A stretch of DNA of 64,000 bases from Rhododendron vialii (Eukaryota; Streptophyta; Magnoliopsida; Ericales; Ericaceae): contig NC_080559.1 in NCBI RefSeq assembly GCF_030253575.1, forward strand, positions 34,033,501 to 34,097,500, written 5' to 3'. Shown here piece after piece: positions 1 to 64,000 of this stretch. The notes under the pieces were generated by a model, which was given only the letters and a program-made list of their open reading frames with translations, searched no databases and was not told the DNA's origin. Made by a program: the position numbers and the translations under genes. Within the stretch, counting starts at the first letter, position 1; the number at the start of each line of letters is the position of its first letter.

Positions 1-244
1 ATTAAAAAATAATGCATTTCTTTCAAAAAAAATTCAAACTTTTTTCATAAATTAAAAGAACTCATCGATCTCTAATGAATTGTTGAAAAAAAAAAAACAT
101 TTTCTTGCAAAAAATTTATTATTTTTACGTTCTCGTTTTGCGAACCGGACAAATATTATAGGATGAACGGATTAATAATTTTCAGGTACAAATTGTGTTT
201 TGCCATTGGAGATACAGATACTCATACCCAAATTTTTTACTCAA

Positions 245-248
<4 letters not shown>

Positions 249-305
<57 letters not shown>
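249..305. repeat. (GT)n tract fused to a 30-nt G homopolymer
   Basis: Alternating GT runs from about 249 to 275 and passes directly into an uninterrupted run of 30 G (276-305). A run of G this long can form G-quadruplex on the plus strand and is also a common assembly or sequencing artefact. No gene uses it. Confidence 0.9.
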
Positions 306-306
<1 letters not shown>

Positions 307-1372
307 GAAGCATGTTAAATTTTAACTCAAATTTAGAATACTTTTTTCGGCTTTTCTTGTAAAATTTACGGGCCACGGCGAGATCCATTCTTACGACTTG
401 GATCATTCTAATTTTTCATCACGGATGAACCATTTCCTTGAAAGATGGTCTGTATGATTTTCAAGCCGGGTCTCATGTAAGACTCATCTAATCTAAAGCC
501 CAAGATATATCAAGGACGCAATTTACATTCATTATATAAACTCGCCCCTTGCCAAATCTCATCTGAAAGGAAACATATTTGTTGGAAAAATTCACAAGCA
601 GCAGGTAACCCTTATACTTTCATGATTAAAAGCTAAATGAAAATTTGCAGAAGAAAATACTGGCCATTGTACGGAACACAACATGTGCAAAAACAGGTCT
701 GGTCCTGTATGCCTAGTTGGTAGTGGTAGCTTGCGGACATTCACAACATATGCAAAAACAGTTTGTTTTCCAATTTCCAACAAACCACAATCTAAATTAA
801 ACTTCTCATTAACCTTTGCTTCGCTTTGCTTGCTAGCTCATATGTAAGAGAAACTAGACATCCAGGTCCAAAATGGTAGTGTTCAAAAAAAAAAAGGTCC
901 AAAATGGTCCTGCCTTGGAGGAATTCCTCATGCCCATGGACAAAAAGGAAACAAATAAAGAACACATCTATACGGTTTCGTTCTTAAAACCAACTTTGGG
1001 TATCGCAAGAACCCCACACCAGTGTCCATTCTATTCCCATTTCTTTTATTTTTTCAACACTTCCACACGCATTTAAAACACCTCTCCAAATTGTGTCATC
1101 ACAAGCAACTACAGAAGATACTTCAGTGGTTTAGCCAAGGTGTAAAAGTAGCAACAGGACTCGCATGTAAAGCAACATCTCATTAAAGAAATCCCTGAAC
1201 TACAAGAGCAAAATATAAGAATTCTGTGAACTTCTGCAAAAAGATGATAGCTTTCTCACTCAAAAGATTACAGCAAAGTAACCAAAGATATCTTATAACA
1301 AGCAACAAATAATGAGTGTACGACCATCAACAAGTAGATTGAAGCAAAAGGAAATTAGAATGTAGTAGATGC
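306..1372. other. Gene-free 3' flank of F-box block 1
   Basis: No coding sequence is supported. Stretches at about 565-680 and 850-950 resemble the flanks of the later blocks (4020-4160 and 14270-14370), including a shared phrase around TTTCATGATTAAAA. The region is therefore the downstream end of the duplicated F-box block rather than unique DNA. Confidence 0.6.
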
Positions 1373-2638
1373 TCAAATAGGGGATAAGCTTTCAATGAAT
1401 TGGTAAACTTGATAATATGAATAGTGAGAAGGGCTATCAGCGTCACCATGCAAATCAAGAAGCACCTTCATTGCCTTCGAATTCAGATCATATGCAATAA
1501 CTTTCCCCGGGATAACAAACACGAGCGTGAAATCTTTTCCGTTTGCTCCATTCACACAACACAGCACGCAATATTCTGGGCAGTATCCTTCAGGGAATAC
1601 CGAACGTATGGGTCTCAGATTCACTCGGCACTTCACAATCCAACGACAACAGTCTTTTTTCATCTCAAGGATTCTGAATCCCATAGCAGAGTACTCACGA
1701 GACTGAATAAGAAGCAAACTCCCACCACATTCCCCAAAATACTGAATCTTATCTCCATTAAGGATATTAGGTACTTTAGGCGTTTGGGTTCCTGTCAGAA
1801 TCTCTGCATCAATGTTGAACGACTCAAACAGAATGTGATTATCGTCGTGACTCATCCAATGAATTGCTCCATTCCAAAAGACCCTGCGTCCATAGGGGCC
1901 AACAATGGGTGCTTTTACATGCACTTCTTTCCAAGACGCACTCTCTGATGAGTATATATAAATACGATATGACCTAGATCTTTCCACATAACCACAATGG
2001 TAACTTAGCAAGACAACTTTGTAGTAAGGCGATTTTGAAGGATCAAAAGCCAAGTAGGCACCGAAATTATGAGAATATGTATATGTAGTGCTGTCACCAT
2101 GTTGGGGAAGTGCAATATATTTCTGGGTGGTCGGATTACAAACAATATACTCCTTTTTGCCACCATTCGAGAACAATAGTAAGCCATTGCAAGAGTCCTC
2201 AACACGAGACTCCGATCCTTTCAGTACAGGATCAAGGAAGGCAAGTGTGGGAAGACTTAGGTGGCCATGAAGCGAGACAGACTTGAATGTAACCCAAGGT
2301 CTATGATAGAAGTAGAGGCCTGAGATCAAGGAAGAACTGGGATTTCGGCAGGCGTGGTTGGAGGTAAACTTTACGTCGGAGATGAGAGAGCGCCAATGCT
2401 TAGATACAGACTTGAATTTGAGGAGCGGCTTCGCAGGCAGAAAGGAAATGATCTCTGTTAGGAGATCTTCATTGCTGGCAACTAATTCTACTGCCCGTGA
2501 GTGTTCTGACGATGTACAAGAACTAACTACCTTTCTTCTTTTGCTGGTTAATCTCTTGGCGGTCTTTGCCTGTTCATAACCAACTATAAAATCTGAGAGA
2601 GAATGTGCAGAGACGCGATTAAAGAGAAGGCTTTTCAA
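1373..2638 (-). CDS. F-box/FBA protein, copy 1 (ancestral ATG lost)
   Basis: Intronless reading frame for an F-box protein of the plant F-box-associated (FBA) type. Such proteins usually act as substrate adaptors of SCF E3 ubiquitin ligases, with the F-box binding SKP1/ASK and the FBA part choosing the target. The F-box (NEDLLTEIISFLPAKPLLKF then VSKHWRSLI) lies at about residues 56-90, preceded by a Lys/Arg-rich stretch (SKRRK). FBA-type motifs follow: SCNGLLLF, VCNPTTQKY, GAYLAFDPSKSPYYKV, VFWNGAIHWM. The open frame can be extended to 2638, but that first codon is TTG. The codon homologous to the ATG of copy 3 is ATA here (2585-2587), and no in-frame ATG precedes the F-box. The gene may be dead, may start at a non-AUG codon or may use an unseen upstream exon. 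It is closely similar to the copies at 4908, 14997 and 25719. Confidence 0.75.
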   Translation of the reverse strand: MKSLLFNRVSAHSLSDFIVGYEQAKTAKRLTSKRRKVVSSCTSSEHSRAVELVASNEDLLTEIISFLPAKPLLKFKSVSKHWRSLISDVKFTSNHACRNPSSSLISGLYFYHRPWVTFKSVSLHGHLSLPTLAFLDPVLKGSESRVEDSCNGLLLFSNGGKKEYIVCNPTTQKYIALPQHGDSTTYTYSHNFGAYLAFDPSKSPYYKVVLLSYHCGYVERSRSYRIYIYSSESASWKEVHVKAPIVGPYGRRVFWNGAIHWMSHDDNHILFESFNIDAEILTGTQTPKVPNILNGDKIQYFGECGGSLLLIQSREYSAMGFRILEMKKDCCRWIVKCRVNLRPIRSVFPEGYCPEYCVLCCVNGANGKDFTLVFVIPGKVIAYDLNSKAMKVLLDLHGDADSPSHYSYYQVYQFIESLSPI

Positions 2639-2944
2639 ATTTCAATCCCTCTAAAGGCGCTTATTTCTTCCTTTCAGCATAAGAGGCGCACACTTTGTTG
2701 TTTTGAACGATAATAAGAGCTATTGAAGAAGTGGCACAAATTTTACAGGTAAATTTTGATTCTTCAACCACACAATTCAAAAATGACATGGGAGAAAAAC
2801 AAATTCGATTAGGAGGTGTTTGTAACCAAATTAACCGATGCTTATGGGAAAAAGGAGAAGCAAAAAAATACTCGTAATGAAACCCCTATATTAGGAAGCT
2901 GTGATTACGCGATTCGTATATACAGACACGATGTCTAAAGTTAC
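2639..2944. other. Spacer between F-box and MAKPSKSKN exon, block 1
   Basis: Short spacer with no gene. It carries the phrase about a 'gcacactttgttg' motif and conserved runs seen also upstream of the F-box genes at 6114-6659, 16208-17052 and 26901-27951, so it is the shortest version of the spacer shared by all four blocks. Confidence 0.5.
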
Positions 2945-3073
2945 CTCTTTGTCGCCGGTGACATTGTCTATCGACGGTGACTTTTTGCCGGCATCGAGGT
3001 CGGAATCGGCATCGGCGTCGAGCACCCCATCATCTGCCTCCGATGGGTTCTTCGATTTCGAGGGTTTCGCCAT
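2945..3073 (-). pseudogene. MAKPSKSKN exon 1 fragment, block 1
   Basis: A 43-codon exon-like piece starts at ATG 3073 and ends at a splice donor (GAG|GTAACT at 2944-2943), phase 0. It encodes a basic start (MAKPSKSKNP) followed by Asp/Glu/Ser-rich sequence ending TGDKE. Three more copies occur, each with the same start and a donor at the equivalent place. No second exon was found nearby. The protein family was not recognised. It looks like the disordered N terminus of a nuclear protein, but that is inference. This copy lacks about 12 residues that the block 2 copy has between the start and the acidic run. Confidence 0.6.
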
Positions 3074-3207
3074 GGGGTTCGAACTTCGAAGGGTTTGAGC
3101 CCTTTTAAGAAAGTTTTTTTTTTCTACGTACACATCTAAAAATACAAAAATTCTACTCGCACAATAATTTAAACACAATATTAAATACAATTTTTGACAT
3201 ATATGTA

Positions 3208-3430
3208 AGATTCATACACATTATATATGGATACCACGTGTAAAAAGATTCATACACATTATATATGTGAGTCCCACGTGTGAAATACTCTCTCCTTCAC
3301 CAGTTTCTTGTCTTCTGGAGTATTTGTTTCCACGTGTAAAAGGATTCATACACATTATATATGTGAGTCCCACATATGAAATACTCTCTCCTTCACCAGT
3401 TTCTTGTCTTCTGGAGTATTTGTTTTTTCA
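3208..3430. repeat. Tandem duplication, unit about 95 bp, with partial third copy
   Basis: The phrase GATTCATACACATTATATAT followed by a GAGTCCCAC run and CTTCTGGAGTATTTG occurs at about 3247-3335 and again at about 3342-3425. A shortened start of the same unit lies at 3208. Both units contain CACGTG-like sequence at their junctions. Confidence 0.8.
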
Positions 3431-4178
3431 ACATCACTATTTCTTGTCCACTTTAATTATTTTTTTAAACTTTAAAAAAAGTACTATTGTCATTGATTCG
3501 ATTTCGTCCTTGAAAATTGGTGTTTACCTTACTTTACAATATCAGTTTTCTTTCATGTGTCAGTATATCTTTGAAGATTAATGAAAATATCTTTCGTCAG
3601 TCTTCAATTTTGTTCTTGCCAATTGCCATTGTCACTTTGCATTTGATTAAATTCTGAAATACGGCGAGAAACCATGAATTCACTTTTGAAAAAAAACCGC
3701 ATTGCCCTTATTTGAGTTGTTGATTTGTTTCCTAAAATCTCCGTAGAAATTCGATTAAGGAAAAAAAATAGGTAAACTGATGGGTCTCATGTTAGAAAAA
3801 ATTATTACTTGCTCTTGCTGTGCTCCAAAGGCATCTACTACCCACGTAACCTCGTTCAAGTGAAATAATTCAAGACTAAATGTATGGACCTCATCTGAAT
3901 GTGTGCTGTTAGAGGCCCCTCGAGAGCACTGAATAAGCACTCCTCATGTTAGATCCTTTTAAGCCCAACAATATGGCGGACACAATTCAAATTCGTTCTA
4001 TATATACTCTACTTTCTAAAATCTCATCTGAAAAGATGCATCAATGCTGGAAAAAACACATCAGCAGCAGCAGCAGCAGCATGAACCCCCCAGGCTTTCA
4101 TGATTAAAAAGGCCAAATGAAAATGACACAAGGAAATACTCCTACTGGCCATTGTAACAGATGAAAAACATAATACTA
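3431..4178. other. Gene-free interval between blocks 1 and 2
   Basis: No gene is supported. The last part (about 4020-4160) is the 3' flank of block 2 and contains a short CAG trinucleotide run at 4063-4080. The rest is AT-rich with poly-A and poly-T runs. Confidence 0.6.
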
Positions 4179-4440
4179 CTCCCTCCGTCCCTTTTTAAAT
4201 GTCCTATTTCGTAACTCCAACTTATTAAAAAAACATCATCATTATACCTTTCACATTAACTTTTTCCTCCACTTTCCCTACTTACCCATCATCATTACAC
4301 TTTTTACTCACTAACTTTTCAAATGAAATCTACTTTTAGGGACAAAATAGACAATGTACCACCTTTTACCTACTAACTTTACCAAATGGACACTTATTAA
4401 GAGACAGCCCAAAATAGAATACTGGACTATAATAAGGGTA
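4179..4440. mobile_element. Stowaway-type MITE, right end truncated
   Basis: Begins CTCCCTCCGTCCC next to TA, the classic Stowaway (Tc1/mariner) terminal sequence. Its body matches, in reverse complement, the complete element at 56934-57203. The match stops at about 4440, just before the expected terminal GGGACGGAGGGAG, so the right terminus is missing. Confidence 0.75.
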
Positions 4441-4907
4441 CTACAAATGCTCCTGTCTTTTTTTATCATCTACAGAGAAAAAGCCAAAGGAACACTACTT
4501 TCATTGTTGTCCATTTTATGGTCAATGACACCTTTTTTTCCCTCGGGTTGTATTGGAGTCAGTGGAATAAACCCATTAATTGTAGTAAAGACTCAACACC
4601 TGAAACAGATTTATGAATTAATCAACATTTACTGTTGTAACACTAAACTAAAGAGTGAACTATAAAAGAACGAGAGATGGGTAACTTGCTCATTGTAGTA
4701 TGTGGGCTTTCATGCAAAAGATGATAGCTGAATTTCTCAGGAAAAAGATTGCGACAATAGTAACCACACATTTTCATAGCAAGCACCTACTACAAATTGG
4801 ACAACCAAGAATGAAAGCATTACCATCAACAAGTTGATGCACAACAGAAAATCGTATTCAAGATTGGGCGTATTGAAATCACAGCTGCTTCAACATGTAG
4901 TAGACAC
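4441..4907. other. Gene-free 3' flank of F-box copy 2
   Basis: No coding sequence is supported. It probably contains the 3' untranslated region of the F-box copy on the minus strand. The part from about 4680 resembles the equivalent flank of copies 1 and 3 (runs of AAGATGATAGCT and AAAAGATT). Confidence 0.5.
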
Positions 4908-6110
4908 TCAAACAGGGGTCAAGCTTTCGATGAATCGATAAGTGCAGAGATATGAATTGTAATACGATTGATAAGAGCCACACTGCAAATCAAGAAGCAC
5001 CTTCACTGACTTCAAATTCAGATTATAAGCCATCACTTTTCCAGCAGTAGCTAACACGAGCACAAGATCCTTTCCGTTTGATCCATTTGCACAACAAAGT
5101 ACATTAAATTCCCGAGAATATCCTTGATGGTATACAGAATATATGGGCATCATGTTTACCCGGTACTTCACAATCCAACGACAGCAGTCTTTTTCCATCT
5201 CAAGGATTCTGAATCTCAAAAAAATGTACTCACGAGTCTGAATAAGAAGCAAACTGCCACCACATTCTCCAAAAAACCGAGTCTTCTCTTCTGCAAGAAT
5301 GTTAGGTACTTTAGGCATAACGGTTCCCGTCAGATTCTCGGTATCAACATCGAACCGAATATGAACATTGTCGTGATTCATCCAATGAATTGCTCCGTTC
5401 CAAAAGACCCTGCGATAATAGGAACCACCATCGGGTGCTTTTGCATGGATTTCTTTCCAAGACGCAGACTTGGAAGAGTAGATATGAATTCGATAATAGG
5501 CAGATCTTTCTTTATCGCTAGAACAGTGGGCTATCAATAGAACTTTGTAGTAAGGCGATTTTAAAGGATCAAAAGCCAAGTAAGCACCGAATTCTCCACC
5601 AACATATCTATATGTAGTGCTGCGACCAGGTTCGGGAAGTGCAATATGTTTCTGGGTGGTCGGATTGCAGACAATATAATCCACTCCTCTCCCATTTGAG
5701 AACAACATCAAACCATTGCAAGAGTCCACAACCCTAGACTCCGATCCTTTCCGAACGGGATCAAGGAAGGCAAGTGTGGGAAGGCTTAGGTGGCCATGAA
5801 GTGAGACAGAATTTAGTTCCGAAGGTTTGTGATAGAAGTATATGCCTGAGATCAAGGAGGAACTGGGATTTCGCCGGGAGTGGTTGGAGGCAAACTTTGA
5901 GTCAGTGATGAGAGACTGCCAATGCTTAGATACACACTTGAAGTTAAGGAGTGGCTTCACAGGCACAAGGAAAAGGATCTCTGTTAGGAGATCTTCATTG
6001 CTGACAACTACTTCTAGTGCCCGTGAATGCTCAGACGATGTACAAGAGATATCTACCTTCCTTCTTTTGCTGGTTAATTTCTTGTCTGTCTTTGCCTGTT
6101 CATAACCCAC
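4908..6110 (-). CDS. F-box/FBA protein, copy 2 (ancestral ATG lost)
   Basis: Intronless 400-codon frame of the same family as copy 1. The F-box reads NEDLLTEILFLVPVKPLLNF then VSKHWQSLI, after a basic SKRRK stretch. FBA-type motifs follow (SCNGLMLF, VCNPTTQKH, GAYLAFDPLKSPYYKV, VFWNGAIHWM, FFGECGGSLLLI). The predicted role is a substrate adaptor of an SCF ubiquitin ligase. The longest frame opens at GTG (6108-6110). The codon just upstream, where copy 3 has ATG, is ATC (6111-6113), and reading further upstream meets a stop without any ATG. An ATG at about 6140 exists but is one base out of frame. The body is otherwise full length and undamaged, so either the loss is recent or translation begins at a non-AUG codon. 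Confidence 0.75.
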   Translation of the reverse strand: MGYEQAKTDKKLTSKRRKVDISCTSSEHSRALEVVVSNEDLLTEILFLVPVKPLLNFKCVSKHWQSLITDSKFASNHSRRNPSSSLISGIYFYHKPSELNSVSLHGHLSLPTLAFLDPVRKGSESRVVDSCNGLMLFSNGRGVDYIVCNPTTQKHIALPEPGRSTTYRYVGGEFGAYLAFDPLKSPYYKVLLIAHCSSDKERSAYYRIHIYSSKSASWKEIHAKAPDGGSYYRRVFWNGAIHWMNHDNVHIRFDVDTENLTGTVMPKVPNILAEEKTRFFGECGGSLLLIQTREYIFLRFRILEMEKDCCRWIVKYRVNMMPIYSVYHQGYSREFNVLCCANGSNGKDLVLVLATAGKVMAYNLNLKSVKVLLDLQCGSYQSYYNSYLCTYRFIESLTPV

Positions 6111-6113
6111 GAT

Positions 6114-6659
6114 AAGATCAGTGAGAGAATGTGCAGATACATGGTTACAGAGAAATGATGTATCTTAATTGCAATAGCTTTTCAATCCTCCTAAAGAACG
6201 GCACCACTTGCTCTCTTTACTTGCTAAAACCCATGAAGTCTCATATTTTTCTTACTTTCTTCCCTTGCACTTTGTTGCTTTTAACGACATAAGAGGTGCA
6301 ACCTGAAAAAGCCTCCTAGGAATGTGAAAACTTGGTTCAGTCTGTTTAAACGACAATTGGTCATGGAGTGGCACTGATGGTAAAGGTAAATTTGATGCTT
6401 TAACCACCCTATTCCACTGAAACAGCACATATGGCCATGGGCAGATGGGGGTCGTCGGTGTTGGTGACGGGTCACTGTAGGCGAGTGGGAAGCTCACCCT
6501 GCCCGAGCCACCAGGTGGCCAGCATGATAGGCATCCTGAGTTATTCCACTTGCAGTTGCGAAAACCCCCCACTTAAGGCCTACATTCAACCGCTGTATGA
6601 AACTTATCTGGATTGTGTGTTTGGGCAACTAGATAATCCATAAAGTGCAACTTGTGAAC
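6114..6659. other. Block 2 spacer, cut by LINE insertion
   Basis: Matches the spacers at 16208-16915 and 27240-27480, for example ACTTGGTTCAGTCTGTTTAA and GGTAAATTTGATGCTT. The match to block 3 breaks at CTTGTGAAC (6651-6659). The continuation of the same spacer (CTCGTGAACAA...) is found, inverted, at about 13535-13524. This places the left edge of the LINE at about 6660. Confidence 0.7.
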
Positions 6660-6787
6660 CAAACACTTTTACACTTTTAAAGAAAAAGAAAACATGAAAG
6701 CTTCTCGCTCTAGAAAGTGGTGGCGATCTGGTGTCTCCTTCTCGTCGTCCTCTTGCTAGGGTTTTCTGCTCTTCTCCTTTGCTCGCA

Positions 6788-8366
6788 ATGGCTACTGTGG
6801 TCTCTAGTAATGAGTTTAATTCTGCTTTTCCTCCTTTAGGTTTGCATTGTACTACTTCTGCTTAAAAATTAGGGCTTTTGAAGCCAGTTGTTCTGACTTT
6901 GCTACAACAAGATTCCAATTCGTTGAGTAATGTCAATTTGATTGATGTTTTGGAGCTTTTTCTATCTCTAACAATGATCATCTTGAGGTCCAAGCAACTG
7001 ATTCTCCTACGGTAAAACAGATCAAAGATCTTTCGACAGAGGTGATGTCGTTCATAATGAACTTGACACCAAGAATAAGTTGCTTGATTCTTTGAAGGAT
7101 CAAGGCAATCAGTCAGTTGGTGGTCTACGTTTAGGAATGTCCTGGAAGGATAAGGTCTCTCCTCCTAGTGAAACTTGCCCCAGGATGAACTTGCAATTTT
7201 TTCCTCCTGAAGTGGAAGGGGAAACAGTTCGGGTCTCCCCCCCTAAACATGTTGAGCTTCAGGGCTCTGAGAAGTGGAGAGATTGCATAGTTGGGCATTT
7301 TGTTGATAGGAAACACCCTTTCAAGTCAGTTAGGTCAATTGCTTTCAATAATTAGCGTGACTATGGACTCAAGGATGTTCTAGCAAACGACAAGGGCTTC
7401 TTCTTCTTTGTGTTTGGAGTAGAAGGGGCTTATAGACAAATCTCTGAGATTGGTGGTTGGCATTTCGCTGGACGATCGATGGTACTACAAGAGTGGCATT
7501 CCAAGATGGATTATGAAAAGGAAGGGTACTACAAGAGTGGCATTCCAAGATGGATTATGAAAAGGAAGGGTTACATAAATTGCCTCTATGGATTCAACTT
7601 TATAATGTTCCCCTTCAGTATTGGACCAAAGCAGGTCTTAGTTATCTAGCCAGGGCTGTTGGGAAACCCCTATATGCTGATGCTATGACTAAATCGACTA
7701 GTCGAATTAGTTATGCGAAAATCTGTGTAGAAGTGGATGCTCAATCTCCCCTGCCTCACTCTATCGATCTTATTACTTCAATAGGAAGGATGGTTAAGGT
7801 TGGTGTTAAATATCTTTGGCCATTCAGAATGCAGTAAGCTAGTTAAACCTCCAATACAGTTGGAGGCTACTCGCAAAGCTTAGGATTCCATTCAGAATAA
7901 AGTTTGGGTTGTGAAAGGCAATAGGTCTGAGGGTGATCCTAATACTTTTCTTGACACTTCTGGAGATCGAGTTGCCCCTAAGGAGTCAGTGGTGAATGTT
8001 CCTTGTTCCAATCAATTTCTATCCTTGCAGACTGAAGACAATTTGATCGATGATGCTGCAGAAAGTGAGAAAGAGATGGTTAGTTCACCATGTGGGGATG
8101 AGAACAAACCTAACTCTCCTGCTTCTAGTGTTGTTGCTGCTGGAAATAATGCTACATCTTTAACCTTGCCGGAGCCTAGGCCTTGCATAAACCAAGAGGG
8201 ATCTGCAGCCTTTGATTTCTTACCTGATCTTGATGTGGGTTTACAGGATCCTGATGTTGTATTTCAAGCCTTATCTGTTTTGGAAGGAGAATCTTCAAAG
8301 AAGGTTTGTGAATGGGGAAACCTTGGAGTAGGGAAGAGACGCAAAAAAACAAAGCATAAATGGTAA
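6788..8366 (+). pseudogene. LINE ORF1 (gag-like, DUF4283), broken
   Basis: A start ATG at 6788 gives a short frame ending at TAA near 6863. The frame continues in pieces through 7080-7355, 7410-7649, 7550-7837 and 7911-8366. The middle piece carries the RNA-binding-like signature of plant LINE ORF1 (LPLWIQLYNVPLQYWTKAGL, then SRISYAKICVEV). A 44-bp tandem duplication at about 7489-7577 shifts the frame. No intact zinc knuckle was seen. The last codons overlap the ORF2 start in the arrangement ATGGTAA (8360-8366), a typical ORF1/ORF2 junction. Confidence 0.75.
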
Positions 8367-9610
8367 AGTTTGCTTCAAGGAATGTGAGGGGGTTGAATAA
8401 TCCCATTAAGCAAGCTGGAATTAGGAAATTTATCCTTGCTAATAGTTTATCTCTGTTAGGGATTGTTGAATCTAAAATTAAGAAAGAAAATATGGCTGGT
8501 GCTATGTTACACTGTCTTCCTTCTAATTGGGATTTTGTTCACAATGGGGATTTTGGTCCTGTTGCTAGAATTGTGGTGGCTTGGAATAAGCAGGGGTCAA
8601 TAGTGAGAAAGTTGTTTTCCTCAGACCAATTGATCCTTTTATCTGCTGAATTTGATATGAAGTCTTTTATCATCTCAGTTGTCTATGGTAGTAATCAAGC
8701 CAGTTCAAGGAGGCAGCTTTGGGATGATTTGAGACTCTGCTTTGGGTCTTTTGGGCATCAACCTTGGATTCTTGTTGGTGATTTCAATACTGTTAGAAGA
8801 CAAAGTGAAAAATCTGATCCCACTCACTTTGATGCAAATTCTGCTTTAGATTTTAACAATTGCTTAGAGGATGTCGAAATGGAAGATCGGAACTCTAAAG
8901 GCTTATGGTTCACCTGGTCAAACAAGTGAACTGGTCATGATCACTATAGTAGTAGATTGGACAGAGCTATTATCAACTCTCATGGGCAAAGCTTATTTAC
9001 TGAATCAGAGGCAGCTTTTCTTGTTCCAGGTATTTCTGATCACTGTCTAGTTGTTGTTTCTGTTCTCCCTTATCAAAGAGGGCACAAACCTTTTAAGTTC
9101 TTCAATTTTTGGATGTCTCATAAGGGATTTGCTCCTCTCCTCCTTCAATCATGGGAGCACTTAGTAGAAGAGTTCTTGTCTCCTATGTTGGTCCTTTACA
9201 AAAAATTGAGAAGACTTAAGCCTTGTTTGAGGACTTTCAATTTGGAGTTTTATGGTGATATTCAAAAGAAGGTTCTACTTGCTAGAGATGAGCTCCATTC
9301 TATCCAAACCCGTATTGCCAATTCTACTGGAGATCCTATTCCTTTGGCATATGAAAAATTCGGTCTGTTATCTCTCAATGAGCTTAGAACCGCAGAAGAA
9401 GCGCGGTGTAGACAAAAGTCAAGAGTTAAATGGCTTGAGTTGGGTGACAATAATATGAAGTTTTTCCATAAGAAAGTGGCTAGTCACAGAATGCGGAATA
9501 AAATTTTATCCATCTGTAAAGAGGATGGGACTAGACTGGATACTCTTGCTGAAGTCAAGTCTGAGATTTTGAGGTTTTATCACAAGATGCTGGGTACTAG
9601 ATTTGACTAG
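8360..9610 (+). pseudogene. LINE ORF2 N terminus: AP-like endonuclease, broken
   Basis: The frame opens at ATG 8360 and reads as an endonuclease/exonuclease/phosphatase domain: RNVRGLNNP near the start, GIVESKI, LVGDFNTVR at the catalytic Asp/Asn motif, and SDHCLVVV at the C-terminal catalytic Asp-His motif. A TGA at about 8927-8929 interrupts the domain, and the frame resumes directly to 9610, where TAG stops it. This enzyme nicks target DNA to prime reverse transcription. It is not functional as it stands. Confidence 0.85.
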
Positions 9611-11111
9611 AAACGGCAAGGGGAAAGGTTAATTTTTACTGACACTGTTCCTCCTGCCTTTCAGACTCAATTAGTTTCCCCTATAACACCTGAAGAAGTG
9701 AAAATGGCTTTATTCTCAATCAATGGTGATAAATCCCCTGGTCCTGATGGATTCAATGCTAGCTTCTTTCAAAAGAACTGGAGTTTGGTGGGCCAAGAGG
9801 TAACTGCTGCAATTCTTCATTTTTTTTCAATCTGGTTCTCCTTAAAGATGTTAACACTACTGCCCTTAATTTGATTCCGAAAACAAGCTACCCTCAAACT
9901 ATGAAGGAGTACGGGCCAATTGCATGTTGTAATGTCCTCTATAAGACCATTATAAAGGTATTGGCTAATAGACTTCAGCCTATCCTACCCCTTATCATCA
10001 ACAAAGCTCAGGCCGCCTTTATCAAAGGCAGGCCGCCTTTATCAAAGGTAGGTCCATCTCAGATAACATTTTGTTGATGCAAGAGTTAGTTAGGAATTAT
10101 CAAAGAGACAGTGATCCTCCTAGATGTGCTATCAAAATTGACCTGATGAACGCTTTTGATTCCGTGGACTGGGACTTTTTATTTGAAGTCGTGGTAGCCA
10201 TGGATTTTCCTACTCAGTTTATTATTTGGATCAAAACTTGTATTTCTTCTGCTATGTACTCTGTTGTCATTAATGGGGAGCTTGAAGGTTTCTTCAAAGG
10301 GGAAAAGGGCTTTAGACAGGGTGATCCTATATCTCCTTATCTCTTTCTGCTGGTCATGGAAGGTCTTTATGCTTTGTTGCAAAGGAATATTTCCCAAAGG
10401 CACTTCACCTATCATCCCAGATGCAAGGACCTTTCCATCTCCTTTCTAGCTTTTGCCGACGACCTCTTCCTTTTGTCTGGTGCTGACTGCCACTCCATTG
10501 AACTTATCAAGGATGTATTGGATGAATTCTACCACTCCTCAGGGTTGAAGCCAAATTTGCAGAAAAGTCAGATTTTCTTTTCAAGTGATAGTAATGAGAT
10601 GAAGGCTGCTATTCTCAGAAAACTCCCCATCCCAAAAGGCTCATTACCCGTGCGATATCTTGGAGTACCTCTCATCTCTATAAGTTTGAAGTATGAGGAT
10701 TGTATACAGCTTGAGGAAAAAACCCAACTAAGAATAGCAAGTTGGACAAATAGAACCCTCTCCTTTAGGGGCAGAGCTCTTCTGATCCAATCTGTTCTCT
10801 TCAGCATGCAAACTTACAGGTGCTCTTTGTTTATTCTCCCTCAGAAAGTTATTAAAGAAGTGGAAGCTTTACTCAGAGCATTTCTTTGGTTAGGGCTTAA
10901 TCTAAAGAAGGTTGGGGCTAAAGTGAACTGGATGGATGTTTGTACTCCGAAAGCAGAGGGTGGATTGGGTTTCAAATCTCTGAAAATGTGGAACAAAGCC
11001 TCCATGTTAAGGCACCTATGGGCTTTAAGCAAAAAGGAAGATACTTTATGGGTCCAATGGGTGCATAGCTATCAAACATCACAACATCTAGTAAATGCCT
11101 ATCCCCATTGA
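9611..11111 (+). pseudogene. LINE ORF2 reverse transcriptase, broken
   Basis: Reads as a non-LTR reverse transcriptase: [19 protein letters not shown] before 9800, then IKIDLMNAFDSVDW (motif A with catalytic Asp), FRQGDPISPYLFLLVMEGL (motif B) and FADDLFLLS (motif C, with the two catalytic Asp). Frameshifts near 9800-9870 and a roughly 20-bp tandem duplication at about 10010-10048 break it. It stops at 11111 and resumes in another frame. Motif C itself is intact. Confidence 0.85.
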
Positions 11112-11982
11112 ATGTTCTCGGACAATTAGGAAACTTATGAAGTTAAGAGATTTGGGTCAGCTCTTTGTTAAACACACTGTAGGCAATGGCAAGTCTACCT
11201 TCCTTTGGTTGGACAATTAGCACCCAAAAGGCCTTCTGTACAAACTCTTTGATGATAGAACTGTGTTCAGGCTTGGCTTATCCCTTTATGACAAAGTCAG
11301 TTCTGTAATTGAGCATGGTGTTTGGCATTGGCCTAGACCACGGAATAGGGTCATCCAGCAGATCCAATCCTCCACCCCTGCCTCTCTTCTTCCTATTGGG
11401 GACAGTAAAGATGTGGTCACTTGGACTTGCTCCCCTTCAGGTAGCTATTCAACTAAACATACTTGGGAAGCTATCAGAAACAAGAATCCTAAGGTAACCT
11501 TGTCTCCTCTTGTTTGGTTTTCTCAAAATGTCCCTAAATGGGCTTTTATCTTGTGGATTGCCTGCCTTCACAAGCTCCCCAGCAGAGATAGACTAATCCG
11601 ATGGGGTATGCCTATTGACCTTCATTGTATCTTATGCTTGCAACATGATGAAACTGCCAATCACCTTTTCTTTGAATGCTCCTACTCTGGTCAGATTTGG
11701 CAGTCTATATTGACCAAGTTTCAAACTATTAGAAGTTCAGGGAACTTTGATATGGAACTGGATTGGATATTGGCTCACTGCAAAAGTAAATCATTTCGAG
11801 CTCTTCTTATCAAGCTGTCCTTTGCTACAGCAGTGTACCACATTTGGCTTAAGAGAAATTCTAGGGTATTTGGTGGAAGACTGCGGAGCTCTGAAGTGGT
11901 TTTTGCTTGCTTAGAGGAAAATTTGAGGCTTCGAGTTTCTACCTGGAAACATTTTCGAAACTCAGTGGAAAATGCAAGGTAA
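11112..11982 (+). pseudogene. LINE ORF2 C terminus with zf-RVT domain
   Basis: After several stops (11111, about 11217) the frame resumes and ends at 11982. It contains the zinc-binding RT-associated domain: WFSQNVPKWAFILWIACLHK then CILCLQHDETANHLFFECSY, with Cys, His and Cys spaced as in zf-RVT. No RNase H domain follows, unlike the other LINE fragment at 24.7 kb, so the two belong to different lineages. Confidence 0.75.
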
Positions 11983-12159
11983 TGTCAACTTTGGAACCTT
12001 CCTAGTAGAATTCTGCGAACTCCCCCTCATTAGAGTTTTGATTCTTTCCTGCAGATAGTTGTAGGCTTCCCATGTATTGGTTTACCTTTGTTTTTGGGTT
12101 TTCCCACTGGTTTTCTTGGTTGTTGGCTATAAAATGCATCAATTACCACAAAAAAAAAA

Positions 12160-12561
12160 CGAAAAATCTATGAGTACCGACCATTGGGGGAGAGAAAACG
12201 TACCGACGGCCGCCGGCGGGCCGTCTCCGGCCACCGGACGGTCGATCCGAGCCGTTCAAAAATTCTAAAAAATAAAACCGAGGGGGTCAACGCGGGAATC
12301 AAGGGCATCCGAGGTGTTTAGGGTGCTTGATCAAAGCACCCTTTTTTCGTGTATATATGTACACATATATACACGAAAAAAGGGTGCTTTGATCAAGCAC
12401 CCTAAACACCTCGGATGCCCTTGATTCCCGCGTTGACCCCCTCGGTTTTATTTTTTAGAATTTTTGAACGGCTCGGATCGACCGTCCGGTGGCCGGAGAC
12501 GGCCCGCCGGCGGCCGTCGGTACGTTTTCCCTCCCCGTGGTCGGTACATATAGCAACACTC
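12160..12561. mobile_element. Palindromic MITE, copy 1 (Mutator-like, 9-bp TSD type)
   Basis: An almost perfect hairpin about 400 bp long. The arms run from GTACCGACC inward to a centre near 12355 (GTGTATATATGTACACATAT). Its ends are CGAAAAATCTATGAG and GAGTGTTGCTATATG. The left flank is nine A (12151-12159) and the right flank is CACAATTAT (12562-12570), so this copy has no matching target duplication. Each flank instead matches one flank of copy 2. No coding capacity. Confidence 0.9.
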
Positions 12562-12725
12562 CACAATTATCACGTACACGGACGTGGCCCCACTCTCTCT
12601 CCCTCACTCCTCTTGTTCTTGGTACAAAAAAGTGGCGGGTAATTTTCGAAAATTTGGGGATTTTGAAAACTCAGACGTTTATCAGCTCAGTAATCAGCTT
12701 CCAGTGTTCCACCACACGTTTTCCC

Positions 12726-12730
<5 letters not shown>

Positions 12731-12750
<20 letters not shown>
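12731..12750 (+). repeat. (CT)n tract in the leader of the MAKPSKSKN exon
   Basis: A CT microsatellite about 220 bp upstream of ATG 12971, followed by a second CTCTC run. This resembles the pyrimidine-rich 5' leaders of plant genes, so this copy may still carry its original 5' untranslated region. Confidence 0.7.
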
Positions 12751-12756
<6 letters not shown>

Positions 12757-12970
12757 GAAGTTTGTTTCTCTCTCTCCCGACTGCTTCTCATCTTCACCAC
12801 CACTACCGACGCCCACCCCCACGTCACCGACGCCGGTCCGACGAAGCCATTGCCGCCAGTCTCTCGCCGAGTCGCTGTCCCACCGTCGCCGCCCGTCTCC
12901 CACGGACCCGCCCTCGGTCTCTCGCCGTCCAACACATCTTTATTCGAAGGGCTCAGACTCTCCAAATCCC

Positions 12971-13135
12971 ATGGCGAAACCCTCGAAATCGAAGAACCCA
13001 ATGGAGGATAATGCTTCATACAAGTCCTTTAGTTCGTCACAGGAAGATGATGAGGTGCTCGACCTCAATGCGGGTTCCCACCTCGATGCCGTCGAAAAGT
13101 CGCCGTTGACGGACAATGGCGCCGGTGACAAGGAG
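12971..13135 (+). pseudogene. MAKPSKSKN exon 1, block 2 copy (inverted)
   Basis: The longest copy: 55 codons from ATG 12971 to a phase-0 donor GAG|GTAAGC at 13135/13136. It starts MAKPSKSKNPMEDN and continues with Ser/Asp/Glu-rich sequence to GAGDKE. It has a CT-rich leader upstream, so it could be a first exon of a real gene, but the inversion has cut it off from any original downstream exon. It lies on the plus strand only because of the MITE inversion. The function is not recognised; the basic-then-acidic composition suggests a nuclear protein (inference). Confidence 0.6.
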
Positions 13136-13535
13136 GTAAGCTTTTATTTTTTTACCTTGAGAAGAGGTAATCTAAGACATCACTTTCTATACACAAATGT
13201 AATCACAACTTCCTAAATAGGTTCTCCATTTGATTTTTTTTGCCTTTTCTTTTTCCGTAATCATCGGTTTATTGGAACACTAAAATGAGTCTATGTTTAA
13301 TTCTTTTTGGTTGATCTCCTCAAATTTATAGTGCAATAAGGGGTTTATCGACCTGATATCCCGGTGTATGTATAGCCCACTTAACTGGTAGTAATTGGTA
13401 AGATTGTTTGTCAAGCGTTATTTGCCATTGTTCCATTCAAACATCGGACACGCAGCCTGTTATCCTATTCTATATTTAATCAGGCAATCCAATCATGGCA
13501 AGCCTCTATGTTGTGCTATTTCAATTGTTCACGAG
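13136..13535 (+). other. Intron-like remnant downstream of the block 2 exon
   Basis: No exon is supported. The first 80 bp match the corresponding post-donor sequence of blocks 1 and 4 (for example GTAATCACAACTTCC), and the far end matches the block 3 spacer in reverse complement. Confidence 0.55.
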
Positions 13536-13544
13536 TTTTTTTTT

Positions 13545-13950
13545 GAGTGTTGCTATATGTACCGACCACGGGGAGGGAAAACGTACCGACGGCCGCCGGC
13601 GGGCCGTCTCCGGCCACCGGACGGTCGATCCGAGCCGTTCAAAAATTCTAAAAAATAAAACCGAGGGGGTCAACGCGGGAATCAAGGGCATCCGAGGTGT
13701 TTAGGGTGCTTGATCAAAGCACCCTTTTTTCGTGTATATATGTGTGTGTACATATATACACGAAAAAAGGGTGCTTTGATCAAGCACCCTAAACACCTCG
13801 GATGCCCTTGATTCCCGCGTTGACCCCCTCGGTTTTATTTTTTAGAATTTTTGAACGGCTCGGATCGGCCGTCCGGTGGCCGGAGACGGCCCGCCGGCGG
13901 CCGTCGGTACGTTTTCTCTCCCCCAATGGTCGGTACTCATAGATTTTTCG
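13545..13950. mobile_element. Palindromic MITE, copy 2, opposite orientation to copy 1
   Basis: Nearly identical to copy 1 but reverse-complemented: it starts GAGTGTTGCTATATG and ends CTCATAGATTTTTCG. Flanks are nine T (13536-13544) and ATAATTGTG (13951-13959), again mismatched within the copy but complementary to the flanks of copy 1. The hairpin centre lies near 13745. Confidence 0.9.
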
Positions 13951-14996
13951 ATAATTGTGCTTTAACTAACGACCCGCTTTTTTTTTCTCTTTTTAATACT
14001 CCTCAATTCAGGTGGCTGGCCAGCATAATCTCGACTATAATTCCATGAATCAATTTCACAATCTATTAGTGAAGGGCTTAATTAAAGCTAGAGCAAAACT
14101 TCATTCAATTTAATCCCACAGGAAGTTGAGAGCTTCAAACTTGAGATTTTAAGAATATTAACTTTACCAACATAAATTCTTCACAGATTGAACATGTTAA
14201 GCTATATTTGGTAAAGTTGTCAATTTTTTATTTTTTTGTTTATAATAAAGAAGAAATGAGTTTTTGTTTATTTATAAGAGAAACTAAAGACATCCATTCT
14301 TTAGTAAAAGAAGCAACCCTAAAGGAGGTGCAGGCCCAAAATGGCCCTACCTCGGAGCAACTCTTCGTTTTCCATTGAAAAGAATGGGAAAAAAATGACG
14401 ACAAAAAGAGAGAGGGTAATAATTTTAACACTCTCTTTTTTGTTAAATAAAGTATTTTCCTTGTCTTTTAGGGAAAAAAATTACACATAAAAAATTCCAC
14501 TACAAGACAAGAAATGGAGTACATTTATAAAATAATAATAATAAATAAAATTGAGTGCAAAAAAAGAAAAAGAAAACATTACAAGAACACCACGCACCAG
14601 ATCCATTCCATTTCTATTTCGTTACATTTTTTCAAAACTCCTTCAAGCATTTAAAACCAATTCTCCATATTATGTCATCAAAAGCAGATCAAAACCATAA
14701 ACCAAGCAATTACCCAGACGATACTTCAGTAGTTTTGCTTTAAAGAAACATCTCACAAGTCACAAAAGCATTCTGCGAACCAGAAGAGTGAAATAGAAGA
14801 ACTCTGCGAACTTATGCAAAATGATGAGAGCTTCCTCACCCAAAAGATTACGGCAATATTAACCGAAAATGTACAACAAACACCAACTACCATTTGAGCA
14901 ATAAAAATGAATGTATTACCATCAAAAGCGAAAAAAACACTAGTATTAAAGATTGGGCACAATGAAGGCACAGGTGCTCCAACACGTAGTCAATGC
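13951..14996. other. Gene-free interval between blocks 2 and 3
   Basis: No gene is supported. From about 14270 the sequence resembles the 3' flank of block 1 (GAGAAACTA...GACATCCA, CCAAAATGG). Poly-A, poly-T and AAT runs are common. Confidence 0.55.
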
Positions 14997-16207
14997 TCAA
15001 AGAGGGAATAAGCTTTCAATGAATTGATAAGCATTACGATACCAATACCCAGGAGGCGGATGAGGGTCACCCTGCAAATCAAGAAGCACCATCATCGTCT
15101 TGCAATTCGGATTATACGCAATAACTTTTCCTGGAAACATGAACAAGAGCGTGAAATCTTTTTCATTTGCTCCATTTACACAAGTCAGCACCCTATATAC
15201 AAGGTGGTATATCCTTCAGGGAATGCATTACATATGGGTCTCAGATTCACCTTGCACTTTACAATCCAACGATAGCAGTCCTTTTTCATCTCAAGGATTC
15301 TGAATCCCATAGCAGAGTCCTCACGGGACTGAATAAGTAGCAAACTGCCACCACATTCTCCAAAATACTGAATCTTATCTTCCTTAAGGATGTTAGGAAC
15401 TTTAGGCATTGGGGTTCCGGTAAGATTCTCTGCATCAATGTCGAACCGGATGTGAATATAGGTGGAATTCATCCAATGAATTGCTCCGTTCCAAAAGACC
15501 CTGCGCTGATAGGAGCCACCGCCAAGGGGTGCTATTGCACGCATTTCTTTCCAAGATGCAGTCTTTGAAGAGTATATATAAATTAGATAAAAGCTAGATC
15601 TTTCTTCAAAAGAAAAATGGTAACTTATTAATACAACTTTGTAGTAAGGCGATTTTGAAGGATCAAAAGCCAAGCAAGCACCGAATTGTTCCCAAAATCC
15701 AGATGACGTGCTGCCACCATGTTGGGGAAGTGCAATATATCTCTGGGTGGTTGGATTACAAACAAAATAATCAAGTTTGTCACCATTAGAGAACAATAGT
15801 AAACCATTGCAAGAGTCCACAACCTTAGACTTCGTTCCTTTCCGAACGGGATCAAGGAAGGCAAGAGTGGGAAGACCTTGGTGGCCATGGAGCGAGACAG
15901 ACTTGCGTTCTTTGTTAATCCAACGATAGAAGTAGAGGCCTGAGATCAAGAGGGAAGTGGGATTTCGACAGGTGTGGTTGGAGCCAAACTGCGGTTGGGA
16001 GATGAGAGAGTGCCAATGCTTAGATACAGACTTGAATTTGAGGAGTGGCTTCGCCGGCACAAGGAAAAGGATCTCTGTTAGGAGATCTTCATTGCTGACA
16101 ACTACTTCTACTGCCCGTGAGTGGTCTGATGATGTACAAGAAGTATCTACTTTTCTTCTTTTGCTTGTTACTTTCTTGCCCGTCCTTCCCTGTTCATAAC
16201 CCACCAT
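14997..16207 (-). pseudogene. F-box/FBA protein, copy 3 (ATG kept, frameshifted)
   Basis: The only copy that keeps the ancestral ATG (16205-16207; MVGYEQ). The F-box reads NEDLLTEILFLVPAKPLLKF then VSKHWHSLI. FBA-type motifs are present through RPICNAFPEGY. Near 15190-15215 two extra bases relative to copy 1 shift the frame, so the first frame ends at about 15185 after 340 codons. The rest (LTCVNGANEKDFTLLF through NAYQFIESL) continues in another frame to TGA at 14997. As it stands the protein would lose its last 60 or so residues. An F-box protein shortened this way might still bind SKP1, so a truncated but expressed gene is an alternative reading. Confidence 0.75.
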
Positions 16208-17052
16208 AAGACCAGAGAGAGAATCTGCAGAGGCAAGGTCACAGAGAAATGATGTATCTTAATTTCAATAGCTTTTTAATCCTCCTAAATAACGGGCCGA
16301 ATGGCACTACTAGCTTTCTTCAGTTTCTAAAGCCCATCAAGTCTCTTATTACTTCCTTTTTGTCCTAACAGGTGCACACTTGGCAATTTTGAACGACATA
16401 AGCAGTGCACTCTGAAAACAATCATGCTACAGACAAGCCTCTCAGCCACTCCTCTCAAGTAGTGGAGCCCGCAGATATGTGGAGCCCACTGCTTGTGAGA
16501 GAGGAGTGTCTGGGAAGTGGCCGAGAGACGTGTCCCCAGCATTTCCGGCCTCTTAGGAATCTGGAAACTAAACTTGGTTCGGTGTGCTGCTTAAATGTCA
16601 ATCGTTCACGGAGTGACACTAATGGTAAAGGTAAATTTGATACTTCAACTACCCTATTCCACTCAAACAGTATATATGGCAACGGGCAGGTGGGGGTCGC
16701 CGGTGTTGGTGGTGGTTGTGGGGTGGGTGGGTGGTGGCATGACAGGCTTCCTAATTATTCCACCAGTGAAAACCTCCCTTAAATCCTACATTCAACCACT
16801 GTATCTAATTTTCTATCGTGTTCCAAAAAGAAAAAAAAAACACACTGTATCTAACTTGTCTGGATTCTGTTATTGGGCAACTAGGAGTAATCCAAAATGA
16901 AACTCGTGAACAAGATAAATGGCACAACATAAAACCGTAAGGCCATAATTGGTTGGACGGATTAAACAGAGATTAGGATAGCAAGTCGATATTACGAAAA
17001 AAGGAGAAGGAAAAATCATCAAATGGATACATAAAGTGATTTCTAAAGTCAC
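16208..17052. other. Block 3 spacer, intact version
   Basis: The most complete F-box-to-exon spacer and the reference for the LINE and MITE insertions in block 2. It contains a GT/GGTGG-rich stretch at 16690-16740. No gene is supported, although several shadow frames exist. Confidence 0.6.
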
Positions 17053-17211
17053 CTCGTCGTTGTCCGTCGACGGCGACTTTTCTCCGGCTTCGAGGTCCGA
17101 ATCTGCATCGGGGTCGAGCACCTCGTCATTTTGCTCCGACGAATTTGAGGCCTTGTATTTGGCATCATCATCGTCCTCCAAGGGGTTCTTCGATTTCGAG
17201 GGTTTTGCCAT
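17053..17211 (-). pseudogene. MAKPSKSKN exon 1, block 3 copy
   Basis: A 53-codon piece from ATG 17211 to a donor GAG|GTGACT (17052-17051), phase 0. It starts MAKPSKSKNPLEDDDD, is rich in Asp, Glu and Ser, and has lost the AGDK residues before the final Glu that the block 2 and block 4 copies keep. No downstream exon was found. Confidence 0.6.
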
Positions 17212-17884
17212 GGGGTTCGAAGGGTTTGAGCCCTTTCAATACGGATTTGTCAGAGCATAGGCATAGAACAGTGAATAAATTTTTTACACCGACACGTGTT
17301 AAAACAGTAGGCATAAATAAGAAAATAAAAAATACTAACCTCAGCACGGTAGGCGATGATTAATATGTTTTTAGAAATGCTAGGTGCAAAGAAAATGAAT
17401 AAAGAAAATATTTTTAAAATGTACATGAACGATTTTAATATACTGCACAGTAAATCTGAACCGTTCATATACACTATAAGGATATTCTCTTTGTCAATTT
17501 TTTTTGTCCTTAACACTCCTCATGCAAAAATTGATAGAGGCATATGCAAAGTGTATAGAGATTCGGAAAATTGCATTAAAATATGTGAAAATTACATTGA
17601 AACTCCAATTTTTTGGGTGAAAATTTGGCACTCCCAACCATAATTCACATTTTCCTTTCAATTCATGTGTGTAAACACAACGAGACCCTCTTTTCGCACC
17701 CCTGACAACCCCCTCCTCCGGGTCCCACCACCTTTTCCCGCCCTGCCCCTCCGTTTTAGGTTTTTTTTTTTAGTTTCTTTTTAGTTTTACTTTTAAAAGA
17801 CTTTAATTACTTCTTCTTTTTTACTTTCACTATTCTTTTTACTAAGATTTTAATTACTGTTTTAATTTTTTTTACTTTAATTAT
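17212..17884. other. Gene-free AT-rich interval
   Basis: No coding sequence is supported. A small imperfect inverted pair (about 17260-17300 and 17350-17530, around AAAGAAAATATT and GTACATGAACGA) suggests MITE debris, but no clear ends were found. Confidence 0.45.
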
Positions 17885-18654
17885 TGTTCCAAATTTTAAT
17901 CCGTTTGAACCGGTTGAAAGATTTTAGTTTTCTGATCATTTTATCCTAAATGGTCATAATTAAATTTTAACTCTAGGGCTCTCGTTGATTAACCCTAAGA
18001 GATATTTGATTCTACAACTTTCTTAGGGCTATTCAATGAAAGTTCTAGATTCAAATTTTAATTAAGACCATTTAGGATAAAATGATCAGAAAACTAAAAT
18101 CTTTCCACATGTTCAAACGGATTGAAATTTGAAATACCTAATTTTTTAACCTCTTTAGACCGTTTATATATTAAAAAATATAGTTAAAAAATTAAGTGTT
18201 TCAAATTTCAATCCGTTTGAACCGATTCAAAGATTTTAATTTTCTGATCATTTTTATCCTAAATGATCATAATTAAATTTTGACTCTAGAACTCTCGATT
18301 GATTAGCTTTAAGAAAGTCGTAGAATCAAATATTTTTTAGGGCTAATCAACGAGAGCCCTAGAGTCAAAATTTAATTATGATCATTTAAGATAAAATTAT
18401 CAGAAAACTAAAATCTTTCCACTGGTTCAAACGGATTAAAATTTGGAACACTTAATTTTTTAACCATATTTTTTAATATATTTAATATATATAAACTGTC
18501 TAAATAGGTTAAAAAATTAAGTGTTCCAAATTTCATTCCGTTTGAACCCGTGGAAAGATTTTTGTTTTTTGATCATTTTATCCTAAATAGCCATAATTAA
18601 ATTTGATTTTAAGGCTCTCGTTGATTAGCTCTAAGAGATATTTGATTCTACGAT
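17885..18654. repeat. Tandem array of AT-rich foldback units
   Basis: The arm AATCCGTTTGAACCGG...TTTTCTGATCATTTTATCCTAAATGG...AATTAAATTTTAACTCTAG occurs forward at about 17885, 18205 and 18527 and in reverse complement at about 18034 and 18340. The units are therefore head-to-head palindromes with a period near 320 bp. The linkers (around TTTATATATTAAAAAATATA) are also self-complementary. No coding capacity is seen. The units could be tandemly arrayed MITEs. Confidence 0.85.
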
Positions 18655-18662
18655 TTTCTTAG

Positions 18663-18948
18663 CAGAAAAGCTAAAGGTACAGCATTTGCTGCACAGCAGC
18701 CATGCACAGATCCGTTTTGCGCTCGTCTCGGGTCCCGGAAAGATGATCGGAGCCGCTCATTTTGTTCCAAATGCGTCGTTTATGGTCCCAGTAAAAAATC
18801 ACCTCAATCCGATTATCGGAAAACGTGTTTATGAATCATCCAAATTTGCTTCAAAATTTAGGCTCATCTTTCCGGGACCCGAGACGAGCGCAAAACGGAT
18901 CTGTGCATGGCTGCTGTGCAGTAAATGCTGTACCTGTAGCAGAGTTCC
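18663..18948. mobile_element. TIR MITE nested in the foldback array
   Basis: Terminal inverted repeats of about 70 bp run from GGTACAGCATTTGCTGCACA (18676) and its reverse complement ending at 18934. They contain GATCCGTTTTGCGCTCGTCTC. The flanking 8-bp direct repeats TTTCTTAG (18655-18662 and 18949-18956) are a perfect target duplication, and the same octamer occurs uninterrupted in the sister unit near 18020. An 8-bp duplication fits hAT-type insertion. The outermost bases of the two TIRs match poorly. Confidence 0.85.
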
Positions 18949-18956
18949 TTTCTTAG

Positions 18957-19464
18957 TGCCAAAAATTCAGTATGACTATTGAAGGTAAAATGATAAAAAA
19001 AATTCCACCGATTCAACCGGATTGAAAATCGAAACACTAAAATAATATTAAATAAATAAAAGAGAAAAAAGATACAGAGTATAAACATTATTATGTAAAT
19101 AAAAAAAAGAGAAAATGGGTTCGATATTTCTGGGATGTGTGGGGGTATTTTCGGAAGAGGGGGAGGTGGGGCCGGGGGTGCGTGTGTCAGGAGGGTGCGA
19201 GAAGAGATTTACAAACACGTATATCTCAATTTTATAAAATTTCTCTACGGTTAGCTAAATTTGGTAGAAAATTTAAATTTAAAGAAAGAAAATTAGACTC
19301 TTATGTTTGTTTATAGGGAGAATTGCATTTCAGTGGAGAGTGGGGCAAAAAATGTCCAACTCATGGACCATGTTTTTGGAATTGCTCAATCATGAGAAGG
19401 AAAACAATAATTCCCAAGACATGGAATTGAAGACAAAAATACCCCTCCCTTCTGTCATGAATCA
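18957..19464. other. Tail of interrupted foldback unit and spacer
   Basis: The remainder of the foldback arm interrupted by the MITE continues to about 19035 (GATTCAACCGGATTGAAAAT). After that, no feature is supported until the minisatellite. A G-rich stretch lies at 19130-19200. Confidence 0.55.
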
Positions 19465-19965
19465 GGGGCAACTTAGGTTCATACACGGGGCAATTTAAAT
19501 TCATACACAGGGCAACTTAGGTTCATACACGAGACAACTTAGAGGGCAACTTAGGTTCATACATTGGGTAATTTAGATTCATACGCGGGGCAACTTAGAT
19601 TGATACATGGGGCAATTTAGATTCATACACGGGGCAACTTAGAGGACAATTTAGGTTCATACATAGGGCAACTTAGGTTCATACATAGGGCAATTTAAAT
19701 TCATACATAGGGCAACTTAGAGGGCAACTTAAGCTTATACACGGGGCAATTTAGATTCATACACGAGGCAACTTAGAGGACAACTTAGGTTCATACACGG
19801 GGCAACGGGGCAACTTAGAAAGCAATTTAGGTTCATACACGGGGCAACTTAGATTCATACATGGGGCAATTTAGATTCATACACAGGGCAACTTAGAGAA
19901 CAACTTAGGATCATATACGGGGCAACTTAGATTCATACATGGGACAACTTAAATTAACACACCTT
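19465..19965. repeat. Minisatellite, about 22-bp unit (GGGGCAACTTAGRTTCATACAC)
   Basis: Some twenty imperfect copies of a unit combining GGGGCAACTTAG with TTCATACAC. Shortened units (GGGGCAACTTAGAGG) are interspersed, giving higher-order repeats of about 35-60 bp. Variation is mainly G/A and C/T at fixed places. No coding frame spans it. Confidence 0.9.
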
Positions 19966-20274
19966 GATACCTTAATACAAGGTGTATCTTATTTTCATAA
20001 CATCTTTGTGCCGGCTCAAACGGATTGAAAATTGAAACACTTATTTTTTAATATGTATATAGGAAAAAAAGGAGAAAAAAAAAACAGTCGGATTCATTAG
20101 AGGCAATACTTACACCTCATGCTTAGAGTGTTGATTCGTGTGCCAAAAATATTATTTCTGGAAGCTATAAAAGGTGGACTTTGTGTTTCAACTATATTTT
20201 TTAACTAAAAAATTGAAATACATAATTTTTAACTATATTTTTAATATATAAATGGTATAAAAAAAATGTTTCAA

Positions 20275-20525
20275 ATTTCAATCCGTTTGAATCGGTACAA
20301 AGATATTATTTTTCTGACCATTTCATCCTAAATGGTCGTAGTAAATTTTTGGCTTTAAGGCCTTTTGAACGAATACCTTAAGATTCTTTATTTAGTTTTA
20401 GAGTTCTCTTAGGGTGCACATTGAAAGGCCTTAGAGCGAAAAATTTATTACGACCATTTAGAATGAAATGATAAAAAAATAATATCTTTGCACTGGTTCA
20501 AACAGATTGAAAATTGAAACACTTA
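20275..20525. repeat. Isolated foldback unit of the 17.9-kb family
   Basis: A forward arm (AATCCGTTTGAATCGG through CATCCTAAATGGTCGTA, about 20280-20345) and its reverse complement (about 20447-20515) surround an unrelated loop. This is the same family as the array at 17885 but diverged, with the arms about 80 bp apart. Confidence 0.75.
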
Positions 20526-21048
20526 TTTTTGTAACTATATTTTTTAATCTGTAAAGGACAAAAAAGAAAAAAAACAGTCGGATAGAAAGCGAGAAAAGAA
20601 AATAAAGAGAAAAAAAGAAAAGAAAAGAAGAATATTCAAACTGGAAAGAAAGAAAAGGAATTAAAGAGAAAAAAAAATAATTTAACAATCAAACTGGAAA
20701 GATAGGAAGGGGGTTAAATGTGGAAATGGGGTTGTGGTGTCGGGGTGGGTCAGGGAAAAAAACACAAAGTAAGAACTTAATTTTTAGGGTTTCAAATATG
20801 TATTGGGTATATTAGTCCTTTTACATAGCATTTTTCATGCATTGAGAATTACTTTTCTCCTTTTCATATTTAGATGAATTTTCAAAAAAGTGGTCTATGA
20901 GTTGGGCATTTTTTACCTCTCTCCCCACTGAAATGTAATTCTCCCTTGTTTATACTCCTTTCGTTCCAGAATTTTAGTTCCGTTGGGGAATTTCTAACTT
21001 TTTAAGAGAATACACATTTAGCATAAAAAAAAAAACACACACACACAT
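20526..21048. other. Gene-free purine-rich interval
   Basis: An A/G-rich stretch (20560-20680) of AAAGAAAAG-like sequence, then AT-rich DNA, ending in a short (CA)n run (21036-21047). No gene is supported. Confidence 0.5.
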
Positions 21049-21057
21049 TTAATGCAC

Positions 21058-21464
21058 CAGAAATCCTATTGGTACCGACGGGTACCATAGGGAAAATGTA
21101 CCGACGGCCGCCGGACGGCCGTCTCCGGCCACCGGACGGCCGATCCGAGCCGTCCAAAAATTTTAAAAAATAAAATCGAGTGGGCCTACGCGAGAATCAA
21201 TGGCATCCGAGGTGTGTAGGGTACTTGATCCGAGCACCCATTTTTCGTGTATATTTGTATATACGTGTATATACACGAAAAAGGGGTGCTCGGATCAAGT
21301 ACTCTACACACCTCGGATGCCATTGATTCCCGCGTAGGCCCACTCGGTTTTATTTTTTAAAATTTTTGGACGGCTCGGATCGGCCGTCCGGTGGCCGGAG
21401 ACGGCCGTCCGGTGGCCGTCGGTACATTTTCCCTATGGTACCGTCGGTACCAATAGCACTACTC
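21058..21464. mobile_element. Palindromic MITE, copy 3, with perfect 9-bp TSD
   Basis: Same family as copies 1 and 2 (CGTACGG-type arms, GGCCGTCTCCGGCCACCGG core), with a diverged loop near 21255. It is flanked by perfect direct repeats TTAATGCAC (21049-21057 and 21465-21473). The ends are CAGAAATCCTATTGG and GAGTAGTGCTATTGG. This copy establishes that the family makes 9-bp target duplications, as Mutator-like elements do, and fixes the element ends used to interpret copies 1 and 2. Confidence 0.9.
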
Positions 21465-21490
21465 TTAATGCACTTCAAGTCATATCAAAA

Positions 21491-21560
21491 GGTTTCGCCA
21501 TGGGTTTTGGAGGGTTTGAGACCTTTGAATACAGAGGTGTTTTGGATGTACGTGGAGTTA
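21491..21560 (-). pseudogene. Fifth MAKPSKSKN scrap (leader plus four codons)
   Basis: On the minus strand the sequence around ATG 21501 reads ATGGCGAAACC, coding MAKP, and upstream it keeps the leader seen in block 3 (CAAACCCTCCAAAACC and CTTTGAATACAG in plus orientation). Similarity ends right after the fourth codon, about 25 bp from MITE copy 3. Confidence 0.55.
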
Positions 21561-21639
21561 ACACGTAGAATAGAATGAAAGTGGAGACATTAGGCAGATT
21601 GGATAAAGCAATTGTTGGAGTCCTGTAAAAAGAAGGAAT

Positions 21640-21787
21640 CTCGGTTTATATGTTCGGACTTTATGCAGAGTTTTCAAAATGAGGTTGTCTTTTTTACTGA
21701 GGCTCCATGAACGGTTGGTTTATGTTTGGACTTTATGTAGAGTTTTTAAAATGAGGTTGTCTTTTTCACAAAGGCTTCATAAACGGT
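21640..21787. repeat. Tandem duplication, unit about 72 bp
   Basis: GGACTTTATGCAGAGTTTTC-AAAATGAGGTTGTC and the following GGCTCCATGAACGG recur about 72 bp later with a few substitutions (GGACTTTATGTAGAG, GGCTTCATAAACGG). No gene is seen. Confidence 0.8.
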
Positions 21788-22129
21788 GTATATTGAGCTG
21801 TTCAATTTCACGCGTCCAGTTTAATTTTGAACGGTCGCGATTCATTTCCGTTAACATTTCTTTACGGAAACTTCCGTGAAAAAGTTTTTCTGGTCCAAAA
21901 TAACCTTTGCATCTTCTGCACACCACAAGCTGGAAATCAGTAGATGGGCACGAGATGTAAATAAGTGGTGAAAGAAGGAAGAAAGTAAAGCTGGAGGCGA
22001 TATAAATAATGGCCTCCAACGAGGAATTAGGGTTAGAAGCTTCAGAGCATCTCCTACACTTACCCTCAACCGAGTTTGAGTTTAGTTCACTCTCAACCCC
22101 GCCGTGGGCTCGAACCCTGGACTCTGACC

Positions 22130-22610
22130 ATCTCAAAACTTCAAGATCTTGAGGCTTCAGCAGGGAGATGAGGGCGTTTCTGAGGGTGGTTGCCCCTCTC
22201 TGCTACTCATGGTGATGATCTCTAATCACACCATCACAGCCGATGATTCCTCCCAAAAAAATCAACAGCCCTCCTCTGTCTCTCTCACACACACACACCC
22301 CTCTCTCCTCTGTATATGTATGTACCTATATGCGTGCGTGGGTGTGCTTTTTTTGCTGGGAAATCAGTACTGGTAATGATAATTAAGCTCTCCTTCATAC
22401 CCGCAAGGGTACCCAGAAAGAGAAACAGACCATGGAAGAGGAAAGGCAATACATTGGCTGTGAAGATAGCTTTTTTCTGAGCAGATGATTGGACGGAGGA
22501 TCCGACCCGTTCACTGGCGGGGCATTCACAGAGCTGCTGTGGGTTGCAGCCATGGCGGAGTCAGACTCCTGTCTATTCATTCACAGATCTGAGCCTAACT
22601 AGCTACCTTA
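22130..22610 (+). pseudogene. 5' gene module, copy A
   Basis: One of three diverged copies (A, B, C) of a promoter/leader plus first codons. Shared landmarks are GAGGGTGGTTGCCCCTCTCT, CATCACAGCCGATGATTCC, a CT-rich leader, GATAGCTTTTTTCTGAG, GGATCCGACCCGTTC, and GCAGCCATGGCGGA at the start codon (22552). The frame then reads MAESDSCLFIHRSEPN and stops at once. The family was not recognised. Confidence 0.6.
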
Positions 22611-22664
22611 CGGTGAGTTCCAAATATGGATGCTCTTTGGAGCAACTCCAACCGAGCTCTGCTA

Positions 22665-22770
22665 AGGTTCTTCACTTGTAAGTACTTATTTTCCGCTTTA
22701 CGAGACCGTCATTCCATCACAATACATCACTTTTGATAAAAAAATAAGTGCTTATTAGCGGAACGGGCCT
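22665..22770. mobile_element. Small MITE-like inverted repeat
   Basis: GTAAGTACTTATTTTCCGCT and its partner AATAAGTGCTTATTAGCGGA form an imperfect inverted pair about 100 bp apart. The same pattern is at 48895-49015. Ends and target duplication were not resolved. Confidence 0.5.
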
Positions 22771-22824
22771 TACTCTCTGTTGCGAACTGTCTATGGGTAC
22801 ACCATTTGGTAATGCGAAGCAAGG

Positions 22825-22966
22825 CTGTGCTTCAGGATTTTGAGGCTTTCAGCAGAGAGATTAGTGGGTGTTTCTGAGGGTGGTTGCCCCTCTCTGCTAA
22901 TCAAGATTATGATCTCTAATCAGATCATCACAGCCGATGATTCCTCCAAAACAATCAACAACCCTC

Positions 22967-23002
<36 letters not shown>

Positions 23003-23365
23003 ATGTATGTATGTATGCATCTATCTATGTGTGTGTATGTGTATTTGCGCGCGCTTTTGCTGGGAAATCAGAACCTGGAAAATGACATTTAAGTTAAGAT
23101 CCCGTCCAGTATCCAACAAGGTTACCCAAAAGCGGAACGTACGATGGAAAAGAAAACCAAAACTTTGGCTGTGATGATAGCTTTTTCTGGCAGATGATTC
23201 AGGTGATAGAGGATCCGACCGTTTCTTGGTGGCGGGGCATGCACAGCTGTGGGAGATGAAGGGGGTTTTCTTCTTTTTTCTCTCACGGTTAACTGTGTCT
23301 GCAGCCATGGCGGATTTGGACTCTTTTCTGATCATACACAGATCTGAGCCTAACCCCTATACATG
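22825..23365 (+). pseudogene. 5' gene module, copy B
   Basis: Second copy of the module, with (CT)n at 22972-23001 in the leader and the start codon ATG at 23307 in GCAGCCATGGCGGA. The frame reads MADLDSFLIIHRSEPNPY then stops after about 20 codons. Copy B has an extra T/C-rich insertion before the ATG compared with A. No downstream exon was identified. Confidence 0.6.
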
Positions 23366-23924
23366 CATCTGAAATTTTTTCATCCAATCTGGAGATTTGA
23401 AAGATTGGGTGGAGATGTCCTCCCCCAATAAATCATACTCCGTATTTCGTATTGGGAAAAAAAACCCAGAGCATGATTATGTTCATCCAGAATACGAAAA
23501 TGCCCTCTAGATAAATGTCCAAAATGTTCTGGGGGCGTTTCCGGTAATGAATAAGTTTTGAGAAAGAATTTTTACAATTAAGTTGTTAATTATTTCCGGT
23601 AGTAAATAATTTGTTGAGAAATGTCAAGTTGTTTCGGGTGGTGAATAAGTTGTAGATGAATATGTGAGTAAAAAAGTTGTTGACAAGTTGTCAGTTAGTG
23701 TGAACAAGATGGTAAAATGGCCTATGTTTTTTCACCAAGAACTTGATGAAAACTCCACCTTATACCCATACCTCAGCAATGCCGCTCAAACCGCGAGGTT
23801 TTTGGGGCTATAATTTGGGAGCTTGGACCAAGAACAAGGGTTGAACTCAAAATGGGTTCAGCTTGCCTATCAAAACAAAAGAAACAAAGAAGGGTTCAGC
23901 TCTTCTACATACCTCTTCTTTTTC
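23366..23924. other. Gene-free interval
   Basis: No coding sequence is supported. A loosely repeated phrase (AAGTTGTTAATT, AAGTTGTTTCGG, AAGTTGTAGATG) occurs at 23580-23690. Confidence 0.4.
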
Positions 23925-24500
23925 TCAAGAATGAGGTTCCAAAAGAAAGATGGGTTGTTTCTAACGGTGGTTGCCCCTCTCTTCCACAAAGTTGATCCCT
24001 TTTTGGATCATTTGAGCCGATGATTTCCCCCACAAAACCAACAACCCTCTCTCTCGTAGACGTACACATATACAATATGTTTGCCTGCATAGTGTGTGTG
24101 GAAAATTATTTTGTGTGTTGTGTATGTGTGGAAAATTATTTGGTGTTCTTGGACATGGAGGAAAGCTTATAAATGTGCACCAGCTGGTTCTTTTTTCATT
24201 GCACTCCTGTACTTAAAGGTTGTGATGATAGGTAGCTTTCTGAGAAGATGATCTTCAGGCAAAAGGATCCGATCCGTTTCTTGGCGGGATAAAACAAAGG
24301 GCCCATTTGAGGGGAGGGAGGGATTGTGGCTGATTCTATTTGCAACCCATTATTTATCCTTACCCAAATCTTCTCTTCACCCCAATTTCCTCTCTCAACC
24401 TTATGGGCAACTGTTGCTTGCAGCCATGGCGGAGTCAGTTTCTTGCCTCGTCATACCAGATCTGAGCCAAATCATTGAATTGCCTACTGTTTATGCGTAT
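23925..24500 (+). pseudogene. 5' gene module, copy C (joined to LINE tail)
   Basis: Third copy: GGTGGTTGCCCCTCTCTTCC, GAGCCGATGATTTCC, GGATCCGATCCGTTTCTTGG and GCAGCCATGGCGGAGTCAG with ATG at 24426. It codes MAESVSCLVIPDLSQIIELP. Unlike copies A and B the frame stays open here and runs without a stop into the LINE fragment that follows. Confidence 0.6.
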
Positions 24501-24539
24501 GTACACACAGTTATATGTATATTTTTTAATTGTTCAGTT

Positions 24540-25556
24540 TCTGGATGTAATAATGTGTTCGGTTTGGGGAGCTTGGTGGTTCTTGTTCATGAATTGGGTT
24601 TGTCTGTTAAATTTGTGAGGTTTTGGAGGGTTTATTATCAGTTTGATGGGTTGCATGTCGTGCAAATATTTTTCGGAAAGTGTTCCCCGAGCCCCCTCTG
24701 CCCCATTTGTGAAACTGAGAGTGAATCTATTGAGCACATTTTGTTTCGGTGTTGGACCAGAACAGTTTGGCTTGGAAGTGGTTGTTCCTTTTGGGTGTTG
24801 GATGGGATAATCACAGCTGCAGATAAATGGGTGTTTGAGCTTCTGTGTGGAAATTTAGCTAAGGAGTCTCCTAATGATGTGATTGCTCTTATTTTTCAAC
24901 TCTGTTTGGCAATTTGGAAAGGGCGTAATTTTTTTGTGTTCAAGGGGACAATTCCTAATCCCGAGAATGTTCTCTCCAAAGCTAATTTGGCTAATGCTGA
25001 TTATCTAGATGCTGTTTTTCCCGGGGTGAAATCTGCTACCTTTATCCCCTCTCAAAGTCATTCTCGGAGTGGAGGCTGGAATCCACTTCCTTTGTCTGTG
25101 TTTAAAGTTAATTGTGATGGAGCTTACTCTTCCTCCCGTAGCTTAGCTACCTTTGGCAGGCATCGTTGTCAGAGACAGTGATGGAATTGCTCAATTGTGC
25201 CGTTGTGGGGAGCTAAGGTCTCCTCGGCAGTTGCTATCGACGCTTGGGCGCTGAGAATTGCTTTTGGTATGGGGTTAGAGTTGGACTTTCCAGAGGTGAT
25301 TTTCTAGACTGATTGCAAAATGAAATGATAGTTGACTGCATGAATGGTTGTAACAGTCAATGTCCGCGGGAGATTTATGCCATGGTAGAAGATATGAAGA
25401 GCTGGGCTGCTAGTAAGAAGTGGTCCTTTGTCTGGGGTGTAATAGGGAGAGAACTAGAGTGGAGCATTGGCTTGCATCTAATAGTTTACGCTTTTCCTTT
25501 GGTTGAATTCCCCGCCCGATTTGCTTCTCTTGTAGCCTTTCATAGGCGTTCTTAGT
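24540..25556 (+). mobile_element. LINE 3' fragment (zf-RVT plus RNase H)
   Basis: The C-terminal part of a plant non-LTR retroelement ORF2. It shows a zf-RVT signature (CPICETESESIEHILFRC), then VFKVNCDGAY (RVT_3/RNase H start). After a frameshift at about 25160 comes GIVVRDSDGIAQLCRCGE. Further decayed RNase H sequence continues to about 25556, with a TAG near 25306. Upstream reverse transcriptase is missing, as in a 5'-truncated insertion. A (TA)n run follows at 25583-25605. Confidence 0.75.
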
Positions 25557-25718
25557 TCGTTAATATATTTTGATCTTCTCAATATATATATATATATATA
25601 TATAAGTTTGATTTCAATTGCATAATCAGTTGTAAAACGAAGTACTTGGCTTTGGGTGATATGATATGCCTAGAAAGATTATGGTTTGTGGCAGACGTTT
25701 TGATGAGTTTTTAAATTC

Positions 25719-26837
25719 TCAAAGGGCATGTAAATTGAAGAACGAATAAGGAGAAATTTTTAAATTCTCAAGAAGCACCTTCACTGTCTTCCCATTCAGA
25801 TTATATGAAATAACTTTTCCCGTAATTACAAATGCGACCGTGAAATCTTTTTCGTTTGCTCCGTTTACACAACACAACACCTTATATTCTTTTATTTTGA
25901 TCGGCCACAACACCCCGCATTTTGCGCGGTACCCTTTTTTTGGTACACCTGTGCGGTATCCTTTAGGGTGTACAGAATGTATGGGTTTCACACTGAACTG
26001 ATGCTTCACAATCCAACGACAGCAGTCTTTTTTCATCTCAAGGACTCTGAATCCCAAAGAAGGGTACACAGTCTGAATACGAAGCAAACTTCCACCACAT
26101 TCGCCAAAATACCAAATCTCATCTTTACCCAGGAACATTGGCATACTTGTCAGGTTCTCTGCATCAATGTCAAACCGATTGTGAACATTGGCGTGACTCG
26201 TCCAATGAATTGCTCCATTCCAAAAGACCTTACATCCAACTGAGCCACCATTGGGTGGTTTTACATGCATTTCTTTCCAAGACGCACTCTTTGAAGAGTG
26301 AATATAAATCTGATAAGACCTAGAATGGCAACTTACCAATACAACTTTGTAGTATGGCGATTTTGAAGGATCAAAAGCAAAGTAGGCACCAAAACCCCAA
26401 GTTGAACTATATGAAGTGCTGCCACCATGTTGGGGAAGTGCAATATATTTCTGGGTGGTCGGATTACAAACAATATACTTCATTTTGCCACCATTCGAAA
26501 ACAATAGTAGACCATTGCAAGAGTCGACAACCCTAGACTCCGATCCTTCCCGAATGGAATCAAGGAAGGCAGGTGTGGGAAGACTTAGGTGTCCATGAAG
26601 TGAGACAGACTTGAGTTGATAGAAGTAGAGGCCTGAGATCAAGGAGGAACTGGAATTTCGGCAGGCGTGGTTGGAGGCAAACAGTGAATCAGAGATGAGA
26701 GAGCGCCAGTGCTTAGATACAGACTTGAATTTGAGGAGTGACTTTGCAGGCACATGGAAAAGGATCTCTCTTAGCAAATCTTCATTGGCAACAACTACTT
26801 CTACCGCCTGTGAGTGTTCTGACGATATACAAGACAT
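25719..26837 (-). CDS. F-box/FBA protein, copy 4 (new start, altered C terminus)
   Basis: Intronless frame of 372 codons in the same family. It starts at a true ATG (26837; MSCISSEHS), which is a substitution at a codon that is Ile, Ser or Thr in the other copies. The ancestral start position (26898-26900) is ATT. The F-box reads NEDLLREILFHVPAKSLLKF then VSKHWRSLI. FBA-type motifs follow (SCNGLLLF, VCNPTTQKY, VFWNGAIHW, FGECGGSLL). A short insertion adds residues around KKGYRAKCGVLWPIKIKEYK. The C terminus diverges after VKVLLENL and lacks the YQFIESL ending of the other copies. This is the copy most likely to be translated from a normal ATG, but with a shorter N terminus that drops the basic SKRRK stretch. 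Confidence 0.75.
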   Translation of the reverse strand: MSCISSEHSQAVEVVVANEDLLREILFHVPAKSLLKFKSVSKHWRSLISDSLFASNHACRNSSSSLISGLYFYQLKSVSLHGHLSLPTPAFLDSIREGSESRVVDSCNGLLLFSNGGKMKYIVCNPTTQKYIALPQHGGSTSYSSTWGFGAYFAFDPSKSPYYKVVLVSCHSRSYQIYIHSSKSASWKEMHVKPPNGGSVGCKVFWNGAIHWTSHANVHNRFDIDAENLTSMPMFLGKDEIWYFGECGGSLLRIQTVYPSLGFRVLEMKKDCCRWIVKHQFSVKPIHSVHPKGYRTGVPKKGYRAKCGVLWPIKIKEYKVLCCVNGANEKDFTVAFVITGKVISYNLNGKTVKVLLENLKISPYSFFNLHAL

Positions 26838-27104
26838 ATCTGTTTTTCTTCTTTTGTTGGTTGATTTCTTGTCCGTCTTTGCCTGTTCATAGCCCCCAAT
26901 AAGATCACAATGCAGAACGTGGTAAAAGAGAAATTATTTATTTTAGTTTCAATAGCTTTTCGATCCGCCTAAAGACCAGCACAACTTGCTTTCTCCGGTA
27001 ACTGAAACCCAAGTCTCTTATTTATTCCTTTTCACCTTTTTTTTTTCTTCCCTTTCATCAAATGTTGGGAGAACTCCCAGAACTCTACATTGAGGGGAGG
27101 GGGG

Positions 27105-27215
27105 AAGGGGACGTGATGTATAAACCACCCCTGCCGCATTACGTCGCCTATAGTCAGGTTTGAACCCAAAACCTCCCAATTGCGAGGATCAAGGAAGTGG
27201 CATATGGGCTAGAGC
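27105..27215 (-). mobile_element. tRNA-derived SINE-like fragment
   Basis: On the minus strand, GGGTTCAAACCTGACTATAG resembles a polymerase III B box in its SINE context, and GGGCTCTAGCCCATATGCC lies where an A box could be. No target duplication was resolved, and the identity rests on these two short boxes. Confidence 0.35.
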
Positions 27216-27504
27216 CCATTGGCCTTCCTTTTTATCTTAAGAGGTGCACAAGCTGTCGTTTTGAATGACATAAGAGCTGCATTCTCAAAAGAGCTTTTCA
27301 GAATCTGAAAACTTGGTTCAGTCTGTTTAAACATCAATTGGTCATGAAGTGACACTAATTTTACGGGTAAATTTGATGCTTCAATCTCAGTACTGTTCCA
27401 CCGCGGGAACAGAATGTATGGCAACGGGCAGATGGGGTCGGTAGTGATGGTGAGTCACTGTAGGTTAGTCGGGAACTCACGTTGCCCGAACCGCTGGGTG
27501 CGCT

Positions 27505-27665
27505 AAGGACCGAGGGATTGTGCTGCGCAGCGTGTTGTGCGGGGCAAATCGTCGCCGCTCCGGTCTCGCTCTGATGATCGAAAACGTTCACCTCGTAAAG
27601 CTTGTCGAGTAAAACAAGTGTATCAAAAATGGACTGAGGGACTGTGCTGTGCAACATAGAGGCTA
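27505..27665. mobile_element. Fragment of the 63.2-kb foldback MITE family
   Basis: GCTCCGGTCTCGCTCTGATG-ATCGAAAACGTTCACCTCGTA matches one arm of the elements at 58533-58874 and 63183-63610. The second arm is missing. Confidence 0.6.
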
Positions 27666-27951
27666 GAACTCGAAGGCAAAAGGATAGATTGGCCCAATCA
27701 ACTACTATAATCAGACTCCAAATTGCACGACCAGCATTTTGAATTGAACAATGACAAAATTCGGTGGACAAAACAATCTTGGGATGTGTTCGTTACCAAA
27801 TTAACAAATGATTATTCGTTTCCCTTCCTCTTGTATCAGCTTAGCAAAAAAAAAAAAAAAACCAAATGATTATGGAAAAAGGAGAGAACCCATTAGGAAG
27901 TTTTGATTACGCGATTTGTAGTATATAGAGAAAAGTGATGTGCAAAGTTAC

Positions 27952-28098
27952 CTCTTTGTCACCGGCGTCATTGTCCATTGACGGCGACGTTTCTCGGGCT
28001 TCGAGGTCGGAATCTGCATCGTCTTGCTCTGACGAATTTGAGGCCTTGTATGTAGCATCGTCCTTCAATAGGTTCTTCGATTTTGAGCGTTTCGCCAT
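27952..28098 (-). pseudogene. MAKPSKSKN exon 1, block 4 copy
   Basis: A 49-codon piece from ATG 28098 to donor GAG|GTAACT (27951-27950), phase 0. It begins MAKRSKSKNLLKDD and ends DNDAGDKE, with a deletion in the acidic middle. Its post-donor sequence matches that of block 1 (TACGAATCGCG-like). No other exon was found. Confidence 0.6.
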
Positions 28099-28139
28099 GG
28101 GGTTTGAGTAAAAAAAAAAGTGTTTTGGGTGTATAATTT

Positions 28140-28930
28140 ATGGTGGTAATTACTGCAAAAGAAAAACAAATTTTGTAAATGATATGCTTATTTGGATTAT
28201 TTGTTTGACTAGTATTTGTTACTACTTATCATTTACTATTGTAGAATTGACTATTAGGATTGTAGATAGATTTGTCAATTTCTCTTTGATTGTCTCAATT
28301 TGCTAGCACATCTAAATTCATCGGGAAAAAATCTCATACTCCAGTACTTAAAGACTGTTTTTTTGAAAAAGATAGTCTATTTAGCGTCGTCTTTTGTGAA
28401 TTTTTAAAACTTTGATTATATTTTTATACTTTTTTGACTTCTCTTGTCAAAATAAACGGCACAATATAGAAATTTAGATCGAGTCTAGTTAAAATTAAGA
28501 GAAAACAACTAAAAAGACAATATTAAAATTAAAACACATAAAAAAAAATTAGCCCTACTTTGTTTTATATTTTTAGCTCAAAGGGCGAAAAACACACTAA
28601 AAAGTGATAAATCAAGGAGACAAGTTTTAATCATCCAATTTTATTTGATTTTGGATGAACAATTTTTATTTATTTACGAGATGTCTGAGTCAATTTGTAA
28701 AGCTCTGAAGGTAATGACCGAGTAAAAACAGTTTGGAGTAATAATTTCATAAATGTGGGGCTCTTTCTTTTTTTTTTTTAGGAAAATGATTTTGCCACTC
28801 ACTTTTTTGTTAACGTCACTCCCGTGTAAGTATATTTTTAGTGTAAAAATATACTTGCAGGAGAGTAACGTTAAAAAAAAAAAGAAATAATAAAATCAGC
28901 GGCCATTTTTTATGGCCCAATATTCCAAAA
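28140..28930. other. Gene-free AT-rich interval
   Basis: No coding sequence is supported. A short inverted pair around AAGTATATTTTTAGTG and TAAAAATATACTTGCAGGAG (28820-28870) may be a small MITE remnant. Confidence 0.45.
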
Positions 28931-28945
28931 CAGAAGACACAATGA

Positions 28946-28951
28946 CACGTG
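28946..28951. promoter_or_regulatory. G-box (CACGTG) upstream of the MBD gene
   Basis: ACACGTGT lies about 200 bp upstream of the MBD start codon at 29144, in the proximal promoter. CACGTG is the core bound by plant bZIP and bHLH factors. Position and context support it, but binding is not shown. Confidence 0.45.
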
Positions 28952-29143
28952 TGCCGGCGTTGGTTAAAGTTAAACTATCCGTTCTAATCCTCTACGACTA
29001 ACCAGAGGCGCATGCATTCATTGTCAACTGTCGAGGAGAGACAAGACAGAGAAGGTAGAGAGAGAAAGTTCTACGTATATACACGTACATAGCTTACCTT
29101 CGTCTTGGTTTGGTTTTTAGGGTTTTGATTTCGTCTGCGGAGA

Positions 29144-29230
29144 ATGGCGAGCTCAGTCGAGAAGGACGCCCAAGACGAAGCTTTCTCCCTGGAACTCCCT
29201 GCTCCTCCTGGTTGGACCAAAAAGGTTTGT

Positions 29231-29265
<35 letters not shown>

Positions 29266-32200
29266 TGATATTTGTGCGCATAGTCGCAATTAGGTTAATT
29301 AAGCGAAGTCGTGGCGTTTTCAGTGCTACTAATTAGGTTTTGCTGGGGTTAATTTGGTTGGATTGTGTGGTTCTGTTGTTGAACTTGACTCAGTAGTGAT
29401 GGTTTTGAAGCTATCAGTAGTCGGCATGGTTTATTGTGTTGGTGAATTGCGCAGGGTTTGCTTCTTTAACGAAAATTCTTGAGAAAACAGAGATTGAATC
29501 ACTCTCGTTTTCTTCTTAGGGTTTCTTCAAGGGGTTTGTATTTGGTAGTGTCCTCTCTCGCTCTCGCGGATTTGGTTTGTATCGTATCCTTTTCCGCTGT
29601 CGCACTTTTGGTGGCCAAGAGATTAGAGAAGCTCCAATGTGATTTCCTCTGGAGTGGATGGGTGATGAAGCATTAGTATCATTTGGTGGGGTGGAAATCG
29701 TTAGATCTCCTTGGAAGAAAAGATATTTGGGGATTGGGAAAATGACTTTGGAATTTAGTGTACGAAACGGAGAGCTTTACAACGAGGGGGGCGGCAGCAA
29801 ATATGGCATGATATTTTTTCTTGGTTGGGTGGGTGGGCTCAAAGAACATAGCACTGTCTCATGATGTTTGTCAGTGGAAAGCTATTAGACGTGGTTGGGT
29901 TACTTTCTCACCCATTTTCAGCACATGCTTGGAAATGGAAATCGGGTGCTTTTTAGGAAGCACTTATGGGCTGGGGACAAGATCTTGGGGCTGCCTTCCC
30001 AGCTATTGCCAGTATTGCTAGTAAGATTGATGTAGCTACTAATAGTTGTCTCATGGTGAAAAATGTTTCGGTGGTGTGGGATGCTGAGCTAGGGAGGATG
30101 TTGAATGGAGGGGGCTTTCTGTGGAGAGAATTTAGAGTTATCAATGCCCCTCCAAAGTTAGGGCTCTTTACATGGACAGTGGCACACTGGTGTAACCTTT
30201 TTTTTTGAACAGCACACTGGTGTAACCTGACCATTGTTGATAATTTGTTTCAAAGAAGGCATACTCTCTTTGATTGTTTCTGTATGTGCTATGATGATAA
30301 TTACATGGTTGATCATCTTCTTCTTCATCTTGATGTAGCAAGGGAGTTGTGGTCCTTGATTTTCCTCTTGGTAGGTGTGGAGTGGGTGTTTTCTGGGAAG
30401 GTGATGAAGGTTCTAAACTTTTTGGAGGGGAGGTAAAGTGGGTTGTAGGGGAAGGAAAGTGTGGGGTTGGGCCCCAAAACAACAGAAAATTTTCGAGGGA
30501 AAGAAGTGCCTTATTTATTTATTTATTATTTTGGCTCATTGGCTGATTCTCCTTGAATCAGATTTTGTACTTTGACGAGGGTTTGGAGTAGCATTTCATG
30601 TATGGCTAGGATGAGGAGCTAACCTTTCCCTTCATTTGTTTACATTAACTTGTTACTACTTGGGGACCATAGTACTTGGATTTTGCTTTTTCTTATGGTT
30701 GACGCGATAGTTTGGAGTGACGCGGTTATAACAGATGGTAGAACTAAGGGGAGGGGTACATCAAAATTGACTTTAGAGGCTGTAGTCGGAAAGAATTTTG
30801 GATTTTGTTTATCATGGAATAGGATGCCCTTGACAGAGCTCAATGGAGAAAACGGATCTATGTAGCCGTCCCAATTGATTGGGAGTTAAGGCTTGGTTTG
30901 GTTTAGTCAATGTGTTAGTTGAATCTTTATGAGTTTATTAGAGACAAGAATCAAACAGATTCAGAGAATAGCCCTGGCAAGAATACCAAGGTATCTGCAA
31001 ACGGAATTTAGCTTCCAAAGTATCTGAAAGAGCTATAAGCCTATAACTTTACATGATTCGACAACAAAGGATCGATGCCATTCACTAGCTGATGGCAATT
31101 AGCTATAAAGACATTTAATATTGGCTTGAAATGAAGTCCTTTAAATATATGTACTAGCTGTTGCAGAGGGGACGACAAAGACCCACATTTTTTGGTTGCT
31201 GTCATTTTGCAGTAAAAAGAATGGGGATTTTTCTTGTACCGGAAGATGTCACTAACTAAACAAGAAGCAAGAAGAAAATTTGCTTAGTTTCCCACCACCT
31301 GAATCGATGTTGCCCAGAAGTTTTCTGGGGTAAGCATTTCAAGTTTAGCTGTTGGCCTTCACACTTTGTCTTCTTTTGATGAGTTAGCTGTTAGCCTACA
31401 CGTAAATAACCTTTATGTTGATACTCTAGCTTGAGTTGTGAAAATTGTCTTTTAAGATAATTCCATATGGAAAGAAAATGTGCAACTTGCTTTTTATCTG
31501 TTTTATAGATATTATAGACCTGACTTCTACTCTCAATGAGCTGTAGGCATTCTGTTTTGACGGAGATAGAAACTTGTAATCCACACTTACCTGATCATTT
31601 GTTCTGCTTCGCCTATTTGATTGCGGATTCTTGACATTCTTGTCGATCAATTTACATTGGAGAGGTTTGTTTAGGATAGATGCTCTATTGATATGGTTCT
31701 TAGAGTTTCAGAATAATGGACAAAAATGTCTCCTTCAGAGCCCTTGTTTATACTAAGAATATGATATATGTAGATTATAAATGTAACAAGCCTATCGTTT
31801 ACTTGACTTCTTAAAAAAGAAACTTGCAGTTTAAGAATTAGCATTTTTGTACTACTTTTTATGTTATTACACAGTTGCCATGTTGACATCAATTAGATAT
31901 GCTACAACTTATGGTAGACAAGAATGTTTTCTAAGATAAAACATAGGGTTAAATACCGAGACACCCCTCGAACTATTCTCGTTTGTTTCGCTCACCCCCT
32001 AATAGAATTTTGCCTACGGAGAGACCCTCTCATTAAAGTTTTATTGTCTCGTGCACCCCTTCCGTTAGGGTTCCATCTAGAACCGTTACTCTTTTCACCT
32101 AAATTCTGTCAAAAGTTGTATAATGTTCCAATATTACCCCTAATATTTTCCCCACTTTGGCCAAAAAAAAAATTACTCCATCTCTCAATTCCCCTCATCA

Positions 32201-33963
32201 ACGACACCCACCTCCCACCTTTTCTGCGCCTCACCAAATGACACCCACCTCCGCCACGCACCACCACCAAACGCCGCTGACACTGTCTCTCCTAACTCCC
32301 ATTTCTCTCTCTCTCTCAACAAACCCCAAATACCTTCCCAAAAAACAAGATCACAACGAAGAGGGGGGCTTCCTCGAGTTCGTTCGAAATCTCCAATTCG
32401 CTACAGGACTCATTCCCCGGGCCCATGGTTTTCTCCTGAAAGACGATCCCCTAATGGATTTAATGGGCTTCCGAAATTAATTCACAGGAGATCTCTCAAC
32501 CCGGTAATGATTTGAGGGATCTGGAAGAGACCATGGTCATCTGAGGTCTGCTATGCCCAACAGGAGAGGAGCCCACCTGACCAGGTTTCATCTTGAAGGA
32601 GATTTGATATTCTAGATCCTCGAGAGAGGACAGATGGCGATGACAATGAATATTTTGGTTGATTTCATGAGCTTGGCGGTGACAGAAATGGTGATGAGAG
32701 GAGAAAGAGGTTGTCCTCCGCTCGATGTAATATCCGACGACGCTCTGCTCTCTCCGGCGGCCTACGACTTTGATTCCTTCGTCCTCCAGCCTTCGATTCT
32801 GTCGTCCTCCGTCGTCTCCAACATCGTCTTACCCAGTGTAATCGTGATTTGTGATTATGTATTGAGATATTTTTGTAGTGTTTGTGATTTTGTGATTTCG
32901 TAGTGGTTGGGTTTGTGATTTTCCTAGTGTGATTGTTGCGGTTGAGTTCGTTGTCGATCAGCAGGGTCGACTTCGTCGTCGTCAGTTCTTCTTCTTCTTC
33001 TCTCTGTGTGAGTGTGCCAGGGAGGGGAAGGAAAACATGGGGTATTTTGGTCTTTTCATTCATTCCGTCCAACGGCGTTACCCCTCCAAATGGAAACTTT
33101 GCTCAAGGGGTCTGGCCGTAGGCAAAATTCTATTAGGGGGTGAGCGAGACAAACGGGAATAGTTCGAGGGGTGTCTCGGTATTTAACCCTAAAACATATT
33201 AGGGCTGAGTTTTTCTTGAGTGTGCTAGGCTTGATAATATATTGGTTTACATTTGGCTATGTTGAGAAGATTCATTGTGCAATAGAATGTCAACTCGTTT
33301 GCTCATTTTCCATGTTTTGTGTTCATTATTTCTTGTATGTGCACCCTGGTTGTTCTGGTCCATGGACAATAGTTAATTGATTTTGTGGAAGTTTTAAATT
33401 TAACTGTGCTTTACAGCCCCTTTGGATTCAATGAGTTGGTAAGAAAAGAAAGAAAGTAGTAGTGTTTCTCACCCAAATCACTAATTTGCAACGAGTGATT
33501 GGTGAGAAATATACAAAAATGATATTTTGTGATTGGTTCATTCCTCTTTCTCACCAAATCTCACCGGACATTTTTGGTTAGATTTGGTGAGAAAGGGTTC
33601 TTGGGATCTTGATCTTCACTCCACCTTGATATCAAGCAGACCAATGGGAGAAGAGTCCATTGCATGAGGATGATGGAATGGTGGACGAACTAGTTAACTT
33701 CCTATGGTAAAGTAGGATAGCCAAATGAGAGTGTTTTATTAATCTCTAGTGCATGAGACTGGCTTAGATCTGTACTGTAGTAAATGTTTTCTTTTTCATT
33801 TTCGGGTTTTCTAGAGCTCCTGTAGATATGATCTGTTTAATTTTAAGAATTTTAGGTGTGCTTTGAAGACCCTCTACGTAGATTTTATCCATTCTCATTC
33901 ACAATAAGATCATATGCTTCCATACCAATAACCTGCTCTTTGAAATACTTAACCCTTTATCTG

Positions 33964-33998
<35 letters not shown>

Positions 33999-34821
33999 AA
34001 ATGAGATCATATTCACTGCCCCTACGGGAGAGGAGATCACCAACAGAAAACAGTTGGAGCAATACTTGAAATCACATCCTGGTGGTCCCAAAATATCTGA
34101 GTTTGATTGGGGAACTGGTGAAACTCTAAGGAGATCAGTCAGGATTAGTGTGAAAGCAAAGGCAGCTCCTCCTCCACCAGAAACTGAGCCTCCAAAGAAG
34201 CGTAGCAGAAAATCTCCGGCTTCAAAGAAGGATACCAAAGAAAAACAAGTAGCTACCGAAGAAACTGAGGTGGTTAAAGAAGTCGTGCAAGGAGAGATAA
34301 CTGAGGAGGTGAAGGCTACTGTAGAAATTGAGGAGGATGTTGTGAAGGAAAATCAAGAGCAGATTAAAGCAGAAGATGCTCCTGAAGAATCTAAAGTGGG
34401 ACAAAATGTTGAAATGCAAGATGCTGAACAGGTCAAAGATGATGTAGAAGAGACTAACCTTGGGAAATTAGTCAATAGTTCTGAAGTAACTCAAAATAAT
34501 GCAGGGGAAGTTGAGGTTTCAGAAGTTCAAATGGTAGAGCAAACAACATTTGACGCAGAGAAAAAGGATGGCCTTGGGAAGCAGGAAAAACCCGATACAG
34601 ACATTGCTGTGGAAAAGATGTACCAAATGGAAGGTGAGGAGAAAGTGAAACAGAAAAGTAGTGCCCTTGGACTTGGAGAAAATAATGAGAAAGAAGCAGC
34701 GGACAAGAAAGACAATGAACAAAATAAGCCAATGGTCAATGACATAACCAAGAAGGTCGAGGGAGCTGCGACCAAGAATGGTGCCGAGGTAGAAGAGTCC
34801 AACCCTTGCGTTACAAATTAG
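29144..34821 (+). CDS. MBD11: Methyl-CpG-binding-domain protein (MBD10/MBD11 type)
   Basis: Two exons: 29144-29224 (27 codons) and 33967-34821, joined in phase 0 across a GT...AG intron of 4742 bp, giving 311 residues. The joined N terminus reads [19 protein letters not shown], then [33 protein letters not shown] and RRSVRIS. This is the plant MBD fold (about residues 17-90) in the form seen in Arabidopsis MBD10 and MBD11. A Pro/Lys-rich nuclear-localisation-like stretch ([14 protein letters not shown]) follows. The rest is a long Glu/Lys-rich, probably disordered, tail ending NPCVTN. The family acts in the nucleus on chromatin; not all plant MBDs bind methylated DNA, so methyl-CpG binding is inferred. 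The intron hosts a LINE remnant and a TIR element. The start follows a CT-free leader, and a CT microsatellite opens the intron. Confidence 0.9.
29233..29264 (+). repeat. (CT)n microsatellite at the start of the MBD intron
   Basis: An uninterrupted CT run begins about 10 bp after the splice donor of the MBD gene. Confidence 0.9.
29480..30500 (+). mobile_element. Degenerate LINE ORF2 fragment in the MBD intron
   Basis: Shifting frames spell LINE ORF2 motifs: [13 protein letters not shown] (29620-29660), [37 protein letters not shown] (about 30140-30190), and a zf-RVT-like [20 protein letters not shown] (30305-30370) whose Cys residues are lost. It is same-sense with the gene and heavily decayed. 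A 30-bp duplication of CACACTGGTGTAACCT flanks a poly-T at 30183-30228. Confidence 0.7.
31945..33190. mobile_element. 1.25-kb non-autonomous TIR element in the MBD intron
   Basis: Long terminal inverted repeats start GGGTTAAATACCGAGACACC and continue for over 80 bp (CTAATAGAATTTTGCCTACG). The right end is the reverse complement finishing AACCCT at 33190. A direct repeat AAAACAT flanks both ends (31938-31944, 33191-33197; perhaps TAAAACAT, 8 bp). No transposase was found. The interior is GC-richer, with Ser/Asp-coding stretches around 32635-32850 on the plus strand that could be captured host sequence, but no family was recognised. Confidence 0.85.
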
Positions 34822-35837
34822 ATGCCTTTTCTTGACTCTTTTAGGCTTGTGGCTAATTCGGATTACTGAAGTAGTAGTATAGTAGCTGTCTATGGTAGTA
34901 TTATAGTTGTTCATGAAGACATGTATGTATGTAACGTTGTAGATTAGAGCTCCCACCCACGTTGCGGGCACACGTTGCGCGTAGAGATTGTTGTAAAATT
35001 ACTAGATTAGGTCTTCAGGGCTGGCTGTGTTGCTGCCTTTTGTGCATTTGATACGCTTAGCGATCTGTGTGACACTGTACTGTTAAAACTGGTGGTTCAA
35101 ATAAGTGCTTTTGCATTCAGTTTCTGATTCTATGATCTTGAATTCTTCGATGGGATGCTGTACAAGTTTTGAGCAGGTTATGAGTGGGGTGTGAACAAAT
35201 GAATGAGCTAGTTTTCCATAAGTGTTGTTTTATCATATTTGCTACTCTCTGATTAGCTGAATTGGGGAAATTGACAAAATGTGGGAAGGACCACATGCTA
35301 GTTTTATGCTTGTTCCTCTATAGGCTCTCTCCAGAGCTTTTCTTTACGGTGGCAAATAGTGGTGTTTTGGCGGATGCTGCCAAAGATGATGGTAGTAGAA
35401 GGTGAAAATTGACGGAAAAATTGCCCCTCTCCGCGAGCGTGTCTAGAAGGAGATACATTGCGATCTTTAATGTCTCCTCCGAAAAGATGCAACGTACAAC
35501 TTGAGATGAGAAAGAGAGCAGCAGCAAAAGGAGATTCCCTTAGCATCGGTGTATGGTTGTTATCTAGCTGGGTATGGGAAAAGCAATCCCATTATTTATG
35601 GCTAGCTTTTTTCACATCACTATTATTAGTATGAAAACATACCCATTTTTAAGCCAGCACTAAAGACTATCCTTTAAAGTCAGCTATACCGTGTTGATGT
35701 CGAGGATGATCACTTCCACCACAATGCTTTTGCTAAGCCAATACAAACAGAGAGAGAGAGAGAGAGAGAGAGAACGATCTTCCACCTCCATTCTCACTGT
35801 TTGCTTCGAACTTACTTTTATTATTAGCTGTCCACTT
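34822..35837. other. 3' flank of the MBD gene, gene-free interval
   Basis: It begins with the likely 3' untranslated region (ATGTATGTATGTAACG near 34921). No other gene is supported. A (GA)n run lies at 35749-35773. Confidence 0.6.
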
Positions 35838-36183
35838 CTTATAAGGGTGCCCTTACCGTATTACGGTAAGGGCGTCCCCTTTTCTCCTCTTTTTCCGACC
35901 AAATTTTGATGCTCAATGTATTCAAAACGCGATTTTAAGGGTAACCGCAAGAATAAGCAAAAAAAAGGCCGGGAAGGGCTTAATTTGAACAGTTTTTATT
36001 GAACCGTTCGATAAAATACAAACAAAAACTGCTCAAATCAAGTCATTTCCGGTCTTTTTTTTTGCTGATTTCTTGCAATTGCCCGTAAAATCACGTTCTG
36101 AACACATTGAGCGGCTCGGATCATCGCAAATTGGTCGGGAAAGGGGCGTCCTTACCGTAATAGGTAAGGGCACCCTTATAAGA
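35838..36183. mobile_element. Foldback MITE (ATAAGGGTGCCCTTACC family), copy 1
   Basis: The terminal repeats CTTATAAGGGTGCCCTTACC and the reverse complement are followed by long self-complementary arms containing ATTTTAAGGGTAACC, GCCGGGAAGGGC and AACCGTTCGATAAAA. Related elements occur at 47361-47543 and 54425-54802. No target duplication was resolved. Confidence 0.8.
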
Positions 36184-38609
36184 AGATTTGTGTTATTATT
36201 AGTCAAGGACTCGATTGTCATATTTACTCAATCAGCAATTTACAACCTCAGGCTCAGTTTGAATGCCCGTAATCCTTTGTAGGAATAGGAATTTGATTCC
36301 AATTCCTAGTAATTCAACACCCAAAGTAATTCTATTCTAACGTTTGGATTAATTAAGTAATCTTCTCTAGGAATCAATTATTTTGGAAATATCCTAAAGT
36401 CACATGTATCCTTTTTATATTGATCAAGATAGGAATCCAAGATTCCCGTGGATGGTGGGAGGGATTAGATTCCTCCTATATTCAGGAATGTGATTCCTCC
36501 TGGATTGGAAGATCAGTAATCTCATTCCCACTCTTTACAAACATAGAAATGTTAGACTTCCGGAATCACATTATCATTCCCTCCTAAGATATTTGGCTAT
36601 CTGCCATCAAGAATTAAAGAGGTAATGTCATACAACCATGATTTTTATATAGAAGAATGATGTGATATTCTCTAGTTCTTTTGGTCTCAAATTAAAAAAT
36701 CTATCGTTATAGATTCTTGTTTTAACATTTATCATCACTAGATTTATATTGTCATCACGGGATTCATATAGTTTTACGGTCTTGCTATTGTCAACCCACT
36801 GGGCTGACAATAAACACACTAAAGAACAAGGAAAACACAGATTTCTGTGCACTTTTTACACTATTTAATACACAATCACACACTTACTATTGTCAGCCCA
36901 TTAGACTGATTTTAGAATTTTTCATAGTTTTACCGTCACATTATGCTAGCTAGACTCTAAAATCTCTATCTATTTTCTATACAAAGGTCATTGGATAAAG
37001 TTTAGTTTCATCTCAATATCTTTCTTATAGATCTCTCTTAGCATCAAATCAACCCACTTGAGTCCCAATAACCACTTGGTACATTTGAAGGCCTTTTGCA
37101 CCCTATGCAACAATTCAATCTCTTTCTTATAGTAGCTCTCTTGATTTGAAGACTTCTTCTATTTCTCTCCCATTTTTTCATTCGGACCAACTAAAGCACA
37201 TTATTATTACTTTCTAGGGACCAATTCTACCTTCATAAGTGGGGGTCTGATTGAAGTCGCGACAAGTCTCGTAGGACTCACAAAAATTGTTAGCATCTAC
37301 GAGGTTTTGAACTTGAAACAAAAACAAACCAATAATTAACCGCCAATTGTTATGCTCTCTCAGCCGACTAATACGAAGATTAAGACATGTGGATAGCTTA
37401 CCTAAAAGAAGAGTGGCATTAATATATATAAAGCTAAACTACTAATCCATAATCCACACAGCCAAGAAAGCATCATTTTTTATAATCTCAGTATGTCATG
37501 GTCATGCATTAACAATTGGTTCATCTTTTGAAATTTAAACTTAAGACAACTAAGCCCAATGGTTATCCTTTCGTCAAGATTAAGGGTGTGCTCTTGGTAT
37601 TATTGTCATTGCCATTTTGGTCATTATTTTTGACTTTTTGTTAAATTCGCGTAAAATCTTTTGGATTATTTATTTGCTCGAGAAGAGGAGTTAAAAATTT
37701 GCAAAATTATGACAAGAATAAAAAGTTCACAAGAGATGATGTCAGGCATGCCGACAATACCCCGTGACTGACCTCCTGCAAGCTCGACTGTGATTCACCA
37801 ATCCGGAAATCCTTCCGGACCCTCATCAATGACCCAAATCATTAATTTTCAAGAACAATTACCACATTAAAATTTAAAATTGATTAGATATCGTTTGAAA
37901 TGATTTCAGAATAAATAATTAGATAAATGGTTATAATGGTTTTCGATCGAGTGTTTTCCTCTCTTCTTTGGACAAGATAAATGCGTTTTAAAACAAATAC
38001 TGTATCAAATGATATTTTATCAAATTGGTACTCGACGTATTTTAAAAAGTAAACGATTTGGATCATTGTCGCCAGCCCAGAAAAAGTCCAAAACGGGCCA
38101 GCCCTGTTCGATTTAAGTTTTGAGGGAGATTTTTGAAAGTAATAAATGAAGAGAAATAAATAGAAAAAATTTATTATAAACCGTGTCTAGGAGTTTTGAG
38201 ATCTCACGAGAGAGTATCCAATCCCAATGGAAAAAAAGAATAAAGTGTGTTCCCAAAAATACCCCCTCACCTTCTCCTCCAGGATCTCACCCCCACTGCA
38301 TACAAACCCACACAGATAGAGAGAGAAGCTTCAACTTGAGTTGTAGATGTGTGTATTTCAACAAATGCAAAGCAAAAGCCCTGTCCAATCAAAACCCACA
38401 TTCTATTATCCCTCCAAAAACAATATCAAACGCTTTGATATTTAGCGGACAGAGAGAGAGAGAGAATCATATTCAGCTTGAAGACAGAGAGCATTTCCGT
38501 GCTTGGTTTTAACATCATTGCCAATTGGGGCTGTCTGTGGCACGCCCATAATATCGAGAACTGGGTTGAAGGAGTAGTAGAGGAATTGATCGTCGCCAAT
38601 CGGAAAGCA
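36184..38609. other. Gene-free interval before the GH17 gene
   Basis: No coding sequence is supported. At 36245-36600 there is repeat-like sequence with recurring AGGAAT and GATTCC that looks like an old MITE. The last 400 bp are the likely promoter and leader of the GH17 gene, with a (GA)n run at 38447-38465. Confidence 0.5.
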
Positions 38610-41600
38610 ATGAAGATTTCTTCGTGTTTCTGGGTCCGGTTCTTTCTCCTGCTTTCGGTCTTCTTCACTCCAAGTGGTAACTTTACTGTTCTGCCCCCCA
38701 CAATTTTGAACGATTAGATTCATTTCATAGTTATTTCGGACAGTTTTGTGGATTTTTTTTTTTGGTCACTGATCATAGCTGTTCTTTGTCTGTTCCTATG
38801 AGCCATATGTTCTAATTTTCATCTTCGTCCATATATTCGTTTCGTGGTTGTAGTGGGTCGGATATTGGTTTCTTTTTATTTTTTTTCGCCAGAGGATAGG
38901 AGGGTTAGCATGTTAGTATTGGTTAGATTACAACAAGGGCCAACTTCCTGTTATAGGATTCGAACACTAGACCTCACACTCCAATGGAGCGCTACACGAA
39001 CATTGGGCCAAACCCCAAGGTCGGCTATTAGTTTGTTAACCTCGTCACTAAGTTTCAAATTTTTCTTGAATAGATTAGAGATTGTTTCTGTTCAAGGTCT
39101 TTGCTTTAAGGAGGAAATTCACTACTCGCATTGTTCAGTTAATCAAATCAATAGGATGTTGCGGATTCGACCTAACAGACATCAAGTAAGAACACAGAGA
39201 AACAAACTAGGCACACCCACCAGTTTCATTATGTATCACATGAAGAAATTGTCACATAAACATCGGTTACTGCGTACAAAAGGAATCTATATTCTTTGAA
39301 CCCAGGTATAGTTGGGGACCGAATTGGGCTTCACAAACCCAACAAGAAATTTGGAGATAGACGGTGATGCTGCTTTGATTTCTTATGAATACTTGTTATT
39401 TGGTTGACGGAGTTGTTAAGGAGCAGTTTAAATTCAAAGTAATCCACCCTTCAAATCCTCCTTTGTGCCGATGGATTTTGTGAAAACTTACTATTGAGTT
39501 CTAGTAAGTAGTATAAGTTTTTTGGCGGTACTACCATACTATACAAATCAAATAAAAACCAACGTCTGCCCTTCCTCCCTTGCTGAGCTATTTTGGATGT
39601 AGTTTATGAATCTATGATGCACAAATTTAGTGGCTTTGGTATATCCATTTAATCAAGTTGAAATCCGAGTAAGAAAATATGACTTCAGATTTAGTCCTGC
39701 CACTGATTAAAATCAAATGCTAAGTTCATGGAGTGTCTGATACCTATGCTTTTAAAATCAATTGGTTGATGGGATTATGATGAAGCTGCTTTAGTGAATT
39801 CTAATCCAATCCTTCAAGTCTTACATTGTACTCACCAGATCATGGAATTGACGGTTAAATTCTGAATCTTTTAAGTACAACCTTGTCCACTTCTGTTTTA
39901 TGTAGTTGACTGTCTTTCTTGCTGAGCTAGTTTGATGCAATCTATGATTCAGATGTATTCTAGTTGTGACTTCGGCATTTCCGTATTGAGTTCTAAGTTA
40001 CTAACGCATGATTTAAGGAATGTTTCATACTTTACAGCTTCATAGGATTTTATGAAATTGTGTAAGTTAGTTGGAACGACTTGGAGAATAACCGAGAATG
40101 TTTAGCCATTACCTAATATCCAGTGATAGTAAACTATTTCTTAGCCATTGTTGTGTTTTGTGAAAAATTGTTTCTACTGGTGCATTAAGTATTGTAGGCT
40201 GTCAAAGGTAGATATTGTCTTGCTATTCTTGAGAATGGAACGACACAATGGATCATGAAGTTGCTCACTTGCTCCTGTTCGGTGTTTTTGTTGTTTGTTT
40301 CTAGTGGCTGTGGATGCCTTCACTGGAACTTATGGGATAAACTACGGTAGAATTGCAGATAACATTCCCTCTCCTGATAAAGTTGTTACACTCCTCCGAT
40401 CAGCAAAGATTAGGAATGTTCGTATCTATGACGCTAATCACAGTGTCCTAAACGCCTTCAGTGGAACAGGGCTTGAATTAGTGGTTGGACTCCCGAATGG
40501 AAACCTACAAGACATGAGTACTAATCCGAATGATGCCCTGACTTGGGTCCAAGAAAATGTGCAAGCATTCCTTCCCAAGACAAAAATCCGTGGGATTGCC
40601 ATCGGAAATGAAGTTCTGGGCGGTAGTGATCAATCACTATCAGAAGCGCTTTTGGGTGCTGCAAAAAATATATACAACGCGACGAAAAGTCTTAAGTTAG
40701 ATGATGTAGTTCAGATTACCACTGCACATTCACAGGCTGTTTTCAATAACTCTTACCCTCCCTCTTCATGTGTTTTCAGTGAGAATGCTGTACAATATAT
40801 GAATCCACTCCTTGATTTCTTCTCAGAGATTGGGTCCCCTTTCTGTTTGAATGCTTACCCATTTCTGGCCTACATGAGTGATCCAACGGAAATCGATATA
40901 AATTATGCTCTTTTCCAGGCAAATCAGGGAATATACGATAACAAAACAGATTTACACTATGACAACATGCTTGATGCTCAGATTGATGCTGCTTATGCTG
41001 CATTGGAAGATGCTGGTTTTAAAAAGATGGAAGTTATAGTTACAGAAACTGGTTGGGCTTCTCATGGTGATTCAAACGAAGAGGCTGCCACAGTAAGCAA
41101 TGCAAGGACTTACAATTACAACCTGCGTAAGAGGCTTGCATTGAGGAAGGGTACCCCTATGCGGCCTAAAAACATGTTGAGGGCTTATGTGTTTGCGCTG
41201 TTCAATGAGGATTTGAAGCCTGGTCCAGCTTCCGAGAGGAATTTCGGATTGTTTCTTCCCAATGGCTCTGTTGCGTACAATATTGGGTTTTCTGGGCTGA
41301 AATCTTCGTCTGCAACATCATCTTTTTTGTCATTAAAGGTATGTGTTTCTTTACCCCTTTGAAATGCATTGTTTCTGTTACGTTACTAGGATTATGGCGC
41401 ATATAGGATGTTTATAAGGTGACATAGAACATTGGGCGTATTACATAGAGTTCATGCACAAGCATATGGCAAACTGGACACCCGGACACATCCCAATCAC
41501 AATATCTCACACCCGGACACCCCACCTCAAGTGTTGAGTGTCCGACTCAGTTACACGCATTTTGAAGAGCCCTTGTAGCTTTGGGACTTGTTAATGATGT

Positions 41601-41863
41601 GTTATAACCTTCTTGGAACTATCTTTTAGAATACATAGGGTGCCATTTGCTTATTGTCCAGGGTCCAGAAATTAAGTTCATATTCGATTTGCTCTGATTT
41701 CTTAGGACACTTTTTGTTACTAAATTCAATATGACATTGACCATCTTTTTTTACATTTTTTTCCTTGGCAATTTTACAGGACATCCAACATCAAGGTTCA
41801 CCCAATTCCTATTTCTTGGTATTGACAGCCTGTGCTATTGTGCTGCTCTCCTTGAATTATTGA
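38610..41863 (+). CDS. Glucan endo-1,3-beta-glucosidase, GH17, GPI-anchored type
   Basis: Three exons, 38610-38676, 40305-41338 and 41780-41863, with GT...AG introns, give 394 residues. The enzyme cleaves beta-1,3-glucan (callose) at the plasma membrane or wall. A signal peptide (CFWVRFFLLLSVFFTPSVAV) precedes TGTYGINYGRIADNIPSP, the GH17 start. The catalytic acid/base is Glu125 in IAIGNEVLGG and the nucleophile is Glu270 in VTETGWASHGDSNE. Further family motifs are KIRNVRIYD, SPFCLNAYPF and FALFNEDLKPGPASERNFGL. No C-terminal X8 domain follows. A Ser-rich linker ends in the hydrophobic tail of exon 3 (YFLVLTACAIVLLSLNY), which fits a GPI-anchor signal. Arabidopsis glucan endo-1,3-beta-glucosidases 11 and 14 are the closest type from memory. 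Skipping the 41339 donor would give a tail-less protein ending at 41362. Confidence 0.92.
38677..40304 (+). other. Intron 1 of the GH17 gene
   Basis: A GT...AG intron of 1628 bp splitting the signal peptide. It contains a SINE-like stretch near 38925-39060 (GGATTCGAACACTAGACCTC on the plus strand, resembling a reversed B box). No exon is supported inside it. Confidence 0.7.
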
Positions 41864-43984
41864 AAAAGCCATGTGTTGGACTTGGAGCACTCTTAGATTG
41901 AGGACATAGCAGATAGTATAGGTTGTGTCACATAGTGTCATATTCCAGTTGTTTCAACAGTTCTTGTTAATCTGCAAAATCCCAGATGGAATTGCTGAAT
42001 CATTTTTATCAACTTCAGCAATGTATATTTATTGATGTACAAATGAAATCTTCTTTCTGGTTGTTCTTGTGGCACATTTGGTTCACTGCACTTCGTGAGA
42101 TCGGATCATAAATTCCGTAAAACTCGTAACGCCTAGAGTCTTTTATATAGGAGGCGTGAACTGCGACCACCTACACTTTGAGGGTGATTTCGGAATCACT
42201 ATTAGTCCTACCAACTACTCGAAAAAGGGGTAAACTAGACGGTCCAATCCTTACCGGAGACAATCCGAATGGAAGACCCATAACTAAAAACACATCGAAT
42301 CATAATCCAACTTTTCTAGTGGTAAAGCATCTAATAGCACAGAATGGATTCAAGCATCATACACTCTTTGATTTTTTCCTTACGCGAATTGTCGAAAATG
42401 CCCTTCTCTAATTTTACCAGGGATATCAGCTGAGAGAGAATTTATCCCATTTTAGATAAAGAGATGTAGACACAAAGGCAAAGACGCCAAGACAATGAGA
42501 AAACCATGCATTTGCCGTAATAATCAATTTCTAAGCCAAGCCCCGGCCACCGCCAGGTATCCAAATCAAAATTCCCATTGTCATCCTTGTTATTTTATTT
42601 GTGTTGGTCGGTTCTGCTGGAAAAAAAAAAAAATGTTTGGTCGGCAAGATCACACCACCTGGGTGGCGTCGGCGAGACACTCTCATGCATGGCCTATTGT
42701 GTTTGGAATTTTCTCTAAGGAAATTACGATCAAGACAACTTATAGTGCTACGGATGGTGCATGGTATGGTGTTCGCAAGTTAGATTTTTATATATACTTA
42801 TCAATTCTAATTCCTCTCGTTGTTGTACTCTTCGTGTAGCTGACGTTAGGCTACGAATTAAAGTCGGCTTTTTTATTATAGATAATTTAGGTGTCCGGGT
42901 CATTTTGCGCGCACCTCAACTAATTTTGGGAGACAAATCACAAGCCCACTTGCAAAGATCTCTATTGAAGTTATAGCAAAGTTCTGCGTGAACTTACTCT
43001 GAAGGAGTTGTAGCACCTTAGAAGTTTCAAATATAAGATCTTAAGAGAGATCTAACCTTTTTAAGTCTTAAGTTTTGATCATCAGGCCAATCTCTTCGGG
43101 ATTAGAATTAAATCTAGCTTAATCAATCTTAAAAAGGATTGTCATTCAACGATCGTATTCTCTTACCCATTTTAATAATACCTAGTAATGTAGGGTTAAC
43201 TACGGAAATCTTGGCATGTTTTATAAAAGCCGAAGTTCGATTAACAAGTCTAGAAAAAGACGTGTGAAAAAGGAGTGGAGAGAAATCAAAATCAAGAAGT
43301 GGGTAGAGATATCATTGCTACCATTGTTTTCAGGCTCCCAAATGGAACCAATAACCAAGGCGGCTGAGGGTCTGTTTTTTCTTCCTCAAAGGTCCGGTTG
43401 TCCATCCAGACCAGTATACGCGCATCTCGACTAATTCCATTCTCGGTCCGGTAAAAAGCGGACCATTCACGGCGATACTAGATTCACACACACACAAAAT
43501 TATGACGGCCTAACCCAAGAATCGAATCCTAATCAATTATATCGGGAGTAAATCCACCAACCAATTAAAGTATGTCTGGCTGAGGGTACTGTTCTATTGA
43601 TAATAATGCAAATGCTGATGAATAGTCAACACCTCCCAAAAGTCCACCGAGGTTCGGTAAGGCCTCGCGTAGGAAATCAGGACATTTTCCCGGAAAGAGA
43701 AAAACGCGGTAACTCTGTGGGGCCCAGTTTCTTTTTGGGGGTCCTATATTCACATTCGTTGTCACAATCACCCATCTACCCCTTTGAAGTTGCATTTGAT
43801 GTTTTATAATTCCAATTAAAAGCTAAGTATATGTCACGTGAAGTTTGATAAAAGTAAAAAGTAAAAAAATTGTTCATAAATCTAGGTAAATAAACTGCTT
43901 TGGTCTGTTCAAAAAAAAAAAACTGCTTTGGTAGAATTCATGTTTTGGACGACATGGCAACAATGTAAGGTGGAACACCACCCC
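41864..43984. other. Gene-free interval after the GH17 gene
   Basis: It begins with the likely 3' untranslated region. Small open frames at 42178-42976 and 43216-43809 show no recognisable domains and no codon structure, so no gene is called. Confidence 0.5.
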
Positions 43985-44110
43985 AATGGGTTGGTCGGTG
44001 CTTAAGACCTGAGACTTTCAGAGATTTATTCCATCCTGAGGTCTCAGATTCGAAACATTTTGAATTTTATTGACTCTTCTGGGCCAGTACGTACGAGATA
44101 TTTGCTCCAG
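43985..44110 (+). mobile_element. SINE-like element
   Basis: AATGGGTTGGTCGGTGCTTA resembles a tRNA-type A box. GAGGTCTCAGATTCGAAAC about 50 bp on resembles a B box in the spacing typical of plant SINEs. Target duplications were not found. Confidence 0.45.
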
Positions 44111-44929
44111 CTTTTACTAAGCTCTCTGCAAGTAAGGGATGTGATTGGGCCCCTAAAATTAATCGATGTGCGTGGAAACTGGCATGAATACCAGAGTTAT
44201 CAAGAAAAAGGTGGAACATCATGAAAAGTGAATATATTCCAAATTCAACTCCATGTCCTTTTAAGATTTGACTTTTTGTAAAAATCTTGGAAAAGTTAAT
44301 TTATTCCAAATTCAATTGTGTTCCAAATTCAAATGTGGACACACACACACAAAAAAAATTGAATCGAAAAAATTTGGAATCCTATTATAGCTAGGTTTAA
44401 AAGTTTTTGGCATATAGCTATAGAAAGATCGTTTCATGTGATGCAAAATGAGAGTTACCACAGTCTTATTCCATGATCCCATTCATTTGTCTAGTAGGTC
44501 TCTGTGTGTTTAGCATCCATGTAAGAAACAAAGTTGATCGAAGATCAGGAAGATTGCTCTAATCATATTTGACCGAAGACAATTAAGCGGTCAGAATTTG
44601 AATGTTTATTTCTTTTGTGACAAATATGTTTTCGTTCTAACAAATACATATGTCCAGTAAACTTGATTTTTTGCATCAACTTGATACAAATTGAGACTTA
44701 ATGAATAGACGGTTTGGATTGAAGCCGTGTTCGGTCTCGTTTTAGAGTACATCACATCAAAGATCACATGAAGAACAGATCATCTCATAGAAGATTTCAA
44801 TTCGTTAAGGGCTTAATAGAAAAACGTACTGTACAAGAAACGAGAGCAAATGATATTTTACTATATTTGAGGAGCACAGCAGAATACGTTAAAATACTCA
44901 GTAACTACCAATCAAGGATAATAGTATAA
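44111..44929. other. Gene-free interval
   Basis: No coding sequence or clear repeat is supported. Confidence 0.45.
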
Positions 44930-45821
44930 GAGCATCCGCAATGGTACTAATCAAAATCAATAATCAAAATGTGTCACGTCAGCATTTGATTATCTATTTA
45001 GAGCATCCACAATGGGAATAATCAAAATCGATAATCAAAATGTGCCACGTCAGCATTTGATTATCCATTTAGCTCATAATCAAACTTAACAATCTTGACC
45101 TCCACATTGGTTATTTTTGTATCCCTATAAAAAAAACCCCCACAATACGCAATGCACATATGTCCAATTGCAAACGAGTTTCAATCACGCATCCGACCAC
45201 ACCAAATTATTTGTCTCGATGAGACGATTCTAATGTGAGGTGTTTTTTAATTTTTTAGTTTTGAATTTGGTTATTGGGTTTGGTTATTGAGTTTTGGTTA
45301 TTGGTAAAAGTTGTTAAGTTTGGATGAAATGGGTGGAATTTGATTATTTGCTAAAAAACTTGTAACTTTGCTTATTACAATGTGAGGTGTTTTTTAGCAT
45401 TGTTGTTAAGTTTGCTTATCCATACCAATTTGCTTATTACTTAGTCCATAATCAAACTTAACAACCTCTACCTTTACATTGGTTATTTTTGTATCCCTAA
45501 CCAAAACAAATCCCATAATATACAATGCACAATTGTCCAATCGCAAACGAGTTTTAATCACGCACCCGACCACACCAAATTATTCATCTCGATGAGACGA
45601 TTCCAATATGGGGTGTTTTTGAGTTTTGAGTTTAATTGTTGAGTTTGGTTATTGAGTTTTGATTATTGGTAAAAGTTGTTAAGTTTAGTTATGGAATAGG
45701 TGAAATTTGGTTATTTCCTAAAAGACTTATCACTTTTGTTATTACAATGTTGGGTGTTTTTTGAACATTGTTGTTAAATTTGCTTATTCAGATCCATTTG
45801 CTTATTACAATGCGGATGCTC
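44930..45821. mobile_element. Harbinger/Tourist-like MITE with internal tandem duplication
   Basis: Ends GAGCATCCGCAATGG and the reverse complement ATTGCGGATGCTC, flanked by TAA (44927-44929, 45822-45824), a 3-bp target duplication typical of PIF/Harbinger. The interior contains two tandem copies of about 380 bp (from ATAATCAAACTTAACAA at 45066 and again at 45452), and the left end itself is duplicated at about 45003, so this is a dimer-like element. Confidence 0.85.
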
Positions 45822-45937
45822 TAAGCGTGTGTAGGACACAACGAATAACAAAGAATATAAAAAGGAGATGTATACCCTGAAGGTTATCACACATGTCTAA
45901 ACACTTGACAATATTATGTTTTTCTGAAGTTGACTAA

Positions 45938-46989
45938 GGCCATCCACATTGGCATAATCAAAAATGGATAACCAAAAGTTGATACGTCAGCTTTTGATTA
46001 TCCATTTAAGAGGTTGCAAAATTTAACAAAGTTGAGGTCCACAATGATCACTTCTAGTCCATAACTAAAATAAGGGATACACTACAATTTCACTCCCTCT
46101 CCCCTTGTATTTTCCACCATTGATCACTTCCCTCCATTACACTTTTTTTTTTGGCAAAAATATATCGATTTTCTCCTTTAATTTTGGGAAAAAAATTGGT
46201 GACTTCCTTCCCTAATATTATGAATTTGGAAAAAAAATCATGTACTAAAAAAAAAAAAAAACAGATGTGTTCTTGAATTTGTAAAAAAATGTAAGGTTCT
46301 TTATGTACTCAACCACAGGGAGAGGAACGAAAAAAGAATAAAATAAAAACGGAAAAAAAAAGTGAAATACCTTAATGCGGCGACAAATGTTTTCCACCAT
46401 TGATCACTTCCCTCCATTACAGTTTTTTTTTGACAAAAATATATCGATTTTCTCCCTTAATTTTGGAGAAGAAATTGGTGACTTCCTTCTCTCATATTAT
46501 GAATTTGGTAAAAAAATCATGTACTAAAAAAAAAAACAGATGTGTTCTTGAATTTGTAAAAGAATGCAAAGTTCTTCATGTACTCAACCACAATAAGAGG
46601 AACGAAAAAGAATTAAAAAATGAAAAAAAAAAGTAAAATACCTTAATCCGGTGACAATGAGTTGAATTGTAAATGATTGAAAGATATGAGCTTCACTTTT
46701 GGAGGGAAAGAAAAAGAAAATGAGATATAGAGCAGTCGAAGAAAATGAGAAGAAAATACCATTTGAAACACGCGTGTACATAAATTTTAGAACCAGTTAA
46801 CTTATGTGGTGTAAGATCCACAAATTTTGATTATTGAAAAAGGTTGCTAGTTTTGGTTATCCAAAATCCAAAATTTGATTATTTCTAAGAATGTTGTTAA
46901 GTTTGATTATACCATTGTGAGCTATCTTTTACCCCAATATTGTTAACTTTAAAAATAATTTGTTTTTGATTATGCAACTGTGGATGGCC
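45938..46989. mobile_element. Second Harbinger/Tourist-like MITE with internal duplication
   Basis: Ends GGCCATCCACATTGG and its counterpart ACTGTGGATGGCC, flanked by TAA (45935-45937, 46990-46992). The subterminal sequence is related to the element at 44930. The interior holds two copies of a stretch of about 300 bp (TTCCACCATTGATCACTTCC at 46107 and 46391; GATGTGTTCTTGAATTTGTA in both). Confidence 0.85.
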
Positions 46990-46992
46990 TAA

Positions 46993-47360
46993 GATATTAC
47001 AAACTAACTCAAACATCTCTATATTTACAGAACTCTCATATCATATATCTAGTCAAGTACGCAAACATAGATAATATAAATAAATTCAAATATGACACCT
47101 AGACTCCATACATTAATAACACTAATGACTCGTTCCGTTAAAGGAAATAAATATTTTTTGAATTAAAGGTAATGTATTGTGAGAGAATGACATGTCTCAT
47201 AAAATAAAAAATAAATATTTAAAAAATAAGATTCTTAGCAGAACGGACTCTTGACCCTTAAATTCTATACACACATCAAGATACAAAATACATATACCTT
47301 GAACATAAATCGAACATACATAAACTCTTCATGTACCATACACATGAACAGTACTCTCCT
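46993..47360. other. Gene-free AT-rich interval
   Basis: No coding sequence or clear repeat is supported. Confidence 0.45.
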
Positions 47361-47543
47361 TACTATAAGGGCGTTCGTACTCAGCAAAGTGCGGATTTTC
47401 CTTTTCCGGATCATTGAACGATTTCTCACGAATACCTTTAAAATCACGTTCTGAACACATTGAGTAGCTCGAATCATTGAAATTGGATCAAAAAAAGGAA
47501 GACGTCTGCACTTTAACACAGTGCGGACGCCCTTATATAGGAA
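47361..47543. mobile_element. Foldback MITE of the 35.8-kb family, short copy
   Basis: Terminal TATAAGGGCG and the reverse complement CGCCCTTATATA flank AAAATCACGTTCTGAACACA, which is shared with the elements at 35838 and 54425. This copy has lost most of one arm. It lies 280 bp upstream of a phytocyanin gene. Confidence 0.7.
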
Positions 47544-47690
47544 GGCCCGTGTACACATGAATTCTCAAAGATGTATCTAATGTATTACTCCCAATTCTAA
47601 ATTAATTCCATCGGACTCGTTCTAACTTGTGGAGTCCAGATCAATGTCGGCCAACTATGTGAACAAACCAATCGCTCTTTAACTTTTCTC

Positions 47691-47699
47691 TATAAATAT
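47691..47699 (+). promoter_or_regulatory. TATA box of phytocyanin gene 1
   Basis: TATAAATAT lies 129 bp upstream of the start codon at 47820, with CCAATCG at 47669. A (GA)n tract (47761-47782) is in the leader. Confidence 0.65.
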
Positions 47700-47819
47700 C
47701 CCCACCTCACACTCCCTTATTCCCCAGTCTCTCTCACCATTCCACTACTTATTCAAATCTAGAGAGAGAGAGAGAGAGAGAGCAGGGGCAACCTGACCAC
47801 TAAGAACACACAAAAGGCA

Positions 47820-49733
47820 ATGGCGATTGAATTGAAATTGTTTGCTGCTTCTTTCATGTTGGCAGCTGCTCTCCTGCAGGGCTCGGAGGCAGAGACTTCG
47901 CACGTGGTGCTTGGCACCTCGGGTTGGATCGTTCCATCCGGCGGCTCCGCAGAATATGTCACTTGGGCCGCCGCACAAACCTTCGCCGTCGGCGACTTTC
48001 TCAGTAAGTACTGTGTAATATTTCTTAAACATGAAATCCCATAAGGGAATGACTTCGGTGTCTTCGGTCATTTTAGGGACACCGTAACTTTTGACATAAC
48101 AAAACCATTATGAGTATAACCAAAACTCATTACAAGCATAACAGAACCATAGCAAAGCATAACCAAAACCATAACAGGGCATAACTTATTTGTTATGCCT
48201 TGGTTGGGTTTAGTTACGCCTTGATTAGTTTTTTGGATGTTCCTTAGTTATGCCTTATTTGGGTTCTTTTATATTTGTAATTGATTTTAGTTATGCTCCT
48301 AATGATAAAATTATGCCAAAAATTATGGTGTCCCCAAAATGACCGGAGACACCATAGCATCATCCAACACATAATTCATAACTCTTATGCCTTATTTACC
48401 AAAAAAAAAAACTCTTATGCCTTGTTTGGATTGGGAACTTGGAAAAATATTTCTCCTAATTACAACTAAATTTGGGTCAAAATTTTAGGTCTCATCGTTT
48501 GTTTTGATGAGAGAAATAAAAAAAAGTATAAAAATATAGATTAAAGTCAAAAAAATCTGTGTAAGACGACGAAAAAGAGTCTTTTCTTTTCTCTCATTAC
48601 GACGAACGTTGTGATGTAAATTTGATCCAAATTTAAGTCCAAATAAAGAAAAAATAACCAAAAAGGCCTCGCTAAAATGTTGCCAAAAAATTAGGCTGAA
48701 GGAGCTTAATCTATGATATCGCAATTACTCAAAGGAAAAATACTATTCCTTGAGATATTTCTGCGAGAAAGCTCTCCCACCAAACAGGTCCTTTTTTTTT
48801 TTTTTTTGTGCTGATAAAAAAAAAAAACCGGACGTCGCTTTTGTGGTCAATAATTGAATGCAACTATAGCGTATTTGTATCTGTTCAAGATATTGTTCGT
48901 TAAAGTGCTTATTTTTAAGTATTTATTTTTTGTTTTACGAGACAGATCATTCTTTCATAATACATTATTTTTAATTTAAAAAAATAAAAATAAGTACTTA
49001 TTTTTCTTAGAGAAATGGGGCCTTAGTTCATTATGAGAGAGGCTTAGACAAAAAAAAAAGAAGAAAAGGGCTTAGATCAAAAAATAAGTAATTCTCGTAC
49101 GTAATTTTTTAAGTTTTTATGCCAAATTATAGAGATTTCAATTCTTTTTTAAATTGGTGCAAACATATTTAAAACATTATGCACGAAAACACTTTATTTT
49201 TAATCTAGAATATTTAAGACTTTTCATACTGAGATAAAATTTCGGAACGCAAAAAGTATTTTCTTTTAGAGTGCATTCCACGATTATAATTTATTTTTTC
49301 CATATATATTGTGTTTGTATAACATTATTCACCTTTCTATTACGTACTTTTCATTTGTACAGTCTTCAACTACGCCACCGGAGCACACGACGTGGCGGAG
49401 GTGTCGAAGACGGCGTACGAAGGCTGCACCAGCACTACCACCATTACCCTCGCAACCACCGGTCCGACCAACATCACCCTATCGACAGCCGGCGAGCACT
49501 ACTACATCTGCACTGTTGGGTCTCACTGCAACGGGGGCCAGAAGTTAGCCATCAACGTCACCGCCAGTACCACTACTTCCACCCCGCCACCGCCCGGCAC
49601 CACCACCGCTTCTCCTCCCCCACCCGGCACCACCTCTTCTCCTCCCCCGCCCTCAAGCGCCGCCACGCCGTTCGCCACTGCCGCCTTGCCTATGATCACC
49701 TTATTCTCGATTGTTTTAGCTATGTTGCACTAG
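47820..49733 (+). CDS. Phytocyanin (stellacyanin/uclacyanin-like), proline-rich tail
   Basis: Two exons, 47820-48003 and 49363-49733, joined in phase 1, give 184 residues. It is a secreted blue-copper protein with a presumed electron-transfer or wall-related role. A signal peptide ends near SEAETS (about residue 25). The plastocyanin-like domain carries GDFLIFNY at the splice junction, which is the canonical family intron position. Predicted copper ligands are His70, Cys111, His116 and Gln121 (YYICTVGSHCNGGQKL); the Cys83-Cys117 pair would form the disulfide. Gln as the axial ligand is the stellacyanin arrangement. The linker is rich in PPPPG and TTT, an arabinogalactan-like region, followed by a hydrophobic end (ALPMITLFSIVLAMLH) fitting a GPI anchor. 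The 1.36-kb intron contains MITEs. Confidence 0.92.
48047..48365. mobile_element. MITE in phytocyanin 1 intron
   Basis: Inverted ends GGTGTCTTCGGTCATTTTAG-GGACACC and GGTGTCCCCAAAATGACCGG-AGACACC. The interior is filled with imperfect repeats of CATAACAAAACC and, in reverse, GGTTTAGTTATGCC. The target duplication is unclear. Confidence 0.8.
48895..49015. mobile_element. Small MITE-like inverted repeat in phytocyanin 1 intron
   Basis: AAGTGCTTATTTTTAAGTAT and AAATAAGTACTTATTTTTCT form an inverted pair and resemble the element at 22665-22770. Confidence 0.5.
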
Positions 49734-52700
49734 CTAGATACTTAATAGTAAAAACTTTATAGTAACTACTAGTAATATAGATATAATTGATGTGTGGTTC
49801 AGATTCTGATTTTGAGTGTGGTGGTTCTGGATCGGACCACAGCCGAGGTGAATTTAGACGACACGGTGATTATTCTATGTATTTATATTTTTTGTTTTTA
49901 GTTTTCGTGTGCGCAATTTTGCTAGAGATTTTGTGCTAATAAAGCTGATTTTATTGTAATTTGGTGTTAATCCATGGTTTTATATATATATATATATATA
50001 TAAGTGTGAATTAATGTTATTTAAGTCACATCATACACGTGTCCATGCTTGAACGCAAATACGAATGTATCTTTCAAAAATATTTGAAAATACTAGTAAC
50101 ATTTAAGAGGGGAGAGAGACACTTATCCACACAAAAAAAAAAAAAAATCTAAGAGAGATAATTAGAAGTTCGAGTGCTGAGAGCAGAGGACTCTAGTGAC
50201 ATTGACTTTTTCACAGATAATAAAAAATACCGAAACGCCGCAATGAATCAAATCTTTGTTTGGATTTGCACCAGACAAATGGAGATTCAGGTTTGACAAT
50301 ATAGTCTGAATACTCTGTGATTTTACAGTAAAAATCCAATTTGCCAAAGTGGAGAGGGAAATGCATGGCTAAAAGGTGACATTTATGAATCTTATTAGCG
50401 ATATTGTGTATTGGGTAAAAGGTAGAACCCTTTTATTTTGTGCTTTTTTTTATTTATTGATCATGAAAAATGCCCAGCCGGGCCTTTTATTTTGTGCTGA
50501 TGATTGTGTTGCTTTAACACTAATTACTCAGTCTAAGGTTTCGGAAATATCGAATTATATAGGTGTCCGTGTCAGCTAACGTGCTCTTCACTAATATTGA
50601 AAAACCAATCACATTGTTCACTTGCGAGAATCCCAATTATAATCTCTTATGAATAGTTGATTCATCGTCAATTACTATGTTTTTGTCTTCCATAGTCTGC
50701 AAGAGATCTGCTCATGTCTAAAGGGCGGCATGCCCTAGTTGTCTTGTCTGCCCTGCCCGGACGGATCTAGTCTAGTTTGTTCAGACTAATTTAGTCCATT
50801 TTTTTGCATCCGAACTCAGATTTGTTCGGAGTGTTTTGGGTATTTTGTAATAAAAATAAATTTGAACAGTTCAAAATACTTTTGAACGGTTCAGATGCAA
50901 AAAATAGATTAAACTGATCCAAACAAATTGAACTGAATCCAACCCCGCTCAGGACAATCTATCGTCTTTTATAAACCAAGGCCAACTATTTTATTTTTAT
51001 TGTTGTTTATTCCAAGCCTAAACTCGTCACCTCCATCAATCAAAATGGAAAGTTGAGAACGAAGGGTCGATGTCGATTGCATGGGATCTTTCTCGGGCTT
51101 TCAAGGACAAAATCATCCATGAGGTTTAGATCTCTAGACTAGTAATTAAAAGACCAAAGAATAGTTTGCTTTGTGCTGATCCCCGACCGTGCGGCTGCGT
51201 CCATGAGGGGTTAACCGATCTTGTGACATGAAGATGATTTGTAGGCAGAGAGAATTTGCTCTTTTAGGGATGTACTCAAAATCCATGGGAGTTCAATTTG
51301 CTCTTTAGGGACTCTTCTCATCACCAAAAGATAATCGCACCTGTGTTTCCTTAATTAATTGGATTGTCATAGAAACACTGAAGTCTAATATAATAAAATA
51401 AATAAATAAGGCTTTTACGACCCTTTGAATTCATAAGATCTAGTATTAATTATACTTATAATTAACCTATTTGCATTTCGTTAACTGTCCATCCAACTGT
51501 CCAAGGATGGGACCGGGAGGTCTATTGGAGGCGATCGCCACGATAAGAATTTTAGAAAATACAATTATTATATGTAAAAAAAATTTATGCCCAACTTATA
51601 TAGTTTCACTATCACTAAATTTTTTTAATATACATTTCGCCACTGCTAAGGTAAAATCTTGATTCCATCTTGCGTCCGTAAGCAAAGAAGATGGGTAATA
51701 CTAGTATTTTTGTATCACCATGAGAGCAGTCTTATGTCACTCTTTAGAATTTCGTTTTCATTTCGTTTGTTATTTTTCTCGAGTCTGTGGGCCATTATTA
51801 TTCAACTTTTTCAACATGGTACTCCATTATTTATTTGAAGCCATAATTGCTCAAATATCTCACGATCCCCAACAATTTGATTTGAAAGGAGCTGCACAAG
51901 TCTGGAGGAGGCCGGACACATGCACAATGGCATCACGGAATTCTATAAAGTGTTTCTGATTGTTCCGGCCATATAAATATTTGCGTGTCTTTATTTTCTG
52001 TATAGCTTTCCGAGGCACACAAATAATCGGAGCCCAACGTTAATAATTGAAGCCGTTCAATTTGTTTAAAATCTGTATTTTGAAAGAGTTTGTGAAGAAA
52101 ATCAATTTATTCGGATATGCTACAGGCTTGATTGATTGTTTAGTTTTTATCCTGTCAAATTTATGGACATATGTCGATAAAGTCTTTACCGATATCCGAA
52201 TGAGTTGATTTTACAAGGTATAACTTTTAAAAATATGTTTTAAATAAATTGAACGGCTTCGATTATTTGCATTGAGCCCAAAACTTGTATCCCCAGAACC
52301 GCACCTATTACTATTTCCCCAGTAAAATTCATAAGTTGTTCAGGGTAAAAAATGTCACACAAATCAAAACAAATGATCATGCCGCGCGTGCTCAATTCAA
52401 GAGGCTGATATTCATCGTACCATGGAGCCAAAAAGACAAATGGTTTTTTCAAAAAAAAAAAAAAAAACTCAGCCGGATGAACTTACTCGCACCTCAACTG
52501 ATATCGGGAACCAATTCAAACGTTGACTAGCAGGAACAGCAAGAACAATGTTTCATAGAGAAGTTGATGATTACTTGAATTTGTGCTGGAATGCTAAAAC
52601 CAAATATCCCCTCCACTGTACCCACCTAAATGGCAGGGCATTTCAAATGCGGAAGCATGTGCGCAAGTGCAAGAATTAAACATTCGTATCATTACATCGT

Positions 52701-52899
52701 GTGTATGAATTACAAAGTACAAACTACGGGACACTTATGTGTGAGAGTACACGAAATAATCAAGCCTAATAATTCAATCAACAAGATAAATAAACCCATC
52801 AAAAGAATCACAATCACTAGCTATAAACCCACCCCAATATAAGCCCCGGCCATTAGGGAACAAATAATCCCAACAAATACAAAGGGAATGAACACCTAC
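49734..52899. other. Gene-free interval between phytocyanin genes 1 and 2
   Basis: The first 250 bp are the likely 3' untranslated region of phytocyanin 1, ending near a (TA)n run (49982-50002). An imperfect inverted pair (GATGCAAAAAATAGATTAAA against TTTTTTGCATCCGAAC) lies at 50780-50950. Small open frames at 51471-51959 and 52285-52842 show no recognisable domains. No gene is called. Confidence 0.5.
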
Positions 52900-52995
52900 A
52901 CGTAGGTGTGAAACTTAAACTCTTAACTTCCAAGTGAGATGCAAAAGTTTTGCCCAACTGAACTAGCCCAGTTGGTAAACATCTGTATCTATGCC
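52900..52995 (-). mobile_element. SINE-like element, minus strand
   Basis: On the minus strand, ACTGGGCTAGTTCAGTTGGG resembles a tRNA A box and GTTAAGAGTTTAAGTTTC resembles a B box 35 bp later. Ends were not resolved. Confidence 0.45.
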
Positions 52996-53097
52996 ATTCA
53001 TATTATCGGCCCAAGGAAATTAGCTTATATGTAATAAAATGACATTAAACGAGCTTTTAATAAAGTCTGAAACAATTTAATCTCAAACAATGTTCTA

Positions 53098-53215
53098 AAA
53101 ATCACTATGCGCTAGTCGGGCAGGAAAGGGGCGCTTAGCGCCTAGGCGGGAACTAGACGCCCGACTCTACGCAGCGGTCTAATGTCTAGATTAGACAGCC
53201 GACGTTTAGAACACT
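53098..53215. repeat. CGCCTAGGCG-type dispersed repeat
   Basis: A GC-rich island (GCGCTTAGCGCCTAGGCGGG) in AT-rich DNA, with an inverted echo further on (TCTAGATTAGACAGCC). It resembles a dispersed plant repeat, but its class was not determined. Confidence 0.35.
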
Positions 53216-53665
53216 AATCTCAAGTAACCAAGTTTATTTTCCAAACCTAGACGTGCATGATTCTTTTCTTTTCAAAATTTAGGCTCATTCCTCCTCCAAT
53301 TCCTTCCTTGCGTTCCACTGTGTACCCCTTTCAGCTTGTACGATGGTCCAAGAAACAGATAAAGAGAAGAATATAGTCCCCAGTCTCTAGAACTCCCAAA
53401 AGTCTTGCCTAGACGCCTGTTTTGAAAAAAACAACCCACACACTTTGTTGAATACTTCCGCGTTTCCATTCCCATTTCCATTTCCATACCTGTAGCATCA
53501 TTTTTCCTATAAGTACCACACCTCAACTTCTCAAACATTACCATCACTTGTCATTGTTGTCAAATCCTTTTATTAATTAATCTGTTGACAGATTGAGGTA
53601 AAACAGTTTCTCGAGGGGAAAAAAAAAAAACAATCAGGGACGACCTGAAGGACACTGACAGACAA

Positions 53666-54388
53666 ATGACCGGTCGCTTCGGAGTTATTGGGTGCTTGGC
53701 GGTTATAGCCGCCGTGGTAATGGGTGCAGCAGCCGACACGTACACCGTTGGAGACGATTTAGGGTGGACGGTTCCTCCCGGCGGCCCTATTGCGTATTCC
53801 GTTTGGGCCGACAAGGAAACTTTCGAGGTCGGAGACACCCTAGGTATGCGTTGCTCATTTTCCATAACCAAGTCTCGATAATTAACTTGTTCGTATATGG
53901 TTGTACAAAAATGGAAACGAAAACACTTTTTTTTTTAAACACTTTTGGTATAGTTCCATTATTGACGTGTTCTAGGGGTGATACCGGTCCGGTTTCGACC
54001 GGTTTGGGTGTATTTTTCGGTCGAAATCGGTTATCCAGTTTGAGATTTTTAGAAACCGGAACCGGTTGAAATAAACCGGTCCGGTTTCGACCGGCTCAAC
54101 CGGTTTCGGTCCGGTTTATCCGGTTTTCATTCATGGGTTATATTTTGGGCCCAACACATCAAAAAATTTACAATTCAACCCATAAAATATCAACCAAAAA
54201 TCTATAATTCAACCCATTTTTTTGGGCCCAACAAAAAAGGATCAATTTTGATCTCAATACATAAAAAAAAAACCCATAAAAACATAATTAAGCCCATAAA
54301 AACAATTTTTATATAATAAATATATTTATTAGACCAATATACATCACAAAATATCAACCAAGAATCCATAATTCAACCCCTCCCCTAT

Positions 54389-54426
<38 letters not shown>

Positions 54427-55299
54427 TCCGTCTCCCGTAAGGACCACCTTATTTTAGTTAAAATGCGGACCTCCTCGTTTCTTCCATTTTCCGATCGAAT
54501 TTCGATGATCCGAGCCGCTCAATGTGTTCAGAACGTGATTTTAAGGGTACCCGCGAGAAATTGACAAAAAAAATGACCGGGAAGGGCTTCATCCGAGCAG
54601 TTTTTGTTTGAACCGTTCGATAAAAAACAAACAAAAACTGCTCGGATGAAGCCCTTCCCGGTCATTTTTTTTGCTGATTTCTCGTGGGTACCCTTAAAAT
54701 CACGTTCTGAACACATTGAGCGGCTCGGATCATCGAAATTCAATCGGGAAAGGGAGGTCCTCATTTTATTAAAATGAGGTGGTTCTTACGGGAGACGGCC
54801 TCTATATATATATATATAACCGGCCCGGTTTCAACCGGTTTTTCAAACGCATAAACCGGATCGAAATTATTTTTTCGGTTTATAAAATTTTATAAATCGG
54901 AACCGGATCGAAATTATTCAACCAGTTTAAAAAATTCGATCCAATCCGATTTTTTCGATTTTGATCGATTTTCCGGTTTCGAGTAACAGCCCTAACGTGT
55001 TCTATCTTCTTTCAGTATTCAACTGGACCGGGACACACAACGTGGCCAGAGTATCAACCAAGGCAGAATTCGACAACTGCACCGCGAACAACGTCATCGG
55101 CACGATCCAGACCGCCAGCCCGGCTAACTTCACTCTCGATACCAACGTCACCCACTACTTCATCTGCACCATCGAGTCCCATTGCTATCTGGGCCAGAAG
55201 GTGGAAATCACCTTCGGCAACAGCGCTTCACCGCTCGCCGCCGGGGCCTTCTCGGTGGTTCTCTTCGCCCTGGCCGTCTCTCTCATGAGTCACATGTAA
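53666..55299 (+). CDS. Phytocyanin (stellacyanin-like), short tail
   Basis: Two exons, 53666-53843 and 55016-55299, joined in phase 1, give 153 residues. A secreted blue-copper protein. The signal peptide runs to about residue 23 (VVMGAAADTY). The domain includes GDDLGWTVPPGG and GDTLVFNWTGTHNV across the intron. Predicted ligands are His67, Cys110, His115 and Gln120 (YFICTIESHCYLGQKV), with Cys81 and Cys116 as the disulfide pair. The C terminus is a short Ser/Ala spacer then AGAFSVVLFALAVSLMSHM, fitting a GPI-anchor signal. The intron holds CCGGTTT-rich simple repeats and a foldback MITE. A diverged, broken copy with the same 3' untranslated sequence is at 57870-59537. Confidence 0.92.
53950..54140. 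repeat. ACCGGTTT-rich simple repeat in phytocyanin 2 intron
   Basis: Many irregular copies of CCGGTTTCGACCGG-type sequence lie at 53975-54130 and again at 54815-54990, flanking the MITE. The pattern is low-complexity. Confidence 0.7.
54425..54802. mobile_element. Foldback MITE in phytocyanin 2 intron
   Basis: Long palindrome with ends CCGTCTCCCGTAAGGACCAC and the reverse complement. The arms contain GATTTTAAGGGTACCC, GACCGGGAAGGGCTTCATCC and AACCGTTCGATAAAA. It is bordered by (TA)n on both sides (54401-54421, 54803-54818), so the element probably inserted into a TA run. It shares its arms with the element at 35838-36183. Confidence 0.85.
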
Positions 55300-55854
55300 A
55301 TCAGCGTCCATTATATCTATAGCAGATTTCTTGCCAGTGGTTTTAGGATTCAGTTTATACACCTTTAATTTTGTGATTTATTCGAGTGTAATAAAGTAAT
55401 CTGATTGATTACAGATTGTGGGATTTGTTTACTGTACTCTCTGCATTGATCAACGAAGCGTTCTTTTAATAGGATTTGGGGTTAATCGCTAAGCTATTTT
55501 AGACGTCATAAAAACACAAATGCTATCGACTTTAAGAGGATTATTCTGGCCTCTACTCAAAGAGTGTAGGATAATAGGTGAAAGATGAATTAATATTCGA
55601 AAAAAAATGTATTCATATTTGTAAAAGTGTATTAATATCCGTGAAATATGTATTAATATCTAAACTTGTTTGAAATTATTTATATATTATCCTCCACCTA
55701 GTGGCCGGGCGGAGGTTAGCAAAACCGTATGAACATAAAGGAATTATAAATTCCCCAAGAAAAGTTGTCAAAAGGAAAAAATATCCAAGCATGAACCTCA
55801 GAGCCGGCTTATAAGGGAGGCGAGAGAAGCGACCGTTTTTGGCCCCCGAATTTT
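55300..55854. other. 3' flank of phytocyanin 2
   Basis: About 200 bp (to roughly 55500) match the 3' flank of the pseudogene at 59538-59755 (for example TATAGCAGATTTCTTGCCAG), so the duplication includes the 3' untranslated region. The remainder has no gene. Confidence 0.65.
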
Positions 55855-56120
55855 GATCCAAACTTGAGACCAAATGTTACGGAAGAAACAAGTTTTCCAC
55901 CAAATGTCACGGAAGAGAAGATAGATTGAAATCAAATGACCTTTTAGGATGTATGGGTAGTTAAATACCGATTGGATGAAGAACCATTGGAGTGGTTCAC
56001 ATCAGATCAAGCCCTTGACAAAATGGATACTCGTTTTGAGGGAAAAAAGACCGGGGCAAAAGAAAGGGAATGTTTCAAAAGATCCCCTTCCCTTGATTGG
56101 TTTGAGATAGGAGAAGAGAG
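55855..56120. repeat. Duplicate of KIX intron 2 sequence
   Basis: Matches 61640-61915 in the same orientation (GGAAGAAACAAGTTTTCCAC, GATTGAAATCAAATGACC, GATCAAGCCCTTGACAAAAT). In the KIX gene that sequence lies in intron 2. Confidence 0.75.
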
Positions 56121-56324
56121 AGAATCCGTCTGTACGTACGCACCGACGAGATGCATATCGACGGGTCTGCGGGGCTCACTCCAGGTCTCATATTGATGAT
56201 TCGAGCAGTTAAACAATTTATAGAAGCAAAAAAAAAAACCGAATGAGCCTGGAAAAATCAACTGAATCCGATATGTGTAAGTGTTAAATATAATCTTCAA
56301 TTTTTTCATTCAGAGATTTTAGGA

Positions 56325-56535
56325 TATCCTTCACTGTCTCTCTTTCTGTCCTCTTTGGCTCTCTCTTTCGCTGTCTGTGCAAGATAATGGGGGATCGAGA
56401 CCCACCATTTTCCCCATGTTGGGTGTCTTGGCACAAGGCTACATCTGGGGTTGAGCTGCAGGGCGTATCCGAAATGGTACACTCACTCTTTCCTTCCTGT
56501 TTATCCATTTGCCTACACAAGTGTGCGACAAGAGT
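56325..56535. repeat. Duplicate of the KIX upstream region
   Basis: Matches 63000-63170 in the same orientation (TCGCTGTCTGTGCAA, GGGGGATCGAGACCCACCAT, ATTTGCCTACACAAGTG). Sequence further on (about 56600-56690) resembles 63755-63850, across the MITE at 63183-63610. Confidence 0.75.
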
Positions 56536-56933
56536 ATTCATTTAATTTTCAAAGTTAACTTTGCCCCAAAAATATACTACTGTAGTACATTGGACATTAA
56601 CAATCTTTTGATTGCAATAGATTCATCTTACCGTTAGTTTTAATAAGTATTATGATGATGACAGACCATTCATTTTTTTTTCATAACGAAGGGTCTCTGT
56701 CTGTACAAAGACCCAAGGCCCTTCTTATAGCACAAGAAGAACTGTAGCCCTGTTCATTCTCACTCGCACCAGACAAGGCCATAACTCCATACATGGCTGC
56801 TGAAGAAGGACTGGTGCAGCTGCAAATGACCACTTGGAAGCAGGGACGGATTCAGGAATATAGCTTAGTGGTGGCACATTGTTAATCATAATGGCGAAAG
56901 TTTATTTTTTTAGTCAACCACAATAAGATTGTA
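56536..56933. other. Gene-free interval
   Basis: No coding sequence is supported. The first part continues the KIX-region duplicate. Confidence 0.45.
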
Positions 56934-57203
56934 CTCCCTCCGTCCCTTATTTAGAGTTCAGTATTCCATTTTGGTTGTCCCTTTATAAGTGTCCATTTTG
57001 TAAAGTTAGTGGGTAAAAATTGGTGCATTGTCTATTTTGTCCCAAAAAGTATATTTCATTTTAAAAAGTTAGTGAGTAAAAGTGTAATGATGATGGTTAA
57101 GTAGGGAAAATTGAGAAAAAAGTTAATGTAAAAAATATAATGATGATGTCTTTTTAATAAGTTAGAGTTACGAAGCAAGACACTTAAAAAGGGACAAAGG
57201 AAG
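56934..57203. mobile_element. Stowaway MITE, complete
   Basis: Begins CTCCCTCCGTCCC and ends GGGACAAAGGAAG, with TA on both sides (56932-56933, 57204-57205), as expected for Tc1/mariner-type Stowaway elements. Internal TA-rich arms are complementary. Confidence 0.9.
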
Positions 57204-57869
57204 TACAAAATTAAGGCATGCATTACTAGCTACAAAAGTTTATAACACGTATTTTAAGTTAAATTAGGTAAAAATGAGCAGTAAATCTCAAACAAAAATT
57301 TTAAAGTATGTTTTAAATGAACATTCGACAAATTTTAGAATGATCAAACTAGTTTTGTTAATGACTTTATTGCAAATATTTCTCCCAAACAGTTAAAAAT
57401 AAAAAAAATCAAGAAAGAATATATCCAAATAGATAAACAGCTCATAAAACAACAAGTATAAATGCACCATATGATGGAATTTATTCATAAAACTAGTTCT
57501 ATATGTGTATTTTTGAGATAAATGCAAGTGTGTGTATTTATATATTAGCACACTTTTATAATTATGTTAATTTATACAAAAATATTTTTAAAATATTTTA
57601 ATTTCGAATGGGGTGCGCGTTTGAATGGGAGCGAGTGACCCCACGTGCCTCGCCTAGCACCGTCCCTGCTTGGAGTTGGAGGCCACTTTGTCTTCGATTA
57701 TCAACGGAGGTGTGTGAGTGAACAAGAGGATGGGAGCCACAAATGCAGTCAACAGAATAGAAGCCCATACTTTGTTCAATACTTCTCCTACTTCACCTCA
57801 ACTTCTCAACATTACCATCACTTGTCAAATCCATCTTTTCTATTAACATATTGAGATACTGACAGACAA
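57204..57869. other. Gene-free interval before the phytocyanin pseudogene
   Basis: The last 90 bp (CTTCACCTCAACTTCTCAAC, CATTACCATCACTTGTCA) match the leader of phytocyanin 2, so they are its duplicated promoter. The rest is AT-rich with no gene. Confidence 0.55.
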
Positions 57870-58532
57870 ATGGCCGGCTGCTTCGGAGTTATTGGGTGCT
57901 TGGTGGTTATAGCTGTCGCGGTAATGCGCGCAGCAGCAGCTGAGACATAGTACACCGTTAGAGATAGTTTAGAGTGGAAAGTTCCTTCCGGCGGCGCTAT
58001 TGCGTATTCCACTTGGGCTAACAAGCAAACTTTCAAGGTCGGAGACGCCCTAGTTACGCATTGCTCATTTTCTCTAACCAAGTCTCAATGATTGTAGAGG
58101 GGATTTTGTGGTTTTGGTGATTACCGTAAACGTTCTGTTCTAGATTATTTTTGTAGAATACTCGGCTAGAATAATTCTATGGCACTAATTTTTTTTAAGT
58201 GAGTGCATCTCCACCTCTTACTCAAATTTTCACTCAAAAATTTTGAATAAAAACATGAGTAAAAGCTTCATTTGGTATTGTGTGCGCTTCAATGGGCAAA
58301 CTCAAACCCAAACATAAATACACATAAATATGAGTAAAAACTTCATTAATGGCAAAGTCGTATATATAAGAGTGTGAAATTTGCCTTCACAATTTTGAGT
58401 AAGGATTTGAATCTAACCAAATTTGAGTATTTAATATAGGTTTGAGTAAGGAGTGGAGGAGCCTTTTTAAGGATTTTTACTCAAATTTTGAGTTTTGAGT
58501 CAATAAAAGAGTAAGGAGTGGAGGGATTGAGG

Positions 58533-58874
58533 GGTGCTATCCTGGCCTTGCGGGGCCTGCTTCGATTTTTTTCCGATGATCGTAAACGTTCACTTTGTAG
58601 AGCTTGCCGAGTAAAACAATCATGTAAAAAATCAGCTCGATCGGATATCATTAAGTGCCTGATTGAAACATTTTTATTTTGGAAAGAGTGGATCTGAAAC
58701 ACTGGATCAAATCCACTGGATTCCATTATTGGCAAGTTGTATGTGTTCGAATCAGGCACTTAATGATATCTGATCGAGCTGATTTTTTTAATGGACTCGA
58801 CGAGCTCTACGATGTGAACGTTTCCGATCATCGAAACAAGACCTAAGCGGGCCCCGCAAAGCTGGGACAGCACC
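58533..58874. mobile_element. Foldback MITE in the pseudogene intron
   Basis: Ends GGTGCTATCCTGGCCTTGCG and its complement. The arms contain GATCGTAAACGTTCAC, AATCAGCTCGATCGGATATC and ATTAAGTGCCTGATT. It is the same family as 63183-63610. The target duplication is unclear. Confidence 0.8.
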
Positions 58875-59251
58875 TTGCTGCCCCTGGTTCTGCAGTGGAG
58901 ATGCTCTAACAGACCACTCTATCTAGCTTTTCAGTTAAAATTGACAAGTTTCAAACACATAGCATGCATGTATGTTCTTTCTTCCCTCTTACTGTGGTCC
59001 TATTCAGGCAGTGCCAATGGTGTACCAACACAGCTTTATTCCCCTAAAGGGAAAAATTGAAGCACGAATATAAGTACCCATTAAGCATGCTAAAAAAATT
59101 AAAGTGAACTTTTAGTATAAGTTGTATATAACTTGTTCGTATTTCGTTATACGAAAATGGAAACGAAAACCCTTTTTCTTTTTTCTTTTTTGGAAACGAA
59201 AACACGTTGAGTTCCATTATTAATGTGTTGTTCTTCTCTCTCTTCTTTCAG
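58875..59251. other. Remainder of the pseudogene intron
   Basis: No feature beyond pyrimidine-rich sequence and the acceptor CTTTCAG at 59245-59251. Confidence 0.5.
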
Positions 59252-59537
59252 TATTCAAACTGGACCGGTACACAAGACGTGGCCAGAGTACCCCAAGGAT
59301 CAATTCAACAATTGCACCGCAAACTTCGTCTTTGGCACGACCCAAACCACCAGCCCGGCTAACTTCACTCTTGAGTCCAACGTCACCCACTACTACATCT
59401 GCACCATCGATTCCCACTGCTCTCCGGGCCAGAAGTTGGAAATCACCACTGGCAGCAACGGCGCTTCACCACTTGCCGCTGGGGCCTTCTCAGTGGTTCT
59501 GTTGGCCTTGGCCGTCTCTCTCGTGAGTCACATGTAA

Positions 59538-60300
59538 ATCAGTCTCCCTTATATCTATAGCAGATTTCTTGCCAGTGGCAGTGGTTTTAGGATTCAGTTT
59601 GTATAAACCTTCAATTTTGTGATTTGTTCGAGTATAACAAAGTAATCTGATTGATCACAGATTGTGGGATTTGTTTACTGTACTCTGCATTGATCAAAGA
59701 ACCATTCTTTTAATAGGATTTGGGGTTAATCACTAAGCTATTTTAGACATAAGAAAACTAATATGTGTACTAACACCACTATAAACATATTTAAAAAACT
59801 TCCATCCCAAGATAAGTAGTTAAGGAATAATCCATGACAACTTTGACCCACCAAACTTTTCAAAATTACATTCCAACCTCTAACATGTCCCTCGCGTGTC
59901 CGACTTAAGGTACAAATCTTTGGCGTTTCCGTTCGTAGCTCACTGTTATGATGTCAACGTAAGCCAAGCTCTTTCCACTCGGCTATTTCTTGGTCTGAAT
60001 TTAAGGACAAGAGGTAGTTCGATTGAAATAATGAAGTTTCATAGCAACCTGCAATGCTAATCTAAACCCTACCGGCTACCGTTTCTGGTTCTTCTTAGAT
60101 GCTATGTTGTCTTCATCTTATTTTCACAAATTATTTGCAGAATTTGCAAAACTTACTTCTTTGGCACACCCTTGCAACTGGGAACTCATCAACAGCACGC
60201 AAGTTCACAATAAAAATGTACATGAATATTGGAGGAGCCAAAGATATATATGCAAAATTGTTATTTCCAAAAATTGTACGTTACATTCCAAAAACTAAAA
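59538..60300. other. Interval between the pseudogene and the KIX gene
   Basis: The first 220 bp match the 3' flank of phytocyanin 2. The rest should include the 3' untranslated region of the minus-strand KIX gene. No other gene is supported. Confidence 0.6.
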
Positions 60301-62520
60301 CTACGAACCTGGCCTTTTCATTCGACCAACAAACTGGCTGGATCTGAGCTCTGGTTGTGAGAAAAATAACCCATCCTCAAGATTTTCATGTAACTGTGCT
60401 TTACGCTTTCTGGTAGCTGCTTCCACATTCTGACCTCCACCCTCAGAATTCCACCGACTTCTATGGGACTCAAAGGGATCATTAGCAATATCCACAGGAA
60501 AGAATGAAAACTCCTTGTTTTGGTGGGGAGACAGATTAGTGAACATGATCCCCTCCTGAGAACTGCTTACATCAACTGTAGGAGTGTCATGAGCCACAAC
60601 TCTTCCCGGTTTGATGCACGGTTCTTTAAACAACCCCAAACGTAACGATAAGTCAAACCCCGTTTCAGGTGCCTTCCCATGGTGCTTTCTGGAATCTGCT
60701 TGTCTGACTCTGTTTGAAGTATTTTCATCCCTCTCACAGGAAAGCAGGTTTTGCAAGAAACCCTTTTTAGTTGTCTCTGCGATTGATGGGAAAATTGGTC
60801 TACCAACGAATATGGCATTGGGGTTTCTAGGGACTTGGAAGGTTGACTGGGGCAATTCGGGTTGGAACTGGGTCCCATAGTACAAGGGATAAACCAAACC
60901 GACATTTGGGGAGGTGTTACTTTCCACAGGGATAAACTGGTGGTTGCTGGGAGGAGGAACTTCCACACATGGAGAAGGAAAATTGCAATGAGTAATGTGG
61001 TTATTACAGCTATTGCTTTGTGTCATAGTTGTATTAGATTGAGTTGAATTCATGGATATGGGCCTTGGGGAGGTTAATAGATTGCCAGAGTGGAGAGGTA
61101 GTGACTGGGGGTTCCACTCATTGGTAGTGTTATTAGGATCTTGAGTTTTCTGGCCAAGGTAACTTCTTGGATTAGCATTTCGTTGGCTTCGGGATGCTCT
61201 TACTGGAACACAACCCAAATTAAGGGCAGCTGAACATCAGGTGAAAGGGGCACAAACAAACAACAAGACGCAAAAATTAAATTAATCATTTCAAAAATAT
61301 TCATAACAGTAAATGTTTTCACTAGCTAAAGTGGTAATTTATGGATAATCACCTTCAACGCATGGGGGCAAGAGATCTCCCGTTTCGGTGCTTTCATCTC
61401 TCTTAATGATCGTATTAATGGCATCATTAACCCGGTCCCATAATGTTGCAAGATCCATGTACTCAGCCTAAGCAAAGGAACAACAGTGTTCGAAACTTAT
61501 GTACTCCAAACCAACGTATGAAGTCATAATCAATGCTAACCCATATCAAGGCATCTCCAATCATGCACCAAATCTTTTATCAAATCCTTTCACCACAGTG
61601 ATACTAAATTAAGGAAAAACTCTTTTTTTTTTAATCAAATCCCGGAAGAAACAAGTTTTCCACCAAATGTTATGAAAGGAGGTTTGGGGAAAACACGTGG
61701 AACCTTTTATTGATGAAATGTTTAAGAGAGGATAGATTGAAATCAAATGACCTTTTAGGATACATTCGATTGGATGAAGAACCATTGTAGTGGTTCATAT
61801 CAGATCAAGCCCTTGACAAAATGTATACTCATTTTGAGGGAAAACAGACTAGGGAGAGAAAAGTTCAAAAATTTCCACTTCCCTTGTTTGGTTTGAGAGA
61901 GGAGAAGAGAAAATGCCAAAATATTAAGGGCACAACATTTTCCCTCTTTTCCTCTTAATTATTTTCTCTTCTCTTCCCTCTCTTTCCACAAGTTCCAAAA
62001 AGCGCCTAAGGACTGGAGATGGTCGATAATATCTGTAAAGAAGAAGTAAAACCTCAGAATTGGCTTTGGAGTATATGATTTCCTCTGCTTTCAATACCAC
62101 AATAGGCAGCTTCTCTTGCCATTCTTTGTTCTTCTTAGTGACAGGGCTATGACTCTCTTGGACAGCCCTAAATTCAAACACATGGTGGGCATACGGTCAA
62201 ACTTCACAAAAAACACACTCTAAAACAGAAAACAAGCTTGACACCAAACACTACCCGGGAAAACCCTAACCTAACGCAAAGAGGGCATTCATAAAACTTC
62301 ACACAACACCCAAGCTTCTAACATACAACCCATAGACAACCCTAATCGAACACATTGAGGGCATCAACAGAAGTGCCCCAAAAATAGAAGACAAGCTCGA
62401 AACAAACACTACCTAGTACCTGAAAATCTGCTGAATGACGGAACCTCTCATTGGTTGGTGTCTATCGCTGTGCCAAGCTCTCCTCACGCACTCGTAGGGT
62501 CTTGGCCCTGGCCTCGGCAT
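60301..62520 (-). CDS. KIX8: KIX-domain repressor adaptor (KIX8/KIX9 homologue)
   Basis: Four exons on the minus strand: 62420-62520, 62053-62167, 61353-61467 and 60301-61229, all with GT...AG borders, giving 419 residues. It starts MPRPGPRPYECVRRAWH. The KIX domain spans roughly residues 24-115 (GSVIQQIFR, NKEWQEKLPIVVLKAEEIIY, YMDLATLWDRVNDAINTII, ESTETGDLLPPCVEAALNL). A long Asn/Ser/Pro-rich region follows, with an EAR motif at about 303-311 (DLSLRLGLF). In Arabidopsis, KIX8 and KIX9 link PEAPOD proteins to the co-repressor TOPLESS and limit leaf growth. The KIX domain and EAR motif here fit that adaptor role, with the KIX contacting PEAPOD and the EAR contacting TOPLESS (inference). It cannot be assigned to KIX8 or KIX9 specifically. 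Intron 2 carries sequence repeated at 55855-56120. Confidence 0.88.
61640..61915. repeat. KIX intron 2 segment with duplicate at 55.86 kb
   Basis: Source copy of the sequence at 55855-56120. The copies differ by substitutions, and about 50 bp at 61683-61735 (GAGGTTTGGGGAAAACACGT) are absent from the other copy. Confidence 0.7.
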
Positions 62521-63173
62521 CTTCAAATTACTGTATAATTAGAGAGAAATGATTCAAGGGCCTACAGGCCGTGTATGTTGTTGAGTTCGGACCCAGGGGA
62601 AATGTGGAGAGAGAAAGGATAGGAGAGAAAGGGAGGGAGAAATCTGCTTTTTACAGTAGAAGGCAGGTTCTCAACATGGATGTGTGAGAAATCTGCTTTT
62701 TCCCTTCACCACTTCCAATCCCCAGTAGCAATCGTACTTTTTAGAGAGAGAGAGAGAGAGAGAGATGCTCTTTTCACATTTACTTTTGTTTTGTCCTTGG
62801 GATTCAATTATGTAGTACTGTTTTACCAATGGTGTGATATGTCTCTGCCCTCTCTCAGTCTCTCTCTCTCCCATCCCTGTGCGAAATAACCCCACCCTCA
62901 CAAGTCACCATTCAGAAACTGTCTTTATTGCGTTTTGGGCATTTGGGGACCTCTCTCTCTCCCTCTCTCTCTCCTTCACACACACACACACACTCTCTCT
63001 CTCTCTCTCTCTCTCTCTTTCGCTGTCTGTGCAACAGTGCAGGATAACGGGGGATCGAGACCCACCATTTTCCACATGTTGGGTGCCTAGGCTGAGCTGC
63101 AGCTCGTATCAAAAAATGGTACTCTTTCCGGTTTGTCCGTTTGCCTACACAACACAAGTGTGCGACAAGTCAG
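62521..63173. promoter_or_regulatory. Upstream region of the KIX gene
   Basis: Minus-strand promoter and leader of the KIX gene. It contains purine/pyrimidine microsatellites (62743-62764 GA-type; 62957-63019 CT, CA, CT). No TATA box is clearly placed. Part of it (63000-63170) is duplicated at 56325-56535. Confidence 0.55.
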
Positions 63174-63182
63174 TCTCCGTAG

Positions 63183-63610
63183 GACTGGGGGGAGCTGCTG
63201 TCCCTTGAAGGGACAGCAGCGTGCTGTCCCGGCCAAGGGAGTCCCGCTCCGGTCTTATTCCGATGATCAAAAACGTTCACCTCGTAGAGCTCATCGAGTT
63301 GAACAAGTACGCAAAAAAATCAGTTTGATCGGATATCATTAAGTGCCTGATCGGAACACATATAACTTGTCAATGATGGGTTCTAGTAGATTTGATCAAG
63401 TGTTTCAGATCTATTCTTTTCAAGACAAAAAGGTTTCGATTAGGTACTTAATGATATCCGATCGAGCTGATTTTTTACGTACTTGTTCAACTCAACGAGC
63501 TCTACGAAGTGAACATTTCCAATCATTAAAACGAGACTGGAGCACGGCCCTCTTGACCAAGACAGCAGGCTGCTATTCCTTAAAGGGACAACAACTCCCC
63601 CAACTCCCAA
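63183..63610. mobile_element. Foldback MITE with 9-bp TSD
   Basis: Flanked by perfect direct repeats TCTCCGTAG (63174-63182 and 63611-63619). The ends are GACTGGGGGGAGCTGCTGTC and the partly complementary TTGTTGTCCC reversed. The arms contain AACGTTCACCTCGTAGAGCT and TTGATCGGATATCATTAAGT. The 9-bp duplication fits Mutator-like insertion. Relatives are at 58533-58874 and 27505-27665. Confidence 0.88.
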
Positions 63611-63619
63611 TCTCCGTAG

Positions 63620-64000
63620 TGCACCGATGCACTCTGCGTATAAGAGTACTCCGTACCTCGGTAGATTTAAATGAGATTTCTATCATCGTGATTTCAACTG
63701 TTCAATTTATAGAATTTGTTGACTGAATTTATCTGAAAAATGAAGTTCATCGGACTTTTGTAATCTTTTGAGATTATAATAGATTCATCTCACCTTTCGT
63801 TTTCGGAATTGTGACTGATCAATCTTTTTTCTTTTTTTTTGTAACAAAAGGGTCGGTCTTTGACCAATATTTTCCAAATGAAGAAAATAAAATATGAAAT
63901 AGTAAGTACTGTCATGGCTTCCTGATAAATCCAGAATAAGCTTAACTAAATTAGATGTCCCATATTTAAGTGTTGAACCGCTCTGCAAATTATACGGTTC
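63620..64000. other. Gene-free end of window
   Basis: No coding sequence is supported. About 63755-63850 resembles 56600-56690, so the KIX-upstream duplication continues past the MITE. Confidence 0.5.

Follow-up and report, generated by a model that had tools for sequence, protein, structure and literature searches.

In the 64-kb stretch of Rhododendron vialii DNA analysed here (hereafter the window), a 983-bp segment that carries the start of an F-box gene lies inverted between two MITE copies of opposite orientation, and the 9-bp target duplications of the two copies are exchanged. We suggest, with modest confidence, that the segment was inverted by homologous exchange between these two inverted Mutator-type MITE copies; the crossover itself we infer. 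The inversion has firmer support than the first-pass annotation of this DNA was aware of, because the inversion also splits the poly(A) tail of a LINE and separates the two copies of the LINE's putative target duplication.

Two MITE copies in opposite orientation

Three copies of the MITE were located in the window:

12160..12561, plus strand: MITE copy 1, a palindrome with end type L on the left and end type R on the right
13545..13950, minus strand: MITE copy 2, the reverse complement of copy 1 at 98.8% identity
21058..21464, plus strand: MITE copy 3, which has its own perfect TTAATGCAC duplication and serves as a control

When aligned as reverse complements over 406 columns, copies 1 and 2 (402-406 bp in length) differ by one substitution and by one 4-bp indel in the loop. 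Copy 3 is about 88% identical to both of them over 346 columns. In the predicted hairpin of copy 1, 376 of the 402 nt are paired. The inverted-repeat arms of copies 1 and 2 extend over 174 nt at 99% identity and the outermost ends have diverged, so that an L-type end (CGAAAAATCTAT) and an R-type end (GAGTGTTGCTAT) can be told apart in each of these copies. Because the two end types differ, the orientation of the palindrome can be read. The order of the ends is L-R in copy 1 and R-L in copy 2, which means that the copies bound the segment in opposite orientation. The L and R termini differ at 11 of 28 sites in copies 1 and 2 and at 4 of 29 sites in copy 3. We considered whether the unequal ends might be a product of the exchange and rejected this explanation, since the ends of copy 3 are likewise of the L and R types and unequal, to a lesser degree. 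A 9-bp target duplication is seen directly at copy 3 and, after re-inversion of the segment, at copies 1 and 2. Judged by this duplication and by its long terminal inverted repeats, the element is a Mutator-type (MULE) MITE.

An Rfam scan of the window gave 0 matches. An exact 23-bp pattern of the MITE had 0 matches in a collection of prokaryotic contigs and 0 in one of viral contigs, a result of little weight for a plant element. Other repeats are also found in the window. A 314-bp unit is present in 2.4 tandem copies at 17885-18662 and is itself palindromic (self-complementary stretches of about 82-87%), and a sequence related to this unit occurs at 20209-20574. An array of a 22-bp unit (GGGCAACTTAGGTTCATACAC-like) occupies 19465-19962, with other periods of 34, 42, 56, 78 and 100. 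To the right of MITE copy 3, 51 bp at 21491-21541 resemble the start codon of an F-box exon 1 and its 5' side (86% identity) and look like the remnant of a further copy of the F-box gene.

Exchange of the target duplications

The flanks of copies 1 and 2 are as follows:

12150..12159, plus strand: run of ten A at the left of copy 1, nine of which (AAAAAAAAA) are the MITE target duplication
12562..12570, plus strand: CACAATTAT, right flank of copy 1, the complement of the right flank of copy 2
13536..13544, plus strand: nine T (TTTTTTTTT), left flank of copy 2, the complement of the left flank of copy 1
13951..13959, plus strand: ATAATTGTG, right flank of copy 2

The two flanks of the same copy agree at only 4 of 9 positions in copy 1 and at 4 of 9 in copy 2, which bears out the view of the first-pass annotation that neither copy has a matching duplication of its own. 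The same annotation had proposed that each flank is complementary to a flank of the other copy and that re-inversion would restore both duplications. This is what we found: the reverse-complement agreement between copies is 9 of 9 for the left flanks and 9 of 9 for the right flanks, and re-inverting 12562-13544 gives A9-MITE-A9 and ATAATTGTG-MITE-ATAATTGTG. The four 9-mers and the four MITE ends have all stayed intact. The element coordinates and flank sequences, as well as the perfect 9-bp duplication at copy 3, are as previously described, apart from the length of one run: the nine T are indeed nine, but the run reported as nine A contains ten.

We then considered how readily such a pattern could arise by accident, with unrelated flanks that happen to be complementary and an exon that separately came to lie on the other strand. 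The A/T flank pair alone is weak evidence because A9 and T9 are common, occurring 89 and 35 times, respectively, in the 64-kb window (overlapping occurrences counted), and this low-complexity pair is the one point in favour of chance. Against it, ATAATTGTG has a single occurrence in the 64 kb and so has CACAATTAT, in each case precisely at the junction. When two elements of the size of copies 1 and 2 were placed at random in 400,000 trials, a left-type match arose 8 times, a right-type match 6 times and both together 0 times. The paralogue and LINE evidence given below also argues against chance, and we regard this explanation as untenable in practice. A composite transposon, in which both MITEs carried the segment with them, was also rejected, as only 3 of 9 positions agree between the outer flanks, A9 and ATAATTGTG.

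Comparison of the inverted segment with its paralogues

The window contains four F-box gene bodies of one family (blocks 1 to 4), all on the minus strand, and an F-box match above the Pfam cut-off was found in 4 of 4. The parts of block 2 that are relevant to the inversion are the following:

12562..13544, minus strand: the 983-bp inverted segment, which takes in the promoter side of F-box block 2, its exon 1 and the 5' portion of its intron 1
12971..13135, plus strand: predicted exon 1 of block 2, 55 codons in phase 0, with a start codon and the donor GTAAGC
4911..6095, minus strand: predicted exon 2 of block 2, open, with the F-box and a KIB1-4 beta-propeller; its first Met is residue 130

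We compared the segment with the three paralogue regions by blastn (low-complexity filter on, E cut-off up to 0.01), reading the strand in the window as it stands, and 10 of 10 matches were on the minus strand. With the filter off, the CT-repeat of the segment also matched CT-repeats on the plus strand, including one at 29229-29275 inside a searched region; these matches were set aside as simple repeats. The match to block 3 lies at 16894-16983 (76% identity, 90 columns, E 3e-12) and recovers the collinearity of the re-inverted segment with the block 3 spacer that had been placed at 16898-16985. Blocks 1, 3 and 4 carry exon 1 on the minus strand and block 2 carries it on the plus strand, and the exon inside the segment is therefore the sole plus-strand one of the four, as had been noted. 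To the right of copy 2 the paralogues gave one weak match (E 2e-4), which is uninformative on the right breakpoint. As far as the assembled sequence goes, the inverted order and the left breakpoint are demonstrated, and the right breakpoint is marked by the target duplication only.

A LINE in intron 1 as an independent witness

Additional evidence comes from a LINE in intron 1 of block 2 and from block 3:

6660..12159, plus strand: degenerate LINE in intron 1 of block 2, its ends placed by the block-3 alignment and the A-run
6649..6659, plus strand: AACTTGTGAAC, 5' copy of the putative LINE duplication and last intron bases of block 2 before the LINE; the block-3 alignment stops at 6659
13527..13537, minus strand: AACTCGTGAAC, 3' copy of the putative LINE duplication, overlapping the A/T run
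16853..17250, minus strand: block-3 paralogue, with exon 1 and intron 1 but no LINE

The LINE is about 5.5 kb long and has Pfam matches to RVT_1 (E 7e-30) and zf-RVT (E 9e-25). It is decayed, with open pieces at 8360, 9972 and 11221 in three frames. The run of ten A at 12150-12159 probably represents its 3' poly(A) tail. Left of the LINE, block 2 can be aligned with block 3 as far as 6659, which corresponds to 16911 in block 3. The alignment of the re-inverted segment with block 3 begins directly after the A-run of the segment, at about 16901. The two matches overlap by 11 bases (AACTYGTGAAC), and we take this overlap, AACTTGTGAAC on one side and AACTCGTGAAC on the other, to be the LINE's target duplication, altered at one position. 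Given that the block-3 matches overlap in this way, the sequence now at 13535 must formerly have come after the poly(A) tail that now ends at 12159. Judged from these alignments, this is support for the left breakpoint that is independent of the MITE flanks. Elsewhere in the window, an open frame at 24252-25178 matches zf-RVT weakly (E 6e-4, below the curated cut-off) and is perhaps the 3' end of a second LINE.

Predicted effect on the block-2 gene

In our gene model, which is a prediction from sequence alone, exon 2 of block 2 begins at 6095 (minus strand) after TATGAACAG, in phase 0, and this acceptor motif was found in 4 of 4 blocks. We preferred TATGAACAG to another candidate acceptor, after TTTAG upstream of exon 2, because TATGAACAG keeps the phase of exon 1 and all four blocks have it. 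At the donor GAG/GTAA, blocks 1, 2 and 4 align with one another and block 3 does not. Exons 1 and 2 are both in phase 0, and they come to lie on the same strand only once the segment is re-inverted. Because exon 1 and its start codon are flipped and exon 2 has no Met before residue 130, that is, past the F-box, the inversion should behead an otherwise open gene. Under the predicted model, an ordinary transcript of the present order cannot splice the start codon to exon 2, and the function of the block-2 gene has presumably been lost.

The pairwise dN/dS values between the block-2 body and its three paralogues are 0.53-0.59. Since exon 2 is still open and has these values, either the inversion occurred recently, or the gene has another way of being read, or the order is an assembly error. 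In the last case, there would have been two normal MITE insertions, and the 983 bp between them would have been placed in the wrong orientation. An inverted repeat of 402-406 bp at 98.8% identity, with near-perfect hairpins, is compatible with such a flip, and the open exon 2 with its dN/dS values does not make a long-standing loss of exon 1 evident. However, a recent true inversion accounts for the open exon 2 equally well, and we consider an assembly flip improbable.

Other members of the family showed further features. The F-box frame of block 3 (15188-16258) ends early, at 357 aa as compared with 422, 418 and 404 in blocks 1, 2 and 4. The similarity at the DNA level nonetheless extends to 14582, and block 3 may be a pseudogene. 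In addition, stretches of the predicted intron 1 at 6311-6466, 16548-16711 and 27301-27500 (blocks 2, 3 and 4, respectively) are alike at about 73-82%, with only a 49-bp match in block 1; this shared stretch could be an unannotated exon, a regulatory element or an old repeat.

Possible origins of the inversion

If the two MITEs recombined as residents of this locus, then the order of events would be as follows. A tandem duplication would first have produced the F-box genes, and a LINE would then have inserted into intron 1. A MITE would have landed in the poly(A) tail of the LINE, and a second MITE of the same subfamily would have inserted upstream of the gene at ATAATTGTG. Finally, a crossover within both MITEs would have exchanged their inner target duplications. 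Ectopic recombination between transposable elements is listed in a review as one origin of plant inversions (PMC7093584). According to Delprat et al. (2009, PMC2775673), it predicts opposite orientation of the copies, exchanged duplications and chimeric copies. In favour of exchange, our two copies are opposite in orientation, and both duplications are swapped with neither kept. Against it, there is no sign of chimerism; the arms of the two copies, four in all, differ at only 0-2 of 171 inner sites, and for this reason the discriminator is powerless here. The observed pattern is also predicted likewise, or better, by another mechanism, the insertion of a hybrid element.

In that mechanism, the L end of one MITE and the R end of its sister-chromatid twin insert together about 1 kb away. 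A single step then yields the inversion, the second MITE copy and the swapped 9-bp duplications, and the joins that we derived by hand reproduce exactly the observed order of ends and duplications. Such insertion acts from one site on sister chromatids or homologues, and its outcome is described as strikingly similar to that of ectopic recombination, save that the copies are identical (Delprat et al., PMC2775673). Hybrid-element insertion should neither delete nor duplicate sequence, and the locus agrees with this expectation except that its two copies fall just short of identity. Copies 1 and 2 are nearly identical (one substitution and one 4-bp indel) and differ by about 12% from copy 3, and this near identity leans towards hybrid-element insertion. 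However, members of young MITE subfamilies are frequently near identical, so identity is weak evidence for it; the same appearance would be expected after gene conversion, or if recombination had come after a recent burst of the family. Hybrid-element insertion also requires a transposase active across sister chromatids. We hold it to be rather unlikely.

It is also conceivable that the segment was excised at the inner MITE ends, by transposase or by breaks, and was rejoined in inverted orientation without loss. We would expect exchanged duplications with both MITEs left in place in this case as well. However, two footprint-free joins would be needed, all MITE ends and all four 9-mers being intact, and we consider this highly improbable.

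Thus, the proposal of the first-pass annotation that two resident MITEs recombined is plausible and is the history that we favour, but a hybrid insertion or an assembly flip would look alike. Our confidences in recombination, hybrid-element insertion and an assembly flip are judgements and were not computed.

Comparison with known cases

The kind of event proposed here is already documented in flies and plants, and the present case is a small new member. The model case is the Galileo inversions of Drosophila buzzatii. One of them, 2z3 (Delprat et al. 2009, PMC2775673), likewise has two oppositely oriented transposon copies at its breakpoints, with long inverted repeats and exchanged target duplications. 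It differs in that the copies were shown to be chimeric and uninverted chromosomes were compared, and also in that Galileo is a P-superfamily element with 7-bp duplications and the inversion is a polymorphic chromosomal one. A 29.8-kb inversion with MITEs at both breakpoints was reported in Brassica napus (Wan et al. 2022, as described in the review PMC12595863). As in our case, two opposite MITEs affect an F-box gene in a plant; however, those are PIF/Harbinger MITEs of 327 bp, and the inversion, at about 30 kb, exchanged promoters and raised expression. The CitMule element of clementine (PMC4334395) is also Mutator-like and from a plant, and its unmatched 9-bp duplications likewise record a rearrangement, but it is a single 7-kb element associated with a 2-Mb deletion, and its authors proposed transposase-catalysed insertion between two target sites. 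In maize, the transposon ends of Ac/Ds also make inversions that alter gene expression (PMC8225341); these differ in involving Ac elements, 8-bp duplications and alternative transposition at the p1/p2 genes. A literature search for exchanged or chimeric target duplications together with MITE-mediated or Mutator-like inversion returned no match, from which we do not claim absence from print. What is unusual in the present case is that the tail of a LINE acts as an internal witness.

Implications

We also considered whether the inverted repeat of 400 bp at 98.8% identity might allow a recurrent and reversible flip that turns the F-box gene from intact to beheaded and back, which we regard as very improbable. 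If it were true, then the promoter in the beheaded state would read through the hairpin of copy 2, with arms of about 190 nt. Transcription would run toward the neighbouring F-box gene in antisense orientation, and small RNAs against that gene could result.

Exchanged duplications alone are no proof of recombination. This inversion is compact, and a single sequence suffices to reconstruct the order of several events; what the swapped MITE duplications imply is confirmed by the LINE poly(A) tail that the inversion split. The case also suggests that small palindromic elements can sever the start of a gene without the loss of a single base.
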